Below are positions 1 through 41,368 of a DNA stretch of 41,368 nucleotides, in pieces; position 1 is the first letter of the stretch; each line of letters begins with the position of its first letter. A program made the translations under genes and the position numbers. The notes below the pieces were generated by a model. It worked only from the letters and a program-made list of their open reading frames with translations. It had not been told where the DNA came from and did not search any database. The DNA is from a virus. The stretch is taken from the IMG/VR virus record IMGVR_UViG_3300005468_000031, positions 1 to 41,368 of that record. One strand, 5' to 3'.

Positions 1-651
1 GGCGCCGTCACCGGATTGGGACTCGTACCAAGGACCCGCGTAGTGTCCAGAGGCAAAGGGAGATAGCTGCGCTCCTAGCTTCCCGCCCTTGATTCGATTG
101 CATCGAACGCAGCACACGACGAGGTTCGAGAGCGAGTGAGCCCCGCCTATAGCCAAGGCCTCGGCATGGTCAATCGATCTATCCGTGAGGGCTAGCGGGA
201 TCTGGCAATAGCAGCAGGCTTCGGATGAGAGCAGGAGCGCGATGATGCTATCCAGCGTGATCGAGCCATCGCTGGACGCCTGCGCCATAGCTGCCCACCG
301 GGAGGCCTTACAATCGACTCGCCGGCGCCGCGGCTTCAGATAATGCTTCAGCTTCGCCATCATCCGCCGCGCCTGCGCGGTGGTGAGACCGAGCGCTATG
401 TATGGCGCCAGTGGCTTCGGCCTCGCCTTTCTGATTTGGGCTCGCTCGAATGCGCGCACCTGCGCCTCAGCTGAGATCTCCGCCCGCGTGCGGCAGCCAG
501 CCGCGCGACGTGCGCGTCGCTTGAATGCCGTGCGCCGAGCGGTGCCCTTCTGTCGATCTTCAGCCAGCCAGGCGCAGCGGCCGCACTTCGTTCGCTGGTA
601 CTTCCTGGGGTTCACGCCGCAGATAGCGCAGGGCTTAGCTATGGGAAGCAT
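1..651 (-). CDS. HNH endonuclease, runs off the window start
   Basis: Translation on the minus strand from the ATG at 651 is open to position 1 (217 codons, no stop). A first zinc-binding pair pattern is visible at Cys8/Cys11 and Cys23/Cys26. The HNH core follows: Cys146/Cys149, Asp161-His162, Asn176 and Cys181/Cys184, with the typical spelling DHAEALAIGG then SLSNLVVCCVRCNRIKGG. HNH nucleases beside terminase genes assist DNA packaging in several tailed phages. Here the terminase block lies at the other end of the window, adjacent if the molecule is circular. Joining position 1 to 41368 adds nine codons and a TGA, so the gene may be complete at about 226 residues. The start overlaps the upstream gene by 13 bases. 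Family assignment is firm; the packaging role is inferred. Confidence 0.88.
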   Translation of the reverse strand, partial: MLPIAKPCAICGVNPRKYQRTKCGRCAWLAEDRQKGTARRTAFKRRARRAAGCRTRAEISAEAQVRAFERAQIRKARPKPLAPYIALGLTTAQARRMMAKLKHYLKPRRRRVDCKASRWAAMAQASSDGSITLDSIIALLLSSEACCYCQIPLALTDRSIDHAEALAIGGAHSLSNLVVCCVRCNRIKGGKLGAQLSPFASGHYAGPWYESQSGDGA

Positions 652-941
652 GGTGTCACCCGGCATCCCGCATGCGTGGCCTCAAGAACGAACCGAGGGG
701 CGCTCCAGTCCTCGTCACTCGCCTTGCCACACATGACCGCTCTGACGGGATGGTCTCGATGAGGGATGAACGTTCCACTGAAGCAGAGGAGCTCGATCAC
801 TCCGACGCCCGCGCTCTCTCTGACTCGTGCGTCAACCACGCGGAGATCCGGCGGAACGTTCTCGGGAGGCGAGCACAGCGTCCCAGTCGCTAGCATCAGG
901 TTTGCGACTGTCAGGTTCATCCGGATCACGCGGTAGGCCAT
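639..941 (-). CDS. Hypothetical protein, 100 aa
   Basis: The start ATG shares an ATGA with the stop of the upstream minor-tail-like gene, and the end overlaps the HNH gene start, so it fits tightly into the operon. I do not recognise a family. The sequence is mixed, with three cysteines and no membrane segment or clear motif. The overlaps on both sides are the main support that it is real. Confidence 0.6.
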   Translation of the reverse strand: MAYRVIRMNLTVANLMLATGTLCSPPENVPPDLRVVDARVRESAGVGVIELLCFSGTFIPHRDHPVRAVMCGKASDEDWSAPRFVLEATHAGCRVTPCFP

Positions 942-1609
942 CAGGCCGCCTGCCCACCATAGGCGAGCGCTTTGATGGTCTCGCGCTCCATCTCTTCCGA
1001 GAAGAACTCATTCGCGACGCCCTCGGCCGTCTTCACGAACTGAAGGCGCTGATCGAGCGTGATGTGTGGGACGAAGGCGTAGACCATTCGCGATTCTCCG
1101 CGTCCGGTGCTTTCGAACACACCCACCCCCGGGATGATGTAGGCCTTCTGCCGGGCCGACACGATGGTCCTCTTGCCGGAGCGTGTAGTCGTAGCGTGGA
1201 ACTGCAGAGCCTCGAACGTCCAGGCCTTGGGGACGCGTCTCTTGAGCGTGGGCCTCGCAGGCCCGCCGATGACCGGCATGGCCACGTTATGGCCTACGAA
1301 GGGGAGGCGCTCGCCGCCTGTCTCGAAGGTCGAGAGGAAGAGTCGAGGCCTCTGTCCCACGGCGATCTCGACCCAGGCCTGACCGCGGCGGACGTTGGCG
1401 AACGATGTACGGTCGATCTTGGCGGCTTCGCGGAGGACGAACTGCTTCTGGCGGAGGGTGAAATTGCCCTGCACCTTCTCTCGGATCGCGACCTGGATCC
1501 GCTTCGCCGTATTGTTCAGCGCGTTGATCGTGGAGTAGGCGAGGCGGCGCTCTCCGTGGCGCATGCGATTGAAGAGCCTTGTGGTGTCGACGCGGACGTC
1601 GATCCGCAT
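941..1609 (-). CDS. Minor tail protein Z-like
   Basis: A 222-residue protein. The ATG at 1609 was chosen because a GAGGG ribosome-binding site lies 7 bases upstream; a longer reading to 1711 adds only low-complexity sequence. The N-terminal region (residues about 1-60) has the alternating Ala/Asn/Arg helical look (RLAYSTINALNNTAKRIQVA) of prophage minor tail protein Z and tail-completion proteins, which act at the tail terminus or neck during assembly. The rest is beta-rich. Lambda-type Z normally lies upstream of the tail tube, so a place after the lysis genes is unusual. The assignment rests on pattern likeness only. An alternative is an unrelated virion protein. Confidence 0.5.
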   Translation of the reverse strand: MRIDVRVDTTRLFNRMRHGERRLAYSTINALNNTAKRIQVAIREKVQGNFTLRQKQFVLREAAKIDRTSFANVRRGQAWVEIAVGQRPRLFLSTFETGGERLPFVGHNVAMPVIGGPARPTLKRRVPKAWTFEALQFHATTTRSGKRTIVSARQKAYIIPGVGVFESTGRGESRMVYAFVPHITLDQRLQFVKTAEGVANEFFSEEMERETIKALAYGGQAA

Positions 1610-1845
1610 TGGGCAGCCCTCAGAATGTCCCGATAGCTGATCCGGCCGCGGCTCGCTTGTACGAGAGCCTTGGCGGCTGGAGCTCGAGGCGTCGATCGCC
1701 CGTGCGCCCACGAGTAGACAGCGTGCTTGGTGACGGGTACGCCCAGCTGGCCGAGATCCCGGACGACGCCCTCAACGGTATGGCCCTTCACCCAGCGAGC
1801 GAAACGAGTGCGCCATCTCTGCTGTGAGCTCAGTCCCTTCTCCAT
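1516..1845 (-). CDS. Helix-turn-helix DNA-binding protein
   Basis: A 109-residue protein. Residues about 25-70 contain an Xre/Cro-like helix-turn-helix (VTKHAVYSWAHGRSTPRAP, then a hydrophobic helix), as in small phage regulators. The C-terminal 30 residues overlap the next gene by 94 bases and look like out-of-frame sequence, so the functional domain is probably the first 75 residues. A purine-rich stretch lies about 17 bases before the ATG, farther than ideal. A promoter-like AT-rich patch sits between it and the endolysin stop, so it could have its own transcript. It may be a late-gene or lysogeny regulator; the target cannot be told from sequence. Confidence 0.55.
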   Translation of the reverse strand: MEKGLSSQQRWRTRFARWVKGHTVEGVVRDLGQLGVPVTKHAVYSWAHGRSTPRAPAAKALVQASRGRISYRDILRAAQCGSTSASTPQGSSIACATESAASPTPRSTR

Positions 1846-1886
1846 CGGCGGCGTCGGGTGGTAGTTCCTTCGCTTGTTCCTATGCG

Positions 1887-1916
1887 TTTATCGTTTTTAA
1901 GGCGCTCCAATATCAA
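1887..1916 (-). promoter_or_regulatory. Candidate sigma70-type promoter before the HTH gene
   Basis: On the minus strand TTGATA (1911-1916), 18 bases, then GATAAA (1887-1892). The -35 matches five of six consensus bases and the -10 four of six. It lies directly after the endolysin stop, in an AT-rich patch that stands out from the GC-rich surroundings, and points into the helix-turn-helix gene. It is inferred from motif likeness alone. Confidence 0.35.
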
Positions 1917-1919
1917 GCC

Positions 1920-2369
1920 CTAAGTTTCGAGGAGACGGCGGACACCGAGGACACGGCTCGGGTCGAAGGGGGCCACGCTGACCATATTGCCCTGGTTCCC
2001 GGCGAGGAGGTTTCCAGGGCCGGCATAGAGCCCGACGTGTCCTGGGGCCTGGATCACTTCGGGGCCCGGCTGTGGACCGGCCCCGCGCTTCAGGATTACT
2101 ACGTCGAATCCCACCTTCGCTTGCTCGATCGTGATGACCCGTCCAATCGTGAGCCATGACCTCGCGGCCGCAGACTTGGAGCGTGGCAGTCCAAGCAGGC
2201 GGAACGGCTCCTGGAGGAACGCGGAACACCAGGCTACTTCGTCTGGAGTGTGGGTCGAGAAGCCGCACAGGGAGAGCCACCACTGAATGAGCGGATGATC
2301 CATCCCTTTCTCGGGCAACTCACGGATGCCAATGTAGCGGCTGGCCAGGTCGAATGCGGTGATGTTCAC
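1920..2369 (-). CDS. Endolysin, CHAP/NlpC-like peptidase
   Basis: A 149-residue protein with the look of small phage-encoded CHAP-type (TIGR02594-like) peptidoglycan hydrolases. Cys48 in DEVAWCSAFL is the expected nucleophile, and His111 in the GHVGLY motif is the expected base. The GGNQ-like segment near the C-terminus (LLAGNQGNMVSVAPF) is also typical. It would cleave host peptidoglycan peptides at the end of infection. There is no signal peptide, so it depends on a holin, consistent with the small membrane gene just upstream. The start is a GTG three bases after that gene's stop. Confidence 0.85.
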   Translation of the reverse strand: MNITAFDLASRYIGIRELPEKGMDHPLIQWWLSLCGFSTHTPDEVAWCSAFLQEPFRLLGLPRSKSAAARSWLTIGRVITIEQAKVGFDVVILKRGAGPQPGPEVIQAPGHVGLYAGPGNLLAGNQGNMVSVAPFDPSRVLGVRRLLET

Positions 2370-2372
2370 GAG

Positions 2373-2504
2373 TTACCGCCCTAGGACTTGTAGCAGAGCA
2401 ACGACGCACAAGAGAAGCACTGCGACCCACAGCGGCACCTTGCCCCAGGCAGCAACGAGCGTCATTACGAAGGCTGCTATCGTAAACAACATGATGGCTC
2501 CCAT
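2373..2504 (-). CDS. Small holin-like membrane protein, 43 aa
   Basis: Read directly from the minus strand: MGAIMLFTIAAFVMTLVAAW, a short GKVPLW turn, then a second hydrophobic helix and a short basic end before TAA. Two transmembrane helices in 43 residues, lying immediately before an endolysin that lacks a signal peptide, is what a small holin looks like. The ATG overlaps the upstream stop (TAATG), and a GGAGG site lies about 8 bases before it. The function is inferred from topology and position; sequence family is not recognisable. Confidence 0.6.
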   Translation of the reverse strand: MGAIMLFTIAAFVMTLVAAWGKVPLWVAVLLLCVVALLQVLGR

Positions 2505-3028
2505 TACGGATTCCCTCCCTTAAGAGCGATGTATATCGCGATCGCCGTCGTCGCGATCCAAGCGAAGAACATTACGATCGACATCACGAGTCCAATCCCT
2601 GCCGCGACGTACCCCCACATCTGCCTAGACCCAGCGCCGGATCCCCGCCCCGTGTCCGCCCTCTCCTTCAGATCATCGTACATGGCGTTCAAGCGCCGTA
2701 TCTCGGTATTGACTTCCTCCCTCGACGGTGCACGATTCAGCGTGTCGTTCAGCGATCCGCGCCACTCGTTCGAGCCCGACTTGAACTCCCTCAGCGCCGA
2801 GGCGATCAATTCCGCCGCCTCTTTGCTCGCCTTATCCCGCTCCGAGTAGCGGAGATCCCTCTCCACGATCCCGGACGCCTGCGCCGCGCGCGCCTCCGCG
2901 CTAGCTTCCTTGCCCGCCTGAAAAGCGGCGTTCGTCAACTTCTCCGCGTCGATGAACCGCTGAGCGTTGCTCTTATCCTTCTCTTTTAGGATGTCCTTGA
3001 TGTGCTTCTTCAGGCTGACCCGACTCAT
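2504..3028 (-). CDS. Coiled-coil protein with C-terminal membrane anchor
   Basis: A 174-residue protein. Residues about 1-125 are highly charged and helical (Lys/Glu/Ala-rich, likely coiled coil). Residues about 135-170 are a long hydrophobic stretch ending KGGNP. The ATG at 3028 was preferred over 3034 because it shares ATGA with the upstream stop and has a GAGG site at proper spacing. A coiled coil plus C-terminal membrane anchor next to holin and endolysin recalls XhlA-type lysis accessory proteins. It could equally be a tail-associated membrane protein. Confidence 0.65.
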   Translation of the reverse strand: MSRVSLKKHIKDILKEKDKSNAQRFIDAEKLTNAAFQAGKEASAEARAAQASGIVERDLRYSERDKASKEAAELIASALREFKSGSNEWRGSLNDTLNRAPSREEVNTEIRRLNAMYDDLKERADTGRGSGAGSRQMWGYVAAGIGLVMSIVMFFAWIATTAIAIYIALKGGNP

Positions 3029-3237
3029 TGGCATTCCTCGAATTGGACGCGAACGTTTAGGGTTCCGGGCTCAGGCTCCATCTCTCTTCCGCATCGCTGG
3101 CATCGAGGGACCTTCCGCTCGAGCGTATTCGGCTTGGCGGTCACGAGCACGGACGCGACCACGCCGCAGCTCGTACACTCGGCCAGGTAGTGGATCGTGA
3201 CGAGGACGATCTTCAACATGAAGCGGGTCCCCGTCAT
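3025..3237 (-). CDS. Small zinc-ribbon-like protein, 70 aa
   Basis: Two cysteine pairs, CTSC near residue 21 and CQRC near residue 46, suggest a zinc ribbon. Both ends overlap neighbours by ATGA junctions (tail tip gene before it, coiled-coil membrane gene after it). Function unknown. A second possible start six codons in is less favoured because it would lose the overlap. Confidence 0.6.
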   Translation of the reverse strand: MTGTRFMLKIVLVTIHYLAECTSCGVVASVLVTAKPNTLERKVPRCQRCGREMEPEPGTLNVRVQFEECQ

Positions 3238-5342
3238 TCCGGTGGATCATCCGCAGGTGCCGTCGGTGCCACGAACCCGGTCCATGGTGGGCCGATCACG
3301 TCCTGGACCGCATTCACTCGGATCACCCCATCCTGGATTTCACCCATTCCGATCGTGGAAACCCGGCATGGCAGGTCGGTGACGCCCCACGCGGGCCAGG
3401 TCAGGCGAAATGGGGAGCCGGGCCGGAGGTTCCAGCATTCCCGGTTGACTCGCAGGGTTATCAGCCGCGGAAGATCGCTCAGGACCTTGAGCGCCCTGGT
3501 CGCGACGATCTGGGCGTTCGCCTCACTCGAGATCCCGGGCATCGGGATGTCCTCGACGGACTGCTCGCCCCCGCGCGCGGCGATGTTCGCCAAATCCTGG
3601 GCCTGGAAGACGCGCTCGGTGAAGTTCTGGGCGCGGTCGACGTAGCGGATCCGGACGACGTTCCGCGTCTCCTCCCAGGAGCGCTGCCGTATCTCACAGT
3701 CGTGCGCGTTGGCCGGGCTGACGAGCGGGAGATCCGCGACGAAGTAATCGGCCCGTGCGAGGCGGACCGCGATGAGCCCGGTCAACCCATCCAGATAGAG
3801 GACGCCGTCGACATGCCGGAGGATTTCCCGAACGGTGTCCGAGGCCTCGGAGGTGGTGTCGAGGATCATCGACAGCCCCAGGCCCTCGCCGTACAGCGCT
3901 TCGCCCATGGTGATGAAGCTATCAACCAGGATCGAGGCCGGAGGAATGCCGAGCCCCCAGTCCACGTCGGTCAGCGCCTCATAGAGCATGCAGGCCGGAT
4001 TTGCGTCGCCCGCGATATTGTGCTGCTCGTCGGCGAGCCCGAGCTGGTTCGGGCAGCGCCGGAGCGTGAAGCTGATCGGCTTCGGGTAGTTCGTGTTCCC
4101 GACGTACATGCCGCGTTGAATGGCATAGCAGAGGCGGTGGTAGCCCGGGGCGGTCGTTCCAAACTGGGTCGTCAGGTAGCTCGATTCGAGCTGGTCGACG
4201 GTCCCCAGATAGATGTCAAGGCTGCCCGAGACGCCGCCCTCCGTGCCAAAGAAGTCGGCATCATCGATTGCGACGTCGACCACGTAGGAGGACGGCGTGA
4301 AGACGGCCTCGATGATCGTGAAGTCTGAGTCGGCGGCGACAATTCCGAGGGCGGTCCGGTCCGCGGCCGTGCTAAGCCCCAGGATGGCGGCCGAGGTGAA
4401 CCCTGCGTCCGTCAGATGCAGCGCCGCCGTGTTGCCGCCATAGGAGATGATGAAGCGCCCAATCTTGACCTCGTAGCCTCCCGTGATCGTCGAGCCCGCG
4501 TGATTAGCGGTATCGTCTAGGTCATGCCGGAACCCGAGCATGAACTTCCCGGTGCTCGGCAGGAGCGCGAAGGTGGTGGCCCACTCTGCCGCGGCGGAGT
4601 AGGTGATCGCAAACTTGAAGGCCCCGAAGACCCCATAGGAAACGTCGAAGGATGCGGCGGTGAGACCACCAGGCCGAATGGCCGCCTCGGCCTGGTTCAT
4701 CTTGGTCTCGATATGGCTGGCGAGCGTGGAGCCGGTATATTCGCCGGGTGTCAGCGTCACCGTGACGATCGTTCCATCGTGCGAGGTGGTACCCGTGAGC
4801 CGGTATTTGATGATGTTGTTGACGCCGGCGACGATGCTGAAGCCGTAGCCGACGCGCCAGTCGCCAGGCTCCGCGGTGATGATGGCGGCCTCGAGGGCGG
4901 CAGCTACCTCAAAGCCATTTGAGTAGGTTGATTCAGCTATCCGAGCGGTCTTCCACGGGGCGGCCCCACTCTTCGCGAAAATGAAGGCGTTGTTTGCCGA
5001 CGTGAATCCGGCGCCGACCGGCTTCTCGTTGAAGGTCACGGCGAGCACCTCATCGATCGGCCCCATGCAGATCCCGTACTGGGCGCCCATGTAGTACTTA
5101 TAGCCGGTCGTTACGCCGCTTTGGACAATCGGAGTCGTCGAGAAGTCGCCGATCCAGAGGATGTTCGGTCCCTTGAACTGCCGCGTGCCCCAGAGGACCG
5201 GGATCGTCCGTCCCTCCACGGCCGTGATGCCGCCGAACTTCTCGGGCGCCGCGTCCTGGTTTTGTGGCAGCCGGATGGGATTCAGGACCCTCCCGAGGAT
5301 CATCGATCCGAGCCAGGCCGCGAGGATGAACCAGATGCCCAT
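3234..5342 (-). CDS. Tail tip/host-specificity protein (J-like)
   Basis: A 702-residue protein. The start at 5342 overlaps the upstream stop (TGATG); the open frame extends further but the extra 67 residues are an out-of-frame image of the upstream gene. The N-terminus has a hydrophobic helix (MGIWFILAAWLGSMILGRVL) followed by RTIPVLWGTRQ, usual for tail-tip proteins of the J / putative phage tail protein group. The C-terminal third (SWEETRNVVRIRYVDRAQNF and the segment after it) matches the Phage_tail_3-like part also found in gene transfer agents. The middle is beta-rich and may be an insertion. It follows the tail-tip hub gene and would form the central tip that contacts the receptor. It is shorter than lambda J. 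Confidence 0.8.
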   Translation of the reverse strand: MGIWFILAAWLGSMILGRVLNPIRLPQNQDAAPEKFGGITAVEGRTIPVLWGTRQFKGPNILWIGDFSTTPIVQSGVTTGYKYYMGAQYGICMGPIDEVLAVTFNEKPVGAGFTSANNAFIFAKSGAAPWKTARIAESTYSNGFEVAAALEAAIITAEPGDWRVGYGFSIVAGVNNIIKYRLTGTTSHDGTIVTVTLTPGEYTGSTLASHIETKMNQAEAAIRPGGLTAASFDVSYGVFGAFKFAITYSAAAEWATTFALLPSTGKFMLGFRHDLDDTANHAGSTITGGYEVKIGRFIISYGGNTAALHLTDAGFTSAAILGLSTAADRTALGIVAADSDFTIIEAVFTPSSYVVDVAIDDADFFGTEGGVSGSLDIYLGTVDQLESSYLTTQFGTTAPGYHRLCYAIQRGMYVGNTNYPKPISFTLRRCPNQLGLADEQHNIAGDANPACMLYEALTDVDWGLGIPPASILVDSFITMGEALYGEGLGLSMILDTTSEASDTVREILRHVDGVLYLDGLTGLIAVRLARADYFVADLPLVSPANAHDCEIRQRSWEETRNVVRIRYVDRAQNFTERVFQAQDLANIAARGGEQSVEDIPMPGISSEANAQIVATRALKVLSDLPRLITLRVNRECWNLRPGSPFRLTWPAWGVTDLPCRVSTIGMGEIQDGVIRVNAVQDVIGPPWTGFVAPTAPADDPPE

Positions 5343-6160
5343 CAGCTCATTCCCAGCTCGTAGGGGTTCTTGATCGGAATCCGCGGGAAGCCGAGGAAGT
5401 TGGCCTTGTTGTTGAACTTTGTCGTGCAGTCCTCGAGCTCCCGGAGCTTGCACCCTGCGATCCCCTTGATCGCCTCGCCGGCCGTGAGCCCGAGGAAGGG
5501 GCGCTGGAGCGTCACGGTGTTCCCAACGTGGGCGATCACCCACTGGCGCGACCCGTCGGCGGGGCGCTCGAGGTAGCCGACCTCATACCATCCGTCGGCG
5601 CGCGTGGCGAAAATGGCGGCCTGCACCGTGATGCCGCTGACCGAGCTCACGGTCCCGATGTCGGTATAGGTAGCGCGCGAGACGCCGCAACCCTGGGAGT
5701 AAAGCGCCCAGTTACAGAGCTTTTGGTAGGCGAGCCGTGGAATCTTTCGCTTTAGGATCTCCGAGATCGGAGCGACGGTCAGCTCGACGTTGGGCCCGGC
5801 GAAGACAGCCAGAACCACCTTCCCAACGAACACCGGGATGATCTCGATCTCGCCCTCGTGAGATCGATAGATCGTGACCGAGACGGGCGTCGCCGGGAGC
5901 CCGGCCATGAGAAGCACCGCGACCGCGTTCAGGCGTGGGAGGCTGACCTTAAGCGAGCCCGACTGGTCTTCCTGCGAGTACTCGGGCTCGGTCCTTGAGA
6001 GCCTCTCGGGCTCGAAGATCCGCACCCCGACCCCCGGGACGTCTATCGAGATCCGGTCATCCGACGACGTGAAATGCCAAGACTGGGCGCCGGCGACAAA
6101 TCGGTAGGTCTCGATCGGGGCGCCCTGATAGGTCGATTTTTCACGGGCGTCAAACGTCAT
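5342..6160 (-). CDS. Tail tip protein, BR0599/gpL-like
   Basis: A 272-residue protein. The C-terminal half has the phage BR0599 signature: LCNWALYSQGCGV then YTDIG, and later GCKLRELEDC. Cysteines 149, 158, 237 and 245 are spaced much like the four cysteines that hold an iron-sulfur cluster in lambda tail tip protein gpL, so this is probably the gpL equivalent. It lies between a distal-tail-like gene and the J-like gene and overlaps both by a few bases. Role: assembly of the tail tip hub beneath the tape measure. Iron-sulfur binding here is an inference from spacing. Confidence 0.82.
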   Translation of the reverse strand: MTFDAREKSTYQGAPIETYRFVAGAQSWHFTSSDDRISIDVPGVGVRIFEPERLSRTEPEYSQEDQSGSLKVSLPRLNAVAVLLMAGLPATPVSVTIYRSHEGEIEIIPVFVGKVVLAVFAGPNVELTVAPISEILKRKIPRLAYQKLCNWALYSQGCGVSRATYTDIGTVSSVSGITVQAAIFATRADGWYEVGYLERPADGSRQWVIAHVGNTVTLQRPFLGLTAGEAIKGIAGCKLRELEDCTTKFNNKANFLGFPRIPIKNPYELGMS

Positions 6161-6789
6161 AGCGGTGCTTCCTTGGGAAGCTCCCTAACCCGAAGAGTTG
6201 CGCGAGCGTAGCGATCGACGCTCGCGCCGCCGCGCGCATGCTCGATCCGGGTCAGATCCTCCTCGAGGCGCGAGAGCCGGAGGAAGCCGACGATCCAATC
6301 GGCCACGGTTACGGTCTGGCCGAGGGCTGCGTCCAGGACGACGCTCTCCGTTCCGTCGCCGTTATTCACGGCCGAGAGAGCCTTCCGGTAGAAGACGGTG
6401 CCCGCCTTCGAGCGAAAGAGGATGTGGCGGCGGGCCCCCGTGCCGGGCCACATGTTCGAGGCGTAGCCGAAGAACTTGACCACGAGGCTCGTGTTGGCGC
6501 CGGCGTGGTCCGTGTTCAGCGTGAAGTGGTGCTTAAAGGTGGGGAGCCAGAACGGGACCGCGCGGCCGCGGCGCGCATCCAGAAAGGCCCTCAGATCAGC
6601 GAGCTCCGCTAGCGTCGTGCAGATCCAGGCATAGGAGAGAACGCCCGAGCTCACGGCCTCGGGATCGTCGGCGACCCGCTTCCCGGTTCCGGGATCGATC
6701 AGATAAAAACGCCGTTCCGGCTGGTCTTCTTGGCCGCTTCCTCCATCGGTGGGGAGCTCGAGGACGTCGAAGCCGAGGTATTGCACCAT
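6157..6789 (-). CDS. Distal-tail-like tail tip protein
   Basis: A 210-residue protein. Residues about 60-80 (LRAFLDARRGRAVPFWLPTF) show the arm typical of tail-tip proteins that join the tube to the tip hub, followed by beta-rich sequence and a C-terminal RELPKE tail. It directly precedes the gpL-like gene with an ATGA overlap and follows the beta-helix gene with a TGATG overlap. It plays the part of lambda gpM or of GTA gp12-type proteins. The exact family name is uncertain. Confidence 0.65.
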   Translation of the reverse strand: MVQYLGFDVLELPTDGGSGQEDQPERRFYLIDPGTGKRVADDPEAVSSGVLSYAWICTTLAELADLRAFLDARRGRAVPFWLPTFKHHFTLNTDHAGANTSLVVKFFGYASNMWPGTGARRHILFRSKAGTVFYRKALSAVNNGDGTESVVLDAALGQTVTVADWIVGFLRLSRLEEDLTRIEHARGGASVDRYARATLRVRELPKEAPL

Positions 6790-8405
6790 CAGTTGAGGCT
6801 CCTCGATACCTCGTTCCAGTTAGCGCCATCCCACTTCGCACAGAGGCAGTCTTTGCCGCCCGTCGCGTTCCCGACGAAATTCCCGTTCAGGTTGAGATTC
6901 GAGCCGTCGGTGAACTGGAGCGCCGCGGAGGTCCAGAAGCACGTCGTCTTCCAGAGGAAATAGGGGAGCCCGGTAATCGAGGTCACGGTGGTCGTGCCCG
7001 TCACGTCGAAGTCGGAGCCGTCCGGATGCGGCGCAATCGTGGCGGCGCTCGTCAGGTCCGGCGCCTTCTTCGTCTGTTGGATGCCGATGACCTGGCCCGA
7101 ATTGCGGTAGCCGTTCGTGGTGGCCCCGGCCCCTTTTGCAATCGCCGGGCTATACCAAACGACGTGTCGGTAGGGGTTATTGACGTCGGCCCCGGTGGTG
7201 ATGACCTCGGTGGTGTATTGGTTTTCGATCAAGGTGTCGGAGTCGGCGTAGAGATTTCGGACGCTAAGCCCGCTCGGAGAGAAGGCGAAATTTCCGGGGA
7301 CCGAGTTCTTGATCTGAACGGCGGCGCGGAAGCGGCCGCTCGGATGGACGGCCGTGTAATCATCGATCGTCACGCCGGAGGCGCCATCGATCAGGACACC
7401 GACGCTCATGGAGTCCGAGAGCTCCGTATAGAGATCGCGAAGCGCCACGTTGACGCTCCCGCCGCCCGTGGCCTGGGTTCCGTCGATCTTGATCGCGGCC
7501 ATGTTCCGGCCCGGTCGATCACACTCGATATGCTCAAGGTCGACGTGGCGCATCCCAGCAAAGATAAGGATGTTGTTGTCGCCGGTGTCGTTGACGATCA
7601 GGTTCTCGCCCCGGAAACCCCCAAAGGCCTGCCCCGTCGTTCCTTTCAAGGCGATCCCCACGCCGGAGACGTTCGCGACCCGGCAATTACGGATCTCGCT
7701 CCCGACGAAGAGGCTCTTCAGGTAGATGCCGGCGTCGATCCTGGCCCCGCTCGATTTATTCCCTTCGATCGTGATCCCATCGAGCCCGGCGTACTGCTGT
7801 CCCCCGGTGGTGTCGTGGTTCGTGATCGCGTAGGGGACGTTCGTCGAGGCGTTTGCAGTAAACACCGAGCCGTTGTCGTGGGTCTTTTGACCGAAGGCGC
7901 GGAGGATGACCTTGTTCTTGAGCCGCACCGGTGTCGTAACGAGGAGGATTCCGGCATTGCTCGGAACCCAGACCGTCCCGCCGCCCGCGCTATTACATTC
8001 CTCGATAGCGGCCTGGACGCCGGCGACCGTCATGGCGAAGGTGACCCCGTCGACGATTCGGATCGCCCCCCCAGTCGTCGGCGTGGAGGCCGGGCCCAAG
8101 CGAGGCGTGGTCGTCGTCGCGTTGGGCCCGCGAACTCGCCAGGAGCCGTTGAAGAACTGGGTGACAACCACGTTGGAGGGGATCGTTCCGATGCCAACGG
8201 CATCAAGTCCAGGGCCGATCGAGACCGTCCCGCTCGGCGAGCACCAGGCGATCGAGGCGGCCACGCCCACCGAGTCGCCGTTAAAGTTCTTGTCGGTGAA
8301 CTGACCGGTCTTCCTCGCCCAGACCGAGCCGCTCCCGGAATAGCCGAATGCGGATCCGACCGTCATCAGGCATAGAACTACCGCCATTCCTAAACGTCGC
8401 ATCAT
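6789..8405 (-). CDS. Exported right-handed beta-helix (pectate-lyase-like) protein
   Basis: About 538 residues. The start region reads MMRRLGMAVVLCLMTVGSAF then GYSGSG: basic n-region, hydrophobic core and an AFG-type cleavage site, i.e. a Sec signal peptide. The body has the Asn/Gly/Val-rich stacked-strand texture of pectate lyase 3 and tailspike beta-helices (for example DGITIEGNKSSGARIDAGIY), with coils over residues about 120-400. Position inside the tail-tip operon suggests a tailspike, but tailspikes are normally cytoplasmic until lysis, so the signal peptide is odd. Either of two adjacent ATGs (8405 with the ATGA overlap, 8402 with better GGAGG spacing) may be used. It could be a secreted polysaccharide-modifying enzyme expressed with the tail. 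Confidence 0.72.
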   Translation of the reverse strand: MMRRLGMAVVLCLMTVGSAFGYSGSGSVWARKTGQFTDKNFNGDSVGVAASIAWCSPSGTVSIGPGLDAVGIGTIPSNVVVTQFFNGSWRVRGPNATTTTPRLGPASTPTTGGAIRIVDGVTFAMTVAGVQAAIEECNSAGGGTVWVPSNAGILLVTTPVRLKNKVILRAFGQKTHDNGSVFTANASTNVPYAITNHDTTGGQQYAGLDGITIEGNKSSGARIDAGIYLKSLFVGSEIRNCRVANVSGVGIALKGTTGQAFGGFRGENLIVNDTGDNNILIFAGMRHVDLEHIECDRPGRNMAAIKIDGTQATGGGSVNVALRDLYTELSDSMSVGVLIDGASGVTIDDYTAVHPSGRFRAAVQIKNSVPGNFAFSPSGLSVRNLYADSDTLIENQYTTEVITTGADVNNPYRHVVWYSPAIAKGAGATTNGYRNSGQVIGIQQTKKAPDLTSAATIAPHPDGSDFDVTGTTTVTSITGLPYFLWKTTCFWTSAALQFTDGSNLNLNGNFVGNATGGKDCLCAKWDGANWNEVSRSLN

Positions 8406-9049
8406 GGACCTCCAGGTACGACGGCTCCTTCGTCCACGACGACGAACTCGTCCGTCACAGTGGGCACGATGTTGGTCGTGCCATGGCATTCGAAGCTGAA
8501 ATGGTGGCGGCTCGTGACGAGCTCGGGGGTTTCCCAGCGAAGCGGAACCGTCGGCTCGAGGAAAGCGGTGCGCACCGGGATCAGGTAGCTCGAGGCGGCC
8601 GACCAGGTCGCGACGAGCGGGACCGCGAGCTCGATCGAGGACGGATAGATCGCGTTGAGCGACACGAGCTCGAAGGTCTTGGAGTCTTTCCAAAGGAGCG
8701 CGTAGGGCCCGAGGCCGAGCGGATCCGTGAAGGGGAGGCCGGCGGTCAGGACGGGGAGCGACGTCGCCGCCGCGGATGCGTCGGCCGTCAAGCGCGTCGC
8801 GTAGGGCCAGAGGGGAGCGGCCCAGATCTGGGAGTGCTTCCGGAAGAGAAGTGCGGTCATCCGCTGAAACTCGTAGCGGCTCTCGCTGAAGAAGCTCGTC
8901 TCGATCGCCCCGGTCGGATGGCGGCGGAGCTGCACCCGCTGCTCGTTCCCCTCGTAGGAGGGACCGATCACGTCGGTCAGGTAGCCGTACCACTCGACGA
9001 TCGGATCCAGGCCGTTGGGCTCGAACGGGAAGACGACGGGGGCGGCCAT
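8402..9049 (-). CDS. Tail tip protein, distal-tail-like
   Basis: A 215-residue protein directly downstream of the tape measure (TGATG overlap) and before the beta-helix gene (ATGA overlap). It contains FQRMTALLFRKHSQIWAAPL, similar in layout to the FWLP arm of the gene at 6157-6789, followed by beta-rich sequence. Its place after the tape measure is that of lambda M or of siphophage distal tail proteins. Assignment rests on position and general pattern. Confidence 0.55.
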   Translation of the reverse strand: MAAPVVFPFEPNGLDPIVEWYGYLTDVIGPSYEGNEQRVQLRRHPTGAIETSFFSESRYEFQRMTALLFRKHSQIWAAPLWPYATRLTADASAAATSLPVLTAGLPFTDPLGLGPYALLWKDSKTFELVSLNAIYPSSIELAVPLVATWSAASSYLIPVRTAFLEPTVPLRWETPELVTSRHHFSFECHGTTNIVPTVTDEFVVVDEGAVVPGGP

Positions 9050-11640
9050 CAGCTCTTCAGGGCCGAGCCGAAGGCCCGCGCGTTGTCCTGGACCACCTCG
9101 AGGAAGGCTTGGCGCCCCTCGGGGGAGCGGATCATCTCGACCATGAGCCCCTTCTGAAGCCCCACGCGGAGCCAGGCCTGGTCGGAGCTGCCTCCGGATC
9201 CGGAGCCCGGGGGGACGAGTCCCCCCTCGGCGAAGCGGAGCGCGTGTCCGCGGCCTTGGGTCCGAAGCGTGGGAGTGCCCCGGTTGATCGTCTCCAGGGC
9301 CTGGAGGATCCCTGGCTGGGCCACGGCGGCCGCGCGGACCACGTACTCGCCGGCCGAGAGCCTCCCGATGATCGAGTCGCTCGTGGCCGTCCCGGGCCCG
9401 GTCACGACACCGCCCGCGTCAAAGCCCGGAATTGAACTCGATGGGCCGCCCTTCACGCCGGCGAAGGCCCCGGTCCCACCTCCGCCCCCGCCCCCACCGA
9501 AGAGCGCCATGATGGCGCGCGTGACGAGGAGCTGGGTCAGGAAGCGCCGGAGGGCGCTCGAGACGTCCAGGAGAACACTCTTGAAGACCGAGCTGAACTT
9601 GAGCGAGGCAATCTCTCCCTCGCCCAAGACCCGGACCAGGCTGTCGCCGAAGGAATCGACCAGGAAGGCGCCCGTTTGCCGGAGGCCATCGTTCGCGGCC
9701 TGGACGGCAAGCGAGATCTTCTCGATCGAGTCGACGGCGGCCTGGGCCTGGGCGATGTTCTCCGGATTCTCAGACTCCTGCGCGAGCCGGAGCGCCTCCC
9801 CGGCGCGTTCCTGGAGCACGGCGAGGCGCTCCTTCTCGAGCTGGAGGAGCTTCGCCTCGGACTCCGCCTGAGAGATCAAGCCCAAGGAGGCCTCGTCTTC
9901 AATCCGGGCTCGGATCGAGCCGAAGTCCGTGATGGCCTCGTTCGTCGCCTGAGAGGCCCTCGAGAAGCGATCCTGAATCTCGAGCACGGCCTGGAGGCGG
10001 GCGATCGTCTTCATCTGGTCGTCGGTATCGCCGGGAGCGATCGCCCCCGTCTGGGTCAGGACCTTCCTCGCCTCCTCGATCTCCCGCTGGATGTTCGCGA
10101 TCGCGACCGCGTGGCGGTTCCCCTGGGCCTCCTGGATCTTCGTCTCGATGTCGATCGCCTTCTCACCGGCGTCCTTGGTGCGGCGAAGCTCCTCGTCGTC
10201 CAGAGCGGCGAGCTGGGCGTGACGCTCGAAGTTCAGGAGCTGGATCTCGGCGTCGGCCTTCGCGGCGATCGCGCGGCGCTTCCCGGCGTCTTCTTCGACC
10301 TGCTGTTCGAGGAGGGCTTTCTTCTGGATCGCCAGGATCTCGGCCTGGGTCGACTGGATGACGATCTTCTGGCGCTCGAGGTAGTAGGTGTGGATGGCGA
10401 GGAGCCCGCGCTCAAATTCCCGGCTCTCTGCGTCCTCGCGCGCCTTGAGCTGCGCCTTGATGAGGGCGATCTCGCCGGCGAGCTGGGCCTGGAGGCTCGC
10501 GTTTCGTTGCTTATAGATCTCAGAGAGGTCAGCCTCGGCCTTCTGTGCTGCCTTCGTCGCCTCGACGGTGGGCGTGGTCCAGATGTTTTTCCAGGTCGTG
10601 ATGGTTCCCTTCACGAAATCGACTGCTCGGTTGTGTATCGCGTTCATGCGATTTCCGGCCTCGTCCACGGCGCCGGAGAAATCCCCAAGTATCAGTCTCT
10701 TGATGACCGCGACGGCGCCGCCAATGGCATCAGCTATTTCCTTCACGGTGAGGATCAGCGCATTCAAAGGCGGTATCGCGAGCGTGGCGATAACCCGGAT
10801 CGCACCCCCGACGATGGCCCCGAACTCCTGCCAGATCTGTCCGCTGCCCTTTAACCTTTCGGAGATCGTGTTGATCGTCGAAAGGAGGGCGGGGGCGAGG
10901 CCCCCGGCAAATTGGCCCGCGAGACCGCGAGCCTGGCCTCCCAGGCTCGCCATGTTGTCGTCGACGGCCGAGAGGCTCGCGACGACATCGTCCGACATGA
11001 GGACGCCCAGGTCCTCGAGGCGCTTCTTCAGCGGATCAATGCCGGTCTTCCCGAGCTCGTTCAGGAGCGGGATGAGCCCTGGCCCGAGCTTCTGGCCGAA
11101 GAGCTCGACGGCAAGGGTCGTCTTCTTTGCGTCGTCCTCGATCCCGGCGAACTTCTCCGCGATCACCCCGAAGCGCTCGGCCGTGTCCTTCCCGGCCAGG
11201 TCCTGGATCTCCCTGCCCGAGAGGCCGATCGCGCGGAGCGCGCCGCCGATCTTCCCGGCCCCCTCGAGGACGTCGGTTGAGTTCTTCGCGAGGAGCCCGA
11301 GGGCGCGCGCCATGAGGGTGGTATCGACGTCGGCCCGCTTCGCGGCCGCGGCCACCGCCTGGATGTTCGAGGCGGCGCCGAGCCCACTCTGTTTCATCCT
11401 GTCGAGGGCGTCCGCCGCCTCGATCGAGCTCTTCACAACGCCGATCGCGAACCCTACCGACAGAACAACCCCGAGCTGGGTTAGCAGCGCCTTGGTCCCG
11501 GCAAGCGCCTTGTTGAGCCCGCCGAAGGCCTTGGCACTCGTCCCGGCGGCCTGCTCGGACTTCGCGCGCACCTTCTCGAGCGCGGAGACGACCTCGGCGA
11601 CGCCCTCGGCGGAGAGCCTTACCCGGACATCAGGAGGCAT
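9049..11640 (-). CDS. Tail tape measure protein (lambda H-like)
   Basis: An 863-residue, mostly helical protein. The N-terminal part is Ala/Lys-rich with LSAEGVAEVVSALEKVRAKS. A hydrophobic middle lies near residues 260-320 (IVGGAIRVIATLAIPPLNAL). A long coiled coil spans residues about 360-650. The C-terminal region has a glycine run and FDAGGVVTGPG with LSAGEYVVRAAAV, a signature of lambda-type tape measures. It sets tail length and is ejected ahead of DNA. It begins inside the last codons of the G-T frameshift product, as in lambda-like phages. The start has a GGAG site about 10 bases upstream. Confidence 0.93.
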   Translation of the reverse strand: MPPDVRVRLSAEGVAEVVSALEKVRAKSEQAAGTSAKAFGGLNKALAGTKALLTQLGVVLSVGFAIGVVKSSIEAADALDRMKQSGLGAASNIQAVAAAAKRADVDTTLMARALGLLAKNSTDVLEGAGKIGGALRAIGLSGREIQDLAGKDTAERFGVIAEKFAGIEDDAKKTTLAVELFGQKLGPGLIPLLNELGKTGIDPLKKRLEDLGVLMSDDVVASLSAVDDNMASLGGQARGLAGQFAGGLAPALLSTINTISERLKGSGQIWQEFGAIVGGAIRVIATLAIPPLNALILTVKEIADAIGGAVAVIKRLILGDFSGAVDEAGNRMNAIHNRAVDFVKGTITTWKNIWTTPTVEATKAAQKAEADLSEIYKQRNASLQAQLAGEIALIKAQLKAREDAESREFERGLLAIHTYYLERQKIVIQSTQAEILAIQKKALLEQQVEEDAGKRRAIAAKADAEIQLLNFERHAQLAALDDEELRRTKDAGEKAIDIETKIQEAQGNRHAVAIANIQREIEEARKVLTQTGAIAPGDTDDQMKTIARLQAVLEIQDRFSRASQATNEAITDFGSIRARIEDEASLGLISQAESEAKLLQLEKERLAVLQERAGEALRLAQESENPENIAQAQAAVDSIEKISLAVQAANDGLRQTGAFLVDSFGDSLVRVLGEGEIASLKFSSVFKSVLLDVSSALRRFLTQLLVTRAIMALFGGGGGGGGTGAFAGVKGGPSSSIPGFDAGGVVTGPGTATSDSIIGRLSAGEYVVRAAAVAQPGILQALETINRGTPTLRTQGRGHALRFAEGGLVPPGSGSGGSSDQAWLRVGLQKGLMVEMIRSPEGRQAFLEVVQDNARAFGSALKS

Positions 11641-12333
11641 CGGGCTTCATCTCCAATATCTTCGGGACGCGGGGTGGGTGCCCGGGATCCTTCGCGTGGG
11701 GCGCGACGAGGCCCCAGGCGAGCCACTCGAAGCGGTACTGGGCGAGCGCCTCACGTCGGGCCCGGGCGAACATGCCTAAAAGCGCCTCCTCGAGCGGCCA
11801 GGCGGTATAGATCCGCCGGGCTCGCGGATAGTCCCCGTCGGCGAGGATCCGGATCAGGGACGTCCAGATCCCGTAAGGGCCTTCGGGCTCTAGTGCGTTA
11901 CGGGATGATTCTCGTCCGCTTCCGAAGAGACACTCGAAGCGGCGGAGGAGCTCATCCCGGCGACGAAAAAATCGAGCAGGAGGGTGAGGAGAACGACGTT
12001 TCGCTGCTCCTTGTCCTTCGGCTCGTGGAGCTGCCCCGCGTAGGCGGCCGTCTCCGCGGCGATCGCCGGCGTCCACTCGAGGTCGTCGATCTCGAGCGGG
12101 GTCAAGAGCCCGCCGATCATGGCATCGACGTAGCCCGAGGCCTGGAGGTGCCCGAGCAGGCGCTCGACGTAGTCCACGGGGCTCTCGCCGTCCTCTTTCG
12201 TGACGTTCTTCACCCCGGAGAGAGCGATCCGTCCGGCGAGGTAGTCGTCCCGCTCGGCGGTGGTCGAGCGGGCGGCTCGGAAGAGCCGCCCGCCCAGGGG
12301 AATCGGTTTGGTGGCTTCGGCCCGCGGCGTCAT
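11630..12333 (-). CDS. Tail assembly chaperone G-T fusion (by -1 frameshift)
   Basis: Ribosomes reading gene G can slip back one base on the heptamer at 11965-11971 and continue in the -1 frame (RRRDELLRRFECLFGSGRES onwards) to the stop at 11630. The product has about 123 residues from G plus 111 new ones. The T part has no start codon or ribosome-binding site of its own, and its downstream end overlaps the tape measure start, exactly the arrangement of lambda gpG/gpGT. The fusion would bind the tape measure and recruit tail tube subunits and is not found in the finished tail. The frameshift is predicted from the heptamer and frame arrangement, which are clear. Confidence 0.8.
11890..12333 (-). 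CDS. Tail assembly chaperone G-like
   Basis: A 147-residue protein between tail tube and tape measure, the standard place for lambda gpG. It is acidic and helical (SPVDYVERLLGHLQASGYVD; LDFFVAGMSSS). Without frameshifting, translation ends at the TAG at 11890. The ATG at 12333 lies 7 bases after the tail tube stop with only a weak ribosome-binding site, so it may be translated by coupling. Confidence 0.82.
   Translation of the reverse strand: MTPRAEATKPIPLGGRLFRAARSTTAERDDYLAGRIALSGVKNVTKEDGESPVDYVERLLGHLQASGYVDAMIGGLLTPLEIDDLEWTPAIAAETAAYAGQLHEPKDKEQRNVVLLTLLLDFFVAGMSSSAASSVSSEADENHPVTH
11965..11971 (-). promoter_or_regulatory. -1 programmed frameshift slippery heptamer TTTTTTC
   Basis: On the minus strand the G frame reads GAT TTT TTC, so the heptamer T-TTT-TTC sits exactly in the X-XXY-YYZ phase for a -1 slip. 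The -1 frame is open for 111 more codons after this point. This agrees with the known frameshift between the two tail chaperones of lambda-like phages. Confidence 0.82.
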
Positions 12334-12340
12334 GGGCGGC

Positions 12341-13138
12341 TTACCGGAACATCATCCGGAAGTAGGGACAGCTCGGCGTCAGGGCCGCGCCCGGGATGTC
12401 GTAGAGGACGGCCGCCTTCAAGGTGTACTCGGCGAAGTCCTCCGAGATCAGGGAGAGCGCGGCGTCGGCCTGGATGATCGTGTTCCAGACCTCGACCTCG
12501 ACGATCGGGCCGCCGGCGGGATCGCCGACGAACCGGAAGAGGCCCTTCACGTTCGCATCGAGCCCGGAGATGATGGTCGGGCTCTCGGTCGGGTAGACGT
12601 AGGTGACTGTGATGACGGAGCCGTCGACGATCGACCCGCCCGGCGTGACGAAGAGCATCCCGGTCGGCATGTCGATGTAGTAGTTCACGTTATTGACGTT
12701 CGACGCGATGGTGACCGTGTCGTCCTTCACGTTCGTGATGGACGTGAGAGCATGCTTCGAGAGCTTGTACCAAAGGCCCTGCCCCGACCCGCCCGCGGGC
12801 GTGATGGTCTCATCCGTCGCCGTCGCGCCCGTTTGGGCGAGGACCCCGGTCGTCCCGACCAAGGCCAGGGCCGAATTGAACTGCGTCACCTCGTTCAGCT
12901 TGATCGAGAGCTCGGCCTCCCGTTGATTCGGGATCCGCGCGAGGAGGCCGCTCGAGCCGTCCACGGAGGTGAACTTCTTCAGCACGTTCTCCGAGACGTT
13001 GATCGAGAACTCCTCGCAGTTACCGAGGAACTTCTCGCCGGTCTTCACTCCCGCCGGCGTGAGGCGGTTGAAGAGCACCCGGCCCTTCCCGACCAGGAGT
13101 TTTGAGCCGTCGGGCTGTGCGCCGAAAATCGCTGGCAT
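12341..13138 (-). CDS. Major tail tube protein (lambda V-like)
   Basis: A 265-residue beta-rich protein, starting MPAIFGAQPDGSKLLVGKGR, with strong ribosome-binding site GGAGGGG about 7 bases before the ATG. Immediately upstream of the G/G-T chaperones and tape measure, it takes the usual place of the tail tube gene. The Gly/Thr/Val-rich strands (VITVTYVYPTESPTIISGLD) and FTSVDGSSG segment fit tube proteins that stack as hexameric rings. A C-terminal Ig-like extension as in lambda V is not obvious. Confidence 0.8.
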   Translation of the reverse strand: MPAIFGAQPDGSKLLVGKGRVLFNRLTPAGVKTGEKFLGNCEEFSINVSENVLKKFTSVDGSSGLLARIPNQREAELSIKLNEVTQFNSALALVGTTGVLAQTGATATDETITPAGGSGQGLWYKLSKHALTSITNVKDDTVTIASNVNNVNYYIDMPTGMLFVTPGGSIVDGSVITVTYVYPTESPTIISGLDANVKGLFRFVGDPAGGPIVEVEVWNTIIQADAALSLISEDFAEYTLKAAVLYDIPGAALTPSCPYFRMMFR

Positions 13139-13167
13139 GTGATTCCCCTCCTACACTTCCGGGCGGA

Positions 13168-13629
13168 CTAGGCCCAGGTCTCCAGGTCTCCGGTCTTGTG
13201 CTGCGACCGTGCGATGAATCGAACCGTGGCCAGGCAATAGGCGTGGTCCGACTGCTGGTATTCGTACTTCACCCCGTTGAAGAGGATCGTTCGGTAGAGC
13301 ATCCCCGCCTGGACGCCCTTCTCCTGTCCCGCGAGGCGGCTCACCACGTGCCGGATGAGAGGATCCGCGGCGACGTCCGGGGCCGTCGTCTCATCGCCCA
13401 TCACCCGGCACTCGAGCTTGAAGTGGACGTCGTCCTCGGTGACCGGGCCGTTCCCTTGGCTCGGATCCCGGATGTCGATTTCCTCGAGGTAGCCGGAGAT
13501 CGTCGGGAGCATCGCCGGGTCGATCGCGAACGTGAACGTGCGGGTCGCGTTCGGGACGCCCGCGGGGGGCGCCGGCGTGTTGAGGAGCGCGATCGCGTCA
13601 TCAACGATCCGGGTCGGAATCGTGCTCAC
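13168..13629 (-). CDS. Tail terminator/tail completion protein (U-like)
   Basis: A 153-residue alpha/beta protein starting with a GTG that shares GTGA with the stop of the FII-like gene. The opening STIPTRIVDDAIALLNT and the position between the head-tail joining gene and the tail tube match lambda gpU-type terminators, which cap the tube and join it to the head. No sequence motif is decisive. Confidence 0.65.
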   Translation of the reverse strand: MSTIPTRIVDDAIALLNTPAPPAGVPNATRTFTFAIDPAMLPTISGYLEEIDIRDPSQGNGPVTEDDVHFKLECRVMGDETTAPDVAADPLIRHVVSRLAGQEKGVQAGMLYRTILFNGVKYEYQQSDHAYCLATVRFIARSQHKTGDLETWA

Positions 13630-13922
13630 GGCGCGATCTCACAGAGCGCTTCGGAGAGCGCCCCGTCCCCCGAGCGCTTGACGTCGGTGGCCACGTAGGT
13701 CGCGGTCCCGATCACGACGTCGGCCCCCGGGCGAAGCGCCGGGAACTGGCCCGTCTTCGCGGTCAGGAGGATCCGGGTCGCCTGGACGTGCATGCCGGCT
13801 CCACCGAGGAGATCCTCGCCCACCCGCGTGACGATCACCGAGGCCGTGACCCCGCCGATCGTCGCCTGGGTCGGGGATTCCGCAAGCATCACGTCGATAT
13901 CCTCTTCGCCGAAGAAGGTCAT
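13626..13922 (-). CDS. Head-tail joining protein, FII-like (stand-alone copy)
   Basis: A 98-residue protein with the beta-sandwich pattern of lambda head-tail attachment protein FII: LAESPTQATIGGVTASVIV, a central ALRPGADVVIG, Y-V, and GDGALSEALCEI at the end. In lambda this domain sits between connector and tail and is needed for tail attachment. It is followed by the tail terminator (GTGA overlap) and preceded by the repeat protein (ATGA overlap), which itself ends in a paralogous domain. The FII call comes from pattern comparison made from memory. Confidence 0.75.
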   Translation of the reverse strand: MTFFGEEDIDVMLAESPTQATIGGVTASVIVTRVGEDLLGGAGMHVQATRILLTAKTGQFPALRPGADVVIGTATYVATDVKRSGDGALSEALCEIAP

Positions 13923-15055
13923 AGCTCGTTCGCGCAAAAGACTTGGGTCAAAGCACCGTCCCCCACCTGGAGCCACTCGCGGACGCGGTAGGTGATCGAG
14001 TCGGAAAGGAGCGGCGCCCCGATCGAGAGCGGTAGGCTCCCCGTGTGGATCCAGAAGACGGTCAGGCGGGCGTCGATCTCGATCGCCTCGCCGGCAAGAA
14101 GCCCCAGATCGGTCGAGTCGAGGATCCCCTTCACGGTCACCCCGCCGACCGTGACGTCCTGTCCCATCTCGGAGAGCAGGAACTCGATCTCCGCCTCCTC
14201 GAAGTACTGGGGCGGAGGCGGAGGGACGAAGACCGGGACTCCGGCCTCCTGGAAGAAGAAGAACCGAGCGAGATGCGCGCGCGTGAGCACCCGGCGCGCC
14301 GGCTGAACGATCGCCGTGAGCGGCTGGAAGACGGTCGGAGCCGCGGCGGGCGCGTCCTGGAAGAAGAACGATCGACCCAGGTAGGCGCGGGGAAGAGCTC
14401 GGCGCCCGGGCTGCACGATCGCGTCCTGGATCCAAATGAGATCCGGGGCCTCCTTGAAGAAGAAGGCTCGGAGGAGATGGGCCCGCCGGCCAGGAGCCCC
14501 CCGCGTGGGCTGGGAGATCGCCTGATCGAAGTAGATCGGCACCTGGGGCGCGGCGGGCGCGTCCTGATAGAAGAACGCGGTCGCGAGCTGGGCCCTCCCC
14601 TGGGGTCGCCGGACGGGCTGGGAGACCGCCTGGTCGAAGTAATCGGGCGCGGTGGGGGCGGCGAGTGGCGCCTCCTGGAAGAAGAAGGCTCGCGCGAGAT
14701 GCGCGCGCCGCCCCTGGATCCGCGTCGGCTGAGAGAGGTCCCCCAGTACGGGAGGTGCCGGCGGCGGCACGTCCTGGAAGAAGAGCGCCCGGGTAAGGTG
14801 GGGACGCCGCCCCGGTGCTCTCGTTGGTTGCGAAATGCTCTGGGGGACGAGCTCCGGGGCCGAGGGGGCCGCGACGGGCGCGTCCTGGTAGAAGAAGAAG
14901 GGGATCGCCGCGATGAGCGCGGCCCGCCCGAGGCGGCGGAGCGCGTGATTTCGGTCTGGCTGATTGGGAGCGGGGGCCCACGTGCCGAAGCTGTCCGCCT
15001 CCTCGATCGAGGAGCGGACGGGGGTCGCGAGCCGCTGATATTGCCAGAGCTTCAC
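13919..15055 (-). CDS. Tandem-repeat protein fused to an FII-like joining domain
   Basis: A 378-residue protein with GTG start. Residues about 37-280 are seven copies of a 32-39 residue unit whose core is R-x-H-L-x-R-A-FFFQ(D/E)AP, with Phe blocks at 53, 92, 124, 161, 198, 230 and 265, linked by Pro/Ala-rich stretches ending SQPTR. Residues 284-378 are a second FII-like domain (GQDVTVGGVTVKG, HTGSLPLSIG, VGDGALTQVFCA), clearly related to the genes at 13626 and 16683. I infer that the FII-like part docks at the head-tail joint and the repeats form an extension. I do not recognise the repeat family. Confidence 0.75.
   Translation of the reverse strand: MKLWQYQRLATPVRSSIEEADSFGTWAPAPNQPDRNHALRRLGRAALIAAIPFFFYQDAPVAAPSAPELVPQSISQPTRAPGRRPHLTRALFFQDVPPPAPPVLGDLSQPTRIQGRRAHLARAFFFQEAPLAAPTAPDYFDQAVSQPVRRPQGRAQLATAFFYQDAPAAPQVPIYFDQAISQPTRGAPGRRAHLLRAFFFKEAPDLIWIQDAIVQPGRRALPRAYLGRSFFFQDAPAAAPTVFQPLTAIVQPARRVLTRAHLARFFFFQEAGVPVFVPPPPPQYFEEAEIEFLLSEMGQDVTVGGVTVKGILDSTDLGLLAGEAIEIDARLTVFWIHTGSLPLSIGAPLLSDSITYRVREWLQVGDGALTQVFCANEL
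14216..14947 (-). repeat. Seven-copy FFFQ(D/E)AP coding repeat
   Basis: Within the gene at 13919-15055. The unit of 32-39 codons is degenerate in both protein and DNA but keeps the Arg-rich helix-like start, the FFF(Y/Q)-Q-(D/E)-A-P core and the Q-P-(T/V/A/G)-R end. Spacing between Phe blocks is 39, 33, 37, 37, 32 and 35 residues. One related, weaker unit (LGTERQLFEMQDAVP) is seen in the neighbouring gene at 16683. Confidence 0.85.
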
Positions 15056-15056
15056 G

Positions 15057-15764
15057 TCAGTATCCCACGACCGATCGGGGCTCCGCTCTTGGCCGCTCGG
15101 TGGACGGGACCCACTGCACGTTTACTAGAGCCGAGGCGTCGAGCTCCACGACGATAGAACAGAATGCACTCGCGGAGGTGCCCCCCCAGGTAACGGTCGT
15201 TCCCGTAAATCCGCTGTTTCGAAAGACCGTCTCGGCGCCGGTCGTCGGCGTCGCATACCCGACGTCGCCCCCTTCGGTCCAGCTCGCCGGCGGCGTCATC
15301 GTCGCCGGGCTCGTCGCGTTCGAGACGAGGCCGAGAGTCGGATTCGTCGTGATACAGGAGGCGCCGAATACCGGCGCCGGCGTCCCGGAGGCGGCCTGGT
15401 TGTCCTGCTGCCCCGTCTGCTTCACGGCCGCACTCCCGAGCCGCGACATGCCCGAGATCCGCCAGACCTGGAGGATGCAGCCCGTGGCCGCGTTCCCGGC
15501 CCAGGTCACGGTCTGGGAGGTCGCGGTCGTGAGCGAGTTCGCGACGAAGAGATAGGAGGTGTCGACACTCGCCGCCTTCGCGGCGGTGGCGATCTTCGTG
15601 AAGGTCGAGACGACCGATCCGGTCAGAGATCCTCCCGTGTCGGTCCCAGACAGGGTCGCGAAGACGACCAGGAGATCGTTCGCCGCCGGTGTGAAGGCCC
15701 CGCTCACGTAGCTCGAGGCATTGGCGGTTGAGGGCGTACTGATCGCGAACGTGCATGCGGCCAC
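15057..15764 (-). CDS. Beta-rich virion-associated protein
   Basis: A 235-residue Ser/Thr/Gly/Ala-rich protein starting with GTG (GGAGAG site 7 bases upstream). The opening TPSTANASSYVSGAFTPAAN and the strands that follow suggest one or more beta-sandwich domains, as in head decoration or fibre proteins. It stops two bases before the repeat-protein start. No enzymatic motif seen. A structural or displayed role is inferred from composition and position. Confidence 0.62.
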   Translation of the reverse strand: MAACTFAISTPSTANASSYVSGAFTPAANDLLVVFATLSGTDTGGSLTGSVVSTFTKIATAAKAASVDTSYLFVANSLTTATSQTVTWAGNAATGCILQVWRISGMSRLGSAAVKQTGQQDNQAASGTPAPVFGASCITTNPTLGLVSNATSPATMTPPASWTEGGDVGYATPTTGAETVFRNSGFTGTTVTWGGTSASAFCSIVVELDASALVNVQWVPSTERPRAEPRSVVGY

Positions 15765-16070
15765 CTAGCATCTCTCCGGGCCTTCGATCTTCTGGAACTC
15801 CTCCGCGTACTTCCGCGCCGGCTGCCCCTTCTTAGCGCCCTCCATGAGCTCGATCCTGGCCTCGTAGGGGACGCAGGGGTCGCAGGCCTCGGCCCCGCAG
15901 GTCACGCCGTTACAGCGCATGCAGAAGCCGCGCTTTCGACCCGAGCCCGGGACTCGGACCCAGTGAAGGCCGCAGTGGACGCAGCGGAGCGTCTCGAGCT
16001 CCTCCGGGGCTTCGCCCGGCCGGAAGATCTGGATGAACCCGGCCGGGCCTTTGTTCTTATGTCCGAACAC
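15765..16070 (-). CDS. Cysteine-rich zinc-ribbon phage protein, 101 aa
   Basis: It begins at a GTG (MFGHKNKGPAGFIQIFRPGE) after a purine-rich site. Cysteines are grouped as CVHC, CMRC, then C-x4-C-x2-C, suggesting two zinc sites. The pattern CVHCGLHWVRVPGSGRKRGF is reminiscent of small conserved proteins in phage structural regions; function unknown. The stop abuts the start of the beta-rich gene that follows. Confidence 0.7.
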   Translation of the reverse strand: MFGHKNKGPAGFIQIFRPGEAPEELETLRCVHCGLHWVRVPGSGRKRGFCMRCNGVTCGAEACDPCVPYEARIELMEGAKKGQPARKYAEEFQKIEGPERC

Positions 16071-16076
16071 GCGCCT

Positions 16077-16523
16077 CTATTCCTCCCAGTGGAACGTGGC
16101 GTTGATGTTGGGCGTGCCGCCCGAGGCGATCGACTCAAGCCCGACCCAGTTGTCGGACGTGATTGGGACGACGATCTCCCCGCCCGGGGCCGCGACCCAT
16201 CGGAAGGTGGCTCGCTGATTCAGAGCGATATTCAAGAGCGCGCTGTTCGCGGTCTTCGTATTGGCCGTGGCTCCCACTTTGGCCGAGAGGAGTGCTGCCG
16301 GGTTTCCGGGGTCGAGTGCGCGCGGCGTGGGCGAGGAGGCGCCCGTCCCTGAGACCGTGCCTCGAATGATGTTGAATTCCGATGCGACGTCCGCCGGCGT
16401 CGCGTCGGATCCGATCAGAATGTCGTAGAGCCAGCCCCGGGTCGTCGCCGCCGCGATCAGCTCGAGGATCGTTAGGTTCGTCCCGGCCGCCGTCTGTCCC
16501 TCGACTGCGTACTTTCGAGCCAT
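16077..16523 (-). CDS. Hypothetical beta-rich virion protein, 148 aa
   Basis: It has a strong AGGAGG site 9 bases before the ATG. The sequence is Ala/Thr/Gly-rich with a strand pattern near the C-terminus (NQRATFRWVAAPGGEIVVPI), like phage decoration or fibre-associated proteins. There is no recognisable family. It is the first gene after a 159-base gap that holds a possible terminator. Confidence 0.6.
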   Translation of the reverse strand: MARKYAVEGQTAAGTNLTILELIAAATTRGWLYDILIGSDATPADVASEFNIIRGTVSGTGASSPTPRALDPGNPAALLSAKVGATANTKTANSALLNIALNQRATFRWVAAPGGEIVVPITSDNWVGLESIASGGTPNINATFHWEE

Positions 16524-16589
16524 GGTCTCGCTACCTCCTCATGTGTGGAGCGTCGCCGCGCCCGCCGTTACCGCAATGGAAAAGGGTTC

Positions 16590-16673
16590 AAAAAGAAAGG
16601 GCCGTTCCGTCGTGCGGCGACTCCGACCGGACGCCGCTCCAATCTTCGCCACCGCCGCGAGCGGTCCGGCCCC
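16590..16673 (-). terminator. Possible terminator/structured gap after the FII-like fibre gene
   Basis: On the minus strand GGGCCG (16668-16673) can pair with CGGCCC (16599-16604), enclosing an inner GCGGCG/CGCCGC hairpin, and is followed directly by TTTCTTTTT (16590-16598). It lies in the 159-base gap 16524-16682, where no gene is seen. The long loop makes this a weak candidate. Confidence 0.3.
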
Positions 16674-16682
16674 GATGCCCTG

Positions 16683-18275
16683 CTACGGAAGAGCGCACAG
16701 GATCTGCGTCAAGGCGCCGTCTCCGATCGTGCCCGCCTCCCGGACGACGTAGATCTGCCCGTCCGTTGAGAGCTCGATCCCGATCGCGAGAAGGGGCAGG
16801 GACCCGGTCTCGATGTAGACGAAGACGTCGGTTCCGAGGATCCCAGTCTCTTCTCCGATCAAGACCTTCCGGGTGACGCGATCGACGTACCCCTTCGTGA
16901 CGTCCGGGCCGATCGAGACGTCCTGGCCCGAGTCCGCAATCAGGATCGCGATGTCCTGGGCCTGGAAGTAGGGGAGGTCGACCGTTTGCACAGGCGGGAG
17001 CGAGAGCACCGGAGGCGGCCCGAGCGGAACGGCGTCCTGCATCTCGAAGAGCTGCCGCTCCGTCCCCAGGTAGACGATCCCGGCCGGAGTGAAGGTCTTC
17101 GAATATTGCTCGAACGCCGGATCGTAATCCGCGAAGCTCTGATCGTTCACGATGAGCGTGAAGGGGCCGCGGTCCACCCACGTCAGTGAACCTGCCGGAA
17201 GGACTCGCATCTTGACGGCGCCGGCGGTGACGCCCGATCCGTACTCGAGCGCGCCCTCGGAGGTCGTGATCGTATCGACGACTGCGACCAGATCCTTGTC
17301 GAGCAGCTGGACCCGCTTCCCCGCGAACGGGGCGCCGGTGGCGTGGTGACCGACCCGCACATTCCAGGTCCGCCAATCCTCGACGTCGCTGTTCGGAGCC
17401 GCATTGAACTGCACTTTGACCTGGGACCAGATCTTGTCGACGAGCTGCCACGGGACGGTCGGCGTGATCGACGTGTTCTGCATGTCGGCGCCGTTCGTGG
17501 CGGACCCGATCGTAACGAGATCCCGACATCGGACCGTGCCTCCCGTCCCAATCGGCCGCCCCACCGTGTTCGGCGCCGAGATCGTCATGCGGGCTGCGTC
17601 GTCCACGTTGAACTGAGTGCAGCCGTTTCCCGACACCGCGGTCGACACCATGTCCATGTTGAATGTCTTCTGAAGCTCTCCCGCCCCGGTGCCCAGGCCG
17701 AGCACGCCCGTGGCTTCGGCCAGGACGTTGATGAGCCGGCTCGGGAGTCCCACGGCTCCCGGTTGCCAAATCAGATTCCCCTTGGCTCTCTGTTTGGAGC
17801 CAAACATCTTGCTGGTCCCGCGAAGCGTCGGGGCCAGTCCGTAATAGCAGTCCACTCCGTTTCGCCCGGTGGGCTTTCCGATCGCGCCGACCACCTCGAT
17901 CCCGTATTCGGTCGAGCGGTTGGAGAGGCCGACGTTCGATACGATGTGCGTCTTCCCGTCGATCCATATGACAACCGCGTCCTGATCCTTGAAGGAGGTT
18001 GGTAGCGTGCTCACTCCGTCCCCGTTCTGGATCGTGACGAAGACGAAGTAGACCTCGATCGAGAGGGTCGCGTAGGCCGCGATCGATTTGAGCCGGAGCA
18101 CGGCGGGCGTCACGCCGTCGGCCGCGAAGAATCCCTTCGCCGCGCATGCCAGAGCCAGGTCCAGGTAGCTGTAGAGGCCGTCCCCGCCCGCATCGGCGTT
18201 CGTGTGGTCGTCGTAGGTGACGACCGAGCCGTTTCCTCCAGCTCCCGCCTGGAGAACTCCCTGGCCGGTCGGCAT
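16683..18275 (-). CDS. Large beta-rich protein ending in an FII-like joining domain
   Basis: A 530-residue protein. Residues 1 to about 300 are Gly/Thr/Val-rich and unassigned. Residues about 300-395 look like an Ig/carboxypeptidase-regulatory-type sandwich (AGKRVQLLDKDLVAVVDTIT, RGPFTLIVNDQSF). One repeat-like unit follows (LGTERQLFEMQDAVP). Residues 434-530 are a third FII-like domain (GQDVSIG, IETGSLPLLAIG, IGDGALTQILCALP), closest to that of 13919-15055. I infer that it mounts a beta-rich appendage at the neck. It could instead be a tail-sheath-like decoration. Confidence 0.7.
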   Translation of the reverse strand: MPTGQGVLQAGAGGNGSVVTYDDHTNADAGGDGLYSYLDLALACAAKGFFAADGVTPAVLRLKSIAAYATLSIEVYFVFVTIQNGDGVSTLPTSFKDQDAVVIWIDGKTHIVSNVGLSNRSTEYGIEVVGAIGKPTGRNGVDCYYGLAPTLRGTSKMFGSKQRAKGNLIWQPGAVGLPSRLINVLAEATGVLGLGTGAGELQKTFNMDMVSTAVSGNGCTQFNVDDAARMTISAPNTVGRPIGTGGTVRCRDLVTIGSATNGADMQNTSITPTVPWQLVDKIWSQVKVQFNAAPNSDVEDWRTWNVRVGHHATGAPFAGKRVQLLDKDLVAVVDTITTSEGALEYGSGVTAGAVKMRVLPAGSLTWVDRGPFTLIVNDQSFADYDPAFEQYSKTFTPAGIVYLGTERQLFEMQDAVPLGPPPVLSLPPVQTVDLPYFQAQDIAILIADSGQDVSIGPDVTKGYVDRVTRKVLIGEETGILGTDVFVYIETGSLPLLAIGIELSTDGQIYVVREAGTIGDGALTQILCALP

Positions 18276-18278
18276 CCG

Positions 18279-18503
18279 TCACGGCAGCCTGGCGGTTGCG
18301 GTCTTGATCTCGGTAAGCCATGGCGTAATCACGTCCCTCAGAGCCTGCTTCTGGGCGGCCGTAAGCGTGACGTTGGTGTCCGGGTCGCTGGTCTCGAGCT
18401 GCACCTGATTGGTCTGTGCATACTTGGCGAGCTTGAGCGAGCGCCGAGACCGATCCTCGATGATGCCAAGGGCGTCGATCAGATCTTCGAGCGGTGTGGG
18501 CAC
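18279..18503 (-). CDS. Small helical hypothetical protein, 74 aa
   Basis: GTG start with a GAGG site 9 bases upstream; it ends three bases before the fibre-like gene. Two likely amphipathic helices (EDLIDALGIIEDRSRRSLKL; TAAQKQALRDVITPWLTEIK). No membrane segment. Function unknown. Confidence 0.6.
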   Translation of the reverse strand: MPTPLEDLIDALGIIEDRSRRSLKLAKYAQTNQVQLETSDPDTNVTLTAAQKQALRDVITPWLTEIKTATARLP

Positions 18504-18518
18504 TTGCGGCGCCTCAGC

Positions 18519-19031
18519 TCACCGGAAGAGATAGAGGTGAAACCCCACGTTCGTGAACTCGCTACCGGTGCTCCGGATGCGTGACTCGCCCTGGGATTCC
18601 ACGTGCGCGATGCCGAGTGCCGCCGAGACGCTGAAGTTCTTCGCGACGAACGCCTCGCCCTCGAGCTCGGCCGAGATGGTCGTCTTCCCGATGTCGTTAC
18701 GGTTTTCGTAGAGGACGCCGGGACGGAAGAGCGCGCGGGCGCCCTTCCAGCTTTTCATCGTGATCGGGATCCCGCCATCCAAGGCCCAGTCGTCCTGGTT
18801 GTCCCTCGACGTGAAGCCGGCGCCCAGGTCGAGGCTCAAGTACTCGCTCACTCCAAGCCGCATCCCGATCGGCGCCGCCAGGCTGTGAAATCCGACCGCG
18901 GTCCCGTTCTCGCGTTCCGCCGGCACGGCCGCGGCTCGATGCTTGACACCGGCGCGGCACGTCGCCGCCGAGGCGGGAAACGCGAGGCAGACGAGGAGAC
19001 CCGTCGCGATCAACATTCCTTTCAGATTCAT
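18519..19031 (-). CDS. Outer-membrane beta-barrel-like protein with signal peptide
   Basis: A 170-residue protein with strong GGAGGAAGAG site before the ATG. Residues 1-22 (MNLKGMLIATGLLVCLAFPA then SA) form a typical Sec signal peptide. The mature part has alternating hydrophobic strands (YLSLDLGAGFTSR; ISAELEGEAFVAKNFSVSAA) and ends FTNVGFHLYLFR, like a small outer-membrane beta-barrel. Some phages carry outer-membrane proteins (lambda Lom, NmpC-type porins) that alter the lysogen surface or block superinfection. Placement between head and neck genes, not in a separate cassette, is odd. Its function is inferred. Confidence 0.72.
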   Translation of the reverse strand: MNLKGMLIATGLLVCLAFPASAATCRAGVKHRAAAVPAERENGTAVGFHSLAAPIGMRLGVSEYLSLDLGAGFTSRDNQDDWALDGGIPITMKSWKGARALFRPGVLYENRNDIGKTTISAELEGEAFVAKNFSVSAALGIAHVESQGESRIRSTGSEFTNVGFHLYLFR

Positions 19032-19062
19032 CTCTTCCTCCGGCCAGGGTGGTCCGCCCGAA

Positions 19063-19509
19063 TCACTTCTCCGGGATGATGGTTTGAAACGGCTTCAAGG
19101 CGATCGGCGGGCTCTCCTTCTTCTCCTCCCGCACCTCGGCGGGCTTCTTCCCCTTCGCCCAGTCGATGGTGTGATCTCCAGCGCGCTGGGTCCCGTAGCT
19201 CAGAAGCCATGGGAGGAGCGCCTCCCGGAAGAACGCGACGAGGGGAGATCCGCTCGAGAAGATCCCGGTCATCACCATGTGGCCCGATCCCATCGTGCCG
19301 AGCGTGGTTTCGACCGATGCCTGCGGGACGATCGCGTGAAGCACGGTCAGGACGATCGAGGAGACGAGCCCCCAGAAGGGGGCCGCCTCGTTCACGAACT
19401 TCGGCCACTTCCGGGCGAGGAAGGTGCCGACCGTGAGGAGGACGAACTTAACGACGGTGTTGTCGAGGAACGCAAACAGCCCGGCGGCGAAGTGCTGGAG
19501 CCATTCCAT
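19063..19509 (-). CDS. Membrane protein, possibly holin-like, 148 aa
   Basis: AGGAGG site five bases before the ATG. Hydrophobic segments at residues about 5-35 (HFAAGLFAFLDNTVVKFVLL) and 42-62 (APFWGLVSSIVLTVLHAIVP), possibly a third near 88-103, then a charged tail rich in Lys/Glu. The topology is compatible with a holin or with a virion membrane protein. It lies beside another exported protein, far from the endolysin, so a lysis role is doubtful. Confidence 0.6.
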   Translation of the reverse strand: MEWLQHFAAGLFAFLDNTVVKFVLLTVGTFLARKWPKFVNEAAPFWGLVSSIVLTVLHAIVPQASVETTLGTMGSGHMVMTGIFSSGSPLVAFFREALLPWLLSYGTQRAGDHTIDWAKGKKPAEVREEKKESPPIALKPFQTIIPEK

Positions 19510-19580
19510 TCGTGCCTCCTCTCGTGGGGGCGGAGGGAGGCGGCTCCTGAGGCCCGCCCCCCTCCCGGGGTGTTACTTGG

Positions 19581-20117
19581 TTACTCGGGAACCGGCGTCC
19601 CGGCGCTCAGGCCGATCTCGCCCGGGCCGCTCAAGGCGACGACGAGCGTCAGGGTCTCGGACGTGCCGTTCGGTCCCGTCACGGTGACGATGGCCGTGCC
19701 CGCGGTCGGCGTGCGCGCCATCCGCGTGTAGGGGTCGAGCTGGACGACGTTCCCGTCCGCGTCCGTGTCCTCCGTCTTCAGCTCGATGACGCCCGGGGCG
19801 TCGACGGCCCAGGTGTACTGGTCCGCCGGGAATCCGTCTGTGGTGCCCGCGGCGTCCTTCGCCGCGATGGAGAGAAGCACCTTCTCGGTGTCGAGAAGGT
19901 TCAGGGATCCGCGATCGATGTTCATTGGCTCTGCCTCCGTAGACTGGCGGCCGGCGACGGCCGCGACGTGAAGTCCTATCTCGGTCTTCTTCGTGCTGCT
20001 ATTCGCCTTCTCGATCCCCACCGCGATCCGATGGAGCGACTTGACCGCCTGACTGAACATGTGCGTCAGGGGGTGGTTCGACTCTGGCCTGCCGCGTGTC
20101 GGATCCTTGCGCGCCAT
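19581..20117 (-). CDS. Ig-like (Big_2-type) domain protein, decoration-like
   Basis: A 178-residue protein. The C-terminal 90 residues have a bacterial Ig-like pattern (TYTWAVDAPGVIELK-like strand, GTAIVTVTGPNGTSETLTLV). The first 64 residues are basic and helical. Two starts have good ribosome-binding sites: ATG at 20117 (GGAGG) and ATG at 19925 (GGAGG, 9 bases), so a full-length and a short Ig-only form are both possible. It lies just after the capsid genes, where decoration proteins are common. Confidence 0.65.
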   Translation of the reverse strand: MARKDPTRGRPESNHPLTHMFSQAVKSLHRIAVGIEKANSSTKKTEIGLHVAAVAGRQSTEAEPMNIDRGSLNLLDTEKVLLSIAAKDAAGTTDGFPADQYTWAVDAPGVIELKTEDTDADGNVVQLDPYTRMARTPTAGTAIVTVTGPNGTSETLTLVVALSGPGEIGLSAGTPVPE

Positions 20118-20156
20118 CACCTCCTCCGTTTCTTTGTTTCGTCGAGCGGGACGGCT

Positions 20157-20411
20157 CTACCTCGGGTCGCGCGTCGTTACGGTCTTCGGGACCGCGGTGC
20201 GCGCGGCTTCCGCCTTCGCGTTGGGGAAGGGCTTCACTTCCTTCACCTCTCCCTCGAGCGCCTGATTCGAGGCGACGAGCATGTTCGCAAGCCCGATCGA
20301 CACGGTGACGGTCTCGCCGCGGTGCCCCATCACGTCGGGCTTGTCCTCGGTCGGGCCGGCGAGCTTCACGTCGCTCAAGAGCGTGATCGTCTTCTTGTCC
20401 TTCTCCGCCAT
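20157..20411 (-). CDS. Small head-associated protein, 84 aa
   Basis: Starts MAEKDKKTITLLSDVKLAGP with a GGGGGAG site before the ATG at 20411. It is charged and beta-rich, ending with KTVTTRDPR. It directly follows the major capsid gene and a strong hairpin, a usual place for decoration or stabilising proteins, but it cannot be assigned to a family. A longer frame to 20471 lacks a better site and would cover the hairpin. Confidence 0.6.
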   Translation of the reverse strand: MAEKDKKTITLLSDVKLAGPTEDKPDVMGHRGETVTVSIGLANMLVASNQALEGEVKEVKPFPNAKAEAARTAVPKTVTTRDPR

Positions 20412-20427
20412 TTCGCTCCCCCTGGTC

Positions 20428-20456
20428 GGGGCGCCGGGCACGAGGCCCGGCGTCCC
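20428..20456 (-). other. Strong GC hairpin between capsid and next gene
   Basis: CGCCGGGC (20432-20439) and GCCCGGCG (20445-20452) are perfect inverted repeats around a 5-base loop, extended by GGG/CCC on the outside. No T-run follows on the minus strand, so this is more likely an mRNA-stabilising or partial-attenuation hairpin after the highly expressed capsid gene than a full terminator. Confidence 0.5.
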
Positions 20457-20489
20457 GCTGGTCAGTGTCATTTCCGTTCCGTCACGCCG

Positions 20490-22538
20490 TTACGGGATCG
20501 CGTTCGTCCCGATGCAGAAGGAGACCGGGTGCCGGACGGCGATATCGGCGAGCTGGAAGGTCGTGATCTCGATCCGCGCCGCCTTCTTCTGGGAGTAGGG
20601 ATCGACGATCGCCTCCATCGCGTTCCAGAGGCCGATCATCAGCTCGTTCCAGTTCCCATAGAGGAGCCCGTGCTCGGCGCCTCCCGTCGTCGCTCCGTTG
20701 TTCCAGACCTTCGTGACCTGGTTCGTCGCGATGGCCCGGTAGCCGCGAACCGTCCCCTCATCGAGCCGGCCCATCCAGAGCATCTCGGACCCGGCCGAAG
20801 CCGCTACCAAGGTGCGGGAGAGGGTTGCGGCGAGGAGCGGGGTGGTGAGGAAGCCGAGCGCGCCGTAGTCCGCGTTCGCGTCGGCCACGAGCCCGATCAT
20901 CGAGACCAGGTCCGTGAGATCCGGAACGGCGTCGGCGCCGGCGCCGGCGCCGCAGTCCCGGACCAAGACGCCCGACTGGTTCGCCACGCCTCGCGGCTGA
21001 TTCGAGGCGCCCGTTCCCTGGATCGCCGCCGAGTCGATCGCCCGCGCGTGGATCTGGGCGAGATCGTCCCGAACGATCCCCTCGATGTCGTAGCTCGTCT
21101 GCTCGAGGAGCTGGCGGGTGTAGCCCGAGGAGGACATGAGCGTCTTCGGGGCGAGCGTGACCGTATCGAAGGCGGCCATGCTGTCCGAGACCGAGGCCTC
21201 CTCCGCGATCCACGAGGCCGTCCCCGCGGCCGTCTGGCGGGGGAAGGCGAGGGGACCCACGAGGCCCGTCAAGACGCGGGCTCCGAGGCGCGCGACGGCG
21301 AGCCTCGTTCGGAGCATCTCGATGAACTCCATCGGCTGCGTGAACTTGAACTCCGCCCCCTCGGTCGAGGTCGTGGAGTCGAGCGGGAAGGCGCGCTTCT
21401 GGATCAGCTCCTCGGGCTCAAAGAGCCGCATGGGGAGGTAGACCCCGCCCCGGCTCTTCGCACCCGCAGGCAGGTTCTTTCGGATCTCCTCGTGGACTTC
21501 GGCCTCGACCCCTTCGAGCTTCCCCGTTCCCTCGCGGGCCTCGAGGCACTGAAGGAGCGCCCGGCGGTAGGAGTAGCGCGAGCGGTCCTTGAGGCTCATC
21601 CCCCGGACCGGATTCATCTCGGCGGGGGACTGGGGCGTCCCGCGCGTCGCAATCTTCTCCAGGACCAGGGCCCGGAACGTATCGACCGAGGTCCCCTCGC
21701 AGAGGGCGGCCTCGGCTTCGGCCTGCATCTGGTGCACGCGGCCCAGCGTGATGATCGCGCTCGCGCGATCGCGCTCGGCCTTGCTTTGGTCGACCGTCAC
21801 GGCCGGCGGCGCGGCCACTCCGCCAGTAGCAGCGGGCGTCGTGATTGGATCCATCTTTCGCTCGTCCTCCGTGACGGGTCTCCCGTCGTCATAGCCCGCG
21901 AGGCCTCGAAACCTCGCTCGTGACCGGCCGACGGTGATGTCGGCCGGTATGTCCACAAACGACCACTCGAAAATCCGCCACTTCGTGGCGGTGTATTCGT
22001 CCCGCTCGCCCTTCTCGAGATCGCCCTTCTTCGTCTTCTCCCAGGCGAGAATTTCAAAACCGATCGAGGTGAAGCCGCGGACGCCGGCGTCGACCTCCGC
22101 TTTGACACCTTGCGGGGATCCCCAGCTCTGGGGGGCGTCGAGCGGGGACCACTTCATCCGGGCCCAGGTCTTCCGCTCCCCCTTCTTCCCGTCGATCCAC
22201 CACTTGCTCGTCCGGCCGAGGAGCTGGCCGACCTTGTGGTTCAGGAGAACGGAGGCGCCGGCGTCCAGGTAGTCGGAGACCAGGGCCCCCTTCTCGTGGC
22301 TCAAGACCTCGAGAAAGGTCTCGCCCGTCCACCAATCGAAGGCCTCGACGCCGGCGTCCGAGCAGATCGAGAACTCGTAGAGCTCTTCCTCCTCCCCGGT
22401 GTCGGTGCCGTCCGCGGCCTTCCGCTTCTCGGTGACCTTCCGGAGCTCGAAGGGGAAGAGCCGGTAGTGCTTGATGCCCTTATCCCGAAGGAGCCTCGGA
22501 GCGTCCTCCGCGCGGATTTCGTCTTCGATCTCGAGCAT
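20490..22538 (-). CDS. Prohead protease/major capsid fusion (HK97-fold)
   Basis: A 682-residue protein starting at the ATG at 22538 (AAGGAGG site 6 bases upstream). Residues 1 to about 220 are a U35-type prohead protease: His101 in VLLNHKVG, Ser158 in RGFTSIGFEI, and WSFVDIPAD near 192-200. Residues about 230-340 are a linker or delta-like scaffold. Residues about 380-682 are HK97-type capsid (KRAFPLDSTTSTEGAEF; ASWIAEEASVSDSMAAFDTV; IQGTGASNQPRGVANQSG). Cleavage after assembly would release the mature capsid protein. An internal ATG at 21854 has a GGAGG site 11 bases upstream and could give extra unfused capsid protein. Confidence 0.93.
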   Translation of the reverse strand: MLEIEDEIRAEDAPRLLRDKGIKHYRLFPFELRKVTEKRKAADGTDTGEEEELYEFSICSDAGVEAFDWWTGETFLEVLSHEKGALVSDYLDAGASVLLNHKVGQLLGRTSKWWIDGKKGERKTWARMKWSPLDAPQSWGSPQGVKAEVDAGVRGFTSIGFEILAWEKTKKGDLEKGERDEYTATKWRIFEWSFVDIPADITVGRSRARFRGLAGYDDGRPVTEDERKMDPITTPAATGGVAAPPAVTVDQSKAERDRASAIITLGRVHQMQAEAEAALCEGTSVDTFRALVLEKIATRGTPQSPAEMNPVRGMSLKDRSRYSYRRALLQCLEAREGTGKLEGVEAEVHEEIRKNLPAGAKSRGGVYLPMRLFEPEELIQKRAFPLDSTTSTEGAEFKFTQPMEFIEMLRTRLAVARLGARVLTGLVGPLAFPRQTAAGTASWIAEEASVSDSMAAFDTVTLAPKTLMSSSGYTRQLLEQTSYDIEGIVRDDLAQIHARAIDSAAIQGTGASNQPRGVANQSGVLVRDCGAGAGADAVPDLTDLVSMIGLVADANADYGALGFLTTPLLAATLSRTLVAASAGSEMLWMGRLDEGTVRGYRAIATNQVTKVWNNGATTGGAEHGLLYGNWNELMIGLWNAMEAIVDPYSQKKAARIEITTFQLADIAVRHPVSFCIGTNAIP

Positions 22539-22548
22539 CCGTGCCTCC

Positions 22549-24114
22549 TTAGTGCCCGTTCCCGTTTGCGACGGTGTATTCGCCCGGGAGCCGCCGCGCG
22601 AGGCGGCCGCGGCCGTTCTGGATTCCTTCTTCGTCCTTCTGGTCTTGGGCGTTTTGCTTCGCGACGGCATCGGCGACGCTCGCGCCGGCGATCGAGAGCT
22701 CGTACTGGGCGGCCAGGTCCTGCTCGGCTTTGAGCTGGGCGAAGACCTTCTTCACGTCGAGCCCCTGCTCCTCCAAGATCCGGGTCCGGGAGTCGAGGCC
22801 GTTTTCGATCGCGAGCGCGGCGGCCTGGATGTCCTTCAGGGGATCGACCCAAGTCCACCCGCGGCAGATCCACTGGCATTCGGTGAACGGGGTCGGATCG
22901 TAGGTGCCGAGCGAGAGCTTCCCGGTGAGGAGGGAGATCCGGAGCCACTCGCGATAGATCGGGTTCAGGAAGTGCTGGACCCAGTACTCCTGGAGCCGGA
23001 GGTAGAAGTCGCGCTCGTCGAGCTTCCCGCCGCGCATCGAGCTGTAATTGACCGACTCGAGATCCCCGGTCAGGGACGGGTAGGAAAGCCCGATTCCAAC
23101 CGCGATCTTTCGGCCGATCTGCCTCTGGAAGGCGGAGAATCCTGCGTTCGGATGGTCCGTATCGAAGGGCTCGACCGTCCAGCCCGGGGGGAGCTTCCCG
23201 AAGATCCCGGGCTCAACCTCCATCGTGAAACCGCCCTGTTTCGTCTCCTCGCCGATCTCGCCCGCGTTTACGGCGTCGGTCGTCCGGAAGAAGCCCATCT
23301 TCGCCGCACCAATGCACGCGGCCATGAGCTCCGCCTCCGTGTAGGAGGCATCCATCTTCAAGGAGACGAGAACGGGAAGGAGCCAGGTCACGGCGCGCGT
23401 CTGGTTCAGGCGCCGCATCCGGAAATTGTGGAGGACCTGGTCGGCCGGGATCCGCTGGCGCTCCGGCTTCTGCCCGCCGTAGACCACCGACGTGTCGTCG
23501 AATACGTGGTAGGCGAGCGGCCGTCGCCAGCGGTCCAGCTCGATCCCCATGACCACCCGAGAATCGGCCGACGTGCCCGGCACGTTCATGCTCTCGTCGA
23601 TCTGGTCCGGATCGATCGGCTCAAGCCCATAGGACCAGTCGTTCTTGAAGCCGACCCAGCGGCGCGTGAAGAGCTCCCCGTCGTTCACGTGGTTTTGAAA
23701 CGCCACGTGCATGTACTCGACCAGGTTCATCTTCCCGTCGGTCGTGACGCGGGACTCGGCGAAGCGCTGCCAGGTGTCCTTGATGAGGGCGTTTGTCTTC
23801 TCGTCGAGCTCGCCGTTCGGGAGCTTCACCTGGGGCGAGATCGTCGGGCCCCAGGGGCCGATCACGTTGTTCGAGAGGAGGCTCAGGGCCTGCTCGACGT
23901 AGGGGGCGGTATCCCTAAGATCGCGGGCGCGGGCGCGGAGGCGGCGCGCGGAGCGGCGCACCTCCTCGTCCGCGTTCACGGACCGCATGATCCAGTCGAG
24001 GAAGAAGCGGTTTCCCATGGGGTTCGTGACGAGCGCCGCCTGCTCGGGGAAGATCTCCCGCTTGAAGGAGGCGATCGCGCGGCGGAGGCGCGTTCCGAGC
24101 GGGGCCTTCTTCAC
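22549..24114 (-). CDS. Portal protein, lambda family
   Basis: A 521-residue protein of the lambda B-type portal family, recognised by RDTAPYVEQALSLLSNNVIG, HVNDGELFTRRW, GLSYPSLTGDLESVNYSS and MRGGKLDERDFY. The portal dodecamer forms the DNA channel at one capsid vertex and docks the terminase. It is followed by the capsid fusion after 10 bases and overlaps the upstream connector-like gene by ATGA. Length is normal for the family. Confidence 0.95.
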   Translation of the reverse strand: MKKAPLGTRLRRAIASFKREIFPEQAALVTNPMGNRFFLDWIMRSVNADEEVRRSARRLRARARDLRDTAPYVEQALSLLSNNVIGPWGPTISPQVKLPNGELDEKTNALIKDTWQRFAESRVTTDGKMNLVEYMHVAFQNHVNDGELFTRRWVGFKNDWSYGLEPIDPDQIDESMNVPGTSADSRVVMGIELDRWRRPLAYHVFDDTSVVYGGQKPERQRIPADQVLHNFRMRRLNQTRAVTWLLPVLVSLKMDASYTEAELMAACIGAAKMGFFRTTDAVNAGEIGEETKQGGFTMEVEPGIFGKLPPGWTVEPFDTDHPNAGFSAFQRQIGRKIAVGIGLSYPSLTGDLESVNYSSMRGGKLDERDFYLRLQEYWVQHFLNPIYREWLRISLLTGKLSLGTYDPTPFTECQWICRGWTWVDPLKDIQAAALAIENGLDSRTRILEEQGLDVKKVFAQLKAEQDLAAQYELSIAGASVADAVAKQNAQDQKDEEGIQNGRGRLARRLPGEYTVANGNGH

Positions 24115-24683
24115 GGCCTCATCCCGCCGGAGTAGTAGACCCGCACCGGCACCTCGAGCTGACCCGGGTGGAGGCGGGCGCGGATCCGGCTCTTCAGGCT
24201 GTCCCGGATCCGGAGGAGCTCCAAGAGGTCGTGCTTCACGACGCGCCGGCCGGCGATCTCGTATTCGAGGATGTCGGCCGAGAGGCGACCCGAGGTGACC
24301 CCGGCGCCGCTCTTATAGGCGATGACCTTCTCGACCATCGCCAAGGCCTTCTCTTCCCAGCTCTGGATCGCTCCCGCCGCCGCGGCGCCGATGTCGGGCA
24401 GGATCTCAAGCCGGCCTTCGGCGGCGGTTAACACCTGGGTCCCGTCGGTGACCCGCTCCCGCCATTCGTAGTCGCCGGCGACGAGGCCCGCCGTCTCGAG
24501 CGCGGTCAGGGTGACCTTGAAGTCCTTCCCGACCGCGACGGCGTCCTTGTCGACCGCGCCAGCGCCCTTCAGGTGGAGCTTTAAGGTCCAGCCTCCGTTG
24601 GCGGGGAAGTCGGTGTACGACCGGGTGTATTCGACCGAGGTTCCAGCTTCGATTTGATCGGGGATTTGGGTGAGGGTCTGCAC
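24111..24683 (-). CDS. Connector-associated protein upstream of portal (Ig-like N-term, gpW-like position)
   Basis: A 190-residue protein with GTG start. Residues about 1-95 are beta-rich (GGWTLKLHLKGAGAVDKDAV, AGDYEWRERV). Residues about 105-180 are helical (EKALAMVEKVIAYKSG; IAGRRVVKHDLLELLRIRDS). The layout is that of conserved proteins found just upstream of lambda-type portals, where lambda carries gpW. Probably a head-tail connector or portal accessory factor. No sharp ribosome-binding site is seen. Confidence 0.62.
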   Translation of the reverse strand: MQTLTQIPDQIEAGTSVEYTRSYTDFPANGGWTLKLHLKGAGAVDKDAVAVGKDFKVTLTALETAGLVAGDYEWRERVTDGTQVLTAAEGRLEILPDIGAAAAGAIQSWEEKALAMVEKVIAYKSGAGVTSGRLSADILEYEIAGRRVVKHDLLELLRIRDSLKSRIRARLHPGQLEVPVRVYYSGGMRP

Positions 24684-24807
24684 CCAGCGAGAGTCGGGTT
24701 TTCGGGGGACTGACTTCGATTGAAGAATAAATCAACTTTTCATAGGGGGCTCACGTTTGAGGAGGGGTGGCGGCGGGAGGTCTGAAGCGGTTACTGTGTG
24801 GGCCTTC
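24684..24807. other. Intergenic stretch, no gene seen
   Basis: Between the head operon and the tRNA. It contains an AT-rich patch (about 24721-24742) unlike the surroundings. No convincing -35/-10 pair was found on either strand, although TACTGT at 24792-24797 could serve as a -10 for the tRNA. It is the natural place for a late promoter on the minus strand. Confidence 0.4.
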
Positions 24808-24881
24808 GGCGCCGTAGCTCAGCTGGACAGAGCACGGGATTTCTAATCCCGCGGTCGCGGGTTCGACTCCCGCCGGCGCCT
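24808..24881 (+). tRNA. tRNA-Arg (anticodon TCT)
   Basis: Full cloverleaf: acceptor GGCGCCG/CGGCGCC (7 bp), D-stem GCTC/GAGC, anticodon stem CGGGA/TCCCG with loop TTTCTAA (anticodon TCT at 24842-24844), 5-base variable loop, T-stem GCGGG/CCCGC with loop TTCGACT. CCA is not encoded and base 73 is T, which is uncommon for Arg tRNAs. It reads AGA/AGG codons. It is the only clear plus-strand gene, antisense to all neighbours. Its anticodon arm shares 13 bases with the site next to the integrase at 35365-35377. Confidence 0.95.
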
Positions 24882-24890
24882 ACCCGAACG

Positions 24891-25088
24891 CTAGCGGGGG
24901 TGCTTCGATTCCCACCTTCGAATCACCCTGTACCATCGAGCGTTCGGTTCTGGAGGGCGCGGCGGTATCCGTTCGGAGATGTCCGCGAAGAACGCTTCCA
25001 GGAGACAGGCCTTCTCGAACCGCTCGCCGTAGTCGCGGAGTCGGAATCTCTCCAGCGTCGCCTGGACGTGCGGGCCTAGCGGGGTCAT
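24891..25088 (-). CDS. Small hypothetical protein, 65 aa
   Basis: Starts at the ATG that shares ATGA with the previous stop; a reading from 25106 ignores that junction. Basic, helical, with LERFRLRDYGERFEKACLLE and a Pro/Arg-rich C-terminus. Last gene of the early-region chain before the tRNA. No family recognised. Confidence 0.55.
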   Translation of the reverse strand: MTPLGPHVQATLERFRLRDYGERFEKACLLEAFFADISERIPPRPPEPNARWYRVIRRWESKHPR

Positions 25089-25282
25089 CGCAACGTCTTG
25101 GCCCATCCGAGGATCATCGCGCAGATCGCCGGCTGCCGGTTCCTGTTGCTCATGCCGGTCGCATAAATCGTGGCGAGAAGTCGTTCAAGTTCCTCGGCCA
25201 CATCGTTCGCCTCAGCCGCCGAATGTATCTGCTGCGCTTCCTCTAGGCGCACTGCTAGCGCTCTGATCCTCGCAATAATCAT
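25085..25282 (-). CDS. Small helical hypothetical protein, 65 aa
   Basis: ATGA overlaps on both sides fix the start at 25282 (MIIARIRALAVRLEEAQQIH). Alpha-helical and charged, with no motif. Part of the chain of overlapping early genes. Confidence 0.55.
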   Translation of the reverse strand: MIIARIRALAVRLEEAQQIHSAAEANDVAEELERLLATIYATGMSNRNRQPAICAMILGWAKTLR

Positions 25283-25800
25283 ATCTTTCCCTGCCGCGGT
25301 GCGAGACTGGCCAGGGCTCTCCACGCTTCAAGCATCTTGGCTCCAGTCGTGCCCTCTGGCGGAACTCCACCGACCGATTCCCAATAGGCGCAGTAGGCGT
25401 CAGCCGCTTCCACGAAAGCCAGCCTTAGCGGGCTAGGGGCAACGCTCCTGAGCGCGGTCAACTCTTCCTCGATGACCGAAGCCCAATATTCAGCGTCATC
25501 TTCGATGGGGCAATCAAAGCACCTATAGGCACGCATTTCCTTCAGGGCTTGGTCTGCGGTCATTGGTCGCGCTCCATCAGCGCCTTCCTCAGCTTCCGCG
25601 TCATGGGGAACGAAGCCCGAGATTCTCCACCGCCAGAGGATAAGGTCAATCGTGAGCTCCCATTCCGCTTTTGCCTTCCAGGCGGGATCGTTTGGAGCCC
25701 AGATCCGCAGACGCGCACCAAGACCGATCGTATGGGTCTCATTCGACTCGCGGATATCGTCGACGTTCCAGCTCACCCACTGGAACGGCCAGATGTTCAT
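25279..25800 (-). CDS. Hypothetical protein, 173 aa
   Basis: Starts MNIWPFQWVSWNVDDIRESN with an ATGA overlap to the upstream gene. Rich in Trp and acidic residues; has paired cysteines in YRCFDCPIEDD. The C-terminal half is helical (LRLAFVEAADAYCAYWESVG). No family recognised. Confidence 0.62.
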   Translation of the reverse strand: MNIWPFQWVSWNVDDIRESNETHTIGLGARLRIWAPNDPAWKAKAEWELTIDLILWRWRISGFVPHDAEAEEGADGARPMTADQALKEMRAYRCFDCPIEDDAEYWASVIEEELTALRSVAPSPLRLAFVEAADAYCAYWESVGGVPPEGTTGAKMLEAWRALASLAPRQGKI

Positions 25801-26051
25801 TTCGCTGGCCCCCGCCGGCGAGTGAGGGCTCGAACATAAGCCTCGCGCGCAGCGGCATCTGGATCGCCTCCATCACCGAACATCGCGAGAGGCGAGGACC
25901 GGCAGAGCACGGTCTCGCCATCGATGGTGGCCTTGCCGATGATCCACTCCGTCGACCCATCCTTAAAGACGGCACCGCACCTGGGATCGTTGGGATCCAT
26001 CCAGAGGGCACCTCGGAAGATTGGTAGCTTCTCGAGTTCTTCGAGCGTCAT
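25797..26051 (-). CDS. Small hypothetical protein, 84 aa
   Basis: ATGA overlaps with both neighbours fix the start at 26051 (MTLEELEKLPIFRGALWMDP). Compact alpha/beta look with FKDGSTEWIIGKATIDGETV. The C-terminus is Arg-rich. Function unknown. Confidence 0.58.
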   Translation of the reverse strand: MTLEELEKLPIFRGALWMDPNDPRCGAVFKDGSTEWIIGKATIDGETVLCRSSPLAMFGDGGDPDAAAREAYVRALTRRRGPAK

Positions 26052-26548
26052 GTTCGCGCCTCGGCGTCCAGGAGTGCCTTCAGTGAACGGAGCGCTCCCA
26101 TTCTCGCTTTCATCTCCACTTGAATCAGGGCCAGGGCAGCGTTCACGTCCGTACTCGCTGGCGGATAGTGGAAGCGTTCGTCGCTCTCGATCTTGGCGAT
26201 CTCTCGCTCGACAAAGCCTCTGACATCGGACGCCGTGGCCTCCGCTGCTGGATGCATCTGCGCGAAGACGCGATCGGTCATCACGATCAGCGTGGGGGGC
26301 GAATAGCCGGCCCCCTTGCGTAGCTTCACGGCCACAATGCCGGCCTTCTTCCTCTGGGCGCCCTGTCCCTCCGCGATGAGCGCAAGCTCGGTCAGGCGCG
26401 ACAGGGAGAGCTCCTTCACGTTCTTGCATTGTGCGACGAAACGCGGGCCTTCGCAATCGAGCGCGTGTCCGCTATTGGCCGGGAACCGGCTTCCCCCAAT
26501 CAGCTCGGCGACCGCGCGTTCGAACTGTTTCCAGAGGTGATCGGGCAT
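26048..26548 (-). CDS. PD-(D/E)XK nuclease-like protein (resolvase type)
   Basis: A 166-residue protein starting at 26548 through a TGATG junction. The N-terminal half shows a restriction-nuclease-like core: FERAVAELIGGSRFPANSGH, Asp31 in ALDCEG, then Gln40-x-Lys42 in VAQCKN, i.e. D...QxK with a preceding helix glutamate. Proteins of this type include Holliday-junction resolvases and Mrr-like nucleases. In a phage early operon it may process replication or recombination intermediates. The C-terminal half is helical. Fold assignment is by motif only. Confidence 0.68.
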   Translation of the reverse strand: MPDHLWKQFERAVAELIGGSRFPANSGHALDCEGPRFVAQCKNVKELSLSRLTELALIAEGQGAQRKKAGIVAVKLRKGAGYSPPTLIVMTDRVFAQMHPAAEATASDVRGFVEREIAKIESDERFHYPPASTDVNAALALIQVEMKARMGALRSLKALLDAEART

Positions 26549-26997
26549 CAGCTGCTCCCGCCGGGCCCGAGGAGGCCCCGGGGCATCGTGCCGGCTTCGA
26601 GGGCCGGTTGGATCTCCGTGACCGCCCACTCGGCCACGGTGCGCCCATCCTTCATCTGCATGTAGGGCAGGAACTCCTCTTCCATCGTCACGATCCCAGA
26701 GTGAACCGCCTCAAGCTTCGCCTTCAAGATCAGGACGAGCGCGCGCCAGCGGCGCCGGTTCTCCTGGGCCGCCCGCTCCTCGGCCGTCTTCCGGCCCCGG
26801 GTCTCGCTCGGGGCTACGTTCCGATGGAGGACGAACCGCATGATCCGGTCGCGCAGCTCGAAGGCAAGGACGTAGCCCTTCGGCTGTTGGCTGTACATGA
26901 ACGAGCCCGCGCCGTAGTGGGAGAGAAGCCGCTCGATCTCCACTCTCGATTTCTCGACGGGGACCTTCGTGTCTTCGGCGTACATGCGACGGGTCAT
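26548..26997 (-). CDS. Conserved phage protein of unknown function, 149 aa
   Basis: Starts MTRRMYAEDTKVPVEKSRVE at 26997 (ATGA overlap). The layout, with EIERLLSHYGAGSFMYSQQP, a YVLAFELRDRIMRFVLHR strand pair and RWRALVLILKAKLEAVHSGI, resembles a conserved early-region protein of siphophages that is often annotated only as hypothetical. A DNA-metabolism role is possible but unproven. Confidence 0.72.
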   Translation of the reverse strand: MTRRMYAEDTKVPVEKSRVEIERLLSHYGAGSFMYSQQPKGYVLAFELRDRIMRFVLHRNVAPSETRGRKTAEERAAQENRRRWRALVLILKAKLEAVHSGIVTMEEEFLPYMQMKDGRTVAEWAVTEIQPALEAGTMPRGLLGPGGSS

Positions 26998-27239
26998 CGG
27001 AGGTCGACTTTGAAGGCCACGGCCAGGTCGGGGAGACACTCGCCGCCGTCCTGGTCCAGCATCTCTAGGACGAGCTGCTGTTGGATCTCCTCGGCCGTCG
27101 CACGGACGCTCAGGTCCGTGTTCACGATGAAGGCGCGCGCGAAGGCGCGGAGGAACTCTTCGGCACTAAGCGCTTTCGCCCTTTTGGCGATCGCGTCCAC
27201 GATCACCTTCTGATTGTCCGTCCAGGCGGTCTCGGTCAT
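26994..27239 (-). CDS. Hypothetical protein, 81 aa
   Basis: ATGA overlaps at both ends. Helical (TDNQKVIVDAIAKRAKALSA; AEEIQQQLVLEMLDQDG). No motif recognised. It travels with the conserved gene at 26548. Confidence 0.6.
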   Translation of the reverse strand: MTETAWTDNQKVIVDAIAKRAKALSAEEFLRAFARAFIVNTDLSVRATAEEIQQQLVLEMLDQDGGECLPDLAVAFKVDLR

Positions 27240-27601
27240 CTTCGCGCCTCGTCGAGCATCTCGCGGAGTGTGGCTGCGTAGGCGTCGCGTTTGTGGCTTG
27301 GCATCGCCGACATGATGACCCCGGCATGCGCCGCCTCAATCGCCTCCACCCGCTCAAGGGTTTTCTCCCACGTGAGTTTGGGAGCATAGTCTGGGGGCGG
27401 GAACGGCACACCGCTGCTCTTCCGTTGCCAGATTGTCCAAGCCTCATCAGCGAATTGACTCGAGGGGATGCGCTCGATAGCTTTCGCGGCCTCGGCTTCC
27501 GTGCCCCCGCGCCAACCGGACCCGTAAGCAACGCCGAGCGCCATTCCGGCATCGAACGCCGTCCTTGCATCATTGGCCAGCATGCGCCCACGCTCGGTCA
27601 C
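27236..27601 (-). CDS. Hypothetical protein, 121 aa
   Basis: GTG start sharing GTGA with the previous stop (MTERGRMLANDARTAFDAGM). A small-residue-rich segment ALGVAYGSGWRGG is followed by charged helices ending MLDEARR. No family recognised. Confidence 0.58.
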   Translation of the reverse strand: MTERGRMLANDARTAFDAGMALGVAYGSGWRGGTEAEAAKAIERIPSSQFADEAWTIWQRKSSGVPFPPPDYAPKLTWEKTLERVEAIEAAHAGVIMSAMPSHKRDAYAATLREMLDEARR

Positions 27602-27987
27602 ATCCCCTCCCGCGCGGCCAGGAAATCGGGCTTCGGGAACTGAAGCGGACTTGTTTGCTCCCGCGCGGCCCATTCCGCCGCGGCCGCGCGCTGCTCGCGG
27701 GTCCAGCCCTGAATCGTTTCCAGAGTGGGCGGAGGTTTCAGGACGAGCTCGAGGAGATCGTGGACCAGGTCCGCATTGTCGCCGGGAGGGCCCATCGTCT
27801 TCGGCGCGCGCTTCCGGAAGTCGTTCGCCTTGGGGCAAGTGAGGTAGTGATTCCGGAAGGCCCCTTTCACGGGGACGGCGTGGTCGCCGAAGAGCTGATA
27901 GATATGCGCCGCCGGCTCGAGCGGGATCTTATTCCCCTTCGGCCCGATCCCAAACTCGATGTCGACGCCGCACTCGCAGGTCTTCAT
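27598..27987 (-). CDS. Early phage protein with Cys/His cluster, 129 aa
   Basis: Starts MKTCECGVDIEFGIGPKGNK with an ATGA overlap to ParB. Cys4, Cys6 and a later HYLTC could form a metal site. The rest includes a beta-hairpin region, ending in a Trp/Arg/Glu-rich helix (QGWTREQRAAAAEWAAREQT). Function unknown. Confidence 0.65.
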   Translation of the reverse strand: MKTCECGVDIEFGIGPKGNKIPLEPAAHIYQLFGDHAVPVKGAFRNHYLTCPKANDFRKRAPKTMGPPGDNADLVHDLLELVLKPPPTLETIQGWTREQRAAAAEWAAREQTSPLQFPKPDFLAAREGM

Positions 27988-29450
27988 TGCGCGCCCGCGC
28001 TCTTGCTCGGTCGCTTCCCGCGCGGCTTGGACTTCTTGGCCGACCCCTTGGCCGGTGCAGACGTCTGCACCGCCGCCGAGGCCTTGAGAATCTTCGAGAC
28101 GTCGACGCCGATCGCGCGCGCCTTCTTCGTGAAACGATCCCAGCCCCAGCCGTCCGTCGCGTCCCGCTGGATCACGTTGTAGGCGAGGTGGCGAACCAGG
28201 TCCTCGGCGCTCTTCCCGCGCGGGAGGGCCTGCGAGAGCGATCCGCCATAGCGGCTGGCCAACGAGACGACCAGATCCCCGATCGGGGAGGTCGCGCCCG
28301 CCGGCGCCTTCCGGATCTTCTCCGCAACCTCCTTCAGGATCTCCGGGATCGCCTTCATCCGGGCCTTCCGCTCGGCCGCCTCACGCTCCTCTTGCTTCTT
28401 AAGGCTCTCCCGGTTTGCCGCCTCGCGGTCCTCGCCGGTGGCGCCGCTCTTCGTGACCTCCTTTTGTCGCTTCGCCCGCTCCTTCTGCCAGGCCCCCCAG
28501 TGGACCTTGCACTTCTCTTTCGCGGTGCAGACCTTGAAGGCCTGGCCGCGGCCGAGCCCGATCACGATGACCCCGGTCACCGAGTACTCGCAGGTCTCGG
28601 ACTCCTCTTCGCCGTCGGCCCGCTGCCAGCCTCGAACGGTGAGGACCTTCTGGCCCGGATCCTTCGCGTCGTTCGGGATCACATAGTCGTGCGTGATGAA
28701 GACGACCTTCTCCTTCTCCTCCTTCGCGCGCGATAGCTCGACGTGGGTCTCGGGGAAGAGATCGGGAACGTCGGGGCGCGTATGGTCGAATCGGACGTGC
28801 TCGTCGACCCAGGCCTGGAGCTCGCGCACGCTCTTCGGCTTCATCCCGTGCCAGGGGTCTCGCTTTACGGCCTCGTCCTCGGCTTCCTCTTCCTCGTCTG
28901 AGAAGAGGGACATCTCCTCCACGAAGAGCGGACCGCCGCGGCGGCCGCGCCAATCCTGGTCCGTGTCCGTCGCGATTGCGCGGTCCTGGTCGGCCGGCTT
29001 CAGCCGCGCGAGGATCACCGCGTGCCCCGCCGTGAAGCGATCCTCGAGGAAGAGCTTCTGAGCATTCTTCGTCAGGGAGAGGAGTTTCACGCGGTCGTAG
29101 ATGTACTTCGACGAGCGGCCGATCCGCTCCGCGATGCGCGCGACGTCATATTTGTGGGTGTGCATCAGCTGGCGGTAGCCCTCCGCCTCCTCGAGCGCGT
29201 GAAGATTCGCCCGCTGGAGGTTCTCGATCACCTGGATCTCGAGGGCCTGCTGATCGGAGAGTGTTCGCACCAAGGCGGGGATCCTATAGAGGCCCGCCTC
29301 CCTGGCCGCCGCGAGGCGGCGATGGCCGGCGACGATCTCGTAGCGCGCGACGCTATCGTGAGTCGATTCCCTCGGCCTCACGAGGATCGGCTGGAGGACG
29401 CCGTGATCTTTCACGCTCTGGACCAGATCGGCGAAGAAGGAGTCCTTCAC
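27984..29450 (-). CDS. ParB/RepB-like protein, 5' end uncertain
   Basis: As called from GTG 29450, 488 residues: ParB N-terminal domain with the CTP-binding motif GHRR at residues 42-45, helix-turn-helix near 102-124 (DVARIAERIGRSSKYIYDRV), an acidic linker, then a long charged C-terminal half with a basic tail. The conserved N-terminal strand (ALERIAESKTNPRRT) is present in the same frame upstream of 29450 to about 29540, but has no ATG or GTG. A good ATG with GAGGAGG at 29544 is in another frame, needing a +1 shift near the G5 run at 29506-29510. Roles of phage ParB proteins include plasmid-like partition, regulation or nuclease activity. Confidence 0.8.
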   Translation of the reverse strand: MKDSFFADLVQSVKDHGVLQPILVRPRESTHDSVARYEIVAGHRRLAAAREAGLYRIPALVRTLSDQQALEIQVIENLQRANLHALEEAEGYRQLMHTHKYDVARIAERIGRSSKYIYDRVKLLSLTKNAQKLFLEDRFTAGHAVILARLKPADQDRAIATDTDQDWRGRRGGPLFVEEMSLFSDEEEEAEDEAVKRDPWHGMKPKSVRELQAWVDEHVRFDHTRPDVPDLFPETHVELSRAKEEKEKVVFITHDYVIPNDAKDPGQKVLTVRGWQRADGEEESETCEYSVTGVIVIGLGRGQAFKVCTAKEKCKVHWGAWQKERAKRQKEVTKSGATGEDREAANRESLKKQEEREAAERKARMKAIPEILKEVAEKIRKAPAGATSPIGDLVVSLASRYGGSLSQALPRGKSAEDLVRHLAYNVIQRDATDGWGWDRFTKKARAIGVDVSKILKASAAVQTSAPAKGSAKKSKPRGKRPSKSAGAQ

Positions 29451-29986
29451 CGTGCGGCGGGGATTGGTTTTGCTCTCCGCGATCCGCTCGAGGGCAATCT
29501 CGTGGCCCCCGTAGCTGGATGCGGCTTGTGGCGGCGTCTGTCATAACCTCCTCGTGCGCTTGCGGCCCCTTCGGTGGACACGGTCACAAGCGAGCTCCCG
29601 ATTCGGAGCGTGATGCCGATGGGCGGAGCCTCCTCAGCGGGCTTCCGGCTGGATTCCTTCGGTACGTCGCCCCCCCCCACGGCCCTCCGCCGGCCTGCCA
29701 CTCCCTTCTTTCGGCGCTCATGGTAGCGGCGCATATACTCGCGCTTCCTCGCCTTCGCTTCCTCGTCGGAGGGAGCAGATCCTTTGATTCCCGTCGGCAT
29801 CGGGGCTCCTTTCCTCTTCTCCTCGGCCCACCGGCGCGCGGCGATCGCCGCCGGGGATAGAGGCTCGGCTTCGGAGTTGCGGCCAGGCGTCAACTCGGGA
29901 CTCGTCCCAACCGATGGGACTCCGCCCGCACCTGGCCGCGCGGTCTCCGTCTCTTCTTCGGGCTTCTTGATCGGCTCCTCGTTCAT
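29447..29986 (-). CDS. Basic Pro/Glu/Arg-rich hypothetical protein, 179 aa
   Basis: Start ATG overlaps the upstream stop (ATGA). Low-complexity N-terminus, then a basic helix (EEAKARKREYMRRYHERRKK) and a strand-rich stretch (IGITLRIGSSLVTVSTEG). The last 30 residues lie over the disturbed ParB 5' end and look like out-of-frame sequence; the stop forms GTGA with ParB's GTG. Possibly DNA-binding by charge. The true C-terminus may be near 29540. Confidence 0.55.
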   Translation of the reverse strand: MNEEPIKKPEEETETARPGAGGVPSVGTSPELTPGRNSEAEPLSPAAIAARRWAEEKRKGAPMPTGIKGSAPSDEEAKARKREYMRRYHERRKKGVAGRRRAVGGGDVPKESSRKPAEEAPPIGITLRIGSSLVTVSTEGAASARGGYDRRRHKPHPATGATRLPSSGSRRAKPIPAAR

Positions 29987-30288
29987 GCCGCCGTCACGTT
30001 CTCCGGGACGCGACCGCGGCCTCGCTTCACCTCAATCCAAAGCCCGTCCGCCATCGCCAGGCGCTTCAGGTGCTCATACATGAGCCGGCTCAGGCGACTC
30101 TTCCGGTAGATCCGCCGGTAGCGCGAGCGCTTTCGCTCCTGGTAGGCCGTGTTGAGCTGGTACTGGTCCCGCATCCAGCGGCGCCGGTAGAGGAGCCTCG
30201 CGACGCATCGCATGCAGCGGCACCCGGAGATCGGATAGGGCTTCTCCTTCGAGCCGTGGCAGCCTTTCATCGGAAACCGCGCCGGCAT
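29983..30288 (-). CDS. Arg-rich small protein with CxC-MRC cluster, 101 aa
   Basis: Start at 30288 set by a TGATG junction. Contains MKGCHGSKEKPYPISGCRCM then RCVARLLYRRRWMRDQ: four cysteines that may bind zinc, followed by a very basic helical region. Likely nucleic-acid binding by composition. The N-terminal 111 residues of the longer frame are shadow sequence. Confidence 0.58.
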   Translation of the reverse strand: MPARFPMKGCHGSKEKPYPISGCRCMRCVARLLYRRRWMRDQYQLNTAYQERKRSRYRRIYRKSRLSRLMYEHLKRLAMADGLWIEVKRGRGRVPENVTAA

Positions 30289-30602
30289 CAGGCACTCTTC
30301 CTTTCCCGCCCTCGGCTCCAACGGACGGAGTTCGCATGCCTCGCGGTTTCCTGCCGGCGGGCGAAGGCGAGCGCGGCCGCTCGCTGCTCCGCTCTGCGTT
30401 GCTTGATCCTCAGGGCCAGCTGGATCCGATTCTCCCGAAGCCTCTGCCGCTTCGCTCGGCGCGAGTGTTTCAGCCAGATCTGGCGACGCTCGATGCAGAG
30501 GTAATGGTGAATCAACGGCCAGGCGTCCTCGATCGGGACGCGGGACCGCATCAGATCCAGGACGGCCGCGTGCGCTTGGGTGGCGGTCAGCGTCGCGCTC
30601 AT
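30288..30602 (-). CDS. Arg-rich helical hypothetical protein, 104 aa
   Basis: Starts MSATLTATQAHAAVLDLMRS at 30602 (ATGA overlap). The second half is dominated by Arg/Gln/Ala helices (RLRENRIQLALRIKQRRAEQ). Probably nucleic-acid binding by charge; no family recognised. Confidence 0.58.
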   Translation of the reverse strand: MSATLTATQAHAAVLDLMRSRVPIEDAWPLIHHYLCIERRQIWLKHSRRAKRQRLRENRIQLALRIKQRRAEQRAAALAFARRQETARHANSVRWSRGRERKSA

Positions 30603-30793
30603 CCGAAGAGCTCCTCGGCAAAGTCCTGGATCATCCGGACGAAGTGCTTCGGCTTCAGCCGCTGCCGCGTGCAGCTCCGGCCCAGGGTATAGAGCCCCAC
30701 CACTTCGGCGACGTCCGAGCGTTCTCCCTCGAGCACGACCGCCCGCTCCCGGGTCCTCTGAAAGCAACCGGGGACCGGGACGTCCTCGATCAC
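30599..30793 (-). CDS. Small hypothetical protein, 64 aa
   Basis: GTG start (MIEDVPVPGCFQRTRERAVV). Codons just upstream in the same frame (IDRVRIV) also look coding, so an ATT start at 30811 is possible. Ends with an ATGA overlap. No motif. Confidence 0.5.
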   Translation of the reverse strand: MIEDVPVPGCFQRTRERAVVLEGERSDVAEVVGLYTLGRSCTRQRLKPKHFVRMIQDFAEELFG

Positions 30794-30806
30794 GATCCGG
30801 ACGCGG

Positions 30807-31748
30807 TCAATGACTCAGCGCTCCCTTCGGGATGATCTGCTTCGTAACTCCGGGTCCAGCCCATCGGAGCTGACAGAGGGCGCCGCCGCCGGCCTCGAAG
30901 TACTCGAGCCGGATCGAGTGCGGCCCGGCCGCGAGCGTCACCGTGTTCGCCGTCTCATCCCAGCGCGGCCGCCAGTCGTCCTGTGCGGCCGCGCCGTCGA
31001 TCCAGAGCCGGATCCCGTCATCGGAGGCCACGAAGAAGGTCCAGGAGCCAGCGGCGGGCACGGAGACGGTTCCGGTCCAGCGGATCGAGAAGTTGTCCGT
31101 GGGGCCGCCGCTCCAGGCCTGAGACTCGCCCCAGTTGAAGTTCACGGTCGAGTCGACGCGCGCCATGGCCATCGCATCGAACGCCTGGCCCGCGAAGTAG
31201 GTGCCGACCAAGCCGGATCCGGAGGGGACCGGCGGGATCGGGACGGGCCCCGCGGTGTCCGGGACGACGAAGGTCGCCCAGGAGCCGGGGCAGGGCATCT
31301 TGTTCCCAGCGGGATCCACGGCCAAGACCCAGGCCTGGCCCATCGTTCCCGGGAGGAACTCGGCGTCCACCGTGATCGAGTCTCCGGCGCGGCCCGAGAG
31401 GGGAATCGTCCCGACCAGGATCGTGCTCATGTCGTGATAGCGGATCGCCCAGAGCTCGGCGTGATCGAGACCCGTCAACGGCGGCTCGGCCGGGACTCCG
31501 TCGATCGTCCAGACCACGTCGCTCGTATCGCCGAGGCATCCGTTCGCATCGCTCGTGGGTGCCGTGAACGTGAACCGGACCGTGCCCGCGGTCGCGACGG
31601 AGGCGAGGAGAAGGGCGGCGGACCAGCCCAGGCGCCAGAGCGCCGCCACGTGTCCGGTCCCGCGCGCGTGGAGGGAGGTTAGGTCTCCCGACGCGGGAAG
31701 GTGCCTGGGGAAGGCCGCGAGGCCGTAGCGGTCACGGGCGGGGCGCAT
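30807..31748 (-). CDS. Exported PA14-domain protein
   Basis: A 313-residue protein. A hydrophobic segment at residues about 36-54 (LWRLGWSAALLLASVATAG) is a likely signal peptide, best if translation starts at GTG 31649; ATG 31748 has a GGGAG site and an overlap with the previous gene, so the N-terminus is uncertain. Residues 56-165 are beta-rich with three cysteines. Residues 179-300 are a PA14 domain (GLVGTYFAGQAFD; SDDGIRLWIDG; GPHSIRLEYFEAGG). PA14 domains bind carbohydrate in many secreted enzymes and adhesins. It sits among early genes, so it is a possible lysogenic-conversion gene. Confidence 0.72.
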   Translation of the reverse strand: MRPARDRYGLAAFPRHLPASGDLTSLHARGTGHVAALWRLGWSAALLLASVATAGTVRFTFTAPTSDANGCLGDTSDVVWTIDGVPAEPPLTGLDHAELWAIRYHDMSTILVGTIPLSGRAGDSITVDAEFLPGTMGQAWVLAVDPAGNKMPCPGSWATFVVPDTAGPVPIPPVPSGSGLVGTYFAGQAFDAMAMARVDSTVNFNWGESQAWSGGPTDNFSIRWTGTVSVPAAGSWTFFVASDDGIRLWIDGAAAQDDWRPRWDETANTVTLAAGPHSIRLEYFEAGGGALCQLRWAGPGVTKQIIPKGALSH

Positions 31749-32001
31749 GATTCTCCCTTCTCGGCGGCAGGTAGGTGGTCGAAACTCCGAGGACCCGGGT
31801 GAGGAGCTCGTTCAGCGCGCGGCCCGCCTTGTTGCCGGCGTCTTCGACCACGGCGAGGTAGTCGGCCGCTTCCGCGGCGACGAAGGGAGGAAGGACGACC
31901 GTGGCGAGGTAGAAATGGCCGAGGTACCAGGCCCAGGCGCGGATGCGGTCCTGATCCCGGTCGATCTGGATCGAGATCACATGGCCGAGGAAGAGTTCCA
32001 T
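31732..32001 (-). CDS. Hypothetical protein, 89 aa
   Basis: Starts MELFLGHVISIQIDRDQDRI, sharing a base with the previous stop. Two beta strands, then a hydrophobic helical middle (WYLGHFYLATVVLPPFVAAE). Ends inside the PA14 gene by 17 bases. No family recognised. Confidence 0.55.
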   Translation of the reverse strand: MELFLGHVISIQIDRDQDRIRAWAWYLGHFYLATVVLPPFVAAEAADYLAVVEDAGNKAGRALNELLTRVLGVSTTYLPPRRENHAPRP

Positions 32002-32207
32002 CAGAGTCCGCCGCCCGCGGGGAGGGAAGGGCAGCGCGCCTCGTGGTCGACGTAGACGCTGCCGACGAACGGGACGAGACGGTCGCCGACCGCGACGAAG
32101 ACGGGCTCAAAGAGAATCTCGACCACGCGGATCACTCGCCCCTGCGCGTCCTCGGCCGGGTAGATGGTTCGGCCGCATCGATCGCAGGACATTTCGCGTG
32201 GGCTCAT
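32001..32207 (-). CDS. Small zinc-ribbon-like protein, 68 aa
   Basis: Starts MSPREMSCDRCGRTIYPAED (ATGA overlap). CDRC near the N-terminus and DHEARCP near the C-terminus suggest a partial zinc-binding site. Function unknown. Confidence 0.58.
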   Translation of the reverse strand: MSPREMSCDRCGRTIYPAEDAQGRVIRVVEILFEPVFVAVGDRLVPFVGSVYVDHEARCPSLPAGGGL

Positions 32208-32407
32208 GCGCGAGAACCCCTCTCGATTAACTCGGTCAGGCGTTCGCAGCCGGCGACGATGACGGCGGTCACGAGGACCAACGGGATCAGGGCGAATACG
32301 CCCACCCATCCCCAGCGGAGAATCGCCAAGGCGGTGCCGCCCAGGACCACTACGACGCAGAGGAGCGTAGTCATGAAGAAGATCCAGAACGTGATCCAGT
32401 GCTTCAC
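32204..32407 (-). CDS. Small two-helix membrane protein, 67 aa
   Basis: GTG start sharing GTGA with the initiator stop. Hydrophobic helices at residues about 5-25 (WITFWIFFMTTLLCVVVVLG) and 34-52 (WVGVFALIPLVLVTAVIVAG), then a charged tail. Topology fits an inner-membrane peptide, possibly an exclusion or second holin-like factor; this is inference. Confidence 0.58.
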   Translation of the reverse strand: MKHWITFWIFFMTTLLCVVVVLGGTALAILRWGWVGVFALIPLVLVTAVIVAGCERLTELIERGSRA

Positions 32408-33468
32408 AGGCTGATCCCGAGCTCGCCGGCCTGGCGACGGATGGCGGCGGTGAAATAAGCGCCAGGGGCGCCCCGCAGGCGGCCCTCGTTCTTCGCTCCA
32501 CGGGTCTCCGAGAGGATGCGGCGGATGAGCTCTTCCGGGAGCTTGTCGGCGACCAGCCGGTACCACTTCAGCGACCGCTCGTCGTCGAGCTCCTCGGCGA
32601 GTTCTCGGGCGAGGTCTTCGGCCTTGTCGTTTCCCAAAAGGCGGGAATCCCGCCTGCTCAACGTTGAACGTTGAAGACGTTGAACGTTTACTTCTGCTAG
32701 CGGGAATACCGCCTTTTGGGAGGGCGGCTCACGAAAAGGCGGTATTCCCGCTTTTTCGACCCTGGAGCTGGTTTCTGAGGCATCACGAAAAGGCGGTATT
32801 CCCACTTTTTCGACCCTGGAGCCACTTTCCGGGCCATCCCCAAAAGGCGGGAATACCGCCTTTTCGTCCGGACCCGTTTTCCCAAAAGGCGGTATTCCCG
32901 CTTTTTCGACCCTGGAGCCAATTGGCGGTATTCCCGCCTTTTGGGAATCGAGGCCCAGCGGGAGCTGGTATACGGACCTGATTAGGACCTCGGCGGCGTC
33001 CTCCGGCCGGAGCGGAATTTCGAAGAAGACTCGGTATCGGTCGGCCGTTCGGATCGGCACTCCGGAGCCGGCTGGGAGACGGCTCGAGGGCTCGCGCTGG
33101 ATGAAGCCGTGCTGCTCCAAGAGCTCGAGCGCTGCGCGGAGCCTCTCGCGGCACCGGACCCCGATCTCCCGCCCGAGCGTTTCCTGTTTGGGCCAGCAGA
33201 CCTCACTCTCGTTCACGCGGCCGAAGCAGTACTGGCGGAGCTTCATGTAGAGAACGGCCGCGACGGGCCCGAGAATCGGAATCCAGCGCTCCCAGAAGTA
33301 GGCCGGCTGATCGACCGTCCGGTGCGCCTGGGTGATCTCGTTATAGGCGTCGCGATACGCGGGCTCGAGGAGGATCCTCGCGCGACGCTCTTCGGGCGTG
33401 AGCTGCTCGTAGTAGCGCTGGATGCTTTCCCGTTCGTCTTCGCCGGCCCTCTCGTCGCTACCGTCCAT
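32404..33468 (-). CDS. Winged-helix replication initiator with internal iterons
   Basis: A 354-residue protein. Residues about 60-130 form a winged helix-turn-helix (VLYMKLRQYCFG, WPKQETLGREIGVRCRERLR, LLEQHGFIQREPSS), typical of phage replication initiators. Residues about 172-276 are built of short repeated peptides (EKAGIPPFG, EKAVFPPFG, EKVGIPPFR) encoded by the iteron-like DNA repeats at 32636-32942. The C-terminal 80 residues (SLKWYRLVADKLPEELIRRI, GAYFTAAIRRQAGELGI) are helical and may contact the host replication machinery. Lambda O similarly carries its origin inside its own gene. Biochemical role inferred. Confidence 0.72.
   Translation of the reverse strand: MDGSDERAGEDERESIQRYYEQLTPEERRARILLEPAYRDAYNEITQAHRTVDQPAYFWERWIPILGPVAAVLYMKLRQYCFGRVNESEVCWPKQETLGREIGVRCRERLRAALELLEQHGFIQREPSSRLPAGSGVPIRTADRYRVFFEIPLRPEDAAEVLIRSVYQLPLGLDSQKAGIPPIGSRVEKAGIPPFGKTGPDEKAVFPPFGDGPESGSRVEKVGIPPFRDASETSSRVEKAGIPPFREPPSQKAVFPLAEVNVQRLQRSTLSRRDSRLLGNDKAEDLARELAEELDDERSLKWYRLVADKLPEELIRRILSETRGAKNEGRLRGAPGAYFTAAIRRQAGELGISL
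32636..32942. repeat. Iteron cluster, candidate replication origin
   Basis: About seven copies of AAAAGGCGG(T/G)ATTCCCGC in both orientations: 32636-32653, 32700-32717 (reverse), 32734-32751, 32788-32805 (CCCAC end), 32842-32864 (both orientations, a near-perfect dyad), 32884-32901 and 32924-32942 (dyad). Several are extended by TTTTTCGACCCTGGAGC. Spacing is irregular and all lie in the initiator coding sequence. The pattern fits initiator-binding sites more than a selected peptide repeat alone. Confidence 0.75.
32661..32688. repeat. ACGTTGAACGTT direct repeats beside the iterons
   Basis: ACGTTGAACGTT occurs exactly at 32661-32672 and 32677-32688, each internally symmetrical around AACGTT-like halves. 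They lie between the first and second iteron copies and have lower GC than the surroundings. They may be a second protein-binding site or part of the unwinding region. Confidence 0.55.
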
Positions 33469-33646
33469 CCGCTTCCCCTTTCGCCCCTAAGGCCATGAAT
33501 CCCCTGTTCATTGCCGCAGCAAACTCTTTCGCGAGGGTCCACGTGACCGCGATCGCGACGATGCTTTTTGTCCCGTGATACCGCTCGACCCGAAACCCCC
33601 ACGCTCCTCGCCAATAGACGCCCCATTGAAGCCCGTACTCAGGCAT
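33458..33646 (-). CDS. Small hypothetical protein, 62 aa
   Basis: Starts within the end of the previous gene (MPEYGLQWGVYWRGAWGFRV) and ends 11 bases inside the initiator gene. Aromatic-rich strand-like N-terminus, then a helix (IVAIAVTWTLAKEFAAAMNR). Coupled to the initiator by overlap. Function unknown. Confidence 0.52.
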   Translation of the reverse strand: MPEYGLQWGVYWRGAWGFRVERYHGTKSIVAIAVTWTLAKEFAAAMNRGFMALGAKGEADGR

Positions 33647-33953
33647 GAGAGGCCGCCCTCCTCGGCCGCGCGGGGCTCGCCGGCGCGGCCTCGACCAGCT
33701 CCGCGGAGAGACGGATGAGATAGGTGCCTCGGGTGAGGTTCGGAATGCCGAGGGACCGAAGCGTCTTGTAGGGGAGACGGAAGCGGCCGCTCATCCGGCC
33801 CATGGACTTGGAGAACCAGGCGAGCTTCTGAGACCCGCCCACCCGGAGCTGGCGCATGGCACCGGCCTGGGCGGCGCTGTCCCATCCGCCCGGGGCGTCC
33901 GCGATCGTCAGGTAGTAAAGCCCGATTGATTCGCGGCCGTTCAAATCCTTCAT
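33639..33953 (-). CDS. Hypothetical protein, 104 aa
   Basis: ATGA overlap at the start (MKDLNGRESIGLYYLTIADA). Basic middle (MSGRFRLPYKTLRSLGIPNL) and an Ala/Pro/Arg-rich C-terminus. It could bind DNA by charge. No family recognised. Confidence 0.55.
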   Translation of the reverse strand: MKDLNGRESIGLYYLTIADAPGGWDSAAQAGAMRQLRVGGSQKLAWFSKSMGRMSGRFRLPYKTLRSLGIPNLTRGTYLIRLSAELVEAAPASPARPRRAASHA

Positions 33954-34375
33954 CGCTCGCCCCCGACGCGGTGAGAAGGCGGCAGCGCGGGCTCCCTCGG
34001 CGGCCCGCCCGCGCTTGTGTGGCCCGGCGCCGAGGCCGTATGGCGCCGCCCGAAGAGGGCTCCCCCCTCTTTGGCCACGGACCGCAGGAAGCCGCGCGGA
34101 TCGGTCTTGCGGAGCCGATCACGCGCGGTCACTTCCTCCCACGGGAGAAGACGAACGCCCGAAAGGGCGTCGACGGTGAGCATGGAGACGAAAGGGCCGA
34201 GCTCCTGCCCCGGCTCGCCCGGGCAGTCGGGATTCTCACAGCGATAGACGCGGGAGCCGAGCGCCGCCATGGAGCGAAGGCCGCAGTTCGGGCAGAGGAG
34301 GCCGAAGGGCCTCGGCAGAAAGGCTGGGAAGGCGATCGGGACGAGGTTGTAGGCGATGGTGGCGAGCTCGTTCAT
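33950..34375 (-). CDS. Zinc-ribbon hypothetical protein, 141 aa
   Basis: Starts MNELATIAYNLVPIAFPAFL (ATGA overlap). Residues about 28-52 form a four-cysteine ribbon (CPNCGLRSM, then RCENPDC). The C-terminal half is Pro/Gly/Arg-rich and low complexity. A nucleic-acid or protein-binding role is possible. Confidence 0.6.
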   Translation of the reverse strand: MNELATIAYNLVPIAFPAFLPRPFGLLCPNCGLRSMAALGSRVYRCENPDCPGEPGQELGPFVSMLTVDALSGVRLLPWEEVTARDRLRKTDPRGFLRSVAKEGGALFGRRHTASAPGHTSAGGPPREPALPPSHRVGGER

Positions 34376-34758
34376 GTTCGGTCCCGGTTGTGGCGGCCGC
34401 CCTCGGGATGGAGATCCTCGATGGCGCGTTCGTTGGCCGCGTTTCGGGCCGCGTCCTCATCGACGGCCCAGGCGCAGAAGACGCCGTTGTAGGGCGCCCC
34501 GGCCGGCGCGTAGCCGTAGTGGCGGTGGGAGATGCGATAGACGGCCCAGAGGCCTCGCCGCGCGGCTTCCGCGAGGGTGATGGGGGGTTCTTCGGGTTCG
34601 GGATTGGAACGCGGTCGGCCTCGGGTCAACGGCAAGCCCTCCCTGGCATCTCCGTGGTCGGAGACGGGCCGCGTCGAGGAAAGACCTGCGGTGGGCTTGA
34701 CGCCGGATTCGGCGTCGGAGTAGGCTAGCTCCGCGGTCGGCGCTTCGCGGCGTCGCAT
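34372..34758 (-). CDS. Hypothetical protein, 128 aa
   Basis: First gene of the overlapping early chain. The N-terminal 60 residues are low complexity. The conserved-looking part is PPITLAEAARRGLWAVYRIS with an aromatic YGYAPAGAPYNGVFCAWAVD stretch and a helical end (EDAARNAANERAIEDLHPEG). No good ribosome-binding site for ATG 34758, so the start may be internal. Confidence 0.5.
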   Translation of the reverse strand: MRRREAPTAELAYSDAESGVKPTAGLSSTRPVSDHGDAREGLPLTRGRPRSNPEPEEPPITLAEAARRGLWAVYRISHRHYGYAPAGAPYNGVFCAWAVDEDAARNAANERAIEDLHPEGGRHNRDRT

Positions 34759-34863
34759 CCGTGTTGTGAAGGGGTGAGAGACCTGACTTGGTCCGGATAA
34801 GACGCCGCCAGGATCTCTCGCCCCGCTTCTTTTCCTAGTGAATCCCCTCCAGAATTTCTCCGA
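34759..34863. other. Short intergenic stretch, no gene seen
   Basis: About 105 bases at the head of the early operon. It is the expected place for an early promoter on the minus strand, but no convincing -35/-10 pair was found. Confidence 0.35.
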
Positions 34864-34959
34864 CTACAGCGACATGTCTCGGGTGTCCTTTCCTGCGAGT
34901 CGCCAGGAGCCGGAGACGATTGAGACTGCCACGATCAATCCGATGGACAACAAGATCAC
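34864..34959 (-). CDS. 31-residue membrane peptide
   Basis: GTG start (MILLSIGLIVAVSIVSGSWR) with GGGGG four bases upstream, ending KDTRDMSL. A single hydrophobic helix plus a charged tail. Eight bases after the previous stop. Could be a small phage membrane peptide; evidence is limited to the site and the hydrophobicity. Confidence 0.42.
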   Translation of the reverse strand: MILLSIGLIVAVSIVSGSWRLAGKDTRDMSL

Positions 34960-34967
34960 TCGTCCCC

Positions 34968-35252
34968 CTAGTGCGAGAGGTTCCGGCTCGCCGTGATCCA
35001 GAGGATCGTCGTCGCTACCGCGTAGACGACCGGACCCTTCGAGTCCGCGTATACGATCGGACCCTTTCCCGGAGGCACCGGGGGATCGGTGTCGTGAAGA
35101 ATCGGACCCTTCGCGAACGTGGGCGGCACGCAGAGGAGAACCGCGGCCAATACGAGCGGCCCCAGGAAGAGCCACGGCTTTCCGTTCTTCCATGACAGTC
35201 CGGTCTTCAGGTCGATCACGACCCCGTCTTTACGAGTGCGGGTTTCGTTCAT
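34968..35252 (-). CDS. Membrane-anchored protein with KGP repeats, 94 aa
   Basis: ATG 35252 (MNETRTRKDGVVIDLKTGLS). A hydrophobic helix at about residues 27-45 (WLFLGPLVLAAVLLCVPPTF) is followed by AKGPILHD, GKGPIVYA and SKGPVVYA repeats, and a second hydrophobic stretch. An upstream ATG at 35270 is possible. It lies next to the candidate attP. Function unknown. Confidence 0.55.
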   Translation of the reverse strand: MNETRTRKDGVVIDLKTGLSWKNGKPWLFLGPLVLAAVLLCVPPTFAKGPILHDTDPPVPPGKGPIVYADSKGPVVYAVATTILWITASRNLSH

Positions 35253-35360
35253 GGGGAACCAGCCTCCCATTCCTCGTGAGGCGCCTTCGCGCCTCGGTGC
35301 ACTGCGGGGGCTGGAATCCGGTTCGTTTCGCGGGGGAGTCGACGGCGAGCGTCGATACAG

Positions 35361-35382
35361 CAACGGATTAGAAATCCGTCCT
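35361..35382 (-). other. Candidate attP, tRNA-Arg anticodon-arm identity
   Basis: On the minus strand GACGGATTTCTAATCCGTTG, fifteen bases past the integrase stop. The 13 bases at 35365-35377 equal those of the tRNA-Arg(TCT) anticodon arm at 24837-24849, and the flanking bases form an ACGGA/TCCGT stem. No T-arm follows, so it is not a tRNA gene. Tyrosine integrases commonly use the anticodon loop of tRNA genes as the crossover site and keep attP beside int. Assignment as attP is an inference. Confidence 0.55.
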
Positions 35383-35396
35383 CCGCTGGCGGTGGA

Positions 35397-36326
35397 TTAT
35401 AGCCCATGACGGGACCGCGAACTCGCTAGCCTGGCGGCATAGCGTCGGGTCCCTTCTTGCAGATCCTCCCTCTCCACGAGGCCGTAGCGATCGCTGCTGC
35501 TCCTGGTCTTGTGGCCCAGGAGATCCATCGCGGTCTGATCGGGAACATCGGCCCTTCGGAGGATCATTCGCGTCGTCCGCCGGAGATCATGCGGCACCGC
35601 TCCTTCGAGCTCGGCGAGCCGACACGCGGTCCGCCATGATTTATAGAACCGTTTGATCGGCTTCCCCTTGCGATGGAAAACAAACCGTATCTTGCCACCA
35701 AGGAGGGTCTCCGCATCAAGCGTTTTCTTCCAGCGGCGCTTAAGAAGCGCCTCCATCTGCGGTAATTCGGCGAACGGGAAGGTCCGCGCCCGGCCGTTTT
35801 TGGCCGTCCCAGCCTCGAGGCGGATCTCCTTGTTCGGCCAATCCACGTTTTTCCAGAGGAGCCCGGTGATCTCCGAGGTCCGCCAGCCCGTCAAGGCCAG
35901 GGCATAGACCGTGTCCCGGACGTCGTAGGGCAGGCGCGCGAGCAGGGTGTCGACCTTGTCCTCGGGGATCGAGAACTGCCGCACGTTCTGGACGCGGATC
36001 GTAACGATGGGCTGGGGATAGGGCAGATCGCCGTGAAGGGCCGCGAGCGTGAAGCCGCGGCTCAAGTTCATCAGCTCGAGCCGGATCGTCGCGGCCGCCG
36101 CACCCTCAGCGAGGCGGTGATCGCGGTAGGCCGGGGTCAACCGGCCAATCCGATCGACGGGAGTCTCATGGAAAAACGGGGAGAGGTGGAGTCGGTAGCT
36201 CTCTTCCACCCGCTGGCCGGTTTTCCGCCCGTTGGCGACGTAGTCCGCCACGACCATCTGGCCCAGGTCCTCAATTGTGAGACGTCGCGTTGACCTTCCC
36301 TGGGCGCCGCGCGGATGTCGTGCCAT
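35397..36326 (-). CDS. int: Tyrosine recombinase/integrase
   Basis: A 309-residue phage integrase. N-terminal SAM-like/core-binding region at about residues 17-100, catalytic domain about 120-295 with Arg149 (GWRTSEI), Lys176 (AKNGRAR), His246 and Arg249 (PHDLRRT), His272 (LLGHKT) and nucleophile Tyr281 (DRYGLV). All six key residues are present, so it is probably active. It would insert the phage into the host chromosome, likely at a tRNA-Arg gene given the adjacent site. A GAGG site lies 5 bases before the ATG. No excisionase was recognised nearby. Confidence 0.94.
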   Translation of the reverse strand: MARHPRGAQGRSTRRLTIEDLGQMVVADYVANGRKTGQRVEESYRLHLSPFFHETPVDRIGRLTPAYRDHRLAEGAAAATIRLELMNLSRGFTLAALHGDLPYPQPIVTIRVQNVRQFSIPEDKVDTLLARLPYDVRDTVYALALTGWRTSEITGLLWKNVDWPNKEIRLEAGTAKNGRARTFPFAELPQMEALLKRRWKKTLDAETLLGGKIRFVFHRKGKPIKRFYKSWRTACRLAELEGAVPHDLRRTTRMILRRADVPDQTAMDLLGHKTRSSSDRYGLVEREDLQEGTRRYAARLASSRSRHGL

Positions 36327-36376
36327 GAAACCTCGCGAAGTGCGGTGCCAGGCAGTGGAAATGCCTTCCTTTCACC

Positions 36377-36703
36377 TTACGAAAGCCCGGAAGGAGCCGT
36401 CAACAGATAAATGCTGCACCTATGAACGATCTTGGCCGCCGGCGTGGGCGTCGGCTCCAGCGGACGCTCGAGACGCGCCGTTGGGACGAAAAAGCCGCCC
36501 TCCATCCTCCCGATTGCGACGGGGCCGTGGATCCGGCACAGGTTGTTCGCCTTTTGAAGCAGTCGGAGCTCAGCGGCGCGCCCCACCGTCGGAATCTCGG
36601 GTTCTTGCTCCACCGAATCGTAAAGCGCGGCATGGTAGATGTTTAGAACGTTGCCAAATGCATCTCTTTTCTGGGTCCAGCCAACGATTAGGTATCGGTC
36701 CAT
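36377..36703 (-). CDS. Hypothetical protein, 108 aa
   Basis: Strong GGGAGG site 8 bases before the ATG (MDRYLIVGWTQKRDAFGNVL). Alpha/beta look, with a Pro-rich segment near residue 83. It is immediately upstream of the integrase, the usual position of excisionase or small regulators, but no helix-turn-helix is evident. Confidence 0.62.
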   Translation of the reverse strand: MDRYLIVGWTQKRDAFGNVLNIYHAALYDSVEQEPEIPTVGRAAELRLLQKANNLCRIHGPVAIGRMEGGFFVPTARLERPLEPTPTPAAKIVHRCSIYLLTAPSGLS

Positions 36704-36756
36704 TTTTGAGCCCTCCCGGTGCTCGCCTCCTTACGAGAGATCGGGAGGAAGGCGGA

Positions 36757-37032
36757 TTACTTGAGGGTTTTCTTGGGGGTTTTCCGCTTCGCCCAGCGGG
36801 CGGTGGCCGCGCGCTTCGCGATCTCGCTCCGGCGCTCTGGGGAGAGGGAAGCGTTCCGGCGCGCCGAGGCTTTCTTAGCGATCTCGCTACGGCGCTTCGG
36901 GGTCAGCTTGGCGTTCGCGGCCGCCGAGGCTTTCTTAGCGATCTCGCTACGGCGCTTGGGAGAGAGCTTCGCGTTTCGCAGATCGACCAGCATGCGCCCG
37001 ATCTCGGATGGGGTCGGCTTCTTGGGCGCCAT
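36757..37032 (-). CDS. Basic protein with three 20-residue repeats
   Basis: A 91-residue protein started by a TGATG junction. Three tandem copies of NA(K/S)L(S/T)P(K/E)RRSEIAKKA follow residue 20, ending in a Lys/Arg tail. Similar short repeats are seen in small bacterial and phage proteins that probably bind nucleic acid. At DNA level 35 bases are identical between 36863-36897 and 36923-36957, a 60-base period, suggesting recent duplication. Confidence 0.62.
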   Translation of the reverse strand: MAPKKPTPSEIGRMLVDLRNAKLSPKRRSEIAKKASAAANAKLTPKRRSEIAKKASARRNASLSPERRSEIAKRAATARWAKRKTPKKTLK

Positions 37033-37430
37033 CAGTCCCCTGACCAGTCCAGCTGATTCGAGAAGGCGTCGAATGAGCCGACCTCTCGGTTCGTCCTCGA
37101 GTCTCGAAAGCGGATGCCACTGGTGTCGATGCCGTGCCCTCTGGCCGCATAGATGACCGCGCGCGCGAGGCCTGTCTTCGCGTCGAATCCGATCGAATAG
37201 AAAAGAGGGCGGACCTTCACAGTGCACATTTTGGAGTATGTGACGTCGCCAATCAGGCGGGCGCGCTGACACTCCGTGATGATCGATTCGGACTTCGCGA
37301 GGAGAAGGCTGTCGACTGGCGCCGGGGCCGGTGGTGCCTTGGGTGAGTCGGAAGAGGTCATAACCGCGATGGCCATGACGAGGAGATAGGCGCCGAGGAG
37401 TCCGAGCGCGATCTTCCAGCGGGTCTTCAT
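37032..37430 (-). CDS. Membrane-anchored or exported hypothetical protein, 132 aa
   Basis: N-terminal KTRWKIALGLLGAYLLVMAI with AVMTSS after it: a basic start and one hydrophobic helix, either an anchor or a signal peptide. The remainder is soluble, with two cysteines (ITECQRAR, KMCTVKV). Follows the terminase after a 46-base gap. Function unknown. Confidence 0.6.
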   Translation of the reverse strand: MKTRWKIALGLLGAYLLVMAIAVMTSSDSPKAPPAPAPVDSLLLAKSESIITECQRARLIGDVTYSKMCTVKVRPLFYSIGFDAKTGLARAVIYAARGHGIDTSGIRFRDSRTNREVGSFDAFSNQLDWSGD

Positions 37431-37476
37431 TTAGACCCAGAACGTACCACCCGATGCCAACGCTAGCAAGGAAGCA

Positions 37477-39402
37477 TCACCGCCGCCACTTACCGATCCA
37501 CCTCCCCGTTCGCCCCGGCCTCGGTAGCCCGGGGCGCGTCGACTCCGCCGGCGCCGGCGCCGCGGCCTTCCCCTCGAGCGGCTTCGAGAGCTCGGCCGCG
37601 CGGGCGGCGAGGTTTCGGACGAACTCCTGGCCGCCGATGTAGAGCGCGGCGAGGCATCCGACCTCGCAGTCGAGCGGCTCGTTTCGGTCATAGACCTTCT
37701 TCCAGACCCGCTTCGGCCGCTTCCCGGGGGTGTACTTCCAGAGGAACTTCTCGGCCGTCAAGCCCTTGAAGTACTGCTCCGTCGTCCAGTGGGGGAAGTG
37801 CATGTAGCCCGGGCCCGGCTCGCCGATCGTGAGCCGCTCGTAGATGTTCTCCTTCGCCGTGTCGGTGCAGATCAAAAAGAGCGCGGCCCGGTACTGGTTT
37901 CGCCGCGAGGGCGGGGTCACGACCGGCTTCCCGCGGGAGTCCGGATCCCCCTTCGTCGCGAAGACGCCGCGTGACGCGCGTGACTTGCAGTAACGGTAGA
38001 CCTGCTCGGTCCGGTATCCGGAATCGACCGTCATTCGCAGGATCTTCAGCTCGCGGCCGCTCTCGTGGACGAACTTCCGCTCGAGGAACGGATCGAGCGC
38101 CCGGTGATAGTCGATGTCCTTCGCCGTGTCCGCCTCGAGGACCTCGTAGGCCACGAGCCAGCTCTGCTCGCCGGCGCCGTAGCCCTTCACCGCAATCTCA
38201 AACCGATCGGCCTGGACGTCGACCGAAGCGACGAGCGCGCCTACGCCCTCCGGCACCTCGGCCGAATAGATCTCGCGACGATCGAGCAGGGTCTTCGACT
38301 TCACCTCGGTGGACCGCTCCTCGTAGAGCTCCCCGAGCGTCTGGTTCACGAAGATCTTCAGGTCCTGGGGGTTCTCGAGGCCCTGGAAGAACTCCTCGGC
38401 GCAGCTCGCCCAACTCTTCCAGCCGAGCGGGGAATAGAGCGACGAGAGATGAAAGCCGACGATACCCTTCGGGCTCACGGCGGTGGGGATCCAGTCCCCG
38501 CGGCCGAGCATCTCGGTCTTGAAGCTCTCCTCGACCCGCTCCTGGCAGCTCGAGCAGACCATGTGCGCCGTCGCCGGCTCGCGATCGATGATCCCAATCC
38601 GGTGATGGGTCCCCTGGTTCTCTGAGAGCTTGTCGGGGCCCTCCCAGGTCAGATAGTCCATGTGGCCGCAGGCGGGGCAGGGGATGAAAAACCGCCGGCG
38701 GTCCGAGGCGAGATACCAGCTCGCGATCTCCGAGAGGCCTGAGATCGTGGGGGTGCCGTTGATGAAGACCTTCGCGCGATCGCCGTAGGTCTCGATTCGC
38801 TTCAAGGCGAGCCCGACCGCTCCTCCCTGGCCCTCGACGTCTTTCCGAGCTCCGACGTCCTGTGCGAACTCGTCCGGCTCCTCGACGTGGAGGTAACGGA
38901 TCGGCATCGACTTAAGCCGGGAGGCCCGATTCGATCCGGTGAGGATCCAGATTCCGCCCGGAAATTCCTTCACGAGGAGGGTGTTCCCGGAGTCCCGCTC
39001 CTTCGGATCCTTCACGCGATCGCGGAGGACGGGCGTTGTCTCGATCATGGGAGCGATCCGCTCCTTCGAGAAGAGCCGCGCGAACTCGAGGTCGGGGACG
39101 ATGTTTAAGATCGGGCCCGGATCGTGGTGGATGTTGTAGCCGTCCCAGTTCAACCCGGTCTCGGTGGCCGCGATCTGGGAGCCCTTCATCCAGACGACGA
39201 ACCGGCAGGGATCCTGGGGCGAGAGCGCGCGCATGACGCCGCGGGTGTACGGCACCCGATCGGTCCGCCACTTCCCATGTTCAGCCGAGGAGATGGGGGA
39301 GAGGTAGCGGTGCTCGTCGGCCCACTCATCCACGTGGAAGTCGGGGGGGAGTGCGAGCCCATCGGCGAGGGCCTGGAGGAAGACGTTCGCTTCGGTGCTC
39401 AT
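37477..39402 (-). CDS. Terminase large subunit, GpA family
   Basis: A 641-residue protein. The ATPase part has a deviant Walker A (MKGSQIAATE, residues 72-81) and an acidic Walker B-like RYLHVEEPDEF (169-179). A zinc ribbon (CPACGHMDYL, CSSCQERVEE) lies near 240-290. The nuclease part has ASVDVQADRFE, TVDSGYRTEQVY and EPLDCEVGCLAA. This matches the lambda gpA/TerL family, which cuts concatemers and drives DNA into the prohead. It overlaps the small subunit gene by four bases. The portal gene is about 13 kb further downstream, an unusual separation. Confidence 0.94.
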   Translation of the reverse strand: MSTEANVFLQALADGLALPPDFHVDEWADEHRYLSPISSAEHGKWRTDRVPYTRGVMRALSPQDPCRFVVWMKGSQIAATETGLNWDGYNIHHDPGPILNIVPDLEFARLFSKERIAPMIETTPVLRDRVKDPKERDSGNTLLVKEFPGGIWILTGSNRASRLKSMPIRYLHVEEPDEFAQDVGARKDVEGQGGAVGLALKRIETYGDRAKVFINGTPTISGLSEIASWYLASDRRRFFIPCPACGHMDYLTWEGPDKLSENQGTHHRIGIIDREPATAHMVCSSCQERVEESFKTEMLGRGDWIPTAVSPKGIVGFHLSSLYSPLGWKSWASCAEEFFQGLENPQDLKIFVNQTLGELYEERSTEVKSKTLLDRREIYSAEVPEGVGALVASVDVQADRFEIAVKGYGAGEQSWLVAYEVLEADTAKDIDYHRALDPFLERKFVHESGRELKILRMTVDSGYRTEQVYRYCKSRASRGVFATKGDPDSRGKPVVTPPSRRNQYRAALFLICTDTAKENIYERLTIGEPGPGYMHFPHWTTEQYFKGLTAEKFLWKYTPGKRPKRVWKKVYDRNEPLDCEVGCLAALYIGGQEFVRNLAARAAELSKPLEGKAAAPAPAESTRPGLPRPGRTGRWIGKWRR

Positions 39403-39977
39403 CGGTGCCGGCTGACGGGTTCCTCAGGCCTGGCGATCCGCTCGAGGCTCTTCCGGAGATCCTCGATCAGGGCACGCGCCTCCTTCTGGATCAGCTCCCG
39501 GCAGGCGCGCTCCTCAGACAGTCGGGCGACGACCGGGGCGAGCTTCGCGCTGAAGAGGAGGATCCGGTCCCGGAGCTCCTGGCCGGCGAGGTAGGCGCCG
39601 CGTTCCACCACCGCGCGAGGCACCATGCTCCCGATCCGCTCCTCGTAGGCGAGCTTCGCGAGCCGCGCGGCGTAGACCTCTCGGAAGCCGCGCGCCTTCG
39701 CGTAGCCGGCGGTGCTCTCGGCGGGCCCTTTTCCGTTCCCGCCCATCGGCATGGACGGCGCGTCCGGAGATTCCTTCCGGCGCTTGGGATCGCCGGTGAC
39801 CGAGTTACGGGGCTTCGTGGGATCGGTGTTTCGCTCCCACTGGCGGTCGGCCGCGCGGGGATCGATCGTGCCGTCCTGCTTCAGGGTGATGCGCCCGCCC
39901 TTGATCGCCTGCCGAACGGCCGCCTCGGAGACGCCGCGGTGTCTCGCGTAGCCCCTGCGGCTCAGCCCCTTGGCCAT
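39399..39977 (-). CDS. Terminase small subunit-like (Nu1-type HTH)
   Basis: A 192-residue protein. The start MAKGLSRRGYARHRGVSEAA gives a winged helix (GVSEAAVRQAIKGGRITLKQ) typical of lambda Nu1 family DNA-recognition subunits, then a charged linker and a long helical C-terminus (ERACRELIQKEARALIEDLR). It sits immediately before the large subunit with an ATGA overlap. It would recognise the packaging site. The start at 39977 overlaps the upstream membrane gene by 16 bases. Confidence 0.78.
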   Translation of the reverse strand: MAKGLSRRGYARHRGVSEAAVRQAIKGGRITLKQDGTIDPRAADRQWERNTDPTKPRNSVTGDPKRRKESPDAPSMPMGGNGKGPAESTAGYAKARGFREVYAARLAKLAYEERIGSMVPRAVVERGAYLAGQELRDRILLFSAKLAPVVARLSEERACRELIQKEARALIEDLRKSLERIARPEEPVSRHR

Positions 39978-40156
39978 AGGCCAAGCAGCTGTAGTAGAGC
40001 CCTCAGCGTCTCCGGTCGAATCGCCAGCGCAAAGATGAACAAGACCGTCGCAGGGGGAAGGATCCATACGACGGCGCGTTCCAGGAATCGTTCGAAATTA
40101 TTCGAGGCGCCATCAAAGAGAGTGTTCTCGGGAAGCTGTGGCTTATTCGGCTTCAA
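39962..40156 (-). CDS. Small membrane protein, 64 aa (TTG start)
   Basis: Begins at a TTG that shares TTGA with the ParB/Srx-like stop. Soluble N-terminus (KPNKPQLPENTLFDGASNNF), then a hydrophobic helix (AVVWILPPATVLFIFALAI) and a Leu-rich end. The in-line overlaps on both sides support it. Function unknown. Confidence 0.5.
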   Translation of the reverse strand: MKPNKPQLPENTLFDGASNNFERFLERAVVWILPPATVLFIFALAIRPETLRALLQLLGLWPRG

Positions 40157-40713
40157 TTGACCGCCCGACAGTCGTTAAACCCATTCTCGGCGAGGAGAGC
40201 GATGACCTTCTTCTGTTGGCGCGGTCCGGAACAATTCACGAAGACGCCGATCTTGGTCTCGGACGGGCTCGATTGGTCAGGCGCCTCGCCGTCGGCGCCG
40301 GCGATGAGATCCTCGATCTCGTCCTCCTCGAAGCCGGTGAGCGTGAGGTCGATGTCCTCCTGGGCGAGCTCGGCCAGCTCGCCGGCGAGGAGCTGGGGAT
40401 CCCAGCCCGCATCCAGGGCGATCCGGTTGTCCGCGATGATGTAGAGGCGCTTTTGATCCTCGGAGAGATTGTCGAGGGGAACGACCGGTACCTGAACTAG
40501 GCCGAGCTTCTGCGCCGCGGCGAGGCGGCCGTGGCCGGCGAGGATGCCGTCGTTCTCGTCGACGAGGATGGGATTCGTGAAGCCGAAGGTCTCGATCGAG
40601 CGCGCGATCTTATCGATCTGCTCGGGGCTGTGCATGCGGGGGTTCTTCGCGTAGGGGATCAGCCGCGCGATCGGCCAGCTCTCGATGCGCTTCGCCATCT
40701 GGGCGGGGGTCAT
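40153..40713 (-). CDS. ParB/Srx-fold protein next to terminase
   Basis: A 186-residue protein. Residues about 12-90 are a ParB/sulfiredoxin-type domain (LIPYAKNPRMHSPEQIDKIA, NPILVDENDGILAGHGRLAA). In many phages this domain precedes a DNA methyltransferase; here it is followed by an acidic helical stretch (ELAQEDIDLTLTGFEEDEIE) and a short tail with CSGPRQQKKVIALLAENGFN, with no methylase motif. It lies upstream of terminase, a common neighbourhood. A DNA-binding or nuclease role is possible. Confidence 0.82.
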   Translation of the reverse strand: MTPAQMAKRIESWPIARLIPYAKNPRMHSPEQIDKIARSIETFGFTNPILVDENDGILAGHGRLAAAQKLGLVQVPVVPLDNLSEDQKRLYIIADNRIALDAGWDPQLLAGELAELAQEDIDLTLTGFEEDEIEDLIAGADGEAPDQSSPSETKIGVFVNCSGPRQQKKVIALLAENGFNDCRAVN

Positions 40714-40723
40714 GGCCAGCCGT

Positions 40724-41017
40724 TCATGTCCCGACCCGGGCCGCCGTCAGCTTCAGCATGAGCGTGTCTATCTCGTGGTGCTCAATTTGGGCGGGCCCAC
40801 TCCCCCGATTCCGCATCTTCACTTGAATAAGTATGTTCCCAGCCTCATAGATTTGCTCGTCAATCACTTCCCGCGCCGCCTGGATGGTGTCTGCGAGCGT
40901 GCTGAATCCAGTGAAATGCACCGTCGTGTCTCGTATCTCGGCCCATTCCTGCGCGGTCCTTAACTTTTCCTCCACCTCACGCAACACCCCCAGCGGGTCG
41001 GCCTTGGGGTCGGTCAT
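40724..41017 (-). CDS. Hypothetical protein, 97 aa
   Basis: ATGA overlap sets the start at 41017 (MTDPKADPLGVLREVEEKLR). Helical, charged, with no motif. Part of the small-gene run before the ParB/Srx-like gene. Confidence 0.6.
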   Translation of the reverse strand: MTDPKADPLGVLREVEEKLRTAQEWAEIRDTTVHFTGFSTLADTIQAAREVIDEQIYEAGNILIQVKMRNRGSGPAQIEHHEIDTLMLKLTAARVGT

Positions 41018-41325
41018 GCCGGCACCCACTTTCCCTCTCGCAGGAACCCATGGGTCCCGCAGCACGTGTAGTTCACCGATGGACTGATCGTGATGGGGTC
41101 GCGGCTCTCCAGCTTCCAGTCTTGGGCCGATCCCATGTAGTTGACTGGGATGAAGTCTTGGACTACCTCCCCGCCGCGCTTTGAGCACGGATGCGTTAGA
41201 AGCACCCCGAGAACATCGCCCGCCTTCCATCCCGGATGCACACCTTGCGGGGCCAGATCGCTCTCGGCCATGCGAAGCGCAGCCGTCAGCCCGTGGCCAA
41301 TGTCGATGGGCTCTGTATCGCTCAC
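41014..41325 (-). CDS. Hypothetical protein, 103 aa, near the window end
   Basis: GTG start (MSDTEPIDIGHGLTAALRMA); the frame stays open to the window end upstream, so a start outside the window cannot be excluded. Contains CSKRGGEVVQDFIPVNYM and a CCGTHGFLREGKWVPA end, possibly metal-binding. It would directly follow the HNH gene in a circular molecule, 13 bases after its TGA. Confidence 0.55.
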   Translation of the reverse strand: MSDTEPIDIGHGLTAALRMAESDLAPQGVHPGWKAGDVLGVLLTHPCSKRGGEVVQDFIPVNYMGSAQDWKLESRDPITISPSVNYTCCGTHGFLREGKWVPA

Positions 41326-41368
41326 GGCGCGAAGTTGTTCAAACTTTCGAATACTGCGCGCGAACCGC

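Follow-up and report, generated by a model that had tools for sequence, protein, structure and literature searches.

Two stopper-domain fusions beside the lone stopper of a long-tailed phage: candidate anchors for neck appendages

The window analyzed here is the whole of a 41.4-kb viral record from a long-tailed phage, and its head and neck genes lie on the minus strand. Read along that strand, the order is adaptor, portal, protease-capsid fusion, accessory block, P0001, terminator, major tail protein, and tape measure. The accessory block holds two further genes of interest, P0002 and P0003. P0001 adjoins the terminator gene, as in relatives, P0002 adjoins P0001 through a 4-base overlap (ATGA), and P0003 lies three genes further up. 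All three are thus found between the capsid and terminator genes, the position of a stopper gene. An earlier sequence-only reading had given the coordinates of these open reading frames correctly but without a strand, and all three are on the minus strand. For comparison, we used a divergent viral contig, L010 (IMGVR_UViG_3300010391_000121), which was found by a DNA pattern scan of IMG/VR. The features of the window are as follows.

13168..13629, minus strand: tail terminator (PHROG tail terminator, 0.02, a weak match; 38% identity to the L010 protein in the equivalent position)
13626..13922, minus strand: P0001, stand-alone stopper (gpFII-type head completion protein), 98 residues (Pfam Phage_attach; PHROG; adjacent to the terminator gene)
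13919..15055, minus strand: P0002, 378 residues, repeat module followed by a C-terminal stopper domain (overlaps P0001)
13922..14209, minus strand: stopper domain of P0002, about residues 283 to 378 (AF2 and Foldseek)
14243..14896, minus strand: seven FF(F/Y)(Q/K)(D/E)(A/V) repeats of P0002, 32 to 38 residues apart (motif count)
16683..18275, minus strand: P0003, 530 residues, large N-terminal body followed by a C-terminal stopper domain (tblastn from P0002; L010 homologue)
16686..16976, minus strand: stopper domain of P0003, about residues 434 to 530 (confident part of the AF2 model; Foldseek; 50% identity to its counterpart in the L010 fusion)
17004..18233, minus strand: body of P0003, residues 15 to 424 (28% identity to the L010 fusion over 431 columns, E 5e-28)
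20490..22670, minus strand: protease-capsid fusion
24111..24683, minus strand: adaptor (head-tail joining) protein, on which the stopper domains are proposed to dock (PHROG head-tail joining, 4e-29)

P0001, P0002, and P0003 consist of or end in a common domain of about 95 residues. P0001 matched Pfam Phage_attach (gpFII; PF05354) at 7.4e-7 with 30.1 bits, above the curated cut-off of 26 bits, and PHROG head closure Hc1 at 1.3e-4. No Pfam match of P0002 or P0003 reached the cut-off, and direct membership of Phage_attach is therefore limited to P0001. With P0002 as the tblastn query against its own record, the other two copies were the only matches (6.8e-17 with 46% identity and 4.4e-9 with 32% identity). 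Pairwise Smith-Waterman scores stood 21.2, 16.6, and 25.7 standard deviations over shuffled sequences, and each beat all 1,000 shuffles. When the DNA was scanned for a pattern encoding Y-x-[VA]-x6-GDGAL-x4-C, exactly three matches came up, which were the three copies, where 0.00 were expected. Third-codon-position GC is 0.85 to 0.89 in the three genes, a level shared with the portal and capsid genes, and all three therefore look coding. The sequence-only reading had drawn up a series of landmarks for the shared domain, and these stood in part. The domain is indeed common to the three proteins and its GDGA is invariant, but TGSLP reads TGQFP in P0001, and the Cys near the end is missing from the fused copy of L010 and so is no family landmark.

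Because the match of P0002 to PHROG head closure Hc1 was weak and P0003 had no direct match, we used structure prediction. The AF2 models rest on nine-row alignments (for the P0002 domain, nine relatives). The P0002 domain was modeled with a mean pLDDT of 80.7, and its best Foldseek match among solved structures was lambda gpFII (8k37_M, E 7.4e-6, TM 0.72), followed by a second gpFII structure (8xow_f), the R4C stopper (8gtf_M, TM 0.62), and then other stopper or neck proteins. For P0003, the C-terminal part alone was confident, with blocks of pLDDT mostly 82 to 97, and its top three matches were the same two gpFII structures (8k37_M and 8xow_f) and the R4C stopper (8gtf_M). Among the weaker matches of the fused domains were tail hub proteins. 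Both fused domains were predicted to have the N-terminal helix, beta-sandwich, and long hairpin of the stopper fold. A fold unlike FII had been named as the result that would count against the original idea; with lambda gpFII and the R4C stopper as best matches, that idea came through the comparison. Taken together, the Pfam match of P0001, the homology of P0002 and P0003 to it, and the predicted fold of both fused copies support the identification of all three as FII/stopper domains.

The long stopper hairpin of lambda inserts into the terminator ring (PMC10721106). This terminator-binding hairpin has a Glu in 7 of 11 stand-alone copies and 0 of 3 fused copies, which is too few sequences to count.

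What precedes the stopper domain differs between the two fused proteins. The seven repeats claimed for P0002 were confirmed by counting the motif, and QPxR occurs six times in the same module. The body of P0003 had no match in Pfam or PHROG. Since the AF2 model is unreliable there (pLDDT about 30), we claim no fold for it, and its earlier description as beta-rich was not confirmed. Pfam found no PKD domain and no BppU-like or fibritin-like anchor domain in P0002 or P0003. At 378 and 530 residues, neither is a small single-domain protein as stoppers are, and the best 50 structural matches in BFVD were of 91 to 195 residues, with none longer than 195.

We then considered whether the fused domains could still meet the adaptor. 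In R4C, D7 and D13 of the stopper N-terminal helix form salt bridges to adaptor R145 and K131, and core D90 pairs with adaptor R141 (PMC10276861). All three window copies and the two of L010 have an acid where R4C has D7; this acidic residue of the N-terminal helix and GDGA are the features that do not vary in the family. The Asp of GDGA falls at or near R4C D90, an uncertain equivalence given that the preceding loop differs by two residues. On the other side of the interface, R141 is invariant between the window adaptor and those of related phages, R145 is either K or R, and K131 is not kept. The acids retained at D7 and, less certainly, at D90, together with their basic partners, argue more directly than anything else that the three domains are all still able to dock on the adaptor, and at the level of sequence the docking surface looks intact in all three copies.

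The fused form is also found outside the window. The adaptor, portal, and capsid proteins of L010 are 39%, 42%, and 39% identical to those of the window, and its genes run adaptor, portal, capsid, small genes, fused gene, lone stopper, and terminator. The fused gene is an open frame of 822 codons that encodes a body, a PKD domain (Pfam, 8e-16), and a terminal stopper domain, and it overlaps the lone stopper by one base (TGATG). In a tree of the stopper domains, the fused copy of L010 grouped with the P0003 domain, without strong support, while a clade of both L010 copies was rejected (p-AU 0.0027). The P0002 domain had no settled placement. From the homology and the tree, it follows that the P0003-type fusion is older than the split of the window phage and L010, or was transferred between them, and has been kept.

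Ten other related loci had a lone stopper as the only one detected: viral contigs L011, L082, L095, and L101, regions L147 to L150 in genomes of a Gemmatimonadota phylum sample, and cyanophages S-LBS1 and S-CBS1. The fusion is thus rare, and with L010 and the BFVD sizes taken into account, we regard the fused form as both recurrent and rare. Extra genes in the capsid-to-stopper interval vary within the phage lineage. Cyanophages with related capsid proteins carry fibre and Mtd-type genes in the equivalent interval, and we therefore view the interval as a slot for fibre-like genes.

We propose that the stopper gene was duplicated in this phage lineage, not recently, and that two of the copies came to carry N-terminal modules. 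P0002 and P0003 would dock on the adaptor dodecamer via their stopper domains. In the simplest arrangement, they would be in the minority in a mixed hexamer whose other stoppers are P0001. In lambda, the N-terminal side of the stopper faces outward around the adaptor (PMC10721106), and the fusions in P0002, P0003, and L010 are all N-terminal to the stopper domain. This geometry would let a module set before the N-terminal helix project to the outside of the adaptor and keep clear of the DNA channel. The virion would carry neck appendages made of a large module (P0003) and a repeat-rich strand (P0002), which might act as whiskers or in ancillary host binding. The P0003 module is possibly adhesin-like, judging from the PKD domain of its L010 homologue, the gene slot, and general knowledge of phage display domains. 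The presence of these proteins in the virion, their position at the neck, the mixed ring, and the role of the modules are inferred, and we give this reading a probability of about 0.58.

A mixed ring would be permitted by what is known of R4C, in which neighbouring stoppers share only a small contact and are believed to stay monomeric until docked. A heteromeric hexamer of three paralogues, in which subunits with different N-terminal appendages turn the genome plug into a mounting platform for neck fibres, is a more tentative proposal, and we would place it at somewhat below even odds. Successive stacked FII rings, the other arrangement that the sequence-only reading had offered, received no support.

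The fused copies could instead form a separate collar. P0001 alone would then be the hexameric stopper, and P0002 and P0003 would use the adaptor-binding helix at other adaptor sites or as an outer decorating ring, with the terminator untouched. Such a collar would suit the 12 adaptor subunits that stand against six stoppers in both R4C and lambda. It would also have parallels in phage 812, with its separate decoration proteins across the adaptor-stopper junction, and in TP901-1, where the N-terminal domains of NPS were modeled as a ring around the adaptor. We consider it unlikely all the same, as both fused domains are modeled with a long hairpin, for which a purely adaptor-binding copy would have no need.

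It is less probable again that P0002 and P0003 had their FII-like domains recruited for a different location, for instance the tail tip or the surface of the capsid, where they would hold the modules. FII-like folds do resemble other tail barrel proteins, and tail hubs appear among the weaker Foldseek matches noted above, but the best structural matches were all stoppers, identity to lone stoppers is 31 to 46%, and the adaptor-contact acids are kept. Moreover, the genes sit among head and neck genes, away from the tail tip genes.

We would be surprised to find one kind of stopper per virion, with three kinds of particle bearing different neck appendages. The resemblance of all three domains to complete stoppers is in keeping with this arrangement, yet it requires homomeric rings sorted by kind, for which there is no known mechanism, and the overlapping frames that join fused genes to the lone stopper would favour joint production. 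Finally, the variable extra genes of the capsid-to-stopper interval might suggest that the fused copies are nonfunctional by-products of recombination, acquired with passenger genes in a variable block, but this is very improbable given that the P0003-type fusion is kept between phages with capsid proteins only 39% identical, that the two-copy clade of L010 was rejected, and that the frames are open with normal codon use.

The proposal of neck appendages anchored by duplicated stoppers can be set beside several known systems. The lambda gpFII and R4C stoppers (8k37 and 8gtf) share with the window copies the fold, the N-terminal helix with its adaptor-contact acid, the long hairpin, and a terminator-adjacent gene; theirs is a single small protein with no fused module that forms a homomeric hexamer, whereas the window phage has three copies, two of them as C-terminal domains of large proteins. 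Closest in proposed role are the NPS proteins of TP901-1 and the 936 lactococcal siphophages, which are long, held at the neck, directed outward, and expressed with the head genes. They are anchored at the N terminus by a BppU-like domain and have their distal part at the C terminus, while here the candidate anchor is the C-terminal stopper domain. How NPS proteins are attached to the neck at the molecular level has been stated to be unknown (PMC10747895). Anabaena phage A-1(L) also has fibres that extend from the neck (gp82-gp81-gp80), but these are held through the N-terminal domain of gp82, which has a pilus-like fold and sits on the gp5 pentadecamer; the stopper is not the anchor. T4 wac whiskers and XM1 collar spikes are likewise neck appendages, built on a separate collar disc with coiled coils and no stopper domain. 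In phage 812, the stopper decoration protein gp164 sits where adaptor and stopper meet and is the probable holder of whiskers, but it is a separate protein and not a stopper copy.

The stopper and the neck appendage are thus known parts, proposed here to be joined in a way for which we found no description among open-access papers; nor did we find there any neck appendage for which the stopper itself is the anchor. Little is known about the attachment of neck appendages in siphophages. If our reading is true, the anchor is a duplicated stopper that can be read from sequence, and an essential ring protein has been reused as a display platform, which would break the assumption that stopper rings are homomeric. 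Neck appendages could then be spotted in metagenomic phages simply by looking upstream of the stopper gene for a large gene whose product terminates in a stopper domain.

In IMG/VR, back-translated peptides found no close relative of P0002, P0003, the capsid protein, or the major tail protein, and a back-translated alignment of the three domains found no match, but hand-made DNA motifs did find relatives. A further 59 motif matches in genome contigs included no convincing relative. Among annotated phages, tblastn gave no match for P0003, for P0002, or for the repeat module and stopper domain of P0002 taken singly, and we found no relative of P0002 outside the window; the L010 fusion had matches mainly across its PKD region. 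The stopper profile, run against about 1,650 cellular genomes from five phyla, gave 15 matches in 14 genomes and no fusion. Thirteen of the 15 lie in open frames of 99 to 156 residues; L138 is a lone stopper whose start falls within a longer open frame, and L146 is a poor match and probably spurious. The strongest of these cellular matches came from the phylum of a Gemmatimonadota genome, which is a weak pointer to the host.

Genes lying between P0002 and P0003, the two fused genes that each end in a gpFII-type stopper domain, and others nearby are as follows.

15057-15764, minus strand: protein without family matches, between P0002 and P0003
16077-16523, minus strand: the same
15765-16070, minus strand: Cys-rich protein (101 aa) with CxxC pairs, also between them
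18519-19031, minus strand: 170-aa protein with a secreted-type start, MNLKGMLIATGLLVCLAFPASA
19063-19509, minus strand: 148-aa protein with hydrophobic stretches, within the head-neck gene block
6789-8438, minus strand: beta-helix-like protein downstream of the tape measure

By eye, the first two look like beta-rich proteins of the virion decoration or fibre-tip domain type, and they are possible partners of the proposed P0002/P0003 neck appendages. The CxxC pairs of the 101-aa protein could bind zinc; family searches with it returned no matches. The 170-aa protein, which lies among structural genes, had no matches in PHROG or Pfam and resembles, as judged by eye, a small outer-membrane barrel. 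The 148-aa protein, also unmatched in family searches, is possibly holin-like.

The 6789-8438 protein, which had no PHROG matches, looks like a beta-helix tail spike. Despite this appearance, its putative start carries a signal-peptide-like stretch, MRRLGMAVVLCLMTVGSAFG.

In the divergent viral contig L010, the N-terminal part of the stopper fusion (6764-7460) contains LLLE-type short repeats (RYLLLENGVDRLLLEDGSGLLLLEE), making this a further case of a short-repeat module joined to a stopper.
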